Source: Gammaproteobacteria bacterium
Lineage (GTDB): Bacteria; Pseudomonadota; Gammaproteobacteria; GCA-001735895
Reading direction: 5' to 3'
DNA: 64,000 nt
NCBI GenBank assembly: GCA_022340305.1
Contig: JAJDOF010000111.1
Span: forward strand, 1 to 64,000
In this document: in pieces, positions 1 to 64,000 of the stretch
How the letters are laid out: each line of letters starts with the position of its first letter
Numbering within the stretch: position 1 is the first letter of the stretch
Position numbers and translations under genes: made by a program
Notes under the pieces: model-generated
Databases searched by the model: none
What the model saw: only the letters and a program-made list of their open reading frames with translations
What the model was told of the DNA's origin: nothing

Positions 1-56
1 AGAGCATCGCCCTTACAAGGCGAGGGTCGGCGGTTCGATCCCGTCAGCACCCACCA
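1..56 (+). tRNA. tRNA-Val(TAC), 5' end outside window
   Basis: The 3' part of a tRNA is present. The anticodon stem TCGCC/GGCGA encloses the loop CTTACAA with anticodon TAC at 14-16. The T-arm contains GGTTCGATCC and the gene-encoded CCA ends at 56. The D-arm and the 5' acceptor strand lie upstream of the window. The pairing of Val and Asp tRNAs before ppiD is the arrangement seen in pseudomonads. Confidence 0.93.
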
Positions 57-64
57 ACCAATCA

Positions 65-141
65 GGAGTGGTAGTTCAGTTGGTTAGAATACCGGCCTGT
101 CACGCCGGGGGTCGCGGGTTCGAGTCCCGTCCACTCCGCCA
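65..141 (+). tRNA. tRNA-Asp(GTC)
   Basis: A complete tRNA begins GGAGTGG and ends CCACTCC-G-CCA, so the acceptor arm pairs fully and CCA is encoded. The anticodon stem CCGGC/GCCGG (92-96/104-108) encloses a loop with anticodon GTC at 99-101. The T-loop is GTTCGAGTC. It lies 8 bp after tRNA-Val and is probably on the same transcript. Confidence 0.97.
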
Positions 142-207
142 TCGTTGAGAGCGCTCAATTTGAGCGCTTAAGTTTGATGGCACCAATACATAGTGATTTA
201 GATACCA

Positions 208-2106
208 ATGCTGCAAGCGATTCGAGACAAGGTGACGGGATGGATTGCCTACGGCATCATCTTCCTGATCAGTATTCCATTCGCCCTTTGGGGAGTTAAC
301 TCCTATCTCGGGGGAGGTGAAGTATTGCCCGCCGCGACGGTCAACGGCGAAGAGATCAGCGTGCAGACCTTTGACCGGGCCTATGCCAATTATCGCCAAC
401 GTCTGGCGCAACTTTTTGGTGGCTCAATCCCCGAGTCCTTTAGTAGTGAATCCGTTTTACGGACCCAGGTTCTCGATCAGTTGGTCGAAGAAACTGCGCT
501 GCGCCAGTACATCGAAAACCAGCGTTATCGCATCGGTGACGGAGCGCTTGGCAAAATGATTCGTAACATGGATGAATTCAAGCGCGACGGACAATTTGAC
601 GCTGAAATTTATCAGGCACAGTTGCGCTCAGTAGGTCTTTCCCCGTTAGCATTCGAGCAGCAACTCAGATTGAGGGGTTCCATGGAGCAGTTTCAAAACG
701 GAATCCGTGCCACCGCTTTTGTCACGCCGCAGGCCAGAAAAAGGTTTGCCAACCTGGATAATCAGACGCGCAAGATCCGTTCCCTGAATTACCGTGTCGA
801 TGCGCAGTCTTTGACGGTCGGTAGCAGCGAAATCGAACAGTTTTACCTTGCTAATCCGGATCGATTCAACACGCCAGAAAAGTTGCGCATCGATTACATT
901 GAATTGAGTCTCGAAACCATAAAGAAAAACATCGTGGTCAGCGAGGAAGACATCAAGGCGCGCTACCAGGAACATCTGGCAACCTATACCAGCCCGGAGT
1001 TTCGCGAAGCGAGCCACATTCTGATTACGACAAACGACGAAGTAGACGACGCTGCGGCATTGGTAAAAATCAACGCAATTCGGGGCCGCATTGTTGCGGG
1101 TGAGAATTTTGCCGAACTGGCCACAGAACTATCGGAGGATCCGGTGTCCGCGGCCGATGGTGGCAGTCTGGGTGAAGTGGGTCGTGGAGATATGGTGCCG
1201 ACCTTCGAGTCTGCGCTGTTTGCGTTAAAATTGGGTGAACTCAGCGATCCGGTCAAAACGGCTTTCGGCTGGCATCTCATACAGGTGAATGCAATAACCG
1301 GCGGTGAAGTCCAATCCTATGATTCGGTAAAGTCCGCGCTTGCTGACGAGATAAAATCGGGGTTGGCCGAGGTTCAGATCTTCGAGCTGGTCGAACGTCT
1401 GGCTAATTTAGCTTATGAGCAACCCGACTCATTGCTTCCAGCGGCTGAGCAGCTGGATCTCAAGGTACAAACCAGCGACTGGTTCGATCGCTCCGAGGGT
1501 ACCGGAATCGCAGCGGACCCACGGGTCAGGCAACTCGCCTTTAGCGATGAAATACTGGAGCAGGGGCTGAACAGCGACGCTGTCGAACTTGGCAATAATC
1601 GCGTCCTGTTCATTCGCTTGAATGAACGTAGGCCGGCACAGGCCCAGCCCCTGGAAGAGGTGCAGCAGCAGGTCAGGGTGGAACTGGTCAAGCAGAAGGT
1701 GGGCGAACTCAGCCTGAAGGCAGGAACCCAGGCTTTGTCGGATCTGGAGTCAGGTGAAAAGACCCTGGATGATTTGGCGAAAGAGTGGGATACGGCAGTT
1801 GCAGACCATGGTTTTGTGGAACGTAATCAGAGCGACGTTACCCCCACTATATTGAGGCGCAGTTTTAGTATGCCAAAACCTGAGCAGGGGTTGGTCTATG
1901 ACGGCTTGACGCTGGGTGGAGGCGAATACGTGCTCATCGAACTGTCGGCGGTGATGTCTAACGACGCCGAGCTTGAACAGGCTAATATCGATAATCTGTT
2001 GCGGTCAAAAGGCGACGCTGAGTACCAGTCTGCGTTAAATTATCTGGGTGATCGTGCCGAGGTTGTCAGAACCCCGCTCGACCAAATATCGCCGGACGAT
2101 ATTTAA
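208..2106 (+). CDS. ppiD: Periplasmic folding chaperone PpiD (SurA_N + parvulin domain)
   Basis: A 632-residue inner-membrane-anchored folding factor of the periplasm that works at the Sec translocon exit. A single N-terminal membrane anchor covers about residues 12-34, starting after the basic residues of the first turn. A SurA_N-type domain follows. One parvulin (PpiC) domain lies near residues 265-360, with the family signatures ASHILI, a GGxLG-type turn ([11 protein letters not shown]) and FGWHLIQV. The C-terminal 270 residues have the usual PpiD helical extension. Length is close to that of E. coli PpiD (623 aa). The position downstream of tRNA-Val/tRNA-Asp and next to fabI matches pseudomonads. 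The stop codon overlaps the convergent fabI stop by 4 bp. Confidence 0.93.
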
Positions 2107-2912
2107 TCTACCTTGTCTGTGCTCGGCGACTCGAGCACGCCCATGCTGACGATGTTATACCCCGAGTCGACGTAAATATTCTCTCCGGTTATACCCGCAG
2201 CCAGATCGGAACATAGAAAAGCACCGACGTTACCGACATCATCGATGGTGACGTTGCGGCGTAGCGGCGCATTGGTTGCCACTTCGTCCAGAATCTTCTT
2301 GAAACTGCCAATTCCCGCAGAAGCCAGGGTTTTAATTGGACCTGCAGAGACCGAATTGACTCGAATTCCTTCAGGCCCGAGAGCAGCTGACAGGTAACGG
2401 ACGTTGGCTTCGAGGCTCGCCTTGGCTACACCCATGATATTGTAATTGGGTAATGCACGCTGCGAGCCGAGGTATGTCATGGTAATAATTGAGCCATTGG
2501 TATTTTGCATCAACGGTCGTGCCGCTTTTGCCATGGCGGCGAGGCTATATGAGCTGATATCGTGGGCAAGCCGGAAACCCTCGCGATCCAGATTTTCGAG
2601 ATAATCGCCGACAAGCGCTTCGCGCGGTGCGAAGGCGACCGAATGGACCATGGCATCCAGTTGCGGCCAGCGCTGTCCAAGCTGCAGGAACAGATCGGTA
2701 ATTTCTGAATCGCTGGCGACATCGCAGGGCAATACTATGTCGGAATCAAACTCGGCGGCAAATTTTTCCACCCGCGGCTTTAGCTTGTCATTAGCATAGC
2801 TGAAGGCGAGTTCGGCACCCTCACGATGCATCGCTTTTGCAATTCCATAGGCGATAGAACGGTTGCTGGCGATACCGACGATGAGTGCTTTTTTACCGGC
2901 TAGAAAACCCAT
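2103..2912 (-). CDS. fabI: Enoyl-[acyl-carrier-protein] reductase (NADH) FabI
   Basis: A 269-residue short-chain dehydrogenase that performs the last reduction of each fatty-acid elongation cycle (trans-2-enoyl-ACP to acyl-ACP). It begins [19 protein letters not shown], the FabI-type nucleotide-binding loop. It has the FabI catalytic signature Y157-x6-K164 (YNIMGVAK) with the upstream Tyr147, and ends with the expected substrate-loop and C-terminal segments ([17 protein letters not shown]). Length agrees with E. coli FabI (262 aa). It is convergent with ppiD and overlaps it by 4 bp at the stop codons. The upstream flank is nearly 1 kb with no convincing gene, so it is probably monocistronic. 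Confidence 0.96.
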
Positions 2913-3905
2913 TTTGACTCCCGAAAATAGAACCTATTTTGTCAGCGTCACCGTCATCATGCAATCACAAATACGAGCGGCATATAACGATATACCGAAG
3001 GTTCGATTTTGCCAACTGCTGACCTGCTGGAGGTCGAGGCAATGCATCTTCAGGCATCTTTAGGACAGGTTCCCCAGCGCCAATGATATTGTCTGATGTC
3101 CCTTTGAATTTTTGTTGCCTGGCTACACGATCTTGAGAGATGTGTTGGGAGACGTTACCAGGCGCTCCGTGGTACCTCATCGGCTTTATGATGGGGCATG
3201 GTATCAAAACCAATATATCAGGCTGTATGAACGCCTGTGGTTACGGCTACGTCGGTCATGCCGGGTGGTAGAGCGTAGACAAAGATTTAAGGACTGGCAC
3301 CAGATTATTCTGAGGGCGATTCCGGATACCACGCGGTCCGGGGTCGAGTGCTCGATCCTGCAGTCGCCAGGCAACGGATTGCAGTTAGGTGGAGCCGGTT
3401 ATTGGGATCGACCTTGAGTTGCGTGACGTGGGCGAGAGTTTCCTCGCCATATTGCTACGGACGCGAACCCGCCCGTTCAAGGAGCGCGCTTATGACTGCG
3501 CTAATTAACCTATCCCGGGTAATTATCGGTGACTGTTTGCTGCGTGAGGGTCGATTCGATTCACTGCTTGCGCCCAGGCGCGCACCGATCAGTTTCGATG
3601 ACCCGGGACGCTAGCCACGCAATTTCGCACGCTTGCCATTTCAGCCAGGTCTCGAACTGGCAGCTGACGAGCGGATTCACAATATAGCCGGTTGGCTGTT
3701 GCGACTCGATCTGGTCAGCCTGGATTTTGGCGTATTTGCCGATGGACTCCCCTTCAGCCAGGTGAAAATGCTGTGCGAGCGCTTTGCTCATCGAGGTGAC
3801 ATTGGTGCTCATGGCCAGGTTCTGCGCGCTCAGTGCATTTCAGGCCATAAGCGAGAGCGGCAAACCCGGGCTGCTATAATTTGCGACCGAACAGGCCGCA
3901 AACGG
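2913..3905. other. About 1 kb with no convincing gene
   Basis: Open frames on both strands are short, overlap each other and resemble no family I recognise. The longest on the plus strand is 3112-3417. A minus-strand frame at 3561-3812 (83 codons, starting MSTNVTSMSKALAQ) lacks a good ribosome-binding site and is the only one with a protein-like feel. A TATAAT hexamer at about 3876 has no matching -35 element. The stretch may be decayed coding sequence, a regulatory region or an unrecognised non-coding RNA. I cannot tell which. Confidence 0.4.
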
Positions 3906-4307
3906 CTAGCCTTCAGCAAACAGGTCCTGCAATATCTCCGGGACAAAAGGTCGTCCTTGTTGGTTGAGCGAAGTGCCGATGATACTGGCGCTGAGCATTA
4001 GCGTTTCATCGGGCAGACGAAATACATCCTGGTGAAACTCGAAGCGCAGCTTCGACACCCGCCGCAGCAGGCTGCGTACACAAAAGGTATCGCCGCTTAC
4101 CAGTGATTTGTGGTAATCCAGTTGTGCGCGCGTGACGACCAGGTTGATACCCTGGGCAGTGACCTCGGCAAAGTCGATACCTCTCGAGCGCAGGAATTCG
4201 TGGCGCGCGTGCTCGAGGTAATTCTGATATACCGCGTTGTTCACTACGGCCTGTAAATCGCATTCGTAATCGCGTACCTTGAACTCTATTTCATGGGCGT
4301 ATTGCAT
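3906..4307 (-). CDS. YbgC/4-hydroxybenzoyl-CoA-type acyl-CoA thioesterase
   Basis: A hot-dog-fold thioesterase of about 133 residues, presumably hydrolysing an acyl-CoA or related thioester in the cytoplasm. The segment RDYECDLQAVVNNAVYQNYLEHAR has the order of the family active-site helix (usually D-x-D-x-x-G-x-V-x-N-x-x-Y), with Val-Asn-Asn after a substituted first half. A TSLNQQGRP segment near the C terminus is also typical. The start at 4307 (MQYAHEIEF) is preferred over an upstream ATG at 4376. It begins the fold directly, and a GGA purine patch lies just upstream. It is divergent from avtA. The specific substrate cannot be inferred. Confidence 0.8.
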   Translation of the reverse strand: MQYAHEIEFKVRDYECDLQAVVNNAVYQNYLEHARHEFLRSRGIDFAEVTAQGINLVVTRAQLDYHKSLVSGDTFCVRSLLRRVSKLRFEFHQDVFRLPDETLMLSASIIGTSLNQQGRPFVPEILQDLFAEG

Positions 4308-4457
4308 GCTTGTTCCGGGTCTTTGTAGCGGCATGTTGACATAACTGACAACTGAGTCAACTTCGCGCCAGGTCAATTAATTGGTTGAAAATGGTTGCTT
4401 TTTATTACAATGCTGCCGTAATTGCTGTTTGCATAACGGACACCTTGATACCGGCTC

Positions 4458-5699
4458 ATGAACCTTTCTGATTTCGGCAGGCGCTTTCAGGCGTACTCGG
4501 GCATTACCCATCTGATGGATGACCTGGCAGAGGGTATGGCACAGCCCGGCACGATCATGTTGGGAGGCGGTAATCCGGCAACCATTCCCGAAGTAGTCGC
4601 AGTGTTCGAGGCGGTTCTCGACAAGCTGCGTGATTCTGGCAAGCTGGTTTCGACGCTCGCCAACTATGACGCGCCCCAGGGCAAGGCCAGCTTTCTGGAA
4701 ACTCTGGCCGATTTTTTTAAGCAGCAATGCGGCTGGAATATCACCAGCCGTAACATCGCACTGACTCATGGCAGCCAAAGTTCGTTTTTTATTCTCTTCA
4801 ATTCCTTTGCGGGCAGCTCGCGAGGCGTAATCAAACGCGTTTTGATACCGTTGGTTCCCGAGTACCTCGGCTATTGCGACGTTGGCATCGAAGCCGACCT
4901 GATAACCAGCCAGCAGGCGAAGATTCAACAGTTAGGCAAAGGCTTTTTCAAGTACCAGATCGATTTTGAGAAACTGCAGGTTGACGACTCGGTGGGTCTG
5001 ATCTGTGTCTCGCGCCCCACCAATCCCAGCGGCAACGTGCTGACTGATGACGAGTGTCAGCAGCTTGACCGCATCGCTCATCACCACAATGTGCCTTTGC
5101 TGATCGATAACGCCTATGGCACACCTTTTCCCAATATCATTTTCGATGACGTAAACCCGTTCTGGAACGAAAACTGCATCGTCTGCATGAGTTTGTCCAA
5201 GCTGGGCTTGCCGGGTGCGCGCACCGGTATTGTCGTCGCCAACGAAGAGGTGATTCGCTATTTTTCGAATATGACGGCGATCACCAGTCTGGCCCCCGCA
5301 GGCATTGGCGCCGAAATCGTCAATCAACTTATTCTCGATGAGGCTTTGCTGCCGTTGTGCCACGATTTGATTCGGCCCTTTTACAAGGGCCGTGCCGAAT
5401 TAGCTATCGCGTTGTTGCGGCAGGCGATCGACGATTCGCGTTTGCATATCCATAAACCGGAAGGCTCAATGTTTTTGTGGCTCTGGTTCGAAGGATTGAG
5501 TATCGATACCAGTGAATTATATCAGCGCCTGAAACGCAACGGCCTGCTGGTTGTGCCGGGGAAATATTTCTTTCCAGGGCAGGGCGATGACGTGGGCGAA
5601 CACGCCGAGAGCTGCGTGCGTATGAACTACGTACAGAGCGAGCAGGAACTGGCAAAAGGAATCGAGATACTGGCGCGCGAACTAAAACGCTGCTGGTAA
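4458..5699 (+). CDS. avtA: Valine-pyruvate aminotransferase AvtA
   Basis: A 413-residue fold-type I PLP aminotransferase that interconverts valine/2-oxoisovalerate and alanine/pyruvate. The N terminus (NLSDFGRRFQAYSGITHLM, then GTIMLGGGNPATIPE) follows the AvtA family closely. The core contains RPTNPSGN, the DNAYG segment for the pyridine ring, and the PLP-lysine region CMSLSKLGLPGARTG. Length matches E. coli AvtA (417 aa). The gene stands alone, divergent from a thioesterase and convergent with the signalling operon. Confidence 0.93.
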   Translation: MNLSDFGRRFQAYSGITHLMDDLAEGMAQPGTIMLGGGNPATIPEVVAVFEAVLDKLRDSGKLVSTLANYDAPQGKASFLETLADFFKQQCGWNITSRNIALTHGSQSSFFILFNSFAGSSRGVIKRVLIPLVPEYLGYCDVGIEADLITSQQAKIQQLGKGFFKYQIDFEKLQVDDSVGLICVSRPTNPSGNVLTDDECQQLDRIAHHHNVPLLIDNAYGTPFPNIIFDDVNPFWNENCIVCMSLSKLGLPGARTGIVVANEEVIRYFSNMTAITSLAPAGIGAEIVNQLILDEALLPLCHDLIRPFYKGRAELAIALLRQAIDDSRLHIHKPEGSMFLWLWFEGLSIDTSELYQRLKRNGLLVVPGKYFFPGQGDDVGEHAESCVRMNYVQSEQELAKGIEILARELKRCW

Positions 5700-5712
5700 T
5701 CGGCTGGCTTGA

Positions 5713-7944
5713 TTACTTTGAGGTGTGCGTAAACACGCCGTCCCAGTCGTCGCCGGGAGGTTCGTTACGATAGACGGTGACTCGATCGAGGTAAACCTGG
5801 TACAGATAACGATCTGGGTAATTGCGATTCAGATTGAAGAAGTCCAGCTCGGCTTTATCCCAGGACTGGGCCCGGAAACTCTTCAGTGCCTTGCGGTAGG
5901 CGCTCAGTTCTTCGGTTATGGATTTTTCAACATCGTTCCTGTGTCCAACCGGCTCAAAAATAGCGACGGGTTCATTTTTACCCTTGACGCGCACCAGGTC
6001 GAGTTCGCGAAACAGAAACTCGGGAATTTCCAACTTGGTTGACTCACTGACGATGATGTTGACACCGTAGTTTTTTGTTAATCCTTCGAGTCGTGCCCCC
6101 AGGTTGACCGCATCGCCGAGCACGGTGTATGCCATGCGAAATTCGGATCCCATGTTGCCAACATTCATGTTGCCGGTATTCAGGCCGATACCGATATTGA
6201 CAGTCGGCCAACCGCGTTGTTTAAAGTCCGCCTGCATAACCTTTAGTTCTTTTATCATATCCATTGCGGCATAGAGGGCATGGCGCGCATGCTCTGTGTC
6301 GGCAAGCGGCGCTCCCCAGAAGGCCATGATCGCGTCACCCATGTACTTGTCGATGGTACCGCGGTTCTTATGAATAACGCGTGTCATCGGCGTCAATAGC
6401 GCGTTCATCAACTGAGTAAGTTCTTTGGGATTCATGCCTTCGGAGATGGTGGTAAATCCGCGCACATCCGAGAACAGGACTGTCATTTCCCGGTTTTCGC
6501 CGTCCAGTGAAAACTCTTCCGGCGACTCCGACATTTCATCGACCAGTTCCGGTGGAATGTAGTGACCGAACAGGTTGGCGAGCTGACGCTTGCCCCTGGA
6601 TTCGATAAAGAATCCGTAAGTCATGTGCAGCATGAATATCAGCACGATCAACAGCATCGGGCTGGCCAACGGTAGTATTAGATTGTTATTCCATGCGGCA
6701 AAGGTGCCGGCCATGATCACTATCGAAAAACCCAGGGTTGAGGCTGCGGCGATCAATGGCGATACCAGGGGTAGCAACAATGCCATGCTGACGGCGACAA
6801 TTACTAGCAATACAAACTCGTATCCCACCGTCCAGGCGGGCTTGTGCTTGATGCGATTATCCAGAATTCCTGAAATTATGTTGGCATGCACCTCGACCCC
6901 GGGATAAATATTCTGTACCGGTGTGGAGCGTAGATCGAGTAGGCCCGGTGCCGAGGTGCCGATGAGGACAATCTTATCCTTCAATTGAGCGGGATCAGCG
7001 CTACCGTTGAGGACTTTATAGGCCGGCACATAAGGAAAGCTGCCCTGGCGGCCGCGGTATGGCACAAACGCCGCGCCATTTGCGTCCACGGGTATCTGGA
7101 AGCTTTGCAGATTGATGGCCTCCAGTGCATAGTACTCTTTGCCACCCTTGCTGCCCTGGGCTTCCACTGCCAACCCAATGCCTTTCGCGTCCAGGTACCC
7201 CTGTGTGGTCGCAAGTGCCAGTGAGGCAAATAAATAGCCCTCATAGGCCTGCACCAGCGGAACACGTCGAAAAACGCCATCGGCATCGACAAAAGGATTA
7301 TCGAAGTATCCACCGGACAGTGCCGAGGACTGTAAAATCTCAAGATTACCACCGAAACCTGCGGCCTCGTTGATCGGCAGCCGCTCACTCCACTGCACGT
7401 CCATCTTGGTCAGCGCCGGAGGTAGCATGCCAGTTACGCCACTTTCCCCTTCCTGCAATCTAGCCTTGAAGTAATACCCCATGACGACATTCCTGCCCAC
7501 CAGGCTCTTGGCAAAAATCTCGTCGTGCAGCAACGAGGGACGAATTTCCTCCAGCGCTTGCTGGTAGCCAGAGTTGTTTTTCAGCGTGGTGTTCGCCAGT
7601 TGCTCAAACTGCGCCAGTCCTGAACTTTCATCCTTTTCCGCAAATACGATATCAAAGCCGACTACTTTGACCTGATATCTGGTAAACAGGTTGTCAACTA
7701 TGGTCGCCAGCTTGTCGCGCCCCCAGGGCCAGCGACCGACTTCGGCTAACGAATTTTCATCGATGTCGACAATGACGACCCGATCATCGAGGGTATCAGG
7801 GCGAGTGAAATTGAGTCGAGTGTCATAAGTCCAGTTTTCAAGTTGCTTGAGAAACGGGTACTTATATACACCCGAGGTATCAATAAGAAGTATGAAAAGA
7901 ATCAGGGCGCTTAGAACTAGCCTGATAATGCGCTGAAGCTGCAT
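5713..7944 (-). CDS. CHASE2-domain class III adenylate cyclase
   Basis: A 743-residue membrane sensor/cyclase. One N-terminal transmembrane helix (about 6-22) precedes an extracytoplasmic CHASE2 domain (about 35-365) with the RVVIVDIDENSLAEVGRWPW signature. Three further membrane helices (about 372-445) lead to a class III cyclase domain (about 475-665). The metal-binding aspartates are D493 (FSDVRGF) and D537 (GDAIMAFWGAP). The base-selecting residues K533 and D611 are the pair typical of ATP rather than GTP cyclases, so cAMP is the expected product. The C-terminal tail (670-743) looks like a short helical repeat. It is the last gene of a four-gene operon, 44 bp after the FHA gene. Confidence 0.9.
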   Translation of the reverse strand: MQLQRIIRLVLSALILFILLIDTSGVYKYPFLKQLENWTYDTRLNFTRPDTLDDRVVIVDIDENSLAEVGRWPWGRDKLATIVDNLFTRYQVKVVGFDIVFAEKDESSGLAQFEQLANTTLKNNSGYQQALEEIRPSLLHDEIFAKSLVGRNVVMGYYFKARLQEGESGVTGMLPPALTKMDVQWSERLPINEAAGFGGNLEILQSSALSGGYFDNPFVDADGVFRRVPLVQAYEGYLFASLALATTQGYLDAKGIGLAVEAQGSKGGKEYYALEAINLQSFQIPVDANGAAFVPYRGRQGSFPYVPAYKVLNGSADPAQLKDKIVLIGTSAPGLLDLRSTPVQNIYPGVEVHANIISGILDNRIKHKPAWTVGYEFVLLVIVAVSMALLLPLVSPLIAAASTLGFSIVIMAGTFAAWNNNLILPLASPMLLIVLIFMLHMTYGFFIESRGKRQLANLFGHYIPPELVDEMSESPEEFSLDGENREMTVLFSDVRGFTTISEGMNPKELTQLMNALLTPMTRVIHKNRGTIDKYMGDAIMAFWGAPLADTEHARHALYAAMDMIKELKVMQADFKQRGWPTVNIGIGLNTGNMNVGNMGSEFRMAYTVLGDAVNLGARLEGLTKNYGVNIIVSESTKLEIPEFLFRELDLVRVKGKNEPVAIFEPVGHRNDVEKSITEELSAYRKALKSFRAQSWDKAELDFFNLNRNYPDRYLYQVYLDRVTVYRNEPPGDDWDGVFTHTSK

Positions 7945-7988
7945 GGAATGCTCCCGGGTTTAGGTCGGACGAGCAGTGGGAAAGGGTA

Positions 7989-8711
7989 TTACTTCAGGTA
8001 AAATTCCATTTTTACGCCAGCAACTTCGATGATATCGTGGCTTTTCAGCGCATGGGCATTGGATCCAATGGGTGAACCACCAACTTTGGCCACACTGTTG
8101 TTAGGACCGCCGTCAACGTGAATCAGAAAGAATCCCTGGGGTCGGCGGGTGATTGCGGCAACCTGTACTCCCGGTTGCCCAATGGTGGTTAACGCTTTGG
8201 TGAGAATCAATTCCTTGCCTGCATTTGCGCCGCTCAACAATTGCAGGCAGGCTTCGCGGTTTGCCATGGGTGATGCGGCCGTCGTAGCTGCCTCAGAGGC
8301 AATCGCGGCGGAAATCTTCTGTACCGACTTGTCGATTTCGCGACCACCGGCTTCTTCGGGCATACCCGCTTCGCCAGCACGAATAATCATGGTTTGCTCG
8401 AAATCCTGTTCGCCACTGCCACTGCTGTTTTGGTAGGCGATCTGGTATTTGCCAAGGGTGATATTGTCACCATTTTCAAGTGCGTGCTTCTTTACCAGCT
8501 TACCGTTGACATAAGTCCCGTTTGTGCTGCCCAGATCTTCCAGAAACGAATCTTCGAGTATGGTAATTACCTGGGCGTGCCTGCCACTGACAGACAGGTT
8601 ATCGATCTGAATATCGTTACCTGGCTTACGCCCAATGGTAGTAGTTTCGTTGACCAATTCAAACTCGGTTTTTTCGCCCGTGCTTGATGTCGTGATCAGT
8701 TTTGCGACCAT
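7989..8711 (-). CDS. Double FHA-domain phosphothreonine-binding adaptor
   Basis: A 240-residue soluble protein with two forkhead-associated domains. The first (about 5-95) is complete, with G27-R28, SGRHA at 42-46 and STNGT at 62-66. The second (about 153-240) is degenerate: its Gly-Arg and Ser-x-x-His positions are not conserved. A linker of about 55 residues contains EQT107MII, a Thr followed at +3 by Ile. FHA domains favour phosphothreonine with a specific +3 residue, so T107 is a possible phosphosite. It sits between a PP2C gene (47 bp upstream) and an adenylate cyclase gene (44 bp downstream), and probably links kinase activity to the cyclase. That link is inference. Confidence 0.88.
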   Translation of the reverse strand: MVAKLITTSSTGEKTEFELVNETTTIGRKPGNDIQIDNLSVSGRHAQVITILEDSFLEDLGSTNGTYVNGKLVKKHALENGDNITLGKYQIAYQNSSGSGEQDFEQTMIIRAGEAGMPEEAGGREIDKSVQKISAAIASEAATTAASPMANREACLQLLSGANAGKELILTKALTTIGQPGVQVAAITRRPQGFFLIHVDGGPNNSVAKVGGSPIGSNAHALKSHDIIEVAGVKMEFYLK

Positions 8712-8758
8712 GTTTTTATCCAGCCTCTTGATTTTGTTTCTACTGGGTGGGTAAACCG

Positions 8759-9586
8759 CTAATCATCAAACCAAGCGGCAAACTTTTTGAACCAGCCCTT
8801 CCTGCTCGAAAAATCTTCTTCTATTCGGCACAACATTACGGAAATATTATCCTTTCCACCATTCTGGTTTGCCTTTGTAATCAATTGCTTGGCAGCTACT
8901 TCTAGATTAGCACTAAATTGCTTAATAGTTAAGTATATATCTTCATCTTCAACTAAATCGGTTAATCCATCTGAACATAGCAAATATAGGTCATTTTTCA
9001 GGACTATATCTTCCTGGATGTCGGGCATCACCACGGGATCTATGCCCAAAGCGCGGGTTACCAGGTTCTTGTTCATCGATTTTCGGGCTTCTTCGGGGGT
9101 ATAAAATCCACGATCTATCAATTCCTGGAGCAGGGAATGATCCTTGGTGATCTGTTCGAATTTATCGGAACGCAGTCGATAACACCGCGAATCGCCGATG
9201 TGTGCCAGTGAGAAAGAATTGTTATAAAACTGCAGAACGACGATCGTGGTGCCCATTCCCTTGTGTTCCGGATTGGTCTCGGAAGCCTGGAATACCAGTT
9301 GGTTAGCTTCAACGACGGCGTCCTGAATGCAGATTGATTCCCTGGAGAATCCGCTCGCCTCATCGATTTCACCTTCAGTTATCTGCGGTAAGCTTTGCTG
9401 CAACTTATCGATTACCGTATCCACAGCCATACTGCTGGCAATCTCGCCACCACGGTGGCCGCCCATTCCATCGGCCAGCACGACTAGTCCCAGGGCGCTA
9501 TCGAATCCAATCGAATCCTCGTTCTTGGCGCGCACGATACCGGTATCGGTAAGCCCCATGATGGTGATCTTGTTCTGCAAATTCAT
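8759..9586 (-). CDS. PP2C-family Ser/Thr protein phosphatase (PrpC/Stp type)
   Basis: A 275-residue metal-dependent phosphatase, expected to reverse phosphorylation by the kinase encoded 14 bp upstream. All main PP2C motifs are present: R19-x-x-N22-E23-D24, D39-GMGG, HIGDSR at 129-134, SDG at 205-207 and GGKDN at 243-247. The metal-coordinating Asp residues are intact, so it should be active. There is no signal peptide or membrane helix, so it acts in the cytoplasm. The last 20 residues are rich in Trp, Phe and Lys, beyond the catalytic fold. It is the second gene of the operon. Confidence 0.93.
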   Translation of the reverse strand: MNLQNKITIMGLTDTGIVRAKNEDSIGFDSALGLVVLADGMGGHRGGEIASSMAVDTVIDKLQQSLPQITEGEIDEASGFSRESICIQDAVVEANQLVFQASETNPEHKGMGTTIVVLQFYNNSFSLAHIGDSRCYRLRSDKFEQITKDHSLLQELIDRGFYTPEEARKSMNKNLVTRALGIDPVVMPDIQEDIVLKNDLYLLCSDGLTDLVEDEDIYLTIKQFSANLEVAAKQLITKANQNGGKDNISVMLCRIEEDFSSRKGWFKKFAAWFDD

Positions 9587-9600
9587 AACACAGTCACGAC

Positions 9601-12228
9601 TCAGGTCTGCAGGAATGTTTTCAGGTCAGCGGCAAACTGGCTGCCAGTCTGATACCGTGCTTCGGCATCCTTGGCGAGTGCCCTGTTAATGATTTCGGCA
9701 ATGGCTTCAGGAATATCGGCACGATGAGTCCTGGGGTCGGCGGCTTCTTCGTTGGTAATCTTGAACATCAGGCTGGCCATGGACTCGGCCTTGAAGGGCA
9801 GGGAACCGCTCAACATCTGGTAAAGCATGACACCGAGTGAAAACAGGTCGGAACGCCCGTCCACTTTCTTGCCTGCGAGTTGTTCCGGGGACATATAGGA
9901 GGGGGTTCCCAGAACCATGCCGGTTTTGGTCTTGCTTGAGTCGGTTATGCGGGCAATGCCAAAGTCGGTAATCTTGACGATATCAGATTCGGGTTCATAC
10001 ATGATATTGGCCGGCTTGATGTCGCGGTGGACAACGTTTTGCTGATGCGCATAGTCGAGTCCTTCCGCGGAACGTGCGACGATGCTGATCACCGTGTGCA
10101 TCTCCATCAGGTTGTCCGGTTTGCAGTATCGCGCCAGATCATGACCCTTGAGAAACTCCATCGCGATGTAGGCGAGATCATGTTCTTCGCCGGCATCAAA
10201 GATGGTGACGATATTGGGGTGATTGAGTCGGCCCGCGGTTTCCGCCTCGCGAAAAAATCGCTCTTTGACTTCTTCGAGTTCGTCTTCTTCGAACTCCTGC
10301 GCCAAAGCCATGGTCTTGATCGCGACCACCCGGTTGATCTTGGGGTCCTTACCCAGGTAAACAATACCCATAGCCCCCTTGCCAAGTTCCTTTTCGACTT
10401 CGTAGCGGCCTAGCATGGGTTTCTCCATACCGCCACCGTCGAGCATCAGGGTGCCACCGGCGTGCCCGCCACTGCCACCGAGCATGACGGTTTCTTCCAT
10501 TTTCTGTGCACGGCTCATACGTGTGTTGATGTCACGAAACGCCTTGTCGTGTTTGGCCATGTACTGGTAAACCGACGTTGCCTTGTTGAACTGGCGTTTG
10601 CGCTCGAAGTCGAGCGCAAGATTGTACATCGCTTCCAGTACCTGTTCATCGACAGGGCTACATTTGCGAAATTTCTCGAAGGCCATGTCGAGTTGTCCCT
10701 GGGTCTGGAAGGCGATACCCAGCATACGATTACTTTCTGCCGACTCTTCGTCCGAGCGCGCCTTGCCACGCTCGGTGACGAGGAATCGTTTGGTTGTAAT
10801 CAGCAGGTAACCGACGACGAGTAAGGCTGCTGGTGTCATCAACTGTATCCACATCGTACTGCTGGTCATCAGCACGTAATGGGTGGCTACCAGTGTCAGT
10901 ACCAACATTACGGTAACCACAAATGCGACACCGGCCTTCAGCCGCGGCATGACCAACATCAGGTATAACATCACCAGCACGAAGGCGCCCAGCCGGGCCC
11001 AAAAGCCCCATTCGGGTTCGATAAAGAAGTCTTCGTTAAGAATGCTCGAAACCGAATGCGCCAGGGTAAGGACCGGCGCCATCGCGCTGTTTATCGGCGT
11101 TACCTGTGGCGTACCGACACCGGTCGCCGTGGGGCCGATCAGCACGATCTTATCCTTGTACTTTTCGATCGGGATATTGCCGATAAATACGTCATAGAAC
11201 GAATCAACCTGGAATGCAGGTTCCTGGGTGTCGGCATAAAAAAAGGTGTTCATTTGCAGTTGCGTATCGGTCTTGATGGTCAGCGAACCGAGTTCGACGC
11301 TTTCTGCGAGGTTGACCTTGATATCGTTGGCATCGAGATTCAGGCTTTTAGCTGCGATTTGTAACGACATGGATGGATAAAAACGATCGTAATGCTGCAG
11401 CACCAAAGGTTCCGAACGAACCCCGCCATCGATATCGGGCAGGGCATTCAGGTGGCCGATGGCCGACGCATAACGACCAATTTCATCGATAGGTGGCAGT
11501 GCATTGAGTGTGGGTATGGGGAATAGACCATTCGACTGGGCCGAGACTCGGTCCCGTATCTGATTGATCGAATTGCGCAGCACGTAATCGGGCAATTCTG
11601 CGTCCGGATTGCCGCGCGGCGTGCCCAGATAAAATACCATGGCGAGCACCACATTTTTCGCCTTGGCCATGCTTTCCGCGAGTTTGGCATCGGTATTCAA
11701 TGCCTGCTCAGCTTCGAACAGGCTTGCTTTCAGAGTCTCGATGTCCTGGCTGAGCCGCGTATTCACACTGGACTGCAAGTAGAACTCGAGTATTTCCTTA
11801 ACGGCCCGATTCTTGCCCTGAAACTCAAGCATCGCACCGAGGGTATCGATGTCGGCAGGAACATCATTAAAACTGGCATTTGAGAAAAATTCGATCAACT
11901 CGCGAACGTACAACATGCCCGGATCGATCTGTGGCTCGAGGAAGAACACGGTTTGGCCGATTACCTTGGCACCGCCGGCGCTTAACCGGTTTATCAGTTC
12001 AGCGTGCAGATCCCGTGGCCACGGCCAGCGCCCGATATTATTAATGCTTTGGTCGTCTATGGCGATGACGACAACTCGATCTGAGGCTTTACGGTCGGTC
12101 GACCTGACACCCCAGTCATAAAAACCCCGTTCCAGGCTCTGAAATGGAGCTGATCCCGATAAAACCACAATTGCGATGGTAATTAGTAACGCTGCGAACC
12201 AGTCGCTACTCCAAAATCGGGATTTCAT
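9601..12228 (-). CDS. CHASE2-domain Hanks-type Ser/Thr protein kinase
   Basis: An 875-residue receptor kinase. After one membrane helix (about 9-27) comes a CHASE2 sensor (about 35-400, RVVVIAIDDQSINNIGRWPW signature). Membrane helices follow at about 410-480, then a TPR-like helical linker (about 500-575). The C-terminal kinase domain is about 607-875. Catalytic residues are intact: G-loop G616-x-G618, K638, H734-R735-D736, D755-F756-G757 and SPE at 780-782, with activation-loop T767 and T769. A juxtamembrane patch has two Thr sites, EET580VML and GGT593LMLD, that look like FHA docking motifs. It is the first gene of the operon; the start has GGAGA upstream. The ligand sensed is unknown. Confidence 0.93.
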   Translation of the reverse strand: MKSRFWSSDWFAALLITIAIVVLSGSAPFQSLERGFYDWGVRSTDRKASDRVVVIAIDDQSINNIGRWPWPRDLHAELINRLSAGGAKVIGQTVFFLEPQIDPGMLYVRELIEFFSNASFNDVPADIDTLGAMLEFQGKNRAVKEILEFYLQSSVNTRLSQDIETLKASLFEAEQALNTDAKLAESMAKAKNVVLAMVFYLGTPRGNPDAELPDYVLRNSINQIRDRVSAQSNGLFPIPTLNALPPIDEIGRYASAIGHLNALPDIDGGVRSEPLVLQHYDRFYPSMSLQIAAKSLNLDANDIKVNLAESVELGSLTIKTDTQLQMNTFFYADTQEPAFQVDSFYDVFIGNIPIEKYKDKIVLIGPTATGVGTPQVTPINSAMAPVLTLAHSVSSILNEDFFIEPEWGFWARLGAFVLVMLYLMLVMPRLKAGVAFVVTVMLVLTLVATHYVLMTSSTMWIQLMTPAALLVVGYLLITTKRFLVTERGKARSDEESAESNRMLGIAFQTQGQLDMAFEKFRKCSPVDEQVLEAMYNLALDFERKRQFNKATSVYQYMAKHDKAFRDINTRMSRAQKMEETVMLGGSGGHAGGTLMLDGGGMEKPMLGRYEVEKELGKGAMGIVYLGKDPKINRVVAIKTMALAQEFEEDELEEVKERFFREAETAGRLNHPNIVTIFDAGEEHDLAYIAMEFLKGHDLARYCKPDNLMEMHTVISIVARSAEGLDYAHQQNVVHRDIKPANIMYEPESDIVKITDFGIARITDSSKTKTGMVLGTPSYMSPEQLAGKKVDGRSDLFSLGVMLYQMLSGSLPFKAESMASLMFKITNEEAADPRTHRADIPEAIAEIINRALAKDAEARYQTGSQFAADLKTFLQT

Positions 12229-12565
12229 ACCGTCTCCGTCGTTTCATTTATTATTAGCTGCCCACTTGATATATTGGTTACGGCAGAGTTTGCTAGTGGA
12301 CTATTTTGAATTCAATTCGTATATTATTCAATTATTTATGTGATTAACTTGAACTGATTAGCAAATTGCTGATCGTATGAGATCATTTAAATCACGATGC
12401 GATCAACTATAGGGTTGTATTGTCATTATTACCAGTATTTAGACCCATAAAATTAGCCCTCGGGACCAATTTGAAATGCAGGGTGATTGACCTAGAATAG
12501 GATCGCCCGGGAATAGTCCAGCAGGGTGTTGAGCCTGGATTGCCAGCGTAAAAAGGAACAGGTTT
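12229..12565. promoter_or_regulatory. AT-rich divergent intergenic region
   Basis: This 337 bp stretch separates the divergent kinase operon and the HD-GYP gene and must carry promoters for both. It is markedly AT-rich compared with its flanks (for example 12300-12420), with several TATA-like hexamers in both directions. I cannot fix a single promoter with confidence. No convincing CRP half-site pair or sigma-54 element is visible, and no ORF of note is present. Confidence 0.45.
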
Positions 12566-14173
12566 ATGTTAGAACTGTTAGACCGAATTGAGCGCTTAAA
12601 CGAGATTGGCATAGCACTTTCGGCGGAGACTAATGCCCCCAAGCTGCTCGAGCTGATTATGATGGGCGCGAAAACCCTGACGCTGGCAGACGGCGGTTCA
12701 CTTTATTTCTTAAAGGATGGCGAGCTGAGCTTCGAGATCATCTCTAACGACTCGCTTGATATTCAAATGGGTGGCACTTCCGGAAATGACATTACCTTCC
12801 CCCCGATTCCGTTGGTCAAGCACGACCAGGAAAATCACGCTAACGTTGTAACGCATTGTGTGCTCACCGGCGAGACGATCAATATTGCCGACGCCTATCA
12901 CGAAGATGGTTTCGACTTTACCGGCACTCGACAATTTGACCGCAAAACAGGCTATCGTACGCGTTCAATGTTGACGTTTCCGTTGAAAGATCATGAACAG
13001 GAAACCATCGGCGTACTGCAGTTGATAAACGCACGGGATGCAGATAGCGGCGAAGTGATTGAATTCAGTAAGGTCGACCAACAACTTGCCGAATCACTGG
13101 CCTCGCAGGCCGCAGTTGCGTTGACCCAACAACGCCTGGTCTCGGAGCTGAAAACCCTGTTTGAGTCTTTTATCCGCATGATTGCCTCGGCCATCGACGA
13201 TAAATCACCTTACACGGGTGGGCATTGCCGCCGTATTCCGGTACTGACAATGATGCTTGCCGATGCGGTGCATGCCACAAATGAGGGGCCGTTAAGACAT
13301 TTCGAGATCACTGAAAAAGATCGTTACGAATTGGAAACGGCAGCCTGGTTACATGACTGCGGTAAGGTAGTGACACCTGAATACGTAATGGACAAAGCGA
13401 CTAAACTGGAAACCATCTACGATCGAATCCACACACTTGAGGCCCGTTTCGAAGTCCTGCGACGTGATGCCGAGATCGAGTATCTGCAAGGCTGTCTGCG
13501 GGCCACCGATGCGGCGCAATCGGTGGCTGAGCTGGAGCAGAAATATCAGCAAACCTGTCAGCAGCTGGCCGTAGACTTCGAATTTTTGCGCAACGCCAAT
13601 ATTGGTGGCGAATTCATGAGTGAAGCGGACATCGCCCGCGTGCATCAACTCGCACAGGTGCATTGGACTGATACCAATGGGGTACAACGCTCTTTATTAT
13701 CTGACGATGAAGCCATGAATCTTTCGATTGAACGCGGAACTTTGAATGACACCGAGCGTGAAGTCATAAACAACCACATCGTAGCGACGATCAAAATGCT
13801 TGAATCGCTGCCTTTCCCCAAAAACCTGCAGAATGTTCCCGAGTATGCCGGTGGCCATCATGAGAAAATGGATGGAACCGGTTATCCGAAAGGATTAAAG
13901 CGTGATGAGATGTCGGTACAGGCCCGCATTATGGCAATCGCCGATATCTTTGAAGCGCTCACCGCAAGTGATCGGCCTTACAAGAAGGGTAAAAAGTTGT
14001 CGGAATGCCTGAAAATCATGGAATTTATGAAGCAGGAAAATCACATCGATCCCGATATCTTTGATATTTTTATCAGGCAACGTGTTTACCAGGACTATGC
14101 CGATGAATTTCTTGATCCGCAGCAGATTGATAAAATTGAAGAAGCGCAGACTCCAAGATTTTCCATCCGCTGA
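12566..14173 (+). CDS. GAF + HD-GYP domain cyclic-di-GMP phosphodiesterase
   Basis: A 535-residue cytoplasmic protein with an N-terminal GAF domain (about 5-190) and an HD-GYP domain (about 195-515). The metal-binding HD pair is H263-D264 (WLHDCGKV), and the signature HHEKMDGTGYPKG lies at 431-443, so catalytic residues are intact. HD-GYP enzymes hydrolyse c-di-GMP to pGpG or GMP. An insertion of about 110 residues with predicted helix (about 280-390) separates the HD and GYP parts, as in several GAF/HD-GYP proteins. AGGA precedes the ATG. It is divergent from the kinase/cyclase operon, which suggests joint control. Confidence 0.92.
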   Translation: MLELLDRIERLNEIGIALSAETNAPKLLELIMMGAKTLTLADGGSLYFLKDGELSFEIISNDSLDIQMGGTSGNDITFPPIPLVKHDQENHANVVTHCVLTGETINIADAYHEDGFDFTGTRQFDRKTGYRTRSMLTFPLKDHEQETIGVLQLINARDADSGEVIEFSKVDQQLAESLASQAAVALTQQRLVSELKTLFESFIRMIASAIDDKSPYTGGHCRRIPVLTMMLADAVHATNEGPLRHFEITEKDRYELETAAWLHDCGKVVTPEYVMDKATKLETIYDRIHTLEARFEVLRRDAEIEYLQGCLRATDAAQSVAELEQKYQQTCQQLAVDFEFLRNANIGGEFMSEADIARVHQLAQVHWTDTNGVQRSLLSDDEAMNLSIERGTLNDTEREVINNHIVATIKMLESLPFPKNLQNVPEYAGGHHEKMDGTGYPKGLKRDEMSVQARIMAIADIFEALTASDRPYKKGKKLSECLKIMEFMKQENHIDPDIFDIFIRQRVYQDYADEFLDPQQIDKIEEAQTPRFSIR

Positions 14174-14183
14174 CGGATGAATA

Positions 14184-15239
14184 TCAGGATGTCTCGAGAT
14201 CGTCAGGATCTGCGGTGTCGACGCCATCTCTAAGCACGAAAGACGCAATATCCCTTTCGTTCAATAAGAATGACGCGGCAGAACTACGTCGTCCGGTATC
14301 GCAATAAATGACGTATTTCTTCTGCGGGTCGAGTGAATTGGCTTTCATGCGCAGAAATATTAGCGGGATGTTGATGCTACCTTTGACGAACTTGGCTTTG
14401 TGCTCCGCCGGCAAGCGCACGTCAAGCCAGATCGCGCCGTCGTCAACCAGTTTCCTGCCCTCGTCGTAGTCGACCCAGTTAAGCAGGGGTTCGTTAAGCA
14501 GTGAATTGAAATCGTCCTTGTTCAAACGCATCAAATGACCTTCGGACAGCATCGTTATGGTGGCATTGCGCTTACTATCCGAAATCAGGGCCTCTTCGCC
14601 GAAGCTGTCACCGACCGACAGGGTGGCGAGCTTTACTCCATTAGGATTGGCCGGCGTAGAGCGCGTAACCAGGCATCGTCCTTCCTTGATGATGTAAAAA
14701 TAATCGCCATCGGCGTCCTGCTCGATTACTTTATCACCCGCTTTATAACTCACTGATTCCATGCGCATGAACATTGCCTGAATGTTGGCGGGTGGAATTC
14801 GGTGGAAGGCGCGAGTCTGCAGGATACGGGTCATCCAGTCGGTTTCGTCGTCTTCCTCATCCAGTCCCTCAACCGTATAACTGCCGGTCTGGTCCCAGGT
14901 CAGCATGATGTCAAGCATGTCGCTGTTAATCCGGGTGATCACTGAAGCTATCTTGGCGCGTGCCGATATTCGACGGGGAAATGCGTGCGCAATCGGTTCC
15001 AGACTTTCCGCAGAACCAGCCTTGATAGTCTTGACGACCTTTTTATCGTCTATCAGTTCTAAGACACCGCTAAGCAGGTAAGTGTGAGTTTTATCTGCAT
15101 CGCCCTTTTTGAACACATAGTGCCCGGCCGGTACCCCAGTGGCAGTAATTTTCTTTATTAAATCCTGGGCATTTCCAGGATGCAGGGAATTGATCGGTGA
15201 AAAGGATCTTATTTGTTTTGGATCAATCTCAAGGGCCAT
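14184..15239 (-). CDS. Cyclic-nucleotide-binding domains + rhodanese protein
   Basis: A 351-residue soluble protein. The N-terminal part (about 15-120) looks like a degenerate cNMP-binding fold. A second domain (about 140-250) has a good phosphate-binding cassette, FGEEALISDSKRNAT (E215/E216 and R224), which suggests real cAMP or cGMP binding. A rhodanese domain (about 258-340) follows, with an active-site Cys313 in the loop CDTGRR. It has no helix-turn-helix, so it is not a CRP-type regulator. It lies near an adenylate cyclase gene and is convergent with the HD-GYP gene. A cAMP-controlled sulfur-transfer or scaffold role is inference. Confidence 0.88.
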   Translation of the reverse strand: MALEIDPKQIRSFSPINSLHPGNAQDLIKKITATGVPAGHYVFKKGDADKTHTYLLSGVLELIDDKKVVKTIKAGSAESLEPIAHAFPRRISARAKIASVITRINSDMLDIMLTWDQTGSYTVEGLDEEDDETDWMTRILQTRAFHRIPPANIQAMFMRMESVSYKAGDKVIEQDADGDYFYIIKEGRCLVTRSTPANPNGVKLATLSVGDSFGEEALISDSKRNATITMLSEGHLMRLNKDDFNSLLNEPLLNWVDYDEGRKLVDDGAIWLDVRLPAEHKAKFVKGSINIPLIFLRMKANSLDPQKKYVIYCDTGRRSSAASFLLNERDIASFVLRDGVDTADPDDLETS

Positions 15240-15356
15240 GTCTTATTGTGTAATCCTTTGCAAATGACTATGTCGATGCCGTATTTTGTCTCTTGGTATC
15301 GGATAAAGCAACTTTTGCAGCTAAAAACTAATTGCAAGTCTGGGGCGAGTTTTACC

Positions 15357-17222
15357 CTATCCGGATTGGCTGGTAATGTCGACGTAGAGCTTGAGCTTTT
15401 GCCCGGGTTGCAAGTATTTCCCCAGTTGATTCCAGCGCCTGATATCTGAGACTTTGATGTTGAATCGATCGGCAATGAGGTAAAGCGAATCTCCCTTTCT
15501 CACGGTATAGCGCAGAGCGTGCAAAGCGCTACTCGGATGTGACTGGTTCAGACTGACCGGTTGCGACAGGCTGGCCCGGGTCCATACCACCAACTTTTGG
15601 CCAACGCTCAAGGTATCGATGGGAGCGATGCCATTCCACTTGGCCAATGCCTGGCTTGTGACTCCGTAGTTTCTCGAAATACTCCACAGGCTTTGGCCCG
15701 AGCGGACGATGTGAAATTGCTTGGTGCCGCTGCGGTTGGTATTTTGAATGGCCGAAATACGCGATTGCTGGCTTAGCGAATAGGTGTTCAGTGACTTGGT
15801 TGCAGTTGGCACCATCAGGTATTTGCCAGCGCGAATCCGGTTACCCTGAATATTGTTGACCTCTCTGATCAGAGGGATGGTGGTACGGTATTTCTGCGAG
15901 ATATGGCTCAGCGTTTCGCCGTTTTTAATCTTATGGCGTACCCAGTTTATGCGCTTCCCGGGTGGAATCTGCGCTACTGCTAATTTGAATTGCTCGGCCT
16001 TGTCACGCGGTAGCAGCAGGCGATGCGGTCCGTTCGGTGCAGTGGCCCAACGATTGAACGCCGGGTTCAGCTGATACAGCTGGTTGACGGTAATGCCGGC
16101 AAGATCGGCGGCCAGAGCCAAATCGATTTGGCCATCCAGTTCCACAATTTTGTAACTGACTTCGTTGACTATCGGTACCAGGTCGAGCTGGTATTTGTCA
16201 GGGTGGGCGAACAATTCGCGTAGCGCAAATAACTTGGGCACATAGTCTCGAGTTTCTTTGCGAATATTCGTCAGGTGCCAGAAATCGGTTGGGCGCTTAC
16301 GTTTTTTGTTATAACGCACCGCACTTCGAATCTTGCCGGGGCCGGCGTTATAGGCCGCCAGGGCTAGTTCCCAGTCGCCATCGAACTGGTCGGCAAGGCT
16401 TTCCAGATAGGTGATCGCTGCGCGCGTTGACTCGATAATATCGCGTCGACCGTCATACCACCAGTTCTGCTTCAGGCCGAGATATCGACCGGTCGAAGGG
16501 ATAATTTGCCACATGCCGGATGCTCGACCGTGCGAGTAGGCAAACGCCTGGTAGGCGGACTCGACGATAGGCAACAACGCCAACTCGGACGGCAGATCGC
16601 GCTGTTCCAGCTCGTCGAGTACGAATGGCAGAATGGGACGCGCGCGTTCCATGACGCGCTGCATGTATCCGGGGTGATCCATAAACCATTTCAACTGTGC
16701 GTCGACGCGCACATTATCGGCGGCTGACAATTGCATACCCTTTCGCAAGCGATACCAGGCGTTGCTTTGAAGCCGGGATAATTCGAGTTCGGCGGCAAGT
16801 TCAGCCTCTTGCAGGCGCTGCTGTTCAAGCTCCAGTTCGACGGCAATTTCAGCTTCTCGCAGGCGTTGACGCTCGAGCGCGAGCCTGGCTTCGCGTTTAC
16901 GCAAGAGCGCAAGCTCAAGTTCGGTCTGCGCCATTAGGGTGTCGAAGTCGAGATACTCTGCCTGTTGTGCGGGGGGGGCGGAATTTTGATCAACATTGGC
17001 GGCAGATTGAGTCCAGGGGTGTTCACTGGAAATCGCAAGTTCTGCTTCGCCACCGGTATCAGCTTCACTTTCACTTGCGACTGGCGTGACCACGGCAACG
17101 GCGGGCGTTGCCACTGAAGGATCAACCGGCTGAAGGCTGGAGCAACCTGCCATGAGCAATGCGCTAAAAGCGAGGACCAACAAATTCCGGTCCCCGGGCA
17201 GGGGCTTGTATTTGAGAAACAT
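15357..17222 (-). CDS. mltD: Membrane-bound lytic murein transglycosylase D with LysM repeats
   Basis: A 621-residue outer-membrane lipoprotein that cleaves peptidoglycan with 1,6-anhydro product formation. A lipobox LMAGC puts the lipidated Cys at 27. Residues 98-150 are a Leu/Glu/Arg-rich coiled coil that is not part of the standard MltD fold. The SLT domain (about 195-330) has the catalytic Glu221 (IVESAYQ) and the MWQIIPSTGRYLGL motif. Three LysM repeats (about 435-480, 505-550, 570-615) bind peptidoglycan glycan. E. coli MltD is 452 aa; the extra length comes from the coiled coil and one additional LysM. It is monocistronic and divergent from the methyltransferase gene. Confidence 0.93.
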   Translation of the reverse strand: MFLKYKPLPGDRNLLVLAFSALLMAGCSSLQPVDPSVATPAVAVVTPVASESEADTGGEAELAISSEHPWTQSAANVDQNSAPPAQQAEYLDFDTLMAQTELELALLRKREARLALERQRLREAEIAVELELEQQRLQEAELAAELELSRLQSNAWYRLRKGMQLSAADNVRVDAQLKWFMDHPGYMQRVMERARPILPFVLDELEQRDLPSELALLPIVESAYQAFAYSHGRASGMWQIIPSTGRYLGLKQNWWYDGRRDIIESTRAAITYLESLADQFDGDWELALAAYNAGPGKIRSAVRYNKKRKRPTDFWHLTNIRKETRDYVPKLFALRELFAHPDKYQLDLVPIVNEVSYKIVELDGQIDLALAADLAGITVNQLYQLNPAFNRWATAPNGPHRLLLPRDKAEQFKLAVAQIPPGKRINWVRHKIKNGETLSHISQKYRTTIPLIREVNNIQGNRIRAGKYLMVPTATKSLNTYSLSQQSRISAIQNTNRSGTKQFHIVRSGQSLWSISRNYGVTSQALAKWNGIAPIDTLSVGQKLVVWTRASLSQPVSLNQSHPSSALHALRYTVRKGDSLYLIADRFNIKVSDIRRWNQLGKYLQPGQKLKLYVDITSQSG

Positions 17223-17286
17223 TAGTATCGTTCGCGCTATGTAGCTAGAATACCCCTAAGTGTAACCGCGGATTCGTAAGTTTCAA

Positions 17287-18051
17287 ATGAGATTTTCCAG
17301 ACAAACCTCTGACAGCAAAGGATTTGCCAATATCGAGGACTGGTATTTGAGTGCAACCGGGCAATATTTGCTGGAAGAACTTGAAGGCAGACTCAGTCCT
17401 ATCCTGGCGACGACCTTTGGTTATTACTCGTTGCAAGTGGGCTGTGCGGGTCTGGCTGATCGCCTGCAGCAGGCCTGTCGGGTCAAGCATCAGTTCACAT
17501 TGGGTGAAGCAGACCAGGAGAACCATATTCAGGCGAACCCCTCCATGCTGCCGGTTGCCTCGGACAGTGTCGACCTGGTTATCCTGATGCACCACCTGTC
17601 TAACACCAGTGAGCCGCATGCGATCCTTCGTGAAGTATTTCGCATTTTGATCCCCGAGGGAAAGTTGGTGATAATCGACTTTAATCCCAAGTCATTGTGG
17701 GGCCTGCGTCATTTTCTCCAGTCCTGGCTGGAGCATGTGCCTTTCAATGGGCACTTCTACACCGCCAAGCGGATCGACGACTGGATGCGCTTGCTCGGAT
17801 TCGATCAGAACCGACTCTATCGCATCGGTTACCTGCCACCGATTCAGAACCCTTCGTTGGTTCGCCACCTGAGCTGGTTGGAGAAAGGAATGCGCAATTG
17901 GCTGCCGCTATTCGGCGCACTCAACTTGATGGTCTACAGCAAGAGTATTTCGCCGCTGACCCCGGTGCGACATCGCTGGGTTACACGCAAACTGTTGCCT
18001 GCCAAGGTGGCGCGGCCTAGTGTCGGTCGTAATATGAAATATGATCGGTAA
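17287..18051 (+). CDS. YafS-like class I SAM-dependent methyltransferase
   Basis: A 254-residue protein with a methyltransferase core: a SAM-binding Gly region (LQVGCAGLADRL, less canonical than GxGxG), SVDLVILMHHLSNTSEPHAIL in the position of motif II/III, and LIPEGKLVIIDFNP. In E. coli yafS lies directly beside rnhA and dnaQ, and the same order occurs here: this gene is 6 bp upstream of rnhA. The substrate is unknown for the family. The GTG/ATG choice is unambiguous, since the ATG at 17287 starts the fold. Confidence 0.78.
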   Translation: MRFSRQTSDSKGFANIEDWYLSATGQYLLEELEGRLSPILATTFGYYSLQVGCAGLADRLQQACRVKHQFTLGEADQENHIQANPSMLPVASDSVDLVILMHHLSNTSEPHAILREVFRILIPEGKLVIIDFNPKSLWGLRHFLQSWLEHVPFNGHFYTAKRIDDWMRLLGFDQNRLYRIGYLPPIQNPSLVRHLSWLEKGMRNWLPLFGALNLMVYSKSISPLTPVRHRWVTRKLLPAKVARPSVGRNMKYDR

Positions 18052-18057
18052 GTCGGC

Positions 18058-18501
18058 ATGAGTGCAAAGGTCGTAATTTATACCGATGGCGCCTGTCGCG
18101 GTAATCCGGGTCCAGGAGGATGGGGAGTGGTGATGAGTATCCATGGCCAGAGCAAGACGTTGCGGGGCTATGAGCCTGATACTACCAATAACCGTATGGA
18201 GTTGATTGCAGTAATCGAAGGGTTGCGCGCGCTCAAACGGCCCTGCCACATCGAATTGAATACCGATTCCAAATATGTCATGCAGGGCATCAACGAATGG
18301 ATCCACAACTGGAAGCGTAACGGCTGGAAGACTGCCGCCCGCAAACCGGTTAAGAACGTCGATCTATGGCAACAGCTGGATGAAGAGCTGCACCGACACG
18401 AGGTTGACTGGCGATGGGTCAAGGGGCATTCCGGAATTGCCGGCAATGAGCATGCCGACCAGCTCGCCAACGCGGCGATAGACGCGGCGCTAGTCGCATG
18501 A
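18058..18501 (+). CDS. rnhA: Ribonuclease HI
   Basis: A 147-residue enzyme that cleaves the RNA strand of RNA:DNA hybrids during replication and R-loop removal. The start [19 protein letters not shown] carries the first catalytic Asp. The other catalytic acids sit in [10 protein letters not shown] (Glu), LNTDSKYV (Asp) and NEHADQLAN (Asp), and His is present in VKGHSG. Length is close to E. coli RNase HI (155 aa). It overlaps the dnaQ start by 4 bp, so the two are probably translationally coupled. Confidence 0.97.
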
Positions 18502-19199
18502 GGCAGGTAGTACTCGACACGGAGACCACCGGACTCGAAGTCAGCCTGGGTCATCGAATAATAGAAATTGGCTGTATCGAGCTGTTGGATCGACGCGTTA
18601 CCGGAAATCACTGGCATCATTACTTTAATCCGGAACGTGAAATCGATGCGGGCGCTTATGATGTGCATGGCATCAGCAATGAATTTTTGCAGGATAAGCC
18701 GCGCTTTGAATCACTCGCTGAGGAATTCTACGAATACGTCCGGGGAGCGGAGTTGATTATTCACAACGCCGCCTTTGACATTGGTTTTCTGAACCATGAG
18801 ATGACACTGTTGCAAGCCCCGCAGCACCAACCCCTGGAAGAAATCTGCAGCGTGCTCGATACCTTGCTACTGGCGCGGCAGAAACATCCAGGGCAGAAGA
18901 ACAACCTCGACGCACTGTGCAAGCGATATGACATCGACAATAGCCAGCGTAGTCTGCATGGTGCATTGCTCGATGCGCGCATTCTGGCGGACGTATACCT
19001 CGCCATGACCGGTGGCCAGACCAGTCTGGGGCTCGACGCTGAGCAGGGTTCGGAGGCTGATCTAGAACCAGTTGAATTTAAACGTCGCGGCACCGCAGCG
19101 TCGCTACCGATGTGGCAGGTGGATGAGGCGTCGCTGCGGGCCAATCGCGAATACATTGAATTTCTGGCCACCCAGCACCCGGATCCGGCCTGGAAATGA
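18498..19199 (+). CDS. dnaQ: DNA polymerase III epsilon subunit (3'-5' proofreading exonuclease)
   Basis: A 233-residue DEDD-h exonuclease of the replicative polymerase core. Exo I is present as DTETTG near the N terminus, Exo II as [13 protein letters not shown], and Exo III as [14 protein letters not shown] with the catalytic His. A C-terminal region of about 55 residues, ending in PTW-like hydrophobic residues, would bind the alpha subunit. E. coli epsilon is 243 aa. The ATG overlaps the rnhA stop (ATGA), an arrangement known from other gammaproteobacteria. No gene follows on this strand for 600 bp. Confidence 0.96.
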
Positions 19200-19217
19200 A
19201 GCCCTGGCAGACCCGTG

Positions 19218-19691
19218 TCAAGAGGGTTTGAGAATGCGTGCCTGGTCGCGTTTCCAGTCGCGCTCCTTCAAAGTGGAGCGCTTGTCGTGCGATTTCTTAC
19301 CCTTGGCGATACCGATTTTGAGCTTGGCGCGACCACGTATCCAGTAAGCAGATAGTGCAACCAGGGTGTAACCCTTGCGATCCACCATGCCGGCCAGGCG
19401 ATCGATTTCGATCCGGTGTGCGAGGAGTTTTCGAGTGCGTCTGGGGTCCGGATTGATGTGGGTAGAAGCGCTGCTGAGCGGGCTGATATGCGCACCGATT
19501 AGCCACATTTCGCCATTCTTGACCATGACATAGCTTTCTTTCAACTGCAGGCTGCCTTCGCGCAGGCTCTTGACTTCCCAACCATCGAGCACGATGCCGA
19601 CTTCGATATCATCGTCGATGAAATAGTCGTGGCGGGCTACGCGATTTTGCGCGATGGTGTTGTCGGGTGACTGTTTTTTCTTCTTGCCCAT
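19218..19691 (-). CDS. smpB: SsrA-binding protein SmpB
   Basis: A 157-residue tmRNA-binding protein needed for rescue of stalled ribosomes (trans-translation). Family segments are present: [26 protein letters not shown], the ARRTRKLL-type sequence [15 protein letters not shown], and the basic C-terminal tail rich in Lys/Arg that enters the mRNA channel (KKSHDKR to KRDQARIL). Length equals E. coli SmpB (160 aa). It is convergent with dnaQ, with 18 bp between stop codons. Confidence 0.97.
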
Positions 19692-19779
19692 GATCAGGGG
19701 ATCTCTGCTCGAAACGGCTGGCGGCCCATATTCTCGGGTTAAATAGCTCGTAAAACAAGTGAATCACATCAATAGCGCC

Positions 19780-19807
19780 TTGAAACTCGACCAAGCTTCG
19801 CTATACA
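19780..19807 (+). promoter_or_regulatory. Sigma-70-type promoter for 4.5S RNA
   Basis: A -35 element TTGAAA (19780-19785) and a -10 element TATACA (19802-19807) are separated by 16 bp. The expected start near 19814 lies about 10 nt before the 5' end of the folded 4.5S RNA, which fits a precursor trimmed at its 5' end. Confidence 0.7.
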
Positions 19808-19823
19808 CTCTCGCTCTTGCAAT

Positions 19824-19933
19824 GGTGACCTGTTTCGGTCCCTTCGTGACGATTATCTGTAAATCCGCCAGGCCTGGAAGGGAGCAACGGTAGCAAGGAC
19901 ATCGGGTGCGAGGGTGTGCTGATTCAGGTCGCC
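19824..19933 (+). ncRNA. ffs: 4.5S signal recognition particle RNA
   Basis: The ends GGTGACCTG (19824-19832) and CAGGTCGCC (19925-19933) pair over 9 bp with one G-U. The apical part carries the highly conserved SRP domain IV segment GGCCTGGAAGGGAGCA (Ffh-binding asymmetric loop). Length (110 nt) matches bacterial 4.5S RNA. It sits directly upstream of dnaX, as in pseudomonads. Confidence 0.93.
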
Positions 19934-19974
19934 TCCAGTTTCCCAACGGAATGTCCCGGTCCCACTAAATCCGA

Positions 19975-21747
19975 ATGAGTTATCAGGTATTAGCGCGTAA
20001 ATGGAGGCCGGCGAATTTCAAGCAAATGGTCGGCCAGGAACATGTATTACAGGCACTTGGCAACGCGCTCGACAGTAATCGTTTACACCATGCGTACTTG
20101 TTCAGCGGCACCCGGGGCGTTGGCAAAACAACCATCGCTCGTATTTTCGCCAAATCGCTGAATTGCGAACAGGGCATCAGTTCCGAGCCCTGCGGTCAAT
20201 GTTCCTCCTGTAGCGAAGTCGACCAGGGCCGCAGCGTAGACCTGATTGAGATCGATGCGGCATCGCGTACCGGTGTCGACGATATGCGTGAATTGCTCGA
20301 CAACGTGCAATACGCACCAACCCGCAGCCGTTTTAAAATATACCTGATCGACGAAGTTCACATGCTGTCGAAGCACAGCTTCAACGCATTGCTCAAAACG
20401 CTCGAAGAACCGCCACCGCACATCAAGTTTTTGCTGGCGACCACCGATCCACAAAAGGTTCCGGTGACGGTTTTGTCGCGCTGCCTGCAATTCAATTTGA
20501 AGCGCATGTCCAAAGCACAGATTGTTTCACAGCTGCTGTATCTGACCGAGCAGGAAGCGGTTGCCGCAGATGAATCGGCGCTGGTGCAACTCGCCAGTGC
20601 TGCCGATGGAAGTATGCGTGATGCACTGAGCTTGCTCGATCAGGCGATTGGTTACGGGGCAGGGCAGGTCCGCGAGGATACGGTGGAGTCGATGCTGGGC
20701 TCAATTTCCCGCGATTACCTGTTGCGCTTGCTGGATGCTCTGTCGCTGCAGCAGGCTAGCGTGCTGATAAGCGAGGCCCGCCAGGTCATTGATCACAATC
20801 CTGACTATCAGCGCGTTTGCGCCGAGATGATTTCGCTGTTGCAGCAGATTGCGCTTTACCAAAGTGATCCAAAGCTCATCATCGATGACGAGCCTGGCGC
20901 CGAGACACTGCGGAAATATAGCGAGTGCTGGTCGCCGGAAGAAATTCAGCTCTATTACCAGGTAATGCTGCAAGGTCGCCAGGATTTACTGATATGCCCC
21001 GATGAAGCGGCCGGTTTTGAAATGCTGATGTTGCGCTTGGTTGCATTTTCTCCCCAACCTGCGCTGGTGGAGACCTCCGAAGAGGTAAAAAAAAAGCCTG
21101 AGGTAATTGTCACCGAGGCAGTTTCCGACGCTGGCCGGCGCGACTCGGGTGTAACGCAGGAAAGACGGGAGTCAACAACCCCTGATTCGACGGTACCACA
21201 GTCTGAGGCGCCAGCATTTACCGGGTCGGTGGCGGTCCCGCGCAAGGTAGTAGCCTCCCCGAATACCAAATCCTCGCAAGCAGAGCCAGGCGCAGCTAAA
21301 TCTGACGAAGCTAAGCCTTGCGCAGGAGCGGTCGGAGATGGCCTCGAGGCAGAAGCTGCGCTGGACTGGTCGATGCTAGCCTACAAACTGGGGTTGACTG
21401 GCATTGCCCAGGAACTGGTAGCCAACAGTCAACTGCAGTCCTATACCGACAAGCGGATCGTCCTGCAGTTGCCGGGAGAACTCTACGAGCTCGTCAACGA
21501 CCTGACCCGTGCCGAAATTTTACAGGCTCTACAACAAAAACTTGGGGTATCATTGAGCCTTGAGTTAACCGCGACTGCCGGCTTGACTGGAGAAACGCCG
21601 TTGCAGGCCAAAAAGCAGCGCGAATGCGACGATCGAGTTTCCGCAATCGCTGCGATTCGCGATGACGAAATGGTCAAAAAACTGCAACATGTGTTCGACG
21701 CCGAGCTCGACGAAGCCAGCGTGGTTAAAATTGACAGTAACGGATAG
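19975..21747 (+). CDS. dnaX: DNA polymerase III tau (and probably gamma) subunit
   Basis: A 590-residue AAA+ clamp-loader subunit. The Walker A motif GTRGVGKT is at 45-52. The zinc-binding cysteines C64, C73, C76 and C79 follow, then Walker B/DEVH and the SRC-type segment LSRCLQF. Domains I-III end near residue 365. The rest is a low-complexity linker (Pro/Ser/Glu-rich, about 375-445) and a C-terminal tau region that would bind the alpha subunit and DnaB. At codons 372-374 a run of nine A residues forms a frameshift site that would produce a gamma protein of about 375 residues (see that feature). Downstream are ybaB and recR in the usual order. Confidence 0.95.
   Translation: MSYQVLARKWRPANFKQMVGQEHVLQALGNALDSNRLHHAYLFSGTRGVGKTTIARIFAKSLNCEQGISSEPCGQCSSCSEVDQGRSVDLIEIDAASRTGVDDMRELLDNVQYAPTRSRFKIYLIDEVHMLSKHSFNALLKTLEEPPPHIKFLLATTDPQKVPVTVLSRCLQFNLKRMSKAQIVSQLLYLTEQEAVAADESALVQLASAADGSMRDALSLLDQAIGYGAGQVREDTVESMLGSISRDYLLRLLDALSLQQASVLISEARQVIDHNPDYQRVCAEMISLLQQIALYQSDPKLIIDDEPGAETLRKYSECWSPEEIQLYYQVMLQGRQDLLICPDEAAGFEMLMLRLVAFSPQPALVETSEEVKKKPEVIVTEAVSDAGRRDSGVTQERRESTTPDSTVPQSEAPAFTGSVAVPRKVVASPNTKSSQAEPGAAKSDEAKPCAGAVGDGLEAEAALDWSMLAYKLGLTGIAQELVANSQLQSYTDKRIVLQLPGELYELVNDLTRAEILQALQQKLGVSLSLELTATAGLTGETPLQAKKQRECDDRVSAIAAIRDDEMVKKLQHVFDAELDEASVVKIDSNG
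21087..21118 (+). promoter_or_regulatory. dnaX programmed -1 frameshift site with 3' hairpin
   Basis: A9-G (21087-21096) contains the slippery heptamer A AAA AAG at 21090-21096 in the same reading phase as in E. coli dnaX. After a -1 slip the next codons are GCC and then TGA (21099-21101), ending translation one residue later. Immediately 3', GCCT/AGGC with inner GGT/ACC (21096-21118) can form a stem-loop. A purine patch GAAGAGG lies just upstream, closer than the E. coli stimulatory Shine-Dalgarno. Transcriptional slippage on A9 is an alternative mechanism, as in Thermus dnaX. Confidence 0.75.
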
Positions 21748-21761
21748 CGAAGAGGTAAGCG

Positions 21762-22085
21762 ATGAAAGGCGGGCTCGGCGAAATGATGAAAAAAGCGCAG
21801 GAAATGCAGGAAAATATGCAGAAGGCGCAACGCGAACTGGCGAGTAAGGAAGTCACCGGTGAAGCGGGTGGTGGACTGGTGTCGGTGGTGATGCGCGGCA
21901 CTCATGAAGTCAATCGAGTCAACATCGATCGAAGTCTGGTCGGTGAAGATGTCGACATGCTGGAGGATTTGATTGCCGCGGCGATTAACGATGCGGTGCA
22001 CAAGGTCGAAAAAACCAATCAGGCTGCAATGCAGGAAATGACCGCGGGGCTTAACTTGCCGCCGGGATTCAAGCTGCCGTTTTAG
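21762..22085 (+). CDS. ybaB: YbaB/EbfC nucleoid-associated protein
   Basis: A 107-residue dimeric DNA-binding protein of the YbaB/EbfC family, which coats DNA and affects expression and nucleoid structure. It has the typical Met/Lys/Gln-rich N-terminal helix ([19 protein letters not shown]), the beta core [18 protein letters not shown], and the C-terminal [12 protein letters not shown]. Length equals E. coli YbaB (109 aa). It is between dnaX and recR, 3 bp from the latter, as part of the conserved dnaX-ybaB-recR operon. Confidence 0.96.
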
Positions 22086-22088
22086 TCG

Positions 22089-22691
22089 ATGTCTTCTTCC
22101 AGCCTAGATGAATTGATCCTGGCACTGGGTTGCCTGCCCGGCGTCGGACGCAAATCGGCACAGCGTATGGCGCTTTATTTGCTCGAGAGAGATCAACCCG
22201 GTGCCCGGCGCATTGCAGATGCTATGGATGCGGCGCTCGAAAAGGTAAAGCACTGCAAACAATGCCGGAATTTCTGCGATGATGACGTTTGTGAAATCTG
22301 TGCCGATGGCGAACGTGATCAAGGGATACTTTGTGTGGTCGAAGCACCGGCTGATGTGATTGCGGTTGAGTCGTCAGCTGCTTTTCGCGGGCGCTACTTC
22401 GTTCTGCTTGGAAAGCTCTCACCGCTTGACGGCTTTGGTCCCGAGCAACTGGGTCTCGATATACTCGAACAGCAGTTGGACGAGCGTGATATTCGCGAAA
22501 TCATCCTTGCCACCAGCGCAACCGTAGAAGGCGATATCACCGCCCAGTATATCGCCGATGTTGCCGCCGCCCGCGGCATCGCCAGCAGTCGACTGGCGCG
22601 TGGCATACCACTGGGTGGTGAGCTCGAATTCGTCGATAGTGGCACATTGTCGCGTGCGCTGTCGGGTCGACAGCAAATTGAGCGGAGCTGA
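22089..22691 (+). CDS. recR: Recombination mediator RecR
   Basis: A 200-residue protein of the RecFOR pathway that helps load RecA on gapped DNA. An N-terminal helix-hairpin-helix (LPGVGRKSAQRMA) is followed by a four-cysteine zinc finger (CKQCRNFCDDDVCEIC) and a Toprim domain (VVEAPADVIAVE onwards). The C-terminal segment carries SRLARGIPLGGELEFVDSGTL. Length matches E. coli RecR (201 aa). It is the third gene of the dnaX operon and lies 19 bp before hinT. Confidence 0.97.
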   Translation: MSSSSLDELILALGCLPGVGRKSAQRMALYLLERDQPGARRIADAMDAALEKVKHCKQCRNFCDDDVCEICADGERDQGILCVVEAPADVIAVESSAAFRGRYFVLLGKLSPLDGFGPEQLGLDILEQQLDERDIREIILATSATVEGDITAQYIADVAAARGIASSRLARGIPLGGELEFVDSGTLSRALSGRQQIERS

Positions 22692-22710
22692 ACACAGCGG
22701 AGAATAAATC

Positions 22711-23058
22711 ATGGCAGAAACAATATTCAGTAAGATCATTAGACACGAGTTACCGGCCGATATCGTCTACGAAGACGACGATGTCATCGCTTTCAGGGAT
22801 ATCAATCCGCAGGCTCCTGTGCACGTGCTGGTTGTGCCTAAAGAGGCAATCGCAACGGTAAACGATATCCAGCCCGGACAGGCCGAGCTAATCGGTAAAA
22901 TGGTGCTGACGGCTCAGAAAATCGCCACCGAGGAAGGTATTGCCGAGGATGGCTATCGACTCGTGATCAACTGTAATCGTCACGGTTGCCAGGAAGTCTT
23001 CCACTTGCATCTTCACCTTGTCGGCGGGCGTCAGTTACACGGTATATCGGCGATTTAA
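22711..23058 (+). CDS. hinT: HIT-family purine nucleoside phosphoramidase
   Basis: A 115-residue HIT-domain hydrolase acting on AMP-lysine or similar phosphoramidates. The N-terminal [19 protein letters not shown] and the triad motif [10 protein letters not shown] are typical. In the segment before the triad ([12 protein letters not shown]) a Cys replaces a usual Gly, but the His residues are intact. The last residues (HGISAI) differ from the usual WPPG-type tail, because the stop codon and 3' end lie inside an inverted-repeat element (see 23055-23195). It is probably co-transcribed with recR. Confidence 0.9.
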
Positions 23059-23195
23059 CCCGCATATCTCACCGCTTTTCTGCCCGGATCCGCCGGTACG
23101 CCGGAGTGGAACGCAGCATCCCGACGGAATGCGGCCCCACCACAGTACCTTTCCTGCGCCCTCGCTACATATATTGGGCGAGATATGTGGGTTAA
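23055..23195. repeat. Interspersed inverted-repeat element, copy 1
   Basis: Terminal inverted repeats TTAACCCGCATATCTC (23055-23070) and GAGATATGTGGGTTAA (23180-23195) match at 15 of 16 positions. The element is 141 bp and has an internal CCGGTACGCCGGAG segment (about 23089-23102). The same left-end pattern and internal motif recur near 49.6-49.9 kb. Both flanking convergent genes, hinT (TAA at 23056-23058) and rsgA (TAA complementary to 23192-23194), end within the terminal repeats. It encodes no protein. It behaves like a MITE/REP-type element, possibly doubling as a bidirectional terminator. Confidence 0.75.
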
Positions 23196-24148
23196 CCCGG
23201 TTTCGCCTGACTCAGCATCTTCAGGTAATTCTGGTAGCGAGAGGCAGTAATGCCACCTTTGGAAACAGCATCGATCACCGCGCAGTTGGGTTCGTCGAGG
23301 TGCAGGCAATTGTGGAAACGACAGCTGGCTGCAGCTTCGAGCATTTCCCTGAAACCATGAGCTAACGGGCGTGCGGTGTCGACAAATGGGCTGAATCCCC
23401 GCACCCCCGGAGTATCGATCAAGTCTCCGCCTCCCACCAGGTGATAGAGGCGGCTGGTACGCGTCGTGTGCCGTCCCTCGTCGTTGGCTGCGGAAATCTG
23501 CGCAATCTTGATTGGCTCGTCCGGCAGCAGGTAGCTCGTCAGTGAGGATTTGCCCACTCCCGATACACCGCTTAGCACGGATAACTGCCCTGTCAGCATT
23601 TGTCGGAATTCACTCATGCCCTGGTCGGTTTTGATGCTGGTACAAATTACCTGGTAACCCAGTGGGCGATAGATACCGGCGATCCCGAAAGGGTCATCAG
23701 GCGATGCCAGTAAATCGATTTTATTGATCAGGATAACGGCATCGATGCCCTCCTGTTCGGCCGAAAGCAGGTACTGGTCGAGCAGGAAAAGATTGGGTTC
23801 GGGTGTGACCGCAAGGCATACCAGCAGCTGGCTGATATTGGCCGCCACCGCACGAACCTGGCCAAATCCATCTACCCGCTGCAGCAAGTTATCGCGCGGC
23901 AGAATCGCCATCACGCGGTGCTCATTATTGCTGCCGGCTTCAATCGCCACACGGTCGCCACAGACGATACTGCCGAGGTTTGACTTGATCTTACAGTCGA
24001 TGGTGGTGCGGGGTTCCAGTTCAACCAGTATTCGACTTCCCTGATGCGAAACCACCAGCCCCTGCAGATGACTGTCGCTTTTGCGGTAGGCGCTCTGGGC
24101 TGCCTCGATTCTCTGCTTTTGCTGCTGGCTAAGTCTGCGCTTTGCCAT
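23192..24148 (-). CDS. rsgA: Small ribosomal subunit biogenesis GTPase RsgA
   Basis: A 318-residue circularly permuted GTPase that checks late 30S subunit maturation. After an N-terminal OB-fold (about 30-105) the G motifs come in the order G4 (INKIDLL), G5, G1 (SGVGKSSLTS), G3 (DTPGVRGFS). The zinc-binding C-terminal domain has the CRFHNCLHLDEPNCAV cysteines and histidine. Length is close to the E. coli protein (350 aa). Its stop codon lies in the terminal repeat of an interspersed element. It is followed on the same strand by the M48 protease gene, with 45 bp between them. Confidence 0.95.
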   Translation of the reverse strand: MAKRRLSQQQKQRIEAAQSAYRKSDSHLQGLVVSHQGSRILVELEPRTTIDCKIKSNLGSIVCGDRVAIEAGSNNEHRVMAILPRDNLLQRVDGFGQVRAVAANISQLLVCLAVTPEPNLFLLDQYLLSAEQEGIDAVILINKIDLLASPDDPFGIAGIYRPLGYQVICTSIKTDQGMSEFRQMLTGQLSVLSGVSGVGKSSLTSYLLPDEPIKIAQISAANDEGRHTTRTSRLYHLVGGGDLIDTPGVRGFSPFVDTARPLAHGFREMLEAAASCRFHNCLHLDEPNCAVIDAVSKGGITASRYQNYLKMLSQAKPG

Positions 24149-24193
24149 GCACTGACAGTCTCATGTTGATGCGCTGAGCATTGATCAGCTGGG

Positions 24194-25453
24194 CTAGCCG
24201 GACGAGCGGCCGGAAGCAATGTTTTCCAGGTGGTCGATGCGTATACTGGCCGGTGGATGCGAATCGTAAAACATCGAGTGCAGAGGGTCGGGGGTGAGGG
24301 TGCTGGCATTGTCGCGGTACATGTTAACCAGCGCCGAAATCAACGCTTTGTAGTCACTGTTTGAATGCGCAAACTCGTCAGCCTCGAACTCATGCTTGCG
24401 CGACAAGGCGGAAAACAACGGACTGATGAAATAGGTAAATGCCGGCATTATCATCATGAACAATATCAGTGCCGCGTGGGTAGATGCGGTTTCAACGCCC
24501 AACGAGGTATAAAACCACTCTGAACCCATCAACCATGCCAGCATCGCAAACCCGACAGCTGAGATGACAGCCGACAGCAACAGGGACTTGTTGATGTGCT
24601 TGCGTTTAAAATGCCCTAGTTCGTGCGCCAGGACCGCTTCGACTTCATCCTCTGACAATGATTCGAGCAGGGTGTCGTAAAACACAATACGCTTGTTCTC
24701 GCCGAATCCGGTGAAGTAGGCATTACCATGTGATGAGCGGCGTGAGCCATCGACAACGTAAACACCGCGACTGTGAAAGCCACAGCGACTCAGCAAATCT
24801 TCGATACGGGTGCGTAGTGAAGCGTTATCCAGTTGACTGAACTTGTTGAATAGAGGTGCGATGAACGCCGGATAGGCCCAGATCATGGTGAGGCTAAAAC
24901 CCATCCACAGTAACCAGGCATAGACCCACCAATGTTCTCCGGCCTGATTCATCAGCCACAGGATGGCCGCCAGCAATGGCACGCCGAGCAATGCTATCAG
25001 CAGGATGGTTTTGAGCATGTCGACAAACCAGGTAGACAGGGTCGTCTTGTTAAATCCAAAGCGCTCCTCGACGACGAAGGTTTGGTAAAGCGAAAAGGGT
25101 AAATCGAGTACCGACGAAACCAGAGTAAGGGTTAAAATTACTCCAATGCCCGTAATCAGGGTAGGGTAGCCGAGTCCGCTGAACCACTGGTCAACCAGGT
25201 TGATACCCCCGCCGAGTGTCCACAACAGCAGCCACAGTGTCTCCCAGCCGAGCATAACCCGTCCGACACGCAACTTGCTGCAACTGTAATCTGCCGCACG
25301 TTGGTGATCCTGCAGTGATATACGATCGGCAAAGGCTGCCGGCACCTTGTCATGGTGCGCCTGCACATGCCTGATCTGGCGATGGCTCAACCACAGGCGA
25401 ACCACTACCGAGGCGGCGAGAAAACTCAAAAAAACAGTCGTAAAAATGTGCAT
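24194..25453 (-). CDS. M48-family Ste24-like zinc metalloprotease
   Basis: A 419-residue membrane protease with several hydrophobic segments: N-terminal (about 2-20), about 68-105, about 145-185 and about 290-350. The zinc motif HELGHFKRKH is in the middle region and a downstream EADEFA gives the third ligand. The overall length and the SRRSSHGNAYFTGFGENKRIVFYDTLL segment match CAAX-protease/Ste24 homologues of gammaproteobacteria rather than the shorter HtpX. Substrates in bacteria are not established. It is divergent from orn and upstream of rsgA on the same strand. Confidence 0.88.
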   Translation of the reverse strand: MHIFTTVFLSFLAASVVVRLWLSHRQIRHVQAHHDKVPAAFADRISLQDHQRAADYSCSKLRVGRVMLGWETLWLLLWTLGGGINLVDQWFSGLGYPTLITGIGVILTLTLVSSVLDLPFSLYQTFVVEERFGFNKTTLSTWFVDMLKTILLIALLGVPLLAAILWLMNQAGEHWWVYAWLLWMGFSLTMIWAYPAFIAPLFNKFSQLDNASLRTRIEDLLSRCGFHSRGVYVVDGSRRSSHGNAYFTGFGENKRIVFYDTLLESLSEDEVEAVLAHELGHFKRKHINKSLLLSAVISAVGFAMLAWLMGSEWFYTSLGVETASTHAALILFMMIMPAFTYFISPLFSALSRKHEFEADEFAHSNSDYKALISALVNMYRDNASTLTPDPLHSMFYDSHPPASIRIDHLENIASGRSSG

Positions 25454-25521
25454 GCATGAACCGGCAGAAAACTTGCTATAGTTTAGCGCAATTTACATGC
25501 GCGTGAAGTGCGGAGGATAAC

Positions 25522-26067
25522 ATGGCGCCAGCCGAAACCAATCTGATCTGGATCGACCTGGAAATGACTGGCCTGGAACCACAAAGCGACCAGATAATTG
25601 AAATAGCAACTGTAGTGACCGATGCTCACCTGGAGATTCTGGCGCAGGGTCCGGTGATTGCCATCCATCAGCCCAGTGAAGTTATGCAGGCAATGGATGA
25701 GTGGAACACGAGTCATCACGGGGCTTCGGGGCTGACCGCCCGGGTTGGGGAAAGTACCTGCAGTATGGCGGACGCCGAGCAGGAGACACTGGAGTTTCTG
25801 CGCGGCTATATTGTTCCGGGTAAATCACCCATGTGCGGCAACAGCATCTGCCAGGATCGTCGTTTTATGGCTCGACTGATGCCGGAATTGGAGGCCTTTT
25901 TCCACTACCGCAACCTCGATGTCAGTACTTTGAAGGAGTTGGCGCGGTTGTGGAAACCTGAAATTACCAGCGGATTTATCAAAAAGGGCGCGCATCTTGC
26001 ATTGGACGACATTCTCGAGTCGATTGCAGAGCTCAAGTATTACCGCGAGTGTTTCATTCAGCTCTGA
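25522..26067 (+). CDS. orn: Oligoribonuclease
   Basis: A 181-residue DEDD-h exonuclease that degrades 2-5 nt RNAs and pGpG, the product of c-di-GMP breakdown. It begins [11 protein letters not shown] with the first acidic pair, continues with [12 protein letters not shown] and ends with an ALDDI segment. Length matches E. coli Orn (181 aa). AGGA lies 8 bp before the ATG. Proximity to rsgA is seen in pseudomonads. It could act on the pGpG made by the HD-GYP protein in this window (inference). Confidence 0.96.
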
Positions 26068-26297
26068 GCCACCGTGGTTGCCCGCACAGCGCCGAGCCAG
26101 CTGATCTGTTATCGTGTGCTGCCAGCCTTCCTGCTGACAACTCGCTGCCAGAATGCCTGTTTTACTGATTTAGGGCGCTATTTGCTACCGCTTGTCTGAT
26201 AGCGATCATATTTATTGTTATTGGTAGCAACAGGCACACGAAAACGCGGAATTTCTACTACACTCCGAGAAGCAACTTTAACAAGCAGCAGGTTTGA

Positions 26298-26513
26298 ATG
26301 GCCAAACTGTCAAACAGGCACTTTTTTGGTGCCCGGGAGGCGACCGCCATTAATACAAAACTCTGTGAGTTTTCAGTCATTTATTGGAGTTATCTATTGA
26401 ATTGGATTGATTTTAAAGGTGAAATCGGCGACTATGTCGGGCTGATTGGCAGTTTAACGACAAGAAAAGCCAAGTATCTGAATCTAATCAATGTTTTTGG
26501 GAAGCGATCGTGA
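26298..26513 (+). CDS. Possible small protein upstream of lpxC, function unknown
   Basis: A 71-codon frame starts [10 protein letters not shown] with AGGTTTGA upstream. Its TGA stop (26511-26513) overlaps the lpxC GTG start in a GTGA arrangement, which is what coupled genes look like. I recognise no family. It occupies the site where ftsZ would be expected. It could instead be chance open frame within the lpxC leader. The 230 bp before it contain only weak promoter-like hexamers. Confidence 0.35.
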
Positions 26514-27424
26514 TTAAACAGCGCACATTGAAGAATGTAATCCGCGCCATGGGCGTGGGTTTGCATACCGGGAAAAAAGTTTATCTGACATTGCGTCCGG
26601 CGCCGATCGATTCAGGTATCCGCTTTCGCCGAATTGATCTGGAAACGCCGGTCGAAATCCTGGCGCGTCCCGAAAAGGTGGGCGATACCAATCTTTCGAC
26701 CACGCTGGTCGAAGACGGTGTGCGTATTTCGACAGTAGAACACCTGTTGTCCGCGATTGCCGGACTTGGTATCGACAATGCCTATATCGATTTGAGCGCA
26801 GAAGAAGTGCCTATCATGGATGGCAGTTCCGGCCCCTTTGTTTTCCTGATCCAGTCGGCTGGAATCGTCGAACAAAACCAGGCCAAGAAGTTCATCAAGA
26901 TCAAGAAGACAGTACGCGTGGAAGATGGCGACAAATGGGTTGAATTCAAACCATTTAACGGTTTCCAGGTGAGCTTCGAGATCGATTTTGACCACCCCCT
27001 GTTCACCAGGCAAAAACAAATCTGCCAGATCAATTTCTCGACGACTTCCTTCGTCAAGGAAGTTAGCCGAGCGCGTACTTTCGGTTTTCAGAAAGACATA
27101 GAATTTCTGCGTGCCAATAATCTCGCGCTGGGTGGCAGCCAGGACAACGCCATCGTGCTCGATGACTACCGGGTGTTGAATGAGGACGGTCTGCGTTACG
27201 ACAACGAGTTCGTCAAGCACAAGATTCTCGATTCGATCGGCGACCTCTATTTGCTCGGGCACAGCCTTATAGGTTCGTTTTCGGGCTACAAGTCGGGACA
27301 TGCGCTCAATAATAGACTGCTGTTGGCATTGCTCGCCGATAGCGACGCCTGGGAAGAAGTGACCTTCGAAGACGCGTCCACTGCACCCATTTCCTATGCT
27401 CAGCCCGTCGAAGCAACCGTCTAG
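26510..27424 (+). CDS. lpxC: UDP-3-O-acyl-N-acetylglucosamine deacetylase LpxC
   Basis: A 304-residue zinc enzyme catalysing the committed step of lipid A synthesis. It starts [21 protein letters not shown]. Zinc and catalytic residues are recognisable: [10 protein letters not shown] (His), the MDGSS segment, [11 protein letters not shown] with His and Asp, and GHSLIGSF. Length equals E. coli LpxC (305 aa). The start is GTG with GGAAG upstream. In most gammaproteobacteria it follows ftsZ; here it follows orn and a small frame. The M23 peptidase follows after 8 bp, as in Pseudomonas. Confidence 0.96.
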
Positions 27425-27432
27425 GTGTTAAT

Positions 27433-28347
27433 GTGAATATCCTGTTTCTGTCATCCAATAGAGGCCAGATTTGTGGGTTGAATCTCAAGAAGCCATTGCA
27501 TTTTTTGTTGATGAGCGGATTCCTGGGACTGGTGATATCGGGTTCAATGTTTCTGGGTTACAACCTCAATCAGAGTCATGATAGTCAGATCCTGATCGAC
27601 GAGTGGCAGGCCGATGTGCACAGCCAGCAAATCCAGCTAACCCATATCCGCGAAGAGGCGGAAGCCGATATCGACGCGCTGTCGTCACGCATCGGTTTGC
27701 TGCAGGCGCACGTTATGCGACTCGACGCACTCGGTCGCAAACTGGTGAGCATGGCCAGTATTGATACCAATGAATTCGATTTCGACAGTTCACCGCCGTT
27801 AGGCGGTCCGGAAACCGATGCCAACAAAGTGTTTGAGGCAGACGAATTATCGCAAGCTATCGACAGGCTCGGCATGCGACTGAACGACCGTGAGAACCAG
27901 CTCGTTGTCATGGAGGACCTGGTGTTGAACGCGAACCTGCAAAAGGAAGTTGAACCCAGTGGTCGGCCGATTACCAAGGGTTGGTTGTCATCGTATTTCG
28001 GTATGCGCACGCACCCTTTGTCAGGGCGTCGTGAAATGCACAAAGGCATCGACTTTGCCGGATCGATGGGCGGTCAGGTAATTGCGGTAGCCAAGGGTGT
28101 CGTCACCTATTCCGGTAAACGTTACAGCTACGGGAATTTAATCGAGATCGCGCATGGTAACGGGTACTCGACGCGTTATGCCCATAATTCGCGGCTGTTG
28201 GTGTCGGTGGGTGATACGGTTGAGAAAGGATTTCAGATTGCCGAGATCGGTTCCTCAGGTCGCTCCACGGGGCCGCATGTTCATTTTGAAGTGCTTAAGG
28301 ATGGTCGCGAGGTCAACCCGATACCCTTCATTCGTGCCGCAAATTGA
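27433..28347 (+). CDS. M23-family murein peptidase-like protein
   Basis: A 304-residue protein with one N-terminal membrane helix (about 20-40) and a coiled-coil segment (about 55-175). The C-terminal LytM/M23 domain (about 195-300) has GMRTHPLSGRREMHKGIDFAG (first zinc ligands H and D) and the HxH pair in GRSTGPHVHFEVLKDGREVNP. The catalytic residues are intact, so it is likely an active endopeptidase or an amidase activator near the division site. Between lpxC and secA it occupies the same place as a Pseudomonas M23 gene. The likely start is GTG at 27433. Confidence 0.88.
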   Translation: MNILFLSSNRGQICGLNLKKPLHFLLMSGFLGLVISGSMFLGYNLNQSHDSQILIDEWQADVHSQQIQLTHIREEAEADIDALSSRIGLLQAHVMRLDALGRKLVSMASIDTNEFDFDSSPPLGGPETDANKVFEADELSQAIDRLGMRLNDRENQLVVMEDLVLNANLQKEVEPSGRPITKGWLSSYFGMRTHPLSGRREMHKGIDFAGSMGGQVIAVAKGVVTYSGKRYSYGNLIEIAHGNGYSTRYAHNSRLLVSVGDTVEKGFQIAEIGSSGRSTGPHVHFEVLKDGREVNPIPFIRAAN

Positions 28348-28449
28348 AACTGGCCGCAGTAAACCAGGGCAGTAATATTTCGTCTCACTGCTTGAAACGT
28401 TTCAAGTAACCTCCACTTCTGATAAAAGCTCTGTAAAGGCAGTCGTTCG

Positions 28450-31146
28450 ATGTTGTCTAAAGTCATAAAATCCGTATTCGGCAGTCGTAACGACCGAATA
28501 ATCAAGCAGCTAAACCAACGTGTTCTCCTGATCAATCAGCTTGAAGCGTCGATGCAGGCGCTTTCCGATGAACAGCTAATACACAAAACTGAAGAATTCA
28601 AGCAGCGTTTCAAGGCAGGTGAGACGCTCGAGCAATTACTCAACGAGGCCTTTGCAGTGTGTCGCGAGGCGGCTGTGCGCACCCTCGAAATGCGTCACTA
28701 CGACGTACAGTTGATCGGTGGCATGATTCTGCACAATAACCAGATTACCGAAATGCGCACCGGTGAGGGTAAGACCCTGGTTGCAACCTTGCCAGCCTAT
28801 CTGAATGCGCTGAGCGGCAAGGGTGTTCATATCGTAACCGTCAACGATTATCTGGCGGAACGCGATGCCGAATGGATGGGGCAGATTTATAAATTCCTCG
28901 GGTTATCGGTTGGTGTTGTGTTGAGCAGTATGGATTATACAACCAAGCGTGAATCGTATAAGACAGACATCACTTACGGTACTAACAACCAGTTTGGCTT
29001 CGACTACATGCACGATAACCTGTGTTTCTCGCTTGATGAGCGTGTTCAGCGTGAGTTGAATTACGCTATCGTCGACGAAGTTGACTCGATCCTGATCGAT
29101 GAGGCACGAACCCCGCTCATTATTTCCGGACAGGCCAGTGACAGTTCCGACCTCTATTCACGGATCAACAGCATTATCCCGCGTCTGAGCCGCGTAACGA
29201 TCGAGGAAGGCCCCGGAGATTACACGGTTGACGAGAAATCCAAGCAGGCATTTCTGACCGAAGCAGGGCATGACAGCGCCGAGCGCCTGATGATCGAGGC
29301 GGGCCTGTTGAACGAGGGGGAAAGCCTCTACGATGCAAGCAATATTGCCCTGGTGCATCACCTGAACGCCGGTCTACGAGCGCATTCGATATATTCGCGT
29401 GATGTCGACTATATCGTCCAGGATGGAGGCATAGTAATCGTCGACGAGTTTACCGGGCGCACCATGCCGGGAAGGCGCTGGTCCGAGGGCCTGCATCAGG
29501 CAATTGAGGCCAAGGAAGGCGTCAACATTCAGCATGAAAACCAGACCATCGCATCGATTACCTTCCAGAACTATTTCAGACTCTACAACGGCTTGGCGGG
29601 CATGACTGGAACGGCCGACACCGAGGCTTTCGAGTTCCAGCAAATCTATGGTCTTGAAGTCGTCGTGGTGCCGACCAATAAAGAGATGATTCGGGAAGAC
29701 TTTGGTGACCTCATCTATCTCACCGTTGGTGAGAAATTCGAATCCATAATCGAAGACATCCATGATTGTGTCAAGCGTGGGCAACCGGTGCTGGTGGGCA
29801 CTACATCGGTCGAAACCTCTGAGTTGCTCTCCGGTATGCTCGATAAGGTCAAGGTTAAGCATCAGATTTTGAATGCCAAACAACACGAGCGTGAAGCGAA
29901 AATTATCGCCGACGCCGGGCTGCCTGGAACCGTGACCATCGCGACTAATATGGCCGGACGCGGTACCGATATTGTGTTGGGTGGTAATCTCGAGGTCGAA
30001 CTGAAGGAGCTGGCGGAAGACCAGCAGACAGAGCGCGAAGAACGGATTAGCGAGTGGCAAAAACGTCATGATGCGGTGATCGCCTCTGGTGGCTTGCATA
30101 TTATCGGAACCGAGCGCCATGAATCACGGCGCATCGACAATCAGCTGCGCGGGCGCTCGGGACGTCAGGGCGATCCAGGATCAACCCGTTTCTATTTGTC
30201 GATGGAAGACAGCCTGATGCGCATCTTTGCATCGGAAAAGGTTGCCGGATTAATGCAGAAGCTGGGTATGGCGGAAGGTGAGGCGATCGAGCATCCCTGG
30301 GTTAGTCGAGCTATCGAAAATGCACAACGCAAGGTCGAAGCGCACAACTTCGACATTCGCAAGCAGCTTTTGCAGTATGACGACGTGGCCAACGATCAAC
30401 GCAAGGTTATTTACCAGCAACGCGACGATCTGCTGCACAGTGAAAGTATTACCGACGCAATCTCCGCAATGCGTAAAGATGTGTTGCATGCGGTATACCG
30501 TGCTCATCTGCCGGTTAATTCTCTGGATGAACAGTGGGATATTAGCGGCCTCGAGCAGACTCTGCTCAATGAGTTTGGTATTGAATTACCGATACGACAA
30601 TGGCTCGACGACGACGAGCAGATTACCGATGAGGATATTTACAAACGTATTCTAGAGCACTTCGAGAGTAGTTATCAGGCCAAGGCTGAAACCCTGGGAG
30701 ACGAATTGCTAGTTCGCCTGGAAAAAGAAATTACCCTGATGATTCTCGATCGCCACTGGAAGGATCACCTGGCCGCAATGGACTACCTGCGACAGGGTAT
30801 CGGGCTGCGCGGATACGCGCAAAAGAATCCGGTCCAGGAATACAAGCGAGAATCCTTTGAAATGTTTACCGCCATGCTTGATGGTATCAATTATGAAGTG
30901 ATACAGGCCCTGACCCGTGTGCAGATCCGCAGTGAAGAGCAGGTAGAAGCCCTCGAACAGCGCCACCAGCCGGATCAGGACATCAAAATGGAACATGCCA
31001 GCGCCTTGAGCCCGCTGGATGCCGGACAATCGCCCGAGGAAGATCCGCAGCAGCCGTTTGTGCGCAAGCAACCCAAGCTCGGCCGTAACGAGCCCTGCTG
31101 GTGTGGTTCCGGTAAGAAATTCAAGCAATGCCACGGTAAACTTTAG
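28450..31146 (+). CDS. secA: Protein translocase ATPase SecA
   Basis: An 898-residue ATP-driven motor that pushes preproteins through SecYEG. Walker A (MRTGEGKT), the [19 protein letters not shown] segment of NBD1, the preprotein-binding domain, and NBD2 motifs ([30 protein letters not shown]) are all in order. The helical scaffold and C-terminal linker end in a zinc-binding tail [16 protein letters not shown], which binds SecB. Length matches E. coli SecA (901 aa). No secM-like arrest peptide is visible in the 102 bp upstream. Confidence 0.98.
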
Positions 31147-31157
31147 AGACTCTAACT

Positions 31158-32369
31158 ATGGCCGTAGGACTACGGGCGCCCGCCCGACTATACCCGGTTC
31201 AAGGTTTGCGCCTCGGCGCGCTTCGTTGTGGCATCAAAGCAAACAGGCAGGTCAAGGATCTTGCCCTGGTGGAGATTCAGCCCGGTTCCAGTGTTGCGGC
31301 TGTTTTCACCAGGAGCCATTTTTGCGCGGCCCCGGTCATTCTGTGTAAACAACACCTGGCGCTTCAGCCGTCTGCCCGCTACCTGTTGGTTAATTCCGGT
31401 AATGCGAATGCGGCGACGGGCCAGCAGGGACTCGACAATGCGCGCAGCTGTTGCGCGGCGGTTGCCGCTGCCGGAAATGTCAAAGTCGAAGACGTATTGC
31501 CGTTTTCCACCGGTGTGATTGCCGAGCAGCTGGCTGTGGAACCAATAGTGGGTGCCATCCCCGATCTTGTCGACATGCTCGACCCCGATGGCTGGCTTTC
31601 GACCGCCGAAGCGATCATGACCACCGATACCTTGCCCAAGGCCATCAGCGTGCAACTGAACATTGATGATCGGCCCGTTACCATTACCGGCATTGCCAAA
31701 GGATCGGGGATGATCAAACCGGATATGGCAACGATGTTGTGCTTCGTCGGCACCGACGCCAGAATCGAGCCTCAGGAACTCAGTGAAATGCTCGATCTGT
31801 TGGTGGCAAGCAGCTTTAACTGCATTACTGTGGACGGGGATACCTCAACCAATGATTCTTGTGTGCTGATTGCCACCGGAGCTGCGGACGTAAAGGTCGA
31901 CCGTAATCATCGAGTTTTTTTCGACGCCCTGCAGGAACTGTTTGAAAAGCTGGCTCAGGCCATCATCCGCGATGCGGAGGGCGCAACCAAGTTCGTTACA
32001 GTCAGTATTGAAGGAGCGGTGAGCGTTGCGGACGCCCGTTGTATGGGTTTTACTATCGCCGAGTCGCCCCTGGTCAAGACAGCTTTATTTGCGTCCGATC
32101 CCAACTGGGGACGGTTTATCATGGCGATAGGGCGCTCGCCGGTCGAGTCCATTGACATAGATCGCATCGATTTATATCTCGGAGCGGTGCGCTTGCTGCA
32201 CAACGGATTACCCGACCCGGACTACCGGGAAACGCTCGGGCAGGCCGAGATGTCGCGAGACGAAATTTCGATTAGTGTCAATTTGAATCTGGGTGATGCC
32301 AGTGCGCGCATCTGGACTTCCGATCTTTCCTATGAATATGTCAAGATAAATGCCGAGTACCGAAGCTGA
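31158..32369 (+). CDS. argJ: Glutamate N-acetyltransferase / amino-acid acetyltransferase ArgJ
   Basis: A 403-residue enzyme that transfers acetyl from N-acetylornithine to glutamate (recycling arginine synthesis). The autoprocessing site is in GSGMIKPDMATML, where cleavage before the Thr gives alpha and beta chains. LVNSGNANAATG near the N terminus and the SDPNWGR segment are also typical. It overlaps the mutT start by 20 bp. The position between secA and mutT is as in Pseudomonas. Because argA is also in this window, the organism has both acetylation routes. Confidence 0.95.
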   Translation: MAVGLRAPARLYPVQGLRLGALRCGIKANRQVKDLALVEIQPGSSVAAVFTRSHFCAAPVILCKQHLALQPSARYLLVNSGNANAATGQQGLDNARSCCAAVAAAGNVKVEDVLPFSTGVIAEQLAVEPIVGAIPDLVDMLDPDGWLSTAEAIMTTDTLPKAISVQLNIDDRPVTITGIAKGSGMIKPDMATMLCFVGTDARIEPQELSEMLDLLVASSFNCITVDGDTSTNDSCVLIATGAADVKVDRNHRVFFDALQELFEKLAQAIIRDAEGATKFVTVSIEGAVSVADARCMGFTIAESPLVKTALFASDPNWGRFIMAIGRSPVESIDIDRIDLYLGAVRLLHNGLPDPDYRETLGQAEMSRDEISISVNLNLGDASARIWTSDLSYEYVKINAEYRS

Positions 32370-32835
32370 GTCCCCGGTTATCAATCCGGTCTCGGTCGAC
32401 GAAGATCATATCCATGTTGTCGCGGCCATTATCTGGCAACTGGGTAAGCCGCAATCCAGCCAACGGAAATTTCTGATCGCGCAACGCCAGAAAGGTAAGC
32501 ACCTGGCAGATTACTGGGAGTTTCCGGGCGGTAAGCTGGAGCTCGGGGAATCCCCATGGCAGGCTTTACAGCGTGAGCTCGAAGAAGAAATCGGCATTAT
32601 GCCGACAAAGGCCTCACCCTATTTGCAGGTTTACCATCGCTATCCGCAGCGGAATATTTTACTCGATACCTGGCTGGTCGAAGAATACCGCGGTGAGATA
32701 GTGTCGGGTGAAGGGCAACAACTGCGCTGGATTGAGCTGTCGCAGGTAGATCGATACCGGCTTCCGCCCGCCGATTTGCCGATAATCGAGGCTATAAAGA
32801 ACAGCGAGAAAGCAGGAAGTCGATGTCTTCCTTGA
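32350..32835 (+). CDS. mutT: 8-oxo-dGTP diphosphatase MutT
   Basis: A 161-residue Nudix hydrolase that clears oxidised nucleotides. The Nudix box GGKLELGESPWQALQRELEEEIGI has the full GX5EX7REUXEEXGU pattern. The N-terminal extension (about 20 residues) overlaps argJ, and an alternative downstream start near VVAAIIWQL would remove it; no stronger ATG is visible in between. The 3' end overlaps the convergent zapD by 44 bp. Neighbours secA, argJ and zapD are as expected. Confidence 0.9.
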   Translation: MPSTEAESPVINPVSVDEDHIHVVAAIIWQLGKPQSSQRKFLIAQRQKGKHLADYWEFPGGKLELGESPWQALQRELEEEIGIMPTKASPYLQVYHRYPQRNILLDTWLVEEYRGEIVSGEGQQLRWIELSQVDRYRLPPADLPIIEAIKNSEKAGSRCLP

Positions 32836-33565
32836 CTTGCGTGGGCGGTGTATCGCCCGAGTTTACGCGCATGAATCTTACCGAATAGCGATGCTTGCCC
32901 GCGCTGATTTCCGGATACATCCCGGCATCTGCGCTGACGCTGATGCGCATCAACTGGGTCGATTGCTTGGGATCCAGTGGCTGTTGATAAAACCCCTTTT
33001 CAGCCACTACCGAACGAGCGGTGGCACTATCGCGCAGCGTCTTCAAAATGAGTTCGATGACTTGGTCGAGTTCCAGGTAAGGTGTAGCCCAGTTACGCAG
33101 GTCGGCAGTGCGCCGCTCGTGTGATTGATTGAGCCAGTAGCGCAGTTGCGGCAAATCAAAATCACAGGAGCCCCCGGGGATCGTAGTGCGCTGTTTGATG
33201 CTGAGCAAAAAGTCGTTACGTTTAAGATGTTCACCCATTTTGCCATCCAGCTTATGCAGGCGATCCAGGGAGTGTTCTTGTTTGCTTAATATGAGGTCGA
33301 GCTTGGAGTGATCCACGCCCTCGTGCTGCGACAGCGCCCTGAGCGCGGCATGCTGGCGATCGAGCTCCTTCATCAGCTCCTGTTTCAAATCGCCCCTTTC
33401 GAGTAGCGATGTGAGTTCGAGTATCGTCAGCAGGGCGCTATACGCACTCCAGTCCCCCTTGAGCACTTCGAAATAGGCATAGCGCTTCATCAGCGTCTCT
33501 ACCCGCAGGCAGATGCGTATACGTTCGTTGAGCGGCTGCTCGAATATTTGATATTTAACTGACAT
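32792..33565 (-). CDS. zapD: Cell division protein ZapD
   Basis: A protein of about 257 residues that bundles FtsZ protofilaments at the division ring. The start MSVKYQIFEQPLNERIRICLRVE is the family N terminus; an upstream ATG at 33619 would add 18 atypical residues. The centre has GGSCDFDLPQLRYWLN and the C terminus RYSVRFMRV, both usual in ZapD. It is the first of the minus-strand genes that meet the secA operon, overlapping mutT by 44 bp. coaE lies upstream on the same strand. Confidence 0.94.
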   Translation of the reverse strand: MSVKYQIFEQPLNERIRICLRVETLMKRYAYFEVLKGDWSAYSALLTILELTSLLERGDLKQELMKELDRQHAALRALSQHEGVDHSKLDLILSKQEHSLDRLHKLDGKMGEHLKRNDFLLSIKQRTTIPGGSCDFDLPQLRYWLNQSHERRTADLRNWATPYLELDQVIELILKTLRDSATARSVVAEKGFYQQPLDPKQSTQLMRISVSADAGMYPEISAGKHRYSVRFMRVNSGDTPPTQVKEDIDFLLSRCSL

Positions 33566-33649
33566 TACCCGTGATGCGTTGCAAAGCGTGTAAAGTATAG
33601 CCGAAAAAGTGCAATCCATGTCGATGCTGGTAACAGGGTGTATCAGCCG

Positions 33650-34258
33650 TCATCGACTATCCGCAAGCTGAGTATAGAAATGATGCAATGCAGCTACCTG
33701 GGTTACCAAATCAGCGCCATCTTCACGATTTTTGATAATATCATGGGCGCGCGTAAGCCGCTCTGCATTACTCAATTGTTGCGCCAGCATGCTGTTTGCC
33801 AGCTTATCGTCAATGTCGTCACGCTTCATTAAACGCTGAATCTGTTGCTCTGCCGGGCAATCGACCACCAGAATGCGATCGACCAGCGACTGGAAATTGG
33901 TTTCGAACAGTAGCGGCACCACTACCAGCACGTAACTCGCGCGCGAATGTTCGATTATGGCATCGTGACTGCGCTGAAAAATGAGTGGGTGCAACATGGT
34001 TTCCAGCCAGGACTTCTGCTGTGGGTCGGAAAATATGATTTTGCGCAGCGACGCGCGATTTATGTCGCCGTTGGCGAACAGAATCTGGTTGCCAAAGTGA
34101 GCGCATACCTGGTGGTAGGCCTGTTCACCCCGCAACAGCAGATCGCGGCTGATGACATCGGTATCGATAATCGGTACACCAAGCTCCGCGAACAGATTAC
34201 TGATGGTAGTTTTTCCCGAAGCAATGCCCCCGGTCAGCCCGACAGAAAACATAGTCAT
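33650..34258 (-). CDS. coaE: Dephospho-CoA kinase CoaE
   Basis: A 202-residue P-loop kinase for the last step of coenzyme A synthesis. The P-loop GLTGGIASGKTT starts at about residue 7. IDTDVISRDLL and the LID-region sequence LMKRDDIDDKLANSML are recognisable. Length matches E. coli CoaE (206 aa). It is 7 bp downstream of pilD and 84 bp upstream of zapD, the standard pilBCD-coaE-zapD arrangement. Confidence 0.95.
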   Translation of the reverse strand: MTMFSVGLTGGIASGKTTISNLFAELGVPIIDTDVISRDLLLRGEQAYHQVCAHFGNQILFANGDINRASLRKIIFSDPQQKSWLETMLHPLIFQRSHDAIIEHSRASYVLVVVPLLFETNFQSLVDRILVVDCPAEQQIQRLMKRDDIDDKLANSMLAQQLSNAERLTRAHDIIKNREDGADLVTQVAALHHFYTQLADSR

Positions 34259-34265
34259 ACAGCCT

Positions 34266-35141
34266 CTAGAATTGCAGCAGGTTGCCGTAAAAACGCATCA
34301 GTGGGTCACCCCAGAGCAGCGTTATCCAGCCAGCCGCCGCGAGATAGGGGCCAAAAGGAATTTGCGTGTCGCGCCCGGTCTTCTTCAATAAAATCATGCT
34401 GATGCCGACAATTGCACCAACCAGTGAGGACGTCAGTATCACTACAAACAATGGCTGCCACCCCAGCCAGGCGCCAAGCATGGCCAGTAGTTTGAAATCA
34501 CCGTAGCCCATGCCTTCCTTGCCGGTGAACAGTTTGAACAAAATAAACACCGTCCACAGGCTCATGTAGCCAAGCATGACACCCAGCACGCTGTCCTGCA
34601 GGCTCACAAAGACATCGAACAGTGAAAGTAGTATGCCAAGCCATAGTAGTGGCAGCGTAATATTGTCGGGCAATAGCTTGTGACCGATATCGATGCCGCT
34701 TGCCGCGATCAGGCACCAGGACAGCAACAGCGCCGCGATGGCCTGCAGACCGACGCCAAAATGCCAGCCGATAATTACCGAGACGATGGCGGTGAAGAGT
34801 TCGACCAGGGGATATTGGGGAGAGATAGCTGTCTTGCAGGAAGCACATTTGCCTCCCAGAACGAGGTAACTGATGATTGGGATATTTTCCAGTACGCCAA
34901 TCTGATGCCCACAGTGACCACAGCGGGAGCGGGGCACGGAGAGATTGAAGCGCTCGTCGTCAGCAACAGCGGGTTGCTCGAGAAACTCCAGACAGTCGTT
35001 TCTCCATTCGCGTTGCATCATCACCGGAAGGCGATAGATCACCACGTTCAGAAAGCTGCCAATAAGCGCGCCCAATACGAACAGTGTACCGAGGTAGAGA
35101 GCGGGGTACAGCTCAAACGGATAAATAAACTGGTCTAGCAA
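34266..35141 (-). CDS. pilD: Type IV prepilin peptidase / N-methyltransferase PilD
   Basis: A 291-residue inner-membrane aspartyl protease that cleaves the leader of prepilins and methylates the new N-terminal Phe. The cytoplasmic N-terminal domain has the two zinc CxxC pairs (RCGHCG and KCASCK). The catalytic aspartates are in GIDIGHKLLPD and GYGDFKLLAMLGAWLGW. About eight hydrophobic segments are visible. It should process both pilins in this window (GF cleavage sites). The gene order pilB-pilC-pilD-coaE is conserved. Confidence 0.95.
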   Translation of the reverse strand: MLDQFIYPFELYPALYLGTLFVLGALIGSFLNVVIYRLPVMMQREWRNDCLEFLEQPAVADDERFNLSVPRSRCGHCGHQIGVLENIPIISYLVLGGKCASCKTAISPQYPLVELFTAIVSVIIGWHFGVGLQAIAALLLSWCLIAASGIDIGHKLLPDNITLPLLWLGILLSLFDVFVSLQDSVLGVMLGYMSLWTVFILFKLFTGKEGMGYGDFKLLAMLGAWLGWQPLFVVILTSSLVGAIVGISMILLKKTGRDTQIPFGPYLAAAGWITLLWGDPLMRFYGNLLQF

Positions 35142-35149
35142 CAGTGGTC

Positions 35150-36373
35150 CTAGACTACCGCACCCAGCTTGAAAATCGGCAGGTACATTGCAATGATCAG
35201 GCCACCGACCAGCACACCCAGCACTGACATGATTAGCGGTTCGAGTAACGAGGTTAACGCATCAACGGCATTATCGACCTCGTTTTCGTAAAAATCTGCG
35301 ACCTTGGCCAGCATGCCGTCGAGGGAACCGGCTTCCTCACCTATCGATACCATTTGGATTGCCATGTTTGGAAACAACCCGGTATTGCGCATCGAGGTTT
35401 GCAGCTGGGTACCCTGTGAGACCTCATCTCTGATTTTCAGACTGGCATCGTGGTAGACAATATTACCGGTAGCCCCGGCGACCGAATCCATCGCCTCGAC
35501 CAGTGGAACACCCGCCGCAGACATGGTTTCAAGGGTGCGGGAAAACCTTGCGATCGCTGACTTGGTGGTGATTTCACCGATAACGGGCGCCTTGAGCATA
35601 AATCGATCAACCGCCTCCTGCAATTTGGGTGATGTCTTCTTGATCCTGAGGAACATGTAGACAGCACCACCGATACCGCCTGCAATCATGTACCACCATT
35701 TTTGCATGAATTCGGACAGGCGGATGACAAAAACCGTCAGGGCAGGCAGGTCAGCGCCAAAGGAGTCAAACAATTCTTCGAATTGCGGTACCACGAAGAC
35801 CAGCAGTATAAGTGTGACGACAAACGCAACACACAATACCGCGATCGGATAAAACAGTGCTTTTTTAACCTTGGCTTTTAAGGCTTCAGTCTTTTCCTTG
35901 TAAGTTGCCAGCTTGTCGAGCATGGTTTCGAGCGCACCCGACTGTTCACCAGCATTGACCAGGTTGATAAACAGTGGATCGAAATAAAGTGGATACTTGG
36001 ACAGGGCCTCGGCCAGCGAGACGCCTCCTTCAACCTCGGTCTTAATGCCCAGGATGAGTTTTTGCATCATCGGCTTGTCGTTGCCCTGGCCGATTATTTC
36101 GAAAGATTGGACCAGCGGCACGCCCGCTTGCATCATGGTTGCGATCTGGCGCGCAAAAATAGCAATGTCTGCGGCATCCGGTTTCTTGGCGCCGCCAAAC
36201 AGGTCTTTCGGCTTTTTCTTGACCTTGATCGGGTTGATACCCTGTTTGCGCAGTTCGTTTTTTGCCAGCGTATCGCTGAGCGCAAAAATTGCACCCTTTA
36301 CCTTGGCACCTCCGCGGTTGGTACCCTCGTAGTTGAACTCGACTTTCTCGGCTGTCGCCGTTTTTGATGCCAT
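35150..36373 (-). CDS. pilC: Type IV pilus inner-membrane platform protein PilC
   Basis: A 407-residue polytopic membrane protein that links the PilB and PilT motors to pilin assembly. Two GspF/PilC-like repeats are present (about 70-200 and 275-400) with the motif FARQIATMMQAGVPLVQSF in the first and FSRTLETMSAAGVPLVEAM in the second. Each is followed by membrane helices; the last ends IAMYLPIFKLGAVV. Length matches P. aeruginosa PilC (406 aa). It is 3 bp from pilB. Confidence 0.96.
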   Translation of the reverse strand: MASKTATAEKVEFNYEGTNRGGAKVKGAIFALSDTLAKNELRKQGINPIKVKKKPKDLFGGAKKPDAADIAIFARQIATMMQAGVPLVQSFEIIGQGNDKPMMQKLILGIKTEVEGGVSLAEALSKYPLYFDPLFINLVNAGEQSGALETMLDKLATYKEKTEALKAKVKKALFYPIAVLCVAFVVTLILLVFVVPQFEELFDSFGADLPALTVFVIRLSEFMQKWWYMIAGGIGGAVYMFLRIKKTSPKLQEAVDRFMLKAPVIGEITTKSAIARFSRTLETMSAAGVPLVEAMDSVAGATGNIVYHDASLKIRDEVSQGTQLQTSMRNTGLFPNMAIQMVSIGEEAGSLDGMLAKVADFYENEVDNAVDALTSLLEPLIMSVLGVLVGGLIIAMYLPIFKLGAVV

Positions 36374-36376
36374 GGT

Positions 36377-38086
36377 TTAGTCCTTGGTAACCCGGTTTGC
36401 TTCTTCAAGACTGATCAGTCCCTGCATGATCTTCTTTAACGCAGAGCGACGCAGATCGTCTACCCCTTCTTTACGCGCCTGATCGGCAAGGTCCAGCGAA
36501 TTGGCGCCACCCATGATCAGGCGTCCCATCTCTTCCGAAATTGTCATGACCTGATAGATCCCGACCCGGCCCTTGTAGCCGCCGACGCACTTGTCACAAC
36601 CCACCGCCCTGTAGATCTTGAAGTTTTCCTGCCCCAGGTCCTCGCGGGTAAATCCTTCACCCAGTAAGACATCTTCGGGCAGGTCATCCATGGTTTTGCA
36701 CTCGCCACAAAGACGCCGGCCGAGACGTTGAGCGATGATCAAGGTTACCGAGGTGGCGATATTGAAAGCCGGCACACCCATGTTCATCAGGCGCGTCAGG
36801 GTTTGTGGCGCATCGTTGGTGTGTAGCGTGGACAAAACCAGGTGGCCGGTTTGTGCCGCCTTGATTGCGATACTGGCGGTTTCGAGATCACGAATCTCAC
36901 CCACCATAATGACGTCGGGATCCTGTCGCAGGAAGGCCTTCAGAGCCTCCGCAAAAGTGAGTCCGACCTTATCGTTGACGTTGACCTGGTTAATCCCTTC
37001 TAGGTTTATTTCCGCGGGATCCTCGGCAGTTGAAATGTTAGTTTCCGGGATGTTCAAAATATTAAGGCCGGTGTATAGCGATACTGTCTTACCGCTACCC
37101 GTTGGCCCGGTAACCAGGATCATGCCGTAGGGATTCGCCAGGGCCTTCATGTACAGTTCTTTCTGCTCTGGCTCATAGCCCAGCGCGTCGATACCCAGTT
37201 TGGCGCTTGACGGATCAAGAATACGCAGCACTACCTTTTCACCGAACAGGGTCGGGCAGGTATTGACACGAAAATCGATGGCGCGTTTCTTCGACAGCTT
37301 GAGTTTGATGCGGCCGTCCTGGGGAACACGACGTTCGGATATGTCCATGCGTGACATGACCTTGACGCGCGCGGTCAGTTTGGCGGCGATCGATATCGGC
37401 GGCGACGCGACTTCGGCGAGTATGCCGTCCACCCGGTAGCGCACGCGGTAACGTTTTTCATAAGGCTCGAAGTGAATATCCGATGCGCCCTTGTTGATTG
37501 CATCGAGCAGAATCTTGTTGACGTATTTGACGACCGGCGCATCTTCGGCATCGGCTGCTGTTGGCCCGGCCTGTTCTTCTTCGTCGCCGCCGATCTCGAG
37601 ATCTTCGAGATCGTCGTCGAGCATGTCGTCCATGCCGGTATCCATGGCGGCTGAAGCTTTCTCGATAAATTCGGCCAGCTGATCTTCCTGCACCAGAATT
37701 GCTTCAGTCGACAGGCCGGTGGCGAATTTGAATTCGTCGAGCGCCTGGGTGTTGGTTGGACTCGAAATCGCGATGAATAGCTTGGTACCACGCTTGAACA
37801 GGGGTATCGCGTTGAGTTTGGCGATCAATTTTTCCGGCACTAGCGCAAAGGCCGCCAATTCGGTATCCATAACCGTGAGATCGAATACCGGCAAGCCGAA
37901 TTCCTGCGACGAGAACATCGCGATGATCTTGGAAGGAACGATATTGTTTTTAACCAGGTAACTGGTCAGCGGAATCCGTTCCTTGTTCGCGCTTTCGACT
38001 GCTTTCACTGCAGTAGCCTCATCCATGAGATTATCTATCACAAGCTTACGGGCTATTCCCGTTAGATTCATATTGGTAGCAGCCAT
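36377..38086 (-). CDS. pilB: Type IV pilus assembly ATPase PilB
   Basis: A 569-residue hexameric ATPase that drives pilus extension. The N-terminal GspE-type domain covers about 1-150, and an acidic linker (DDMLDDDLEDLEIGGDEEEQ) lies near 155-175. The core has Walker A GPTGSGKTVSLYTG, Asp box, Walker B VIMVGEIRD and His box. A tetracysteine zinc motif is present (CGEC and CDKC). Length matches P. aeruginosa PilB (566 aa). It is the first gene of the pilBCD operon. The usual adjacent pilA is about 6-7 kb away, beyond the accessory block. Confidence 0.96.
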   Translation of the reverse strand: MAATNMNLTGIARKLVIDNLMDEATAVKAVESANKERIPLTSYLVKNNIVPSKIIAMFSSQEFGLPVFDLTVMDTELAAFALVPEKLIAKLNAIPLFKRGTKLFIAISSPTNTQALDEFKFATGLSTEAILVQEDQLAEFIEKASAAMDTGMDDMLDDDLEDLEIGGDEEEQAGPTAADAEDAPVVKYVNKILLDAINKGASDIHFEPYEKRYRVRYRVDGILAEVASPPISIAAKLTARVKVMSRMDISERRVPQDGRIKLKLSKKRAIDFRVNTCPTLFGEKVVLRILDPSSAKLGIDALGYEPEQKELYMKALANPYGMILVTGPTGSGKTVSLYTGLNILNIPETNISTAEDPAEINLEGINQVNVNDKVGLTFAEALKAFLRQDPDVIMVGEIRDLETASIAIKAAQTGHLVLSTLHTNDAPQTLTRLMNMGVPAFNIATSVTLIIAQRLGRRLCGECKTMDDLPEDVLLGEGFTREDLGQENFKIYRAVGCDKCVGGYKGRVGIYQVMTISEEMGRLIMGGANSLDLADQARKEGVDDLRRSALKKIMQGLISLEEANRVTKD

Positions 38087-38274
38087 AACGTCGGTTTAGG
38101 TTTGTCTCTTCTGGATTGTTTCCCCAACTGACAAGTATATTATAGTTTGCCGGGATTGTTGAGAAAACTGCAATTTATTTGAATAGCCCTGGTGTGAATT
38201 TTCGGTGATATCGGCCAGCGAGTAACCACAAAAAAACAACTGCTTAGGGCTATCTGTTAAATTAGATTATCAGT

Positions 38275-38539
38275 ATTTTGCGAGGTCGTGCGGCCGGCTT
38301 CTTCGCGTCTGTGAACAACGCCTGTGGCGCGCTCCTGGAGGGCTCCACGCAATCAGGTACCGCTGCATTTGATCGAACGTCCCGCGGTGGTACAGCCGTT
38401 ACCCGACAGGGTCCATTTCAGGGACTTACCGGTCAGGGCCTGGGCCATGAATATGATCAGTGGATTATTCGCGCTGTCCACGCCGCTAGAGGTTATTGTT
38501 ACCACTCCATTGCCCGATGTGGTGATGCGACTGGCATAG
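38275..38539. repeat. Direct repeat copy 1 (pilin 3' end and flank)
   Basis: This stretch matches 44372-44636 in the same orientation with constant offset 6097. There are about 15 mismatches over about 265 bp by eye (roughly 94% identity) before a 1-nt indel ends the gapless match. It covers the last part of a pilin gene plus about 78 bp after the stop codon. Together the two copies flank the glycosylation genes. Confidence 0.9.
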
Positions 38540-38640
38540 TTATTGCTTCGGCATCGGCTGGTACCCCGTTGTCGAAGTCCCGGGTTCCCCTGACCCGGTT
38601 CCATGGTGTGTTCATAGCAAATAGCAAGCATCGTGCCTTT
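38353..38640 (-). pseudogene. 5'-truncated, frameshifted pilin remnant
   Basis: The C-terminal half of a type IV pilin ends NNPLIIFMAQALTGK and then [18 protein letters not shown], nearly the same as the intact pilin at 44450-44890. A 1-nt indel near 38540 breaks the frame relative to that gene, and similarity fades above about 38640. There is no leader peptide, FTLIE segment or hydrophobic N-terminal helix, so it cannot yield a pilin by itself. An IS91-type fragment begins about 110 bp beyond. It may be a silent donor copy or a simple relic. Confidence 0.82.
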
Positions 38641-38746
38641 ATCCCCGGTGGGCACTGAAAATATCGGAAAAGCGCGGCAAAGGTAACAAGCGCCAGTAAA
38701 GCAGTAAAAATAGATGACATTACACTCGCGAAATGTCTCACCACGA

Positions 38747-38935
38747 TGACCCGCAACCCGTTTCTTAAAGGCACAACGCTTGAAACGGAATTTCCACACT
38801 GACCTTACAACCTGTGAAACCTGCGGTGGGGCTTTCAAGGTGATTGCCGATAGGTCGAACCCCAGCATGGAAGATCCTGCGGTGATCAAGCAGACACTTG
38901 CGCACCTGGAGAGAAAAGCGGATCACAAGAATTCA
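38747..38935 (+). mobile_element. IS91-family transposase C-terminal remnant
   Basis: The reading frame AQRLKRNFHTDLTTCETCGG, then AFKVIAD and EDPAVIKQTLAHLERKA, matches the conserved C terminus of IS91/IS1294-type (Y2, HUH) transposases, including the CxxC pair. An in-frame stop just upstream (about 38748) and loss of homology after about 38935 show it is a fragment. No catalytic HUH/tyrosine region remains. It lies directly beside the truncated pilin. Confidence 0.75.
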
Positions 38936-39282
38936 GCCCATAACACGGGAGCAGGGCAGCGCACCAAATGGGTTCGTGCGGGAAGCCGACGAGATCCGTT
39001 TGGCCCTGTCAACCCACCAAATAGCTGCGCGCAAAAGTAGCGGTGGGTAGTCGGCCTGTCTGATGGCAGAAGTTTTGCAGAATTGACCGGCTGAAAGGAG
39101 CAATATTGGAGGTATTGTCATCAATCACTCGGATTACGAATGCTCCGGGACGAGATGGCGGCATTGAGCACACCATGTACGATATGATCCAGGAAAAAAT
39201 GATACTGCTGAACGGGTTCCTTTCAATTTGAACCGAGTGTGGATAGCTCGAGGGGTGGTGTCCTATGCGTTTTCCGCGCCCG
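38936..39282. other. Intergenic stretch without a recognisable gene
   Basis: Short overlapping frames occur on both strands, none with family resemblance. It follows the IS91 fragment and precedes the 3' end of the STT3-like gene. It may be further degraded mobile-element DNA; I see no repeats or terminators in it. Confidence 0.4.
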
Positions 39283-41088
39283 CTACCAACGATCGTGAGT
39301 TTGTAGCAGAAACTGGTAGCTGCGCCCTTCGGCATTCGATGTTGCGAGGGGTTTCGTGCCAGGGAATATCAACTTTTCCAGTAATAATTCACTGCGGATG
39401 CCTCTATTCAAAGCGCGAAAATCGTCGGCAGTCACACGTTCGTTCCCCGCACCTTCACGTCGAACGTAGATGTAATCGACCCAATCGTATTCTTCGATCA
39501 GATCCGGCACTGACATGCCGAGCATCCTCAATCCAAGTGCGCGGTATTCAAAATCCCTGGCCGTCGCCAGCATGTTGTTTGACACAATTTTACATTTGGT
39601 GTGATATCGCAAAAAGTGGCCTTCATCCGGATGGGCTAGCAACACCCCGGGGTGTTTCTCGCATTGCGCGGCAATCAGGTCGTAAAAAGGCAACAGACCC
39701 TTGTATCCACCCTCTCCACCGGGTTGTTGCTCCATCGCCAGCTTTGATACCGGCCCGGAATAGCAAATAATAAAAAATACGATAATGAGCGCCTTCGAAT
39801 AGCGTGATTCTGCGGCGTAATGCTGGTACATCAGTAAAACCGGAAGTAACAGAACATAGGGCGCGTGATATTTGAAACGCAGCTGCAGGAAAAGAAAGAT
39901 CGCGCCAAAGGCGCAGGCGCACAGCGTGTAAAGCAAAGCCGGCCGAGGCGTTATCCCGACCTGCCTGATTAACAGAATTAACGCAAAGGGTAGCGCATAA
40001 AGCAGGCCGGAATAATATTGATATATCGCGTTGATCAGTCGATATTCGCCACTGAACAGAAATGTAAAAAGCGAATAGGTCTCGCTGAGCTGGGAAAAAC
40101 CGGGTAGGTCCGCGGTGATAAAATCTGCTCCGTGGCGCCAGTTATCGATTGCAGGTATCGTAGCAATCAATAATAAGCCCACGATAATAGCCAGGTTGAT
40201 TGGCGAATAGGGTCGACGATGCAGATAATAAACTGCGCCACAGAACACCACTGCCCAATATAAATGGAACCAGCTGATCTGGAAATAATTGAACTTGAGA
40301 CTCAGAAAGTGAGCGGAAGGTAGCACCGCGACCAATGTTGCTGCTAAAACCGACAATGAAAATGCAAAAACGGTTTCTCTCAGTTCCATTCGATCGCTGA
40401 TCCAGCCAACCAGAAAGAACAACGCTATCGGGATATAAAACACAAACATTGCCACGTGGAAGGCAACCGAGATACCGAGTACAGTGCCTGCGAAAACGGC
40501 ACGCCCCCTGGAACCTGGCCGCTCTATCCAATTGAGGAATCCGAACATGATCAGCAAGATGAATGACAGTTCCATGAAGTGATGATCTATATTACCGATC
40601 ATGTGCAAATCCCGAATATAGGGCGCCAACGCGAAGCCGGCGGCACCTAGAGCTGTCGCCAGGATTCCCAGTCCAAGCTTGCGGCATATAGCGATGAACA
40701 ACAGGCAATTTATCATGCCCCACAGAGGTGGAATAAAAGCGAGAATGGTTGCCGTTGGCAACGACGAAACAAAAAACTGCGCCAGCACAACGAGCGTGGC
40801 CATCAGCAAGGTGTAGGCCCAGGTAAAGGATATCGCGGCGGAGCCATCCAGCGGGTGCAGGCGATCGTCGAATTGCATCAGCATGGGATAGTTGTCGACA
40901 ATATCGCGGACGATTGCCGCAACATAAAACGAATCGTAGCCCCATGGATGGTAGCGACCGTTGATCAAACTGGCTTCAACCGAGTAGGTTGCGAAAAAGT
41001 AAGTCGCGACACTGGCAATGACGGCGATCACGAGAGTAGCAGGATGGATTGAACGCAGCCTGGTGAGGAGTGTTATTATTGTTCGCAT
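39283..41088 (-). CDS. STT3-like GT-C membrane glycosyltransferase (candidate oligosaccharyltransferase)
   Basis: A 601-residue polytopic membrane protein with about 11-13 hydrophobic segments and a C-terminal soluble part (about 460-601). The first loop has GYD52SF. The next periplasmic motif is NID168HHFME, matching the DHH form of the second STT3 acidic motif. A LSE336T segment fits the SVSE/TIxE motif. At the WWDYG position it has PDEGHFLRY (487-495). These place it in the STT3/PglB/AglB group without the standard WWDYG. The start at 41088 (MRTII) is preferred over a GTG 51 bp upstream. It is divergent from a polyprenyl-phosphate glycosyltransferase and lies within the pilus locus, so pilin is a plausible acceptor (inference). 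Confidence 0.75.
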   Translation of the reverse strand: MRTIITLLTRLRSIHPATLVIAVIASVATYFFATYSVEASLINGRYHPWGYDSFYVAAIVRDIVDNYPMLMQFDDRLHPLDGSAAISFTWAYTLLMATLVVLAQFFVSSLPTATILAFIPPLWGMINCLLFIAICRKLGLGILATALGAAGFALAPYIRDLHMIGNIDHHFMELSFILLIMFGFLNWIERPGSRGRAVFAGTVLGISVAFHVAMFVFYIPIALFFLVGWISDRMELRETVFAFSLSVLAATLVAVLPSAHFLSLKFNYFQISWFHLYWAVVFCGAVYYLHRRPYSPINLAIIVGLLLIATIPAIDNWRHGADFITADLPGFSQLSETYSLFTFLFSGEYRLINAIYQYYSGLLYALPFALILLIRQVGITPRPALLYTLCACAFGAIFLFLQLRFKYHAPYVLLLPVLLMYQHYAAESRYSKALIIVFFIICYSGPVSKLAMEQQPGGEGGYKGLLPFYDLIAAQCEKHPGVLLAHPDEGHFLRYHTKCKIVSNNMLATARDFEYRALGLRMLGMSVPDLIEEYDWVDYIYVRREGAGNERVTADDFRALNRGIRSELLLEKLIFPGTKPLATSNAEGRSYQFLLQTHDRW

Positions 41089-41239
41089 ATTGGCATTAGC
41101 ATAGCAAACGTAATCTGAATATCTTTTATTTCTCCGCACACACCAGCGAGCCTTTGAGTCCTGGCACAGGCTGAATGAGCGTCTAGACTCTAAGCTGTGT
41201 TGACGCCGATTTATAGACGAATATAAGACAGGAGGCAGG

Positions 41240-42211
41240 ATGGAAATCGCGGTATTGATTCCGTGTTACAACGAAGAGAAACCGATTGCCGGGGTTATCG
41301 CGTCTTTCCGGCAGGCCCTGCCGGCAGCAAAGATTTACGTTTACGATAACAATTCTTCCGATCGCACCGCAGAAGTCGCGCGTGCATCCGGAGCCATCGT
41401 GTACCGGGAGCTTCAACAGGGCAAGGGTAATGTCGTGCGCCGCATGTTCTCGGATATCGAAGCCGATGTTTATGTACTCGTTGATGGTGATGACACTTAC
41501 GAAGCCGCGGCCGCGCCCGGTATGATTAACCTGTTACGGACAGAGTCGCTGGATATGGTGAACGGATGTCGTGTTACTGAAGTTCAGGACGCCTATCGAC
41601 CCGGTCACCGATTTGGCAACGCGATGCTGACCGGACTGGTGGCGCTGATATTCGGCAAGCGTACCGGCGACCTGCTATCCGGTTACCGTGTCTTCTCGCG
41701 CCGCTTTGTGAAGAGCTTTCCGGCATTGTCACGGGGTTTCGAAATTGAAACCGAGTTAACCGTGCACGCCCTGGAACTGCGCATGCCGATCGCCGACATG
41801 GACACCCAGTACAAGGATCGCCCCGCAGGATCAGACAGTAAACTGAGTACCATCCGCGACGGTATTCGCATAATGCGCATGATATTCGCACTGGTAAAAG
41901 AGGAACGACCGTTGCAGTTCTTCGGCATTACCTCGATTGTGCTGGCGTTGGTATCCCTGGCCACCGGTTATTCTCTGATCGTCGAATTTTTGCAAACCGG
42001 CCTGGTGCCCAGGTTTCCAACTGCCATATTGAGTGCAGCGATAATGATTCTCGCGGTACTGGTCTTTTTCTCGGGCCTGATTCTCGACTCGGTAACCCAT
42101 GGCCGCCGAGAAATGAAAAGGCTGGCCTATCTGCGCTACCCGGCCCCGTCCGCCTTATCCAGTGACAGCATTTCGCAGGTCGTTCAACGCAGCTCATCTG
42201 GCAAAATATGA
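41240..42211 (+). CDS. Polyprenyl-phosphate glycosyltransferase (GT2, DPM1/GtrB type)
   Basis: A 323-residue GT-A-fold enzyme. It begins AVLIPCYNEEKPIAGVI, with the nucleotide segment YDNNSSDRT, metal site VDGDD (82-85) and SGYRVFSRRFVKSFP. Two C-terminal membrane helices (about 228-255, 265-290) anchor it. Such enzymes move a sugar from a nucleotide donor to undecaprenyl phosphate on the cytoplasmic face. It overlaps gtrA by 4 bp (ATGA), so the two are probably coupled. AGGAGGCAGG lies upstream of the ATG, an unusually strong ribosome-binding site. Confidence 0.88.
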   Translation: MEIAVLIPCYNEEKPIAGVIASFRQALPAAKIYVYDNNSSDRTAEVARASGAIVYRELQQGKGNVVRRMFSDIEADVYVLVDGDDTYEAAAAPGMINLLRTESLDMVNGCRVTEVQDAYRPGHRFGNAMLTGLVALIFGKRTGDLLSGYRVFSRRFVKSFPALSRGFEIETELTVHALELRMPIADMDTQYKDRPAGSDSKLSTIRDGIRIMRMIFALVKEERPLQFFGITSIVLALVSLATGYSLIVEFLQTGLVPRFPTAILSAAIMILAVLVFFSGLILDSVTHGRREMKRLAYLRYPAPSALSSDSISQVVQRSSSGKI

Positions 42212-42627
42212 CGCCTGTTGCTGAAGGTTTCCTGCGCTTCTGCCTGGTCGGCCTGGTCGGGTTTGCTATTGATGGAGGATTGCTTTACCTGTTACTGGTG
42301 AACCAGTTTGACCCCTATTTTGCGCGCGCGCTCAGTTTCCCGATCGCCGTAACAGTGACCTGGTATCTTAACCGCCACTGGGCTTTCGGCATTCGACCGA
42401 GCATTCCGGGCAAGGGCCGCGACTACAGACGCTATATCCTCATCCAGGTGGTCGGTGCCATGGGAAATTACCTGGTTTACGCGCTGATATTGCTTTTTAT
42501 TCGGCACACGGCCTTTAACGTTCTCGCCGCGCTCGCGCTTGGCGCGCTGCTCGGCCTGGCGATCAATTACAGCGGCTCGCGCTGGTGGGCTTTTCGCGAC
42601 TCCCTCCCATCGGGTCAGGCGGGGTGA
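42208..42627 (+). CDS. GtrA-family flippase-like membrane protein
   Basis: A 139-residue protein with four hydrophobic helices (about 10-30, 38-58, 75-98, 105-125) and the GtrA signatures FCLVGLVGFAIDGGLLYLL, NRHWAFG and a C-terminal SRWWAFR. GtrA proteins are thought to flip polyprenyl-phosphate-sugars to the periplasm. It overlaps the preceding glycosyltransferase by 4 bp and is 1 bp from the methyltransferase. Together with the STT3-like protein it forms a plausible make-flip-transfer set. Confidence 0.9.
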   Translation: MTPVAEGFLRFCLVGLVGFAIDGGLLYLLLVNQFDPYFARALSFPIAVTVTWYLNRHWAFGIRPSIPGKGRDYRRYILIQVVGAMGNYLVYALILLFIRHTAFNVLAALALGALLGLAINYSGSRWWAFRDSLPSGQAG

Positions 42628-42628
42628 C

Positions 42629-43333
42629 ATGAGCGGTAGCGACGAGCAGTTTGAATATACCGGTTCCGACAACCTCGAGGTAATGCTCGAGGCTGAAAAT
42701 TACAATCGGTTCCTGACTGACCAGGTGCTGGCAAACCGGGTTGGCGGCGGTGCCCTTCTCGATTTCGGCGCGGGTATCGGTACCTTTGCGGAAATGGTGC
42801 AGGCCCGGGGGGTCCAGGTGCACTGTCTCGAACCTGACGGGACACAGGGAAACCTGCTACGCGCGAAGGGATTTGAGACTTTTGCGTCCAGCGACGATAT
42901 TGCTGCCGAGAGTTATGACTACATTTACTCACTAAACGTGTTCGAACATATCGAAGATGATGGCCCCGCCGCGCGCGATGCCTACCGCCTGCTGAAGCCG
43001 GGCGGTTGCCTGTTTATCTATGTGCCGGCTTTCCAGCTGCTGTTCGGTAGCATGGATCGCAAGGTCGGTCACTTTCGCCGCTATCGCCGTCTGGGCCTGC
43101 TGCAGCTGGTGCGAAATGCGGGTTTCGAGGCTGAACGTTGTGCCTATGCCGATTGCATCGGCTTCTTTGCCACCCTCGCCTATAACCTGAAGCCGGGTGA
43201 TGACGGCGGAATCAATCCTGCCACAATCAAGCTTTATGATCGCGTACTGTTTCCGGTAAGCCGGGTTATCGACCGTTTGACATCGAGCTTCATCGGCAAG
43301 AATGTATTCGTTAGGGCGATAAAGCCTAGATAA
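42629..43333 (+). CDS. Class I SAM-dependent methyltransferase
   Basis: A 234-residue methyltransferase. The SAM motif I is LLDFGAGIGTFAE, followed by VHCLEPDGTQGN, YDYIYSLNVFEHIEDD and the LLKPGGCLFIYVPAF segment. These features fit a UbiG/type 11-like enzyme acting on a small or glycan substrate. The ATG at 42629 follows GGGGTGAC just after the gtrA stop; a frame extending upstream to 42539 is within gtrA and unlikely to be used. It is last in the GT2-gtrA operon. It could methylate the sugar (inference). Confidence 0.87.
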   Translation: MSGSDEQFEYTGSDNLEVMLEAENYNRFLTDQVLANRVGGGALLDFGAGIGTFAEMVQARGVQVHCLEPDGTQGNLLRAKGFETFASSDDIAAESYDYIYSLNVFEHIEDDGPAARDAYRLLKPGGCLFIYVPAFQLLFGSMDRKVGHFRRYRRLGLLQLVRNAGFEAERCAYADCIGFFATLAYNLKPGDDGGINPATIKLYDRVLFPVSRVIDRLTSSFIGKNVFVRAIKPR

Positions 43334-43796
43334 CAACTTTCCCTGAAAGCATTCCAGGTGGATTAAATAGGTTCCCCCGGATTTCTGCACGGATCCTGAC
43401 TGACCAGGCACTCGTCGCGCATAGAAACGACGCCTGCAGACGCCGCCTGGCATCCATTATTGTTTGCTTCAATAACACCTGGGAAATATTTTTGTTTCCA
43501 CCCTGCTTAACAGATTTGTTAACACACCGAACGAGGGTGGAAGCAAAGCACAGACCTTAACGACCGCACGATCAAGATTGTGGGTAAAAAATACAGTAGT
43601 TCTGAATTTTGAGATTTGACGATGTATTGTGGTAATCGGCCACAGGCATCGAATCGACCTGCTGGATTTGTCATCGTGGCGCGATCAGAAATTATATAAG
43701 GACTTTTTTCTCCAGCTAGCATCGACCAAAAGTGTCGAGATCCAGATCAACAGGCCAGTACAGATTATTGCAGAAATGAAAAAACAGGAGCGGGAG
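43334..43796. other. Non-coding stretch between the glycosylation operon and pilin remnant
   Basis: No credible gene. A nested inverted repeat lies at 43496-43542: outer arms TTCCACCCT/AGGGTGGAA (9 bp) enclose TTAACA-gatt-TGTTAA. There is no following T-run, so it is not a standard terminator. Frames on either strand are not family-like. Confidence 0.5.
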
Positions 43797-44227
43797 CTCT
43801 TGCATTTTTGGATCGTCTCACTGTGGTACAGCCATTACCCGACAATGACCAGCACTGCGAGCTACTTTCCATTGATGGCGTCATTACGATCATTAGAAGG
43901 TTGTTGTTTAGATCCCGGTCCGTAGACGTAATCGTGATGATTGCGTTGCCGGTGGTGGTGACGCTATCGAGGTAAATTACCCTATTTGCGCCAATATCGT
44001 CCGGCACACCGTTGATACCACAATTGGCATTGGTGATATTAGCCTGATCCTGGATGCAGGTGGATATCGCTGTCTTCCAGCGGCAGGCGCCGCTAACAGC
44101 GAGCAGAAACCCTGGTTCGTTGGGTGTAATCGACATATTGCGGTGTGGCAACAGGGGCGAGAATTCCGATGATTGCGAAAAAAACCATTTACCCTGCGAG
44201 CATAAACCGGTCATCTGTTTGTTTCAT
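43797..44227 (-). pseudogene. Frameshifted type IV pilin pseudogene
   Basis: On the minus strand, an ATG near 44227 begins MKQT, and nearby frame 1 reads FFAIIGILAPVATPQYVDYTQRTR, a pilin N-terminal helix. The frame then hits a stop, and another frame continues WKTAISTCIQDQ, NGVPDDIGANRVIYLD, NAIITITSTDRD and finally [15 protein letters not shown]. These match the intact pilins in order, so the gene has at least one frameshift plus lesions in the leader/FTLIE region. The disulfide-loop second Cys at the C terminus is lost. Confidence 0.85.
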
Positions 44228-44302
44228 CAAACACCGCGGTTTCCTGATCGTCCTCTTATGACTGTTATGGTTCGATGCCATATAGCAGAATTATAGAAAA
44301 AC

Positions 44303-44318
44303 GGGCCACAAAGGGCCC
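44303..44318 (-). terminator. Rho-independent terminator of distal pilin gene
   Basis: On the minus strand a GGGCC/GGCCC stem with a 6-nt loop is followed by GTTTTTC. It lies about 130 bp after the stop of the pilin gene at 44450-44890, beyond the repeated 3' flank. Confidence 0.6.
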
Positions 44319-44371
44319 CGCCTCTTTCGATTATTTCAGGTGAGACTGGTTACCTGCACACTTGATAGCGC

Positions 44372-44636
44372 ATTTTGCGAGGTCGTGCAGCCGGCTTCTT
44401 CGCGTCTGTGAACAACGCCTGTGGCGCGCTTCCGGAGTGCTCCACGCAATCAGGTGCCGCTGCATTTGATCGAACGTCCCGCGGTGGTACAGCCGTTACC
44501 CGACAGGGTCCATTTCAGAGACTTATCGGTCAGGGCCGGGGTCATGAATATGATCAGTGGATTCTTCGCGCTGTCCACGCCGGTAGAGGTTATTGTTACC
44601 ACTCCATCTCCCGTTGTGGTGATGCTACTGGCATAG
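44372..44636. repeat. Direct repeat copy 2 (pilin 3' end and flank)
   Basis: Same-orientation partner of 38275-38539, with about 94% identity by eye. It includes the C-terminal codons of the intact distal pilin and about 78 bp of its 3' flank. Recombination between the copies would delete about 6.1 kb including the glycosylation genes and one pilin remnant. Confidence 0.9.
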
Positions 44637-44890
44637 TTAATGGCTCCGACATCGGCCGGCACTCCGTTATTTCCCGGCACTCCGCAAACTCCATCAGCAG
44701 TACTTCCCTGATCCTGGATGCACAGCGAGATTGACGTCTTCCACGCAGCGGCCGCGGATACGGCTCCGGCGAGACGGGTGCGCTGGGTGTAATCTGTGTA
44801 TTGAGGGATCGCAATGGCAGCCAGTATTCCAATAATTGCAACCACGATCATCAGCTCGATTAAGGTGAATCCGGATTGTTGTTTTGCCAT
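44450..44890 (-). CDS. Type IV major-pilin-like protein (distal copy)
   Basis: A 146-residue prepilin. Leader MAKQQSG is followed by the PilD cleavage site [21 protein letters not shown], with Glu5 of the mature protein. C-terminal cysteines close a loop in [14 protein letters not shown], and an internal pair (CIQDQ, GVCG) is present. It is very similar in the N terminus and C-terminal loop to the neighbouring pilin but differs in the variable middle. No sigma-54 promoter is visible in the 117 bp upstream, and the previous pilin ends in a strong terminator, so its expression is uncertain. Its 3' part is duplicated at 38.3 kb. Confidence 0.92.
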
Positions 44891-44965
44891 GGTAATATTC
44901 CTACCCCACGCTTGCGTATTCTATGCGGGTAGCCGAACAGCGTGCTTCAGGTTACAAACAAAAAA

Positions 44966-44985
44966 ACGGGCCCCGCGGGGCCCGT
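44966..44985 (-). terminator. Strong Rho-independent terminator after proximal pilin
   Basis: A perfect palindrome of 20 bp with core GGGCCCCGCGGGGCCC is flanked by A-run and T-run. On the minus strand it is followed by seven T. It sits 22 bp after the stop of the pilin at 45008-45460 and separates the two pilin genes. Confidence 0.85.
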
Positions 44986-45007
44986 TTTCGACACATCTCA
45001 GGCGATA

Positions 45008-45460
45008 TTAGTTACCTGAACACTTGATCGAACGACCAGGAGTAGTACAACCGTTACCACTCAGGTTCCAATCGATTGCTGCGGCGCCTGCTGCTGCTAC
45101 CGGAGTCATAGTTACGGCGAGCTTGGTGGTACCGGTAGCAATACCAGTTGAAGTCATAGCGATAACCCCATCATTAACCGTGACCAGATCGACGTAGGCA
45201 ATGGCTGCGCCATTGTTACCCGTGGCAATTGTGTCCGGAATACCGTTGGTGTTGTGGGTACAACCAGTCAGGGTGCCGAGGTCCTGAATACACAGGGCGA
45301 CAGTAGTCTTGTAAGTTGCCAGACCGGCGACGGCGCCGGCCAGCTTGGTGCGCTGGGTGTAATCAGCGTATTGGGGAATCGCGATTGCGGCCAGGATGCC
45401 GATAATCGCGACAACGATCATGAGTTCGATCAGGGTAAAACCAGCTTGTTGCTTTTTCAT
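45008..45460 (-). CDS. pilA: Type IV major pilin PilA (proximal copy)
   Basis: A 150-residue prepilin. The leader MKKQQAG precedes [34 protein letters not shown], with Glu5 and the polymerising helix. The globular part has Thr/Ala/Gly-rich strands, and the disulfide loop is [16 protein letters not shown] good sigma-54 promoter and a possible PilR site lie upstream, and pilR/pilS are just beyond. A hairpin terminator follows. This is the best candidate for the main pilus subunit. Candidate O-glycosylation sites are the many Thr/Ser in the middle. Confidence 0.95.
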
Positions 45461-45534
45461 TCGAGTAATCCTCTTGTTAAAAACTGTTAGTTCGATTCAG
45501 AAATCGACTTTTGCCGTTTCATGAATATATATAA

Positions 45535-45549
45535 GCAAGGCGGGTGCCA
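45535..45549 (-). promoter_or_regulatory. Sigma-54 promoter of proximal pilA
   Basis: On the minus strand the sequence TTGGCACCCGCCTTGCTT matches the sigma-54 consensus TGGCAC-N5-TTGCW with exact 5-bp spacing. The predicted start is about 12 bp further, leaving a leader of roughly 65 nt before the pilin ATG at 45460. PilR, encoded next door, is a sigma-54 activator. Confidence 0.9.
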
Positions 45550-45635
45550 ACTTTCGAATAAATTAAAAGATAATTAAAAATCAATGACTTAATTTATGTA
45601 TCTGAATTTCAGGAACGATTTATTCGGGGCAGATG

Positions 45636-45649
45636 TGACAAAAATGTCA
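45636..45649. promoter_or_regulatory. Possible PilR upstream activating site
   Basis: TGACA-AAAA-TGTCA is a perfect inverted repeat 87 bp upstream of the -24 element. Known PilR sites contain TGTC half-sites. Its place in an AT-rich segment upstream of a sigma-54 promoter fits an enhancer; binding is inferred. Confidence 0.6.
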
Positions 45650-45697
45650 AGTATTAACAGTAATTGGCAGGTTTTTACCTTAAATCTGCTTGCCGGG

Positions 45698-47026
45698 TCA
45701 CTGGTTCAGATTCAACTTTTCGATGCGGTAACGCAGCTGGCGCAGAGTCAGGCCCAGATCGCGTGCTGTCGCTGATTGATTCCAGCGATTTTTCTCCAGT
45801 GCGTTGACGATATGCTCCTTTTCGAGATTGCGAGTGATTTCGCCAAGATTTTCACTACCCCTGGCTTCAACTGCCGCCATTTCCGGCAGCTGCAAATCAC
45901 TGGCTTCGATGAGGTCGTTTTCGCACAACGCCAGTGCGCGCTCGAGAATGTTTTCCAGTTCCCGCACATTTCCGGGAAAAGTATAGGCCTGCAAGTCGGC
46001 CAGCGCGGAATCATCGATCGTGGTTTGTCTGTTATTTTGATAATTGTGTTTCTCGATCAGGTAATCCACCAGCTGTGGAATGTCTTCGGCGTGATCGGCA
46101 AGACTGGGTACCTTGACGCCAATGACATTAATCCGGTAGAAAAGGTCCTGGCGAAATTCGCCACTGGCCACCATCGCATCGAGATCCTTGTGCGAGGCGC
46201 TGATAATGCGCACATCGATGGCTTCCTCCTGTGGGGCACCCACTGCGCGGATCGACTTTTCCTGAATGACGCGCAGCAACTTGACCTGCATCGACAGCGG
46301 TAAATCGGCAATCTCGTCGAGAAACAGGGTGCCGCCGTTGGCCGCCTTGAATAATCCCTCGCTATCGCTGGTGGCGCCGGTAAAACTGCCTTTCAGGTGA
46401 CCGAACAGCTCGCTTTCCATCAATTCGGACGGTATCGCGCCACAGTTTACGGCGATGAACTCCGCGTTGGCACGCGGCCCCTGGGCATGAATCTGTCGCG
46501 CCACCAGTTCCTTGCCGGTGCCGGATTCACCACGCACGAATACCGGCGCCTGGCTGCGGGCGAATTTGGCGATGGCATGCCGTAACTCTTGCAGCGGTGG
46601 TGAATCGCCGATGATTTGATAGCGGGTGCTGGTAGCGGTTTCGGCCTGCTGCGGGCTGCGCGGCAACGAGAGGGCCTTGTCGACCAGGTTGCGCAGGGTT
46701 TCCAGCGAAACCGGTTTTGACACGAAATCGAAGGCACCACATTTCATCGCCTTGATCGCAAGGTCGATACTCCCGTGCGCGGTAATCACCGCAGTCGGGG
46801 TATTCGAATAGTGCTGCTGAATATGCTCCACCAGCGAGATGCCGTCGCCGTCGGGCAGTTTCATGTCGGTCAGGCACAGATCGAAGGATTCGTCATGTAG
46901 CATGCGCGTGGCCTGGCTGTAATCCTCGGCGCTGCGGGTTTCCAGGCCCATGCGTAACAGGGTAATTTCGAGGAGTTCCCGAATGTCGGGTTCATCATCG
47001 ACTATCAATACGCGCTGTTTACTCAT
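45698..47026 (-). CDS. pilR: Sigma-54-dependent response regulator PilR
   Basis: A 442-residue NtrC-family activator. The receiver domain (about 1-120) has the phosphoacceptor Asp in LCLTDMKLPDGDG. The AAA+ domain has Walker A GESGTGKE, the sigma-54 contact loop GSFTGA (a GAFTGA variant also found in PilR), and Walker B FLDEIADL. The C-terminal Fis-type helix-turn-helix is NQSATARDLGLTLRQLRYRI. It overlaps pilS by 8 bp. It should activate the adjacent pilA promoter. Confidence 0.95.
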   Translation of the reverse strand: MSKQRVLIVDDEPDIRELLEITLLRMGLETRSAEDYSQATRMLHDESFDLCLTDMKLPDGDGISLVEHIQQHYSNTPTAVITAHGSIDLAIKAMKCGAFDFVSKPVSLETLRNLVDKALSLPRSPQQAETATSTRYQIIGDSPPLQELRHAIAKFARSQAPVFVRGESGTGKELVARQIHAQGPRANAEFIAVNCGAIPSELMESELFGHLKGSFTGATSDSEGLFKAANGGTLFLDEIADLPLSMQVKLLRVIQEKSIRAVGAPQEEAIDVRIISASHKDLDAMVASGEFRQDLFYRINVIGVKVPSLADHAEDIPQLVDYLIEKHNYQNNRQTTIDDSALADLQAYTFPGNVRELENILERALALCENDLIEASDLQLPEMAAVEARGSENLGEITRNLEKEHIVNALEKNRWNQSATARDLGLTLRQLRYRIEKLNLNQ

Positions 47027-48704
47027 GCTGCATGCCCATGGTGTTACTGTGTGTCCCTGTCGGTTGTGCGTCCCTGTCCGTTGCGGCTGCGCTTTTCCTC
47101 AGGATGAAGCTGGTGCCGCAATACTGGTTCATCCGCGCCGATATCGACGCGTTATTAAGCTCGCAGAGCTGCGCAACGATATACAGGCCAAGTCCCGAAC
47201 CCTGGTGGCTAGTGGTATAGAACGGTTCGAAGATCTGGTCGAGGATGTCGCTACTCACGCCCGGCCCCTGGTCAGCTATCTCGATGCACAACGCATGGCC
47301 GGAATCGGGGTAAATGCGGATAATCACGGGTTTGCTGGTATCGGCGTGTACGCAGGCATTAGTGCATAAATTGGTCAGAATCTGGTTGAGGTGCCCGGCA
47401 TCGAACAGCACTACGGGAAAGTCAGATTCGAACTCGAGATGGAACGATTCAGCCGAGGCCAGTCCGGTCTGGCAAAAACTGTCAATAAATGCAGGGAACC
47501 AGTTTTTCAGTTCGATTCTTTCGCGCGAAGTTTCGTCACCACGCGAAATGTTCAGGATATCTTCGATGATGTGGTTGATGCGCAGAGTGTGCTGGCTGAT
47601 GATTTCGATCATACGCTGATCTACCTCGTCGAAGTTGCGATCCTCCATGAGCAGTTCGGCGGCATAGGAAATGGCTCCGAGCGGGTTGCGAATCTCGTGT
47701 GCAATACTCGCGGTCAGGTGACCCAATGAGGCCAGCTTGGCCTGCTGCATACTGTCCCGAATTGATGATACGTCATTCAGGAAAATCATCGTATTGGGTT
47801 GACCCTCGCTTTGCAGTTCACGAAAACTGATTTGCAGGTTATCGATTTCCCTGCTGGCCGGTGGCAGCTGCGATGCCTGCGACATCGTCTTGCGCCACGA
47901 ATCGAGCGCAGTCGCCAGTCGTGGACAATCCCGCTGCAATGAAATGTCCGTGATCACGGGTAGATGCAACAGTTCGCGTGCAGCCCGGTTGATGTGGCGA
48001 ATACTGTCGTTACGGCCCAGAACAATGACGCCGGCTTCCATATTTTCAATGATTTCCTGGTTCAGAGCCGATAACAGGGCGACGTCACGTTCGCGTTGCT
48101 GAATGAGTTGCTCGCTGCTACGCACCCGCATCATCAGCTTGTGAGTGACTATGGCGGTGGCGATCAGGCTGGCACCCAGCAGGCCAACCTGGGTTGAAGA
48201 TCCGGAATAGGCTGGAATATTGATGACCGAATAGATGTGTTGGGCGAGCAGGCCAAGCGATGCCAGGGATGCGAACAGAATCGCAAGGGCCTGTTGGGTG
48301 AGCAGGCCGGTGACTGCGACCGAGATGATCAATAACATACCGAGACCGCTGGAAATGCCGCCACAGGCATGCATTAACAAAATGATGATAATGGTATCGC
48401 CGTAAATCTGTAGTGATACCTGGCTTTGGAATCCGCGTCGTTCGATCACCGAGGCCACCAACCAGACCAGCGCCAATACGAGGAACGCAAAGCTGGCCCA
48501 GGAGTAGAGTCTCAGATCGACGATGTTGACCAGGGGCGAGGTACTGGCAAAGCTCTGGGCGAAAAATATTGCCGCAAGCCCAAGCCGATAAACATTGAGC
48601 AGACGTACCGAGGTCCAGTTGGTTTTACGCGGCTGGTAACCTGGGGGGAGAGTATTAGTGCTGGTCAAGGTCGGCATGTTCCTGGCAGCAATAAGGCTCG
48701 TCAT
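47019..48704 (-). CDS. pilS: Two-component sensor kinase PilS
   Basis: A 561-residue membrane histidine kinase partner of PilR. Six hydrophobic segments lie in about residues 30-190, followed by a PAS domain (about 215-320). The HisKA domain carries the phosphoacceptor His in SIAHEIRNPLGAIS, and the ATPase domain has the N, G1 and G2 boxes (LTNLCTNAC, IADQGPGVS, SGLGLYIV). An internal ATG at 48677 with AGGA upstream is an alternative start and would reduce overlap with the upstream small gene. In pseudomonads PilS senses pilin level in the membrane. Confidence 0.93.
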   Translation of the reverse strand: MTSLIAARNMPTLTSTNTLPPGYQPRKTNWTSVRLLNVYRLGLAAIFFAQSFASTSPLVNIVDLRLYSWASFAFLVLALVWLVASVIERRGFQSQVSLQIYGDTIIIILLMHACGGISSGLGMLLIISVAVTGLLTQQALAILFASLASLGLLAQHIYSVINIPAYSGSSTQVGLLGASLIATAIVTHKLMMRVRSSEQLIQQRERDVALLSALNQEIIENMEAGVIVLGRNDSIRHINRAARELLHLPVITDISLQRDCPRLATALDSWRKTMSQASQLPPASREIDNLQISFRELQSEGQPNTMIFLNDVSSIRDSMQQAKLASLGHLTASIAHEIRNPLGAISYAAELLMEDRNFDEVDQRMIEIISQHTLRINHIIEDILNISRGDETSRERIELKNWFPAFIDSFCQTGLASAESFHLEFESDFPVVLFDAGHLNQILTNLCTNACVHADTSKPVIIRIYPDSGHALCIEIADQGPGVSSDILDQIFEPFYTTSHQGSGLGLYIVAQLCELNNASISARMNQYCGTSFILRKSAAATDRDAQPTGTHSNTMGMQHE

Positions 48705-48882
48705 TTACCACCAGAATGGCGGATTCGGGAACATGAACCCCGCAGTACTTGCATTGGCGCATGTTTTCCGCTTCGCCCGACTTGAGTTGCTCGGGCTCGG
48801 GATCGCTGCTAAACAGTCGTTTCAATAGCAATAGCAGTGTTGCGACGACGATCAGCAATATTATCAGACGAATTATGAACAT
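48655..48882 (-). CDS. PP0621-family small membrane protein
   Basis: A 75-residue protein with one N-terminal membrane helix (about 3-22) and a short cytoplasmic zinc-ribbon-like tail: CKYCGVHVPES, then YCCQEHAD. This family regularly lies next to pilS/pilR. It overlaps the long pilS form by 50 bp, suggesting coupling. The function is unknown. Confidence 0.85.
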   Translation of the reverse strand: MFIIRLIILLIVVATLLLLLKRLFSSDPEPEQLKSGEAENMRQCKYCGVHVPESAILVVNDEPYCCQEHADLDQH

Positions 48883-49095
48883 AGGACGGGGGCCAGGTTT
48901 TGCTGCCAGGTGAATTCAAAGTCTATGATTAATTCTCAAAAAGAACAAACCGCTTACGGTATCGAGGCTGTTCGATAGTCTAAGGTTAGCAGAATTCTGC
49001 AGATGTTTTAGTGTCGCCCTAGTTGAGTTAAACAGTTGTCCATATTGCCCATTGCCTGGTCATTCTCAAGGGGTCTGAAAAAAAACAAATGGTGA

Positions 49096-49124
49096 CTTGC
49101 TGAACGTTATAAACGTCCTTATAC
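49096..49124 (+). promoter_or_regulatory. Sigma-70-type promoter of dksA
   Basis: TTGCTG (49096-49101) and TATACT (49119-49124) are 17 bp apart. The predicted start near 49131 gives a leader of about 38 nt before the dksA ATG, which has GGAG upstream. The rest of the 286 bp gap between the small membrane gene and dksA shows no gene. Confidence 0.72.
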
Positions 49125-49168
49125 TGCCCGCCTTTTATTGTTGATGGTCGTCAACGGAGCGCTAATCA

Positions 49169-49585
49169 ATGACAATAGAATTGCCCGAAGGTTACAAACC
49201 AAATCCCAAAGAAGAATACATGTCGCCCAAGCATCTGGAGTATTTTCGCCAGAAATTGCTGGCCTGGCGTGCGGAACTGCTGCAGGAGTCGGAAAATACT
49301 ATTTCGCATCTGAAGGAAGAAAACTGGCAGGAGCCCGATATCAATGACCGCGCTACTCTGGAAACCGATGCGGCACTCGAGTTACGTACACGTGACCGCT
49401 ATCGCAAGCTGGTAAACAAGATCGATGCAGCACTGTCCCGCGTTGCCGATGGTAGCTATGGCTATTGCGACGACACCGGTGAAGAAATCGGACTGTTTCG
49501 ACTCGAAGCCAGGCCCATTGCTACGCTTACCGTGGAAGCCCAGGAAAAGCACGAACGCCTGGAAAAACAACGCCGCGACGACTAG
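49169..49585 (+). CDS. dksA: RNA polymerase-binding transcription factor DksA (zinc-site-deficient type)
   Basis: A 138-residue secondary-channel regulator acting with ppGpp. The coiled-coil tip D57-x-x-D60-x-A62 is intact, so it should act on RNA polymerase. The zinc-finger region keeps only one of four cysteines: C100 is present, and T103, T121 and A124 occupy the others (YGYCDDTGEEIG, then ATLTVEA). Similar zinc-independent forms occur in alphaproteobacteria and as DksA2 in P. aeruginosa. It has a good promoter. The stop abuts an inverted-repeat element. Confidence 0.93.
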   Translation: MTIELPEGYKPNPKEEYMSPKHLEYFRQKLLAWRAELLQESENTISHLKEENWQEPDINDRATLETDAALELRTRDRYRKLVNKIDAALSRVADGSYGYCDDTGEEIGLFRLEARPIATLTVEAQEKHERLEKQRRDD

Positions 49586-49763
49586 CCCGCAGTTCTCATC
49601 ACCTTCCTGCTGCGGTCGCCGATATACGCGCTGTAACAGGGCGTACTCCCGGCGGCCGGCTTAACGTAGTCTCGGCTACGCCTGCGCCGACCTCTGGTCC
49701 GTGCGCTCCACCACAGCGGCCTCTCGACTCCCTCGCGACGGAGGGTGATGAGAACTGCGGGCT
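49584..49763. repeat. Interspersed inverted-repeat element, copy 2
   Basis: Perfect 18-bp inverted repeats CCCGCAGTTCTCATCACC (49586-49603) and its complement (49744-49761) bound an element of about 180 bp; extending inwards gives 21 of 22 matches. The left end aligns with copy 1 at 23.06 kb (CCCGCA, TCTCA, CTGC). CCACCACAG followed by a CCCTCGC segment is also shared. It begins right after the dksA stop. It has no ORF of note and could form a very large hairpin. Confidence 0.78.
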
Positions 49764-49900
49764 TGCGGGCTAATTTCTTCCCTCCATCCTGCTCGGCGAC
49801 TGCTCTACGCGTTGCCCTGGTTCCGGTACGCCGGAGCGGACGTTCGCAGCACAATGCAGTCTGCAATCGCTCATGTAAGTCAGGGCTGGGTGAAAACCGG
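49764..49900. repeat. Interspersed element, partial third copy
   Basis: Next to copy 2, the segment CCGGTACGCCGGAG (about 49825-49838) followed by GGA and CGCAGCA matches the interior of copy 1. A TCGCTCATGTA segment echoes the copy 1 right half. No matching terminal repeats are visible, so it is a fragment or a diverged copy. Confidence 0.55.
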
Positions 49901-49923
49901 CGAATAAAACAAAAAGGCCTGAT

Positions 49924-50850
49924 TCAGGTCTTATTTTTTTCATCGTCCTTGTGGGGTACTCGTGCCGTCGGTACCAGTTTCGCAGCCCCCTCGCAATGCT
50001 GGTGCTGATCGTCGAAAAAAATATGAGGCGAGAACGACTCGAGGATTTTGTGTTTGGCAACGCCACCGAGGAAGAAAGTCTCATCGATTCGCACATTCCA
50101 GGTGCGCAGCGTACGAATTACCCGTTCATGCGCGGGACTGTTGCGCGCGGTGACCAGCGCAGTACGTATCGGTGGAGTGGATTGCCGAGCACTGCTGTTT
50201 AGCTCGAATTGCATGAATGAAAGTGTCTTCAGCAGCTTGGCAAATGGGCCCTCGGGCAGTGGCTGCTGTGCGTTGCGCTTCTCGTGGTCGATAAAAGCCT
50301 CGAGGCCCTGTTGCTGGTAAATCATTTCCGATTCCTTGGAAAACAGAACAGCGTCGCCGTCGAAGGCAATGCGGATTTGCTGCAGCGGATCGGTCCGATC
50401 GCGACTGGGTCCATCATAAATCAGGCCAGAGGCGACATTTGACTGTACCGCCGCCTGCACGTCTTCCTCGGTTGCAGACAGGAACAGGTCGACCTCAAAC
50501 GCGTTCAGATACTTGGCGACCGGCTCTCCACTGGTGAAGGCTGCCCGGGTAATGTCTAGCTGGTGAGCGTTGATTGAGTTCGAAATTCGCAGGCTGGTAT
50601 CGGCAGAGTTACGCGAGATGATCACCACCTCAGTGCGCCGCAGCCCCGGGTCAATCTTGTTGATATTGAGCATTGCTTCGATCAGGGCAAATCCGGTACC
50701 GGGCTTCAACACGTCGTTTTCATGCTCGAGCTGATACTGACAATAGGCTTCCAGACCTTCTTTTTCGTAGATTTCGTTTTCGTGGCTGAGATCGAACAGG
50801 GCGCGCGATGACACGCCGATGACCAGGTAGTTGGTTAAGTCGTAAGCCAT
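49924..50850 (-). CDS. Cytosolic 5'-nucleotidase (NT5C1 family)
   Basis: A 308-residue protein of the 5'-nucleotidase family PF06189, probably dephosphorylating purine or pyrimidine monophosphates. Recognisable parts are AYDLTNYLVIGVSSRALFDL at the N terminus (DLS with the acidic nucleophile area), IAFDGDAVLFSKESE in the centre and HIFFDDQHQHC near the C terminus. There is no signal peptide. It starts on the argA stop (TAATG overlap), so the two are co-translated. Its end overlaps a short CCTG/CAGG hairpin and T-run that could terminate transcription. Confidence 0.82.
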   Translation of the reverse strand: MAYDLTNYLVIGVSSRALFDLSHENEIYEKEGLEAYCQYQLEHENDVLKPGTGFALIEAMLNINKIDPGLRRTEVVIISRNSADTSLRISNSINAHQLDITRAAFTSGEPVAKYLNAFEVDLFLSATEEDVQAAVQSNVASGLIYDGPSRDRTDPLQQIRIAFDGDAVLFSKESEMIYQQQGLEAFIDHEKRNAQQPLPEGPFAKLLKTLSFMQFELNSSARQSTPPIRTALVTARNSPAHERVIRTLRTWNVRIDETFFLGGVAKHKILESFSPHIFFDDQHQHCEGAAKLVPTARVPHKDDEKNKT

Positions 50851-52157
50851 TAAAGCGACTTCAGCAGTATTTTTGAGCCGCGTTCGGGGTTGTAATTAGC
50901 GCGCCTTGCCGATGGTAGTTCGAACTGGTGGTCCTGCCTGAAACCGTGTTCGATGAACCAGTGCGATGTGCGAGTGGTCAGGGTGTAAAGCTGCTTGATA
51001 TCCGTCTTGCGCGCACGCTCCTCGGCAATGGCTAACAGCTGGCTGGCAAGTCCTGCGCGCTGGTAGTCCTGGTGAACCGCGAGGCAAGCGATCTCGGCAA
51101 TCTTGTCATCAGGGTCGGGGATACAGGCGATGCAGGCGATGATCATGCCGTCTTTTTCGATCACCTGGAAATGTCGGATCTGCAATTCCAGCTGTTCACG
51201 TGTGCGCGTGACCAGTATGCCGCTTTGTTCCAGCGGTTCGATCAGGCTGACGATGCCGCCGATATCATCGATGCTGGCGGCGCGGCTACCTTCGTAAAAA
51301 AGGTTGGTTATCATGACGCCGTAACCATTGCGAGTGAACAATTCGAGCAACAGTCCACCATCGACCTGTTGGTCGATGAAATGGACTCGTTTGACCTCGG
51401 CGCGAATCGCCTGGATCGCCTGGCATAACAAGTTCTTGCGTTCATCGGCAATATCAGACTGCTGCAGCAACAGTTCGCAATCAGCGGTCGAGAGCGTAAT
51501 ACCCTGTTGTTCGCTTTCCTGTGCGCCGGGGTGCAGGTAAATCAATTTATCGGCACGTAGCGCCCCGGCGACTTCTGCTGCCAGTTCTTCGGTGGGCAGG
51601 TTGAACACTTCGCCGGTGCGCGAGTAACCCAGATTGGATAACAGCACGATGTGATTCAGCTCGAGCAATGCATTGATCGCCTCATGCTTGATAAAACGCA
51701 CCTTCCCGGAATGTTGCATATCGACACCGTCAATGACGCCGAGGGGCATACCGGTAACAAAATTGCCACTGGCAAGGGTGATTTCCGAGCCCGACATCGG
51801 AGTGTTTGGCAGGCCCATCGACAGTTGCGCCTCGAAGTGGGTTCTGACCGCATTAATCGCCTGCACAATATAGGGAAGCGTCACGCTATCAGTGATACGG
51901 ATATTTCGATGAAACGACGATTGCAGGTTGTTGTTGGCGAGGTGGGAATCAATGCTGCTGCGACTGCCATGCAGGATGACCAGCTTGATACCGAGATGCT
52001 TGAGCAGGGCGATGTCGTGCACCAGGCCGATGAACCGATCCGAGTAGATCACCTCGTCCGAAACCATGACGACAAAGGTTTTCCTGCGGTGTGCCTTAAT
52101 ATAAGGCGCCGCACCTCGAAACCACTCCACATAGTCCTGTGTATTACCCATTTCCAC
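50850..52157 (-). CDS. argA: Amino-acid N-acetyltransferase (N-acetylglutamate synthase) ArgA
   Basis: A 435-residue enzyme that makes N-acetylglutamate, the first arginine intermediate. The N-terminal amino-acid-kinase-like domain (about 1-290, VILHGSRSSIDSHL and IVLLSNLGYSRTGEVFN) senses arginine. The C-terminal GNAT domain (about 295-435) contains IACLAVHQDYQRAGLASQLLAIAEERA. Length matches E. coli ArgA (443 aa). It heads a two-gene unit with a nucleotidase gene and is divergent from a GGDEF gene. With argJ in this window, both ways to supply acetylglutamate are present. Confidence 0.94.
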   Translation of the reverse strand: MEMGNTQDYVEWFRGAAPYIKAHRRKTFVVMVSDEVIYSDRFIGLVHDIALLKHLGIKLVILHGSRSSIDSHLANNNLQSSFHRNIRITDSVTLPYIVQAINAVRTHFEAQLSMGLPNTPMSGSEITLASGNFVTGMPLGVIDGVDMQHSGKVRFIKHEAINALLELNHIVLLSNLGYSRTGEVFNLPTEELAAEVAGALRADKLIYLHPGAQESEQQGITLSTADCELLLQQSDIADERKNLLCQAIQAIRAEVKRVHFIDQQVDGGLLLELFTRNGYGVMITNLFYEGSRAASIDDIGGIVSLIEPLEQSGILVTRTREQLELQIRHFQVIEKDGMIIACIACIPDPDDKIAEIACLAVHQDYQRAGLASQLLAIAEERARKTDIKQLYTLTTRTSHWFIEHGFRQDHQFELPSARRANYNPERGSKILLKSL

Positions 52158-52224
52158 CCATATCCGCTAAACTCGAAGCGCACTATATAATAATCGTCGC
52201 AGCTAACATAGACCACGAAGGGAA

Positions 52225-53427
52225 TTGACGATCGCCAGCGAATCGCCCCCAGTGAGCAGCCACCACCTGCAGCAGCAGGAGCTGGTTGCGTTTTTATACG
52301 ATCGTTTCCGCACGGGTCGGCACATTACCCTGTTCGTGTCGACGCTGGCCGCATTACTGGCCTACGTCGAACTATCGATACAGGGTCGCGAACTCTGGGT
52401 ATTGTTGTGGTTCGCAATGCTCTGCCTGGTTATGCTGTTGCGCGCGCTCCATCTGCGGCGGTTTCTGCAGATTCGCAATCATGGTTATTTCCGTTACCAG
52501 CAATGGCACGACCAATTTATGATTGGCGTCGTCGCCACCGGCCTGCTGCTCGGCTGCGGCGCGGCCCTGGTAATGTCATATATCACCATCAACCTGCAGA
52601 TTATCCTGCATTCGCTGTTACTCACCATGAGCGCGGGCGCCATCGCTTATCTTTCAACCTCGCTGCGGGTTTACATCGTATACATGGTGACAACCATGTT
52701 ACCGGTTACCATCTGGTTGTTTTTGCAGGAACGCTCGGCCACCTATCTGCTCAGTTTGTTATATTTGTTCTTCATGGGCGCTGGTTTTATCAGCGTCAAG
52801 CGCATGCACCAGCTGGTGAACGATGCACTCTACTATCGTTACGATAACGAGACCTTGATCGACGACTTGCAGCGGCTGTTGCAATCGGTATCGCAGACCA
52901 ACAAGGCACTCGAGAAAATATCGACCAGTGATGAATTGACCGGGGTTTCCAGTTATCGCGCCTTTCGCGTTCACCTGGAAGACATCTGGCGGGAGTATCG
53001 AGACAGCAAACTGCCGATATCATTGATCAAGCTGAACATCGATTACTTCTATGAGTTTAACGCCCATTACGGCCAGGAGGTCAGCGATCTGCAGTTGCAG
53101 CAAGTGGCGCGGATCCTGAATGATCAGCTAACTGACCCCAGCCAGATGGTGGTGCGTCTGCATGGCGCAGAGTTCGCACTGCTGTTGCCGGGCACGAGTT
53201 GTAACGATGCCCGCCAGATTGCGCTCGATATACGCAAGGCGCTTGCCGAGCTTGAAATCGAACACGTCAAATCCGGCTGTTCCACGCACCTGACCATGAG
53301 TATCGGTGTCGGTAGTCAGGCAGCCACTGCGCGCAGTTTCTCGCGCGAACTGCTGGTCAGGGTAGATACTGCGCTCAGGCTGGCAAAGGAGCGTGGCCGC
53401 GATCGCCTGGAAGTACTTGAGGCTTGA
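52225..53427 (+). CDS. Membrane-anchored degenerate GGDEF-domain protein
   Basis: A 400-residue protein with an N-terminal block of about six membrane helices (about 35-200) and a C-terminal GGDEF fold (about 230-400). The signature is LHGAEF in place of GGDEF, with Ala at the metal-binding Asp/Glu position, so diguanylate cyclase activity is doubtful. The upstream NIDYFYEFNAHYG retains the metal Asp. The start is TTG at 52225; an internal GTG (52252) is an alternative. It is divergent from argA and convergent with argF. Confidence 0.87.
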   Translation: MTIASESPPVSSHHLQQQELVAFLYDRFRTGRHITLFVSTLAALLAYVELSIQGRELWVLLWFAMLCLVMLLRALHLRRFLQIRNHGYFRYQQWHDQFMIGVVATGLLLGCGAALVMSYITINLQIILHSLLLTMSAGAIAYLSTSLRVYIVYMVTTMLPVTIWLFLQERSATYLLSLLYLFFMGAGFISVKRMHQLVNDALYYRYDNETLIDDLQRLLQSVSQTNKALEKISTSDELTGVSSYRAFRVHLEDIWREYRDSKLPISLIKLNIDYFYEFNAHYGQEVSDLQLQQVARILNDQLTDPSQMVVRLHGAEFALLLPGTSCNDARQIALDIRKALAELEIEHVKSGCSTHLTMSIGVGSQAATARSFSRELLVRVDTALRLAKERGRDRLEVLEA

Positions 53428-53480
53428 AAATCAGTGCTCGAAACCCGGCGCAAGCATTAATCGCAACTGTGGATTTCGGC

Positions 53481-54392
53481 TCAAATACTTCCAGCGAGCA
53501 GGAATTCCAACAGGGCTTTCTGTGCATGCAGGCGATTCTCCGCTTCTTGCCAGACGACTGACTGTGGGCTTTCGAGGACTTCGGTGCTGACCTCTTCATC
53601 GCGATGGGCGGGCAGGCAGTGCATAAACAGCGCATCCGCCTGCGCCGCCTGCATCACCGCAGAGTTAACCTGGAAGCTGGCAAAACTTTTCAGTCGCTGC
53701 TCTTGCTCATCTTCCTGTCCCATACTCGCCCAGACGTCCGTGACGACCAGGTCGACATCCTGAGCCGCGGCCATTGCCGATTCGTGCAAGCTGATTCGAT
53801 CCCCACCACTTCGCACCAGCTCGTCATTGGGTTCATGCCCGGCAGGACAGCCGATCCTGAGATTGAAACCAAAGCGGATCGCGGCGTTTATATATGAGTG
53901 GCACATGTTATTGCCGTCGCCGATCCAGGCGACGCTGGCTCCTGCAATATCACCGCGCTGTTCAATCCAGGTCTGCATATCCGCCAGTACCTGGCAAGGA
54001 TGCAGCAAATCGCTGAGACCATTGATTACCGGTTTGCAGGAATGTTGCGCCATTGACTCGACTCGTTCGTGACCAAAAGTACGTATCAGAATACCGTCTA
54101 CCATGCTGGAAATCACTCTGGCGCTGTCTTCGATAGGCTCACCACGACCGAGATGACTATCACGCGGCGACATGAAAATGGCATGGCCGCCCAATTGGTA
54201 CATTCCAGCTTCGAAGGAAACGCGTGTCCGCGTCGACGATTTCTCGAAGATCATGGCCAGCAGTTTGCCTTGCAGCGGGGTGTGCGATATGCCTTGCTTC
54301 AGTCGGCGTTTGACATCGATGGCATGCGCAATCAGGGCCTTGAGCTCGTCGCTGGTTAAATCCAGCAGGCTGATGAAATGTCGATTGGACAT
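53481..54392 (-). CDS. argF: Ornithine carbamoyltransferase
   Basis: A 303-residue enzyme forming citrulline from ornithine and carbamoyl phosphate. The carbamoyl-phosphate loop [17 protein letters not shown] and the ornithine region with [13 protein letters not shown] are complete. SMGQEDE is also typical. Length is normal for the anabolic type. It is 3 bp downstream of argD, forming an argD-argF operon as in pseudomonads. Confidence 0.96.
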
Positions 54393-54395
54393 GAG

Positions 54396-55568
54396 TTACC
54401 CCGTGAATTGATGAATGCAGTCAATTAAGATTTCGGCAATTTCGGCGGTCTCGGCCTCGTCGATAATCAACGGCGGTAGCAAGCGGATGACGGACTCTGC
54501 TGTGACGTTGATCAACAGGCCATTTTCGAGTGCCAGAGCCACCAGTTCCTGGCAGGGTTTTTTCATCTGAATCGCCAACAGCAATCCAAGATGGCGCACT
54601 TCTACAACATCCGGGTTGGTCATGAGTCCCTGGCGCAAAGCAACCGCCAGTTGCTCTCCGCGCAGCGCCGCATTATCGGCAATGCCGAATTCAAGCATAC
54701 TGTGCAGCACCGCGTAACCGGCGCGACAGGCTAACGGGTTGCCGCCGAAGGTGGAGCCGTGATTGCCGGGCTGGATCACTTCGGCGGCGATGCCATTGGC
54801 CAGGCAGGCGCCAATCGGCACCCCGTTACCCAAAGCTTTCGCCAGTGTCATGACATCGGGCACTACTTTTTCGTGCTGACAGGCAAACATCTTGCCACTG
54901 CGCGCCATGCCGGTTTGAATTTCGTCCAGCATTAACAGCCAGTCGTTCTGATCGCAGATACGACGTAACGCGGCGAGGTATCCGGTATCAGGGATGACAA
55001 TACCGGCTTCACCCTGCACCGGTTCCACCAGCAGGGCAACCACGTTACGGTTGTTGTCTGCGATGGCCTCGATCGACGCCAGGTCGTTATAGGGCGCACG
55101 CACGAATCCGCCAACCAACGGCTCGAAGCCTGCCTGCACCTTGCGGTTGCCGGTGGCGCTTAGCGTCGCCATGGTACGTCCGTGAAAGGCATGTTCCATG
55201 ACCACGATTTGTGGGGTTTTGATGCCCCGCCGATGACCATGCAGGCGTGCCAGTTTGATCGCTGCTTCGTTTGCCTCGGCTCCCGAATTGCCAAAGAATA
55301 CCCGCTCCATGCCGGCGGTCCGACACAACAGATCGGCGAGCTGTTGTTGCCAGCCGATGGAATACAGATTGGAGGTGTGCAACAAGGTTGCCGCCTGCTG
55401 CTGAATCGCTGTCGTTACCGGCGCGTAGTTATGGCCCAGGCTGGTAACCGAAATGCCGCAGAGCGCATCCAGATATCGTTTACCCTGGCTATCCCACAGG
55501 TAACAGCCTTCACCATGGCTGAAGGTGACGGGCAGCGATCGATAAGCTTTAATGATATGGTCTGACAT
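54396..55568 (-). CDS. argD: Acetylornithine aminotransferase
   Basis: A 390-residue PLP enzyme (class III) converting N-acetylglutamate semialdehyde to N-acetylornithine. VFFGNSGAEANEAAIKLARLHG contains the phosphate-binding residues, LDEIQTGMARSGKMFA the pyridine-binding Asp, and TLAKALGNGVPIGA the catalytic Lys. The C-terminal part has the usual NPDVVEVRHLGLLLAIQ. Length is slightly shorter than E. coli ArgD (406). It heads the argD-argF pair. Confidence 0.95.
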   Translation of the reverse strand: MSDHIIKAYRSLPVTFSHGEGCYLWDSQGKRYLDALCGISVTSLGHNYAPVTTAIQQQAATLLHTSNLYSIGWQQQLADLLCRTAGMERVFFGNSGAEANEAAIKLARLHGHRRGIKTPQIVVMEHAFHGRTMATLSATGNRKVQAGFEPLVGGFVRAPYNDLASIEAIADNNRNVVALLVEPVQGEAGIVIPDTGYLAALRRICDQNDWLLMLDEIQTGMARSGKMFACQHEKVVPDVMTLAKALGNGVPIGACLANGIAAEVIQPGNHGSTFGGNPLACRAGYAVLHSMLEFGIADNAALRGEQLAVALRQGLMTNPDVVEVRHLGLLLAIQMKKPCQELVALALENGLLINVTAESVIRLLPPLIIDEAETAEIAEILIDCIHQFTG

Positions 55569-55639
55569 TGGCTGGTGGCTTGAAAAAAACGCTCAAACAT
55601 ACAGTGATTTTCATCGATTACAAGTGTTTAGACGAAAAA

Positions 55640-55659
55640 AGCCCCGCCGAAACGGGGCT
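55640..55659 (-). terminator. Rho-independent terminator of the PuuD-like gene
   Basis: AGCCCCG and CGGGGCT pair around a 6-nt loop. On the minus strand the hairpin is followed by TTTTTT. It lies 38 bp after the stop of the PuuD-like gene and before argD. Confidence 0.82.
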
Positions 55660-55696
55660 CTGACTTTAAACTTGCAGCTTGTAGGGAAGGCAGCCC

Positions 55697-56293
55697 CTAG
55701 AACGGAAAGCCACCGTGTCCGTAGGCAGTCATCGACAACAGCATCGGAATCGACAATGCGGTGTTGGTGCGCGATGCCATCAGTGCAACAACCTTGGCCC
55801 TGGCAATCACCTCGGGGGCATGGGTCTGGCCATCGAGACCGAGTATCTTTTTCTGGTTCGGCCAGATGAATACCCACACGTTAAGCGCCATGATGGTGCC
55901 GAGCCAGGCGCCAACACCAATTACGGCAGCACCCGGCTGAAAGGTGAACGCGGCGCCGAGGATGCCCATCTTGCCCAGAATAGCCGCACCCGACAACCAG
56001 GTGGCTACTGCCGCCCAGCGAAACCACAGCAGGGCGGGGGGGGCGACATACTTGTTGATCGCAGCAGGGCCAGGGCCACCGCCTTCAGCTTCGGCAATCG
56101 CCTTGGCGACACCCGGTACCTGGACGAAGTTGAAGTAATACAACAATCCGATCCAGGCAACGCCGGCAAGAACGTGGAACCAAACGGTCCACTCGATTGA
56201 GTTAGTGATGCCATCGGCAAAAATACCCATCACGATCGCGGAAATCACCACGCCGGTGACAATTGTTCCAGTAATAGATTTTAACGGATTCAT
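55697..56293 (-). CDS. PuuD-like (urate oxidase N-terminal domain) membrane protein
   Basis: A 198-residue membrane protein with about five hydrophobic helices. The sequence WFHVLAGVAWIGLLYYFNFVQVPG and the run of His/Trp-rich helices match the PF06181 domain of membrane-bound urate hydroxylase PuuD. Full-length PuuD also carries a C-terminal cytochrome c domain; no CxxCH is present here, so it is a short relative and may not act on urate. The start at 56293 has GGGAG upstream. It is divergent from the amidotransferase gene. Confidence 0.72.
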   Translation of the reverse strand: MNPLKSITGTIVTGVVISAIVMGIFADGITNSIEWTVWFHVLAGVAWIGLLYYFNFVQVPGVAKAIAEAEGGGPGPAAINKYVAPPALLWFRWAAVATWLSGAAILGKMGILGAAFTFQPGAAVIGVGAWLGTIMALNVWVFIWPNQKKILGLDGQTHAPEVIARAKVVALMASRTNTALSIPMLLSMTAYGHGGFPF

Positions 56294-56445
56294 GGATGAC
56301 TCCCGAGTATAAACGTTTAGAATACGGGGCTTGGTATCTAGTTCTTGCCCGCTACACGCGGCGCAGTATAAGGACTTTCGGAATGGGGTGCAACGCATCT
56401 CTGGCAGGGTTTCAGTGGAACCAGACAACAGATTTGTGAGGATAT

Positions 56446-58221
56446 ATGTGCGGCTTATTTGGAGCTTTGAGTTTTAACGCTAGCGCGATCGACCCGGGCC
56501 ATGCCGCCAGTATGTCGGCCAGGGTGGCGCGCCGTGGACCGGATGACAAGGGTGAATTTTTTGCGGGTCCGGTGATGCTCGGACATCGTCGCCTGGCGAT
56601 CATCGATTTGTCGGCAGCGGGTCATCAACCGATGCAGGATGTCAGCAAGCGCTACACCATTGTGTTTAACGGTACGATTTACAATTATCCTGAATTGCGT
56701 GAAATCCTCATCGCAAAGGGTTTCCAGTTCAATTCGCACAGCGATACCGAGGTCATAATCAATGCCTACGCCTGTTGGGGCGACAGTTGTGTCGAACGCT
56801 TGCACGGGATGTTTGCCTTTGCCATTTGGGACAGCGAGCGCCAGAACCTGTTTCTGGCACGCGACCGTATGGGGATTAAACCGCTCTATTATGCACGCTC
56901 GAAAGCCGGTTTTTATTTTGCATCGAACCCGCAGGCACTGCTCGCCACGGGGCTATTTGCGACCGATATCGACCCGGTGGGATTGCACCACCAGCTTAGC
57001 TTGCACGCGGTAATTCCGGCACCGCGCACACTGATCCAGTCCGTGCGCAAGTGTCGACCGGCGCACTACATGAATGTCAGCGCGGAGGGCAAGATCGACG
57101 AGGGGCGTTACTGGAATCTGATCGCGCGACGCCCGGCAGTGGCCCGGTCCGAGCAGGAATGGAATGACGCGATTCACGATGCACTGATGCAGGCGGTAAA
57201 GAAACGCCTCACCATCGCCGACGTTCCGGTCGGTGTACTGCTGTCGGGGGGACTTGATTCGAGTCTGCTGGTGGCATTGCTCGCCGAGGCCGGTCAGAGC
57301 GATATTCGAACCTTCAGTATCGGCTTCGAAGATCAGCCCGAGGAACGCGGCAACGAATTCGAATTTTCCGACCCGGTCGCTGCACGCTACTCCAGCGATC
57401 ATCAAAAGTTTCTGATCCCGAATGCGGACGTTTTAACGCGGCTCCCCGAAGCCGTCGGGGCGATGGCAGAACCGATGTTCGGTCAGGATGCCGTCGCCTT
57501 TTACCTGTTATCGGAACAGGTTTCGAAGTCGGTCAAGGTCGTACAAAGCGGGCAGGGAGCCGACGAAGTGTTTGCCGGCTACTTCTGGTACGGACAGATG
57601 GCGCAGGCGGAAGAGCCTGCACTGCAGCGCTTTGCCAGTCGCTATGTCGATCGCGATCACGCCGAGTTCTGCGACACGGTGGATGCGAAGTATCGTGGCG
57701 CAGACTACACCTCGGCGCTGATCGAGGAGCAGTTAACCAGCACCGAGGCTGACACCTTTATGGATGCGGTGCTGCGCTTCGATGTCACCACCCTGGTTGT
57801 CGACGACCCCGTCAAACGGGTTGATAACATGACCATGGCCTGGGGTCTGGAAGCCAGGGTACCGTTTCTCGATCACCATCTGGTGGAGCTGGCGGCATCT
57901 TGCCCGGTCGACCTGAAATTGAAACACGAGGGCAAGGGCGTACTCAAGGAGATCGCCCGTGGTCGCATTCCCGATGCGGTTATCGACCGACCCAAGGGAT
58001 ACTTTCCGATGCCGGCCCTGAAGTTCGTGCGCGGAGACTTCTACCGGTTTATGGCGGATACGCTCAATAGCCGGCGCAGTCGTGAGCGAGGGCTGTTCAA
58101 TCGCGATTACATCGATAAATTACTGGCTGAACCGGAAAGCCATTTCACGCGCTTGAATGGCAGCAAGCTATGGCACAGTGCCTTGCTGGAATACTGGCTG
58201 CAGCAACACGTCGATGGGTAA
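56446..58221 (+). CDS. Asparagine-synthase-like amidotransferase (probable N-acetylglutaminylglutamine amidotransferase)
   Basis: A 591-residue two-domain enzyme. The N-terminal class II glutaminase starts with Cys2 (MCGLFGAL) and has RRGPDDKG and GHRRLAIIDLS. The synthetase domain has the PP-loop SGGLDSSLL. RDHAEF and EPMFGQDAVAFYLLSEQVS, SGQGADEVFAGYFWYG resemble the NAGGN amidotransferase subfamily more than E. coli AsnB. NAGGN is an osmolyte. In typical genomes the gene adjoins an acetyltransferase/ATP-grasp synthetase and an M42 peptidase; neither is near, so the assignment to NAGGN is uncertain and plain asparagine synthetase is possible. Confidence 0.8.
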   Translation: MCGLFGALSFNASAIDPGHAASMSARVARRGPDDKGEFFAGPVMLGHRRLAIIDLSAAGHQPMQDVSKRYTIVFNGTIYNYPELREILIAKGFQFNSHSDTEVIINAYACWGDSCVERLHGMFAFAIWDSERQNLFLARDRMGIKPLYYARSKAGFYFASNPQALLATGLFATDIDPVGLHHQLSLHAVIPAPRTLIQSVRKCRPAHYMNVSAEGKIDEGRYWNLIARRPAVARSEQEWNDAIHDALMQAVKKRLTIADVPVGVLLSGGLDSSLLVALLAEAGQSDIRTFSIGFEDQPEERGNEFEFSDPVAARYSSDHQKFLIPNADVLTRLPEAVGAMAEPMFGQDAVAFYLLSEQVSKSVKVVQSGQGADEVFAGYFWYGQMAQAEEPALQRFASRYVDRDHAEFCDTVDAKYRGADYTSALIEEQLTSTEADTFMDAVLRFDVTTLVVDDPVKRVDNMTMAWGLEARVPFLDHHLVELAASCPVDLKLKHEGKGVLKEIARGRIPDAVIDRPKGYFPMPALKFVRGDFYRFMADTLNSRRSRERGLFNRDYIDKLLAEPESHFTRLNGSKLWHSALLEYWLQQHVDG

Positions 58222-58317
58222 ATTTGTGCGCCAGAGCATAACGGGCTTTTTAATATTGAAAAAAGTGGTTATGATAATACCTTAGTATTTTGCTTGGTTA
58301 TTATTTAGAGGTAATGA

Positions 58318-58659
58318 ATGGACGTCCTGGACCGTATTAAACAGCAAGTCGAAACTTATCCCGTCATCGTCTACATGAAGGGAACTCCGCAATTGCCGCA
58401 ATGTGGATTTTCTAGTCGCACTGCCGAAGCCCTGAAATCGTTGGGAATCGAATTCGCTTACGTCAATGTGCTGGCTGACCCGGAAATATTCCAGAATCTG
58501 CCACGCTTTGCCGACTGGCCTACATTTCCCCAGGTTTACGTCGACGGCGAGTTGATTGGTGGCTGTGACATTACCCTGGAAATGCACTCCTCCGGAGATC
58601 TCGAGAAGTTAGCCAAAACGGCGGTCGATAAGGCAGCAGGGAAGCAAGCGGCTAATTAA
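58318..58659 (+). CDS. grxD: Monothiol glutaredoxin Grx4
   Basis: A 113-residue monothiol glutaredoxin that binds and delivers [2Fe-2S] clusters. The active site is QCGFSSRT (CGFS). MDVLDRIKQQV, VIVYMKGTP, and PQVYVDGELIGGCDI with the glutathione-binding residues follow the family. Length matches E. coli GrxD (115 aa). It is monocistronic with a bidirectional terminator after it. Proximity to rnt and pyrC occurs in pseudomonads too. Confidence 0.96.
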   Translation: MDVLDRIKQQVETYPVIVYMKGTPQLPQCGFSSRTAEALKSLGIEFAYVNVLADPEIFQNLPRFADWPTFPQVYVDGELIGGCDITLEMHSSGDLEKLAKTAVDKAAGKQAAN

Positions 58660-58684
58660 CCTGCCCTGGCAGTTGCACAAAAAA

Positions 58685-58707
58685 CCCCGCATTTGGCGGG
58701 GTTTTTT
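58685..58707. terminator. Bidirectional Rho-independent terminator
   Basis: CCCCGC (58685-58690) and GCGGGG (58696-58701) pair around a 5-nt loop and are flanked by A5 and T6. It serves grxD and the convergent response-regulator gene, which ends at 58716. Confidence 0.88.
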
Positions 58708-58715
58708 GTGGCAGA

Positions 58716-59672
58716 TTATTGTCTGATGGGCATGCAGGCCTGTCGGGCATTACCAATGATTTCAGCAAGGCCAGGCGCCGGGTCTAATTCGTGGCCATGC
58801 CAGGTACCGATGGAAATTTGCAATTGCCGCCCCTGGTCTGTCGTTTGACGTGTATGACGCTTGATGCTGTCAATCAGACGCTCAAATAGACCGAGATTAA
58901 ATGCTTGCGGATCCTGGTAGTGCACCAGTACGGCAAAAGTATTGATATCGTAACGCGAAACCATGTCCATCGGGCGCAGCGCCAACTGGATGGAATTGGC
59001 GATAGTTTTGAGAGTTCCCAGCCGCGGCTCCTTGTCGCCGGTATCCACTTCAATCATAGCGATACCGAGTCCGCCACCGCGTGCGTTGCAATGTTCGATC
59101 ATGGATTCGACCTGCAGTTCGAACTGAACTCGATTGGGCAGATGGGTTTGCGGATCTTGCAGGCTATTCTGCTTTACCTTCAATAACTGCGCACTCAGTT
59201 GGCGCATGCGCTCGCGCAGTTCATTTTGCTGGAATGCATAGCGTCCCGCTCCGAAAACGCGGGCGGCCAGCTCAAACTGGTTCGCCGACTTGGAAATAAA
59301 ATCGTCGACGCCACGGTCGAAGGCAACGACGATACTCGAGGCCGTGTCTTCGGCGGTCAGCAACACGATACCGGTATAGCGATCGTTGTTTTCGTCCCAG
59401 CGGCGAATCAAATCGGTCATTTCCAGGCCGTTCATGCCCGGCATCCAGAAATCTGCCAGCACGACGTGCGCGCGTCTCTGGTTCAGTTCGTAGAGTGCTT
59501 CATCGGCTGCAGCGGCAGTGCGAATGTCACTATAACCCGATTTGCCGAGCCCGGATTTGATTACTTCGCGACTGAACTGCAGGTCATCGACAACTATGAT
59601 AGAAATATCTTCTTTGCGCAAAATGTTGGCGGGCCCTGTTAAGTGACAGCAAGTATAGCCCTTAAAATGCAT
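58716..59672 (-). CDS. Response regulator with degenerate GGDEF domain
   Basis: A 318-residue protein. The receiver domain (about 22-145) has acidic D29-D30 and the phosphoacceptor Asp74 (VLADFWMPGMNG), and a Lys in FISKSA. The C-terminal part (about 165-318) keeps the diguanylate-cyclase fold pattern (LQDPQTHLPNRVQFE and LQISIGTWHG) but has RYDINTF in place of the RYGGDEF loop. Cyclase activity is therefore not expected; a c-di-GMP or protein-binding role is possible. It is near rnt but has its own terminator at the 3' end. The exact start is uncertain. Confidence 0.84.
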   Translation of the reverse strand: MHFKGYTCCHLTGPANILRKEDISIIVVDDLQFSREVIKSGLGKSGYSDIRTAAAADEALYELNQRRAHVVLADFWMPGMNGLEMTDLIRRWDENNDRYTGIVLLTAEDTASSIVVAFDRGVDDFISKSANQFELAARVFGAGRYAFQQNELRERMRQLSAQLLKVKQNSLQDPQTHLPNRVQFELQVESMIEHCNARGGGLGIAMIEVDTGDKEPRLGTLKTIANSIQLALRPMDMVSRYDINTFAVLVHYQDPQAFNLGLFERLIDSIKRHTRQTTDQGRQLQISIGTWHGHELDPAPGLAEIIGNARQACMPIRQ

Positions 59673-59730
59673 AATTTATGAACGATCTTCGCCAGGCTTT
59701 ATGACAATTCGGGCTCGAGTAATTCTGCAA

Positions 59731-60342
59731 TCAGTTTCCGGCAAATGGAACTTCGTTGACAATCTTGCAAAACAGCATGGCGGTCATCTCGGCATCATAA
59801 ATTGCTGAATGTGCTTCCTCGGTATTCCACTCCATACCGGCCGAACGAACCGAACGCGCCAATACGGTTTGACCGTAGACCAGGCCGGAGAGAGAGACCG
59901 TGTCAAAAGTGCTGAAGGGATGGAATGGGTTTCGCTTTATGCCGGATCGCGCCGCTGCCGCATTGATGAACTTGAGGTCGAAGTGGGCATTGTGTCCAAC
60001 CAGAATTGCCTTGTTGCAACCGTGGTGCTTGAGGGCTTCGCGAACGGGTTTGAAGATCTTCGGCAACGCCAGTTTTTCATCGACGGCCAGGCGAAACGGG
60101 TGGTCTACATCGATTCCGTTCACTTCCATTGATTTGGGCTCGAGATTTGCTCCTGCAAACGGTGTTATGTGGCAGGAAATCGTTTCACTGCAGAAAAACT
60201 GGCCTTGTGCGTCGATGTCGAGCAACACCGCTGCCACCTGTAAAAGCGCGTCGGTGGTTTCATTGAAACCGCCAGTTTCGACATCGACAACAACCGGCAT
60301 GTATCCGCGAAAGCGATCGACCATTGCGGTAAATTCAGTCAT
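59731..60342 (-). CDS. rnt: Ribonuclease T
   Basis: A 203-residue DEDD-h exoribonuclease that trims tRNA and other stable RNA 3' ends. [19 protein letters not shown] is Exo [13 protein letters not shown] Exo II and [12 protein letters not shown] Exo III. Length matches E. coli RNase T (215 aa). Its start overlaps the pyrC stop by 8 bp, so the two are probably translated together. Confidence 0.96.
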
Positions 60343-61375
60343 TCAGGGAAAGCTTCCAGGTCAGGGTCTCGCCAGCCATGAAAGGAATGAGGCTGGATTC
60401 GGGGTAAGGCAGAGTGTCGGGCACCACCCAGGGACTGCGCTCGAGAACTACCCTTTCCGTGTTGTATGGCAGGCGGTAAAAGTCGGCGCCATTGCGGCTC
60501 ATGAAAGATTCCAGGTGGCTGAAATCACCACATTGTTCAAATGCCTCCGCGTAGAGTTCGAGCGCGCAGTGGGCGGAGTAAATGCCGGCGCATCCACAGG
60601 CTGACTCCTTGGCCTGCAGGCTGTGCGGTGCGCTATCGGTGCCGGCGAAAAAGCGCGCCTCGCCAAGGCTGGCGGCCTCGAGAAGTGCCTGACGGTGGTG
60701 CTCGCGCTTGGCGACAGGCAGGCAATAGTGATGCGGTCGAATGCCGCCGCGAAATAGTGCATTGCGGTTGATCAAAAGATGGTGGGCGGTGATAGTCGCT
60801 GCTAAATGGTCATCGGCCTGACGCACAAACTCGACCGCGTCGCGGGTAGTAATGTGCTCGAAAACTATTCGCAACTGTGGATAGCGGGCGCGGATGTGGG
60901 TCAGGCTCTCATCGATGAAGATTTTTTCGCGGTCGAAAATGTCGACCTCGGCAGCGGTGGCTTCGCCGTGTACCTGCAAAACCAGTCCATATTTTTGCAT
61001 CGCCTCGAATACCGGTGCGATTTTCGATAGATTGGTAACCCCTGCTGCGGAGTTAGTGGTTGCACCGGCGGGGTAAAGTTTGGCACCATGAATAAATTCG
61101 GATTCGCTGGCGGCCCTGATCTCATCGACGCTGGTATTATCCGTCAGGTATAAGGTCATCAATGGATTGAACGGACAATCGGCGGGCAATGCCGCGCGAA
61201 TACGATCGCGATAGGCCAGGGCATCGCCGCAACTGCGCACCGGTGGATCGAGGTTGGGCATGATGATGGCACGTGCGAACTGGCGCGCACTATCGGCGAC
61301 AACGGCCTCGAGAAAAGGCGAATCGCGCAAATGCAGGTGCCAGTCATCGGGCCTGATGATGTTCAGCTTGGTCAT
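60335..61375 (-). CDS. pyrC: Dihydroorotase (class II)
   Basis: A 346-residue zinc amidohydrolase of pyrimidine biosynthesis that cyclises carbamoyl-aspartate. DWHLHLRD is the HxH metal motif near the N terminus. [11 protein letters not shown] carries the metal-bridging (carboxylated) Lys. The metal His in HGEAT and the C-terminal Asp in FAGTDSAPH are also present. Length is typical (E. coli 348). It heads the pyrC-rnt pair. Confidence 0.96.
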
Positions 61376-61433
61376 AGAGTCGGGGATGGCGGATACATAA
61401 ATTTAATGTTCTTATCAACAATAGTAATTACAA

Positions 61434-61461
61434 CTGGCAGAGGATTAATTTCCTGTATAAT
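61434..61461 (+). promoter_or_regulatory. Likely aceE promoter
   Basis: CTGGCA (61434-61439) and TATAAT (61456-61461) are 16 bp apart, with aceE starting at 61491. The -35 is a 4/6 match. No PdhR-type operator was recognised. Confidence 0.5.
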
Positions 61462-61490
61462 CCCGCCAATTTACAGTAAAGGCGACGCAC

Positions 61491-64000
61491 GTGGTAGATG
61501 AAACAGACATTGATCCGGAAGAAACTCTGGAATGGCTTGACTCGTTAGACTCGGTACTGGAGCGCGAAGGACCCGGGCGGGCACACTTTTTGCTCGAACG
61601 CTTGATCGACAAGACCCGGCGCTCGGGTGCCTACCTGCCGTTTTCGGCAACCACCGCTTATCTCAATACCATTCCGCTTTCTCAGCAGCGGCCGATCCCG
61701 GGCGACCAGGCCATCGAACACAGCCTGCGTTCGGTAATTCGCTGGAATGCCGCGGCGATGGTGGTTCATGCTAATCGCAAGTCCAGTGAGCTCGGTGGCC
61801 ATATCGCCAGCTTTGCGTCGGCAGCGACGCTCTACGACGTCGGCTTCATGCATTTCTTCCGTGCGCCGACCGAGGAGAACATGGGGGACCTGGTTTTCTT
61901 CCAGGGGCACTCGGCGCCCGGCATCTACGCGCGTGCTTTTCTCGAAGGCCGCATCAGCGAAGAGCAACTCAGGTCCTTCCGCCAGGAAGCGCTCGACAAG
62001 AATGGCCTTTCCTCCTATCCGCATCCATGGTTGATGCCGAACTTCTGGCAGTTCCCGACGGTATCTATGGGGCTGGGCCCGTTGATGGCAATTTACCAGG
62101 CGCGCTTCATGAAGTATCTCGAGGACCGGGGTATCCAGCCACAACAGGGGCGCAAGGTGTGGGCATTCATGGGTGACGGCGAGATGGATGAACCCGAGTC
62201 GCTCGGCGCCATATCGCTGGCCGCGCGCGAAGACCTCGACAACCTGATCTTCGTCATCAACTGCAACCTGCAGCGCCTCGACGGTCCGGTGCGCGGCAAC
62301 GGCAAGATCATCCAGGAACTGGAAGCGGTATTCCGCGGCGCTGGCTGGAATGTCATCAAGGTGGTCTGGGGTTCCTACTGGGATCACCTGCTGGAGAAAG
62401 ACAAGAGCGGCATGTTGCAGCGTCTAATGGAAGAAACGGTTGATGGTGAATATCAGAACTGCAAGGCCAAGGGCGGCGCCTACACGCGCGAACATTTCTT
62501 CGGTAAGTATCCCGAGACGCTGGAACTGGTCGCGGAGATGTCCGACGAGGACATCTGGCGCCTGAATCGAGGTGGTCACGATCCGCACAAGGTCTACGCG
62601 GCCTACGCCGAGGCCGCCGAATCGGTCGATCGGCCGACCGTCATCCTCGCCAAGACCGTCAAGGGCTACGGTATGGGCGAGGCCGGTGAAGGGCAGAATA
62701 TTACGCACTCACAAAAGAAAATGGGCGAGGATGCGTTGAAGGCGTTTCGCGATCGTTTCAATATTCCGGTCAGTGACGAAGAGATTGCGGAGGCGCCGTT
62801 TTACAAGTTTCCAGAGGACAGCGAGGAAATGCAGTACATGCGCAAAAGTCGCGAGAAACTCGGCGGTTACATGCCGGTGCGCAGCGATAATGCCGAACCG
62901 CTGGTGGTGCCGGGACTGGAAGTGTTCGACGCCCTGCTGAAAGACAGCGGCGACCGCGAGATTTCCACCACTATGGCCTTCGTACGCATGCTGTCCAGCC
63001 TGGCGCGCGATAAGAATATCGGGCAGAACATCGTCCCCATCGTCCCCGACGAAGCGCGCACCTTCGGCATGGAAGGCATGTTTCGGCAACTGGGCATTTA
63101 TTCTTTCAAGGGACAGTTGTACCAGCCGATGGATTCCGACCAGGTCATGTACTACCGCGAAGATGTCAAGGGTCAGATTCTCGAGGAAGGCATCAATGAG
63201 GCGGGTGCGATGTCGTCATGGATCGCCGCGGGTTCAGCTTACAGTGCGCATGGTGTCAGCATGATCCCGTTTTATATTTACTACTCGATGTTTGGATTCC
63301 AGCGTATCGGTGACCTGGCCTGGGCGGCCGGCGACATGCAGGTGCGTGGCTTTCTGATGGGCGGCACCGCCGGGCGCACGACCCTGGCGGGTGAGGGCTT
63401 GCAACACCAGGATGGTCACAGCCTGATTGTGGCCGGCACTATCCCCAACTGCGTCTCCTACGATCCAACCTTTGCTTACGAGCTGGCGGTGATCATCCAC
63501 AGTGGTCTGAAACGCATGTACCAGATGAAGGAGAACGTGTTTTATTATATCTCGGTAATGAACGAAAACTATCACCACCCGGCCATGCCGAAAGGGTCCG
63601 AAGAAGGCATCGTCAAAGGTATTTACTGTCTCTCAGAATCCGAGAAAAAAGGCACCAAGGTACAGCTCATGGGGTCGGGCACCATACTGCGCGAGGTTAT
63701 AGCGGCAGCGCAGTTGCTGAAAGACGATTTCAAGATAAATGCCGATGTGTGGAGCGTGACAAGCGTCAATGAGCTGGCGCGCGAAGCGAAGGCCTGTTCA
63801 CGCTGGAACCAGTTGCACCCCACCAAGAAGGCGCGCCAGAGTTACCTGGGAGCCCAGTTGAGTGGCCGCAAAGGGCCCGTGATTATTGCCACCGATTACA
63901 TTCGTGCCTACTCCGAGCAGATTCGTGAGTACGTTCCTTCTCGCTTTGTCAGCCTCGGTACCGACGGTTTCGGTCGCAGTGATACCCGCGACAATCTGCG
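61491..64000 (+). CDS. aceE: Pyruvate dehydrogenase E1 component (homodimeric), 3' end outside window
   Basis: An open frame of 836 codons that runs off the window. It encodes the thiamine diphosphate-dependent E1 subunit of the pyruvate dehydrogenase complex. It begins at GTG (VDETDIDPEETLEWLDSLDSV), with AAGG upstream. The ThDP motif runs from GDGEMDEPES (near residue 229) to NCNLQRLDG. ADGGxxRxT-type and C-terminal transketolase segments (GSGTILREV and LGTDGFGRSDTR) are visible. E. coli AceE is 887 aa, so about 50 residues are missing. aceF should lie downstream. Confidence 0.95.
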   Translation, partial: MVDETDIDPEETLEWLDSLDSVLEREGPGRAHFLLERLIDKTRRSGAYLPFSATTAYLNTIPLSQQRPIPGDQAIEHSLRSVIRWNAAAMVVHANRKSSELGGHIASFASAATLYDVGFMHFFRAPTEENMGDLVFFQGHSAPGIYARAFLEGRISEEQLRSFRQEALDKNGLSSYPHPWLMPNFWQFPTVSMGLGPLMAIYQARFMKYLEDRGIQPQQGRKVWAFMGDGEMDEPESLGAISLAAREDLDNLIFVINCNLQRLDGPVRGNGKIIQELEAVFRGAGWNVIKVVWGSYWDHLLEKDKSGMLQRLMEETVDGEYQNCKAKGGAYTREHFFGKYPETLELVAEMSDEDIWRLNRGGHDPHKVYAAYAEAAESVDRPTVILAKTVKGYGMGEAGEGQNITHSQKKMGEDALKAFRDRFNIPVSDEEIAEAPFYKFPEDSEEMQYMRKSREKLGGYMPVRSDNAEPLVVPGLEVFDALLKDSGDREISTTMAFVRMLSSLARDKNIGQNIVPIVPDEARTFGMEGMFRQLGIYSFKGQLYQPMDSDQVMYYREDVKGQILEEGINEAGAMSSWIAAGSAYSAHGVSMIPFYIYYSMFGFQRIGDLAWAAGDMQVRGFLMGGTAGRTTLAGEGLQHQDGHSLIVAGTIPNCVSYDPTFAYELAVIIHSGLKRMYQMKENVFYYISVMNENYHHPAMPKGSEEGIVKGIYCLSESEKKGTKVQLMGSGTILREVIAAAQLLKDDFKINADVWSVTSVNELAREAKACSRWNQLHPTKKARQSYLGAQLSGRKGPVIIATDYIRAYSEQIREYVPSRFVSLGTDGFGRSDTRDNL

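Follow-up and report, generated by a model that had tools for sequence, protein, structure and literature searches.

A CHASE2 kinase–PP2C–double-FHA gene unit with an associated CHASE2 adenylate cyclase: a probable membrane-controlled phospho-switch in Gammaproteobacteria

The operon and its flanking genes

Four genes are arranged on the minus strand of the window (the whole stretch of 64,000 nucleotides that was analysed) in the order Ser/Thr kinase (KIN), PP2C phosphatase, FHA protein, and adenylate cyclase (AC). The gaps KIN/PP2C, PP2C/FHA, and FHA/AC are 14, 47, and 44 bp, respectively. All four ORFs were found where the original prediction had located them, and their coordinates and Pfam matches agree with the domains and gaps which it gave. 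The Pfam E-values are 9.5e-51 (CHASE2) and 3.7e-58 (Pkinase) for KIN, 1.6e-14 for PP2C, 2.9e-21 for FHA, and 6.2e-60 (CHASE2) and 1.7e-21 (Guanylate_cyc) for AC. The catalytic residues of the operon enzymes are intact and are also kept across orthologues. Absent from the prediction were the second FHA fold, the linker phospho-motif, the TPR-like region of KIN, and the conserved flanking genes for a cNMP-binding/rhodanese and a GAF/HD-GYP protein. The host assembly (4.35 Mb, 169 contigs) is 86% complete. Relatives of the window are mainly metagenome-assembled Gammaproteobacteria; the Olavius algarvensis Gamma 3 endosymbiont is in the same set.

KIN (9601..12228, minus strand, 875 aa) combines a CHASE2 domain (10969-12177), transmembrane helices with a TPR-like helical region (about 10483-10761), and a Ser/Thr kinase domain (9649-10404). 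The VAIK lysine K638, the HRD and DFG aspartates D736 and D755, and the αC glutamate E661 are kept in 110 of 110 orthologues. The curated model for PASTA-type Stk1/PknB kinases is matched with 308 bits, below its cut-off of 450, and CHASE2 takes the place of the PASTA ectodomain. In the AlphaFold model (pLDDT 85.8), juxtamembrane residues 581-601 are disordered. We scanned for conserved threonines which lie outside folded domains and are followed at +3 by an aliphatic residue, a common preference of FHA domains. Two threonines of KIN fit this pT-x-x-aliphatic pattern. Thr580 (EETVML, codon at 10489..10491, minus strand), which borders the disordered segment, is a candidate autophosphorylation and FHA docking site (Thr conservation 0.91, aliphatic +3 in 0.84 of the orthologues). 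Thr593 (GGTLML, codon at 10450..10452, minus strand), just N-terminal to the kinase domain, is a second candidate (0.82 and 0.95, respectively). Outside folded domains, no such conserved threonine was found in AC or in the cNMP-binding protein. The host genome codes for a second CHASE2-kinase of 841 aa (L003:1456-3981, contig C111) with a similar TPR-like region and the juxtamembrane motif ANTVVLAG, which might be another kinase for the FHA protein.

The phosphatase (8759..9586, minus strand, 275 aa) is a PP2C-type Ser/Thr phosphatase of the Stp1/IreP family (NCBIfam NF033484; 249 bits, above the cut-off of 230). Its metal-binding Asp residues are kept in 149-150 of 150 orthologues.

The FHA protein (7989..8711, minus strand, 240 aa) is a predicted double-FHA phospho-reader. 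FHA1 (8451-8642) is canonical, with the pThr-binding residues R28, S42, H45, N64, and N69 present in 154/154 orthologues. The predicted model has a second beta-sandwich at residues 154-239 (7995-8252) behind a disordered linker of low confidence (residues 99-149). We call this C-terminal half a second FHA-like fold because of the structure model and the strand pattern; it is devoid of pThr-binding residues, and conserved positions are present despite this. In the fold search, matches span about 90-100 columns, with GarA and OdhI as the best ones, and they are no separate proof of the second domain. GarA and OdhI are the nearest PDB structures both by sequence and by fold; the curated OdhI family model is matched with 69 bits, below its cut-off of 200. 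Among close relatives, none of the four proteins is as well conserved as the FHA protein, at 93-97% identity; the kinase has 77-88% and the cyclase 79-87%.

The linker of the FHA protein is hypervariable except for one fixed motif, [DE]-F-E-[KQ]-T-[MV]-[IV]-I. It reads DFEQTMIIR in the window, where Thr107 (codon at 8391..8393, minus strand) is the predicted phospho-acceptor and putative ligand of the protein's own FHA1. The motif DFE[KQ]TMII occurs in 64 of 70 diverse, non-redundant linkers, compared to 0.05 expected from shuffles. Thr107 is aligned in 151 of 154 orthologues, within a linker of low pLDDT. By analogy, this motif may be the counterpart of the OdhI/GarA ETTS site. Other proteins carrying the motif were considered as further FHA ligands; this was rejected, as the DNA pattern for F-E-[KQ]-T-M-[IVM] has a single occurrence in the host genome, inside the FHA gene itself.

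AC (5713..7944, minus strand, 743 aa) has a CHASE2 domain (6787-7893) and a class III cyclase domain (5971-6492). The metal, transition-state, and adenine-selecting residues (D493, D537, K533, T607, N614, R618) are each present in 99/99 orthologues. With its Lys/Thr adenine pair, AC is predicted to be a class III adenylate cyclase; the nearest solved relatives include CyaB (3r5g).

For the CHASE2 domains of KIN and AC, sequence identity is 25% in the window, and its median within loci is 26%. Across lineages, identity is 41% between kinases and 46% between cyclases. In a tree, the kinase and cyclase domains form two clades with 100/100 support. Judged by these comparisons, the two domains are old, separate sensors; the sequences give no ground for assuming one ligand. 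The original prediction, that one signal is read twice by the same CHASE2 type, is not supported by these data; the idea of a shared sensor was rejected on identity and tree.

A GAF/HD-GYP protein, a predicted c-di-GMP phosphodiesterase, is encoded divergently from KIN (12566..14173, plus strand). The intergenic region between the two genes (12229..12565) is a likely promoter region, judged from gene layout; a promoter/terminator scan was at chance level, no better than shuffles. The operon-associated gene at 14184..15239 (minus strand) codes for a protein with two cNMP-binding (CNB) domains and a rhodanese domain, a predicted cAMP effector. In the phosphate-binding cassette of the second CNB, Glu is kept in 54/55 and Arg in 55/55 sequences, and the rhodanese Cys in 55/55; the cassette Glu/Arg of the first CNB are not conserved among the 55 sequences. 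The host genome has 22 CNB matches and, therefore, other possible readers of cAMP.

Conservation, losses, and wider distribution

We examined 20 same-family loci. The order kinase-PP2C-FHA-cyclase is held in 15/15 loci which are complete and carry the kinase; two of the others are cut by contig ends, and in three (L048, L049, L050) the kinase is lost or truncated. This bears out the four-gene operon of the original prediction as a real unit and shows that it is conserved. We do not consider the operon to be due to chance, because the order is held in all 15 of these loci and because the kinase-PP2C-FHA triad recurs in 29 of 35 families (see below). One of the 15 loci, from the Olavius algarvensis Gamma 3 endosymbiont (L041:8995-12203), has a frameshift which splits the kinase into two overlapping ORFs, the cause being gene decay or an error in sequencing. 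The cNMP-binding/rhodanese gene is present in most same-family loci, upstream of KIN. The GAF/HD-GYP gene is associated but dispensable, being missing or degenerate in L037, L042, and L048-L051. In two of these (L042, L051), the gene immediately preceding the kinase, in the same orientation, is the cNMP-binding one.

The three loci with kinase loss belong to the same genus as the host. PP2C, FHA, and AC remain, and AC is intact in all three; thus, retention of AC needs no operon kinase. Locus L048 is devoid of kinase, cNMP-binding gene, and HD-GYP gene. In this genome, which is 99% complete, no CHASE2 kinase was found, the sole CHASE2 match being the cyclase. In its FHA protein, the Thr107 motif is gone and the FHA1 binding residues are retained. 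This co-loss is suggestive only, because the association between kinase and motif is weak outside the family (motif in 47 of 50 cases with and in 17 of 20 without a kinase). In L171/L172, the kinase is present and the linker motif is changed. L049 has a kinase remnant of 172 aa and has kept the linker motif. In L050 (10380-11330), only an N-terminal trace of the kinase and fragments of the HD-GYP gene are left, next to intact genes for cyclase, FHA, and PP2C; the linker motif is also intact, and the genome codes for another CHASE2 protein, which at 843 aa matches the second CHASE2 kinase in size.

Full-length relatives of the FHA protein are spread over many gammaproteobacterial families (class as defined by GTDB), from which 60 FHA loci representing 35 families were fetched. 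The triad was found in 45/60 loci and 29/35 families and is thus the core beyond the host's own family. A CHASE2-cyclase is located within 10 kb in 22 of the 60 loci (13 families) and is absent from this range in the other 38. The chance expectation for such a nearby cyclase is ~1%, a rough estimate based on ~1.5 CHASE2 genes per 3-Mb genome which ignores shared ancestry. The predicted kinase/phosphatase/phospho-reader triad is upheld, and a cyclase accompanies it more often than chance would give.

The position of the cyclase varies. It is co-directional and adjacent in L141, and convergent and adjacent in, for example, L143, L145, L150, L151, L153, L156, L157, L161, and L173. In 12 loci it is under 1 kb away without the FabI/SLT context. 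In several lineages it is 2-8 kb off, with genes for a BarA-like hybrid histidine kinase or PdxJ-like or CysM-like proteins intervening; in L133, L136, L144, and L172, FHA and cyclase are separated by BarA-like, response-regulator, PdxJ-like, and CysM-like genes. As the cyclase is absent within 10 kb in 38/60 loci, convergent in many others, and intact without an operon kinase, it is not obligatorily coupled to the triad. The kinase is missing from 15/60 loci, most of which retain FHA, PP2C, and the linker motif; the kinase may therefore be encoded away from the locus, or other inputs may feed the switch. In L213, L167, L160, L165, and L169, the triad kinase has no recognisable CHASE2, so the input domain varies with kinase, PP2C, and FHA being constant.

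Larger clusters were found in Nitrosomonadales/Gallionellaceae-type (beta-type) loci. In L090, L216, and L217, AC directly follows FHA on one strand and is itself followed by genes for an MBL-fold protein (matching class-II cAMP phosphodiesterase), the cNMP-binding/rhodanese protein, which is thus downstream of AC, a GAF-MshEN-T2SSE ATPase, and the GAF/HD-GYP protein. The co-directional clusters extend over L090:9798-18649 and L216:6034-18227, and a type IV pilin gene lies behind the cluster of L090. In L221, ATPase and HD-GYP follow FHA, with no cyclase. Among cultured organisms, Methylohalomonas lacus has the triad and a convergent AC, and Methylovorus sp. MM2 has the triad and HD-GYP, without an AC in the stretch covered. 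An orthologue of the GAF-MshEN-T2SSE ATPase was not found in the host genome. The best match there is an ordinary pilus-type T2SSE ATPase (PilB-like), which is encoded in the window itself (36689-37615) and does not match the GAF portion of the beta-type enzyme. The triad is not confined to this class: loci L208-L211, from a different class of the phylum, carry it with linker motif DMDKTMII.

The genome sets and the named contigs overlap in part (L050 and L054, for example, denote one contig), and counts are therefore stated per collection and not summed. Three metagenome-assembled genomes (L089, L096, L103) are titled Klebsiella pneumoniae; their module groups with uncultured Gammaproteobacteria, and these names look wrong.

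A probable phospho-switch and alternative readings

We consider it likely (probability about 0.6) that the operon codes for a membrane-controlled Ser/Thr phospho-switch of the PknG-GarA/OdhI kind, with an associated cAMP arm. The switch itself, with a CHASE2 receptor kinase, is predicted with good sequence support. By homology, KIN would sense through its own CHASE2 domain and relay the signal via the transmembrane and TPR-like region. Active KIN would autophosphorylate Thr580/Thr593, which would recruit FHA1 of the double-FHA protein, and would then phosphorylate Thr107 in the linker. Phosphorylated Thr107 would bind FHA1, either within its own molecule or in a neighbouring one, so that FHA2 and the linker become hidden from, or exposed for, a target. 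The Stp1-type PP2C would reset the switch. AC, with its different CHASE2 input, would make cAMP, the cNMP-binding/rhodanese protein would be a partial reader of it, and the HD-GYP protein would lower c-di-GMP. The switch may tune this set of second-messenger proteins and also, in clusters of the beta type, the GAF-MshEN pilus-type ATPase. Mutual influence of switch and cAMP arm is something we infer from gene neighbourhood only; the recurrence of this neighbourhood may likewise point to coupling of the switch to cAMP and c-di-GMP.

More tentatively, the gene set may be a widespread proteobacterial cassette, compact in the window, in which the double-FHA switch jointly governs cAMP synthesis, degradation, and sensing together with c-di-GMP hydrolysis, and which has the GAF-MshEN ATPase as output in some lineages. 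We regard this wider reading as possible rather than probable. Somewhat less likely, in our view, is a switch complete in the triad alone, which like OdhI and GarA would act on a target in metabolism or elsewhere in the cytosol, with the cyclase a mere neighbour by ancestral synteny. The closeness of the FHA protein to GarA/OdhI would fit this, as would the many triads without AC and the lineages with AC 2-8 kb off behind BarA-like, PdxJ-like, and CysM-like genes. However, AC is adjacent in varied contexts and orientations, including the 12 loci at under 1 kb without FabI/SLT context, and in beta-type clusters it is accompanied by other cAMP and c-di-GMP genes.

In the model that follows from the original prediction, both CHASE2 domains would sense a single extracellular ligand, and the FHA protein would physically bridge the kinase to a phosphorylated cyclase. 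Both receptors do carry CHASE2, and the operon is common to the family, but three points speak against it: the two domains are 25% identical and fall in separate clades, AC is retained without an operon kinase, and most of the distant loci with a triad have no AC within 10 kb. Conserved FHA-ligand-like threonines are located in the KIN juxtamembrane region and in the FHA linker, and none in AC outside folded domains, which disfavours the bridge. We thus consider this model improbable. Much less probable still is the threonine-phosphorylation pathway of type VI secretion (PpkA/PppA/Fha): the three protein types match (PMC5995506), but VipB is missing from the host genome (assembly about 86% complete), the FHA protein scores 46 bits against the TagH model (cut-off 120), and no T6SS gene was noticed among the annotated neighbours. 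The missing VipB and the TagH score led us to discard this reading. An anti-phage kinase or Pycsar-like defence module is the least credible of all. Kinase and cyclase domains match PADLOC models, but these matches are limited to general catalytic domains, for which reason the candidate was rejected; there is no Pycsar effector, and the operon is inherited beside housekeeping genes in conserved synteny.

The interest of the gene set lies in the combination. Bacterial studies mostly treat Hanks-type phosphorylation, cAMP, and c-di-GMP separately; here, one conserved cluster has genes for all three across many gammaproteobacterial families (in the GTDB sense), and the triad is also found in another class.

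Comparison with known systems

The original prediction knew of no characterised system of this exact make-up, and we likewise found no description of the kinase-PP2C-FHA-cyclase set in the open-access subset of the literature; that on the Olavius symbiont, in the same subset, held nothing relevant to the gene set. In T6SS threonine phosphorylation, kinase, PP2C phosphatase, and FHA protein are encoded in one cluster (PMC5995506). PpkA/PppA/Fha differ by another FHA architecture and by having neither CHASE2 nor cyclase, and no T6SS was found here. The Sinorhizobium meliloti proteins CyaD1, CyaD2, and CyaK are CHASE2-class III cyclase receptors which make cAMP (PMC13001267), the same receptor type as AC. 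They act via NsrA and the CRP-type regulator Clr; in the passages considered, a kinase-phosphatase-FHA unit is not described.

In Bdellovibrio DgcB, the FHA domain, which controls a second-messenger enzyme, has the protein's own phospho-tail NSDNLEK(pT)SIVASDT as its solved ligand (PMC6733907). LEK(pT)SIV is close to FEKTMII of the FHA linker; in DgcB, however, FHA and diguanylate cyclase are joined in one protein, and the messenger is c-di-GMP.

The closest likeness is to PknG-GarA/OdhI of actinobacteria. PknG, a TPR-containing kinase, phosphorylates the ETTS site of OdhI/GarA; autophosphorylation beside its kinase domain recruits the FHA substrate, and the TPR domain is needed in vivo (PMC8546545). 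Both systems have an FHA protein and a Ser/Thr kinase with a TPR domain or, here, a TPR-like region; the threonine phosphorylated outside the FHA fold in GarA/OdhI may have its counterpart in Thr107. In the system described here, in contrast, KIN is a membrane receptor with CHASE2, and the threonine lies in the linker after FHA1, on the opposite side of the FHA domain from that in GarA/OdhI. The system described here also has a second FHA-like fold, a PP2C of its own, and genes for second messengers.
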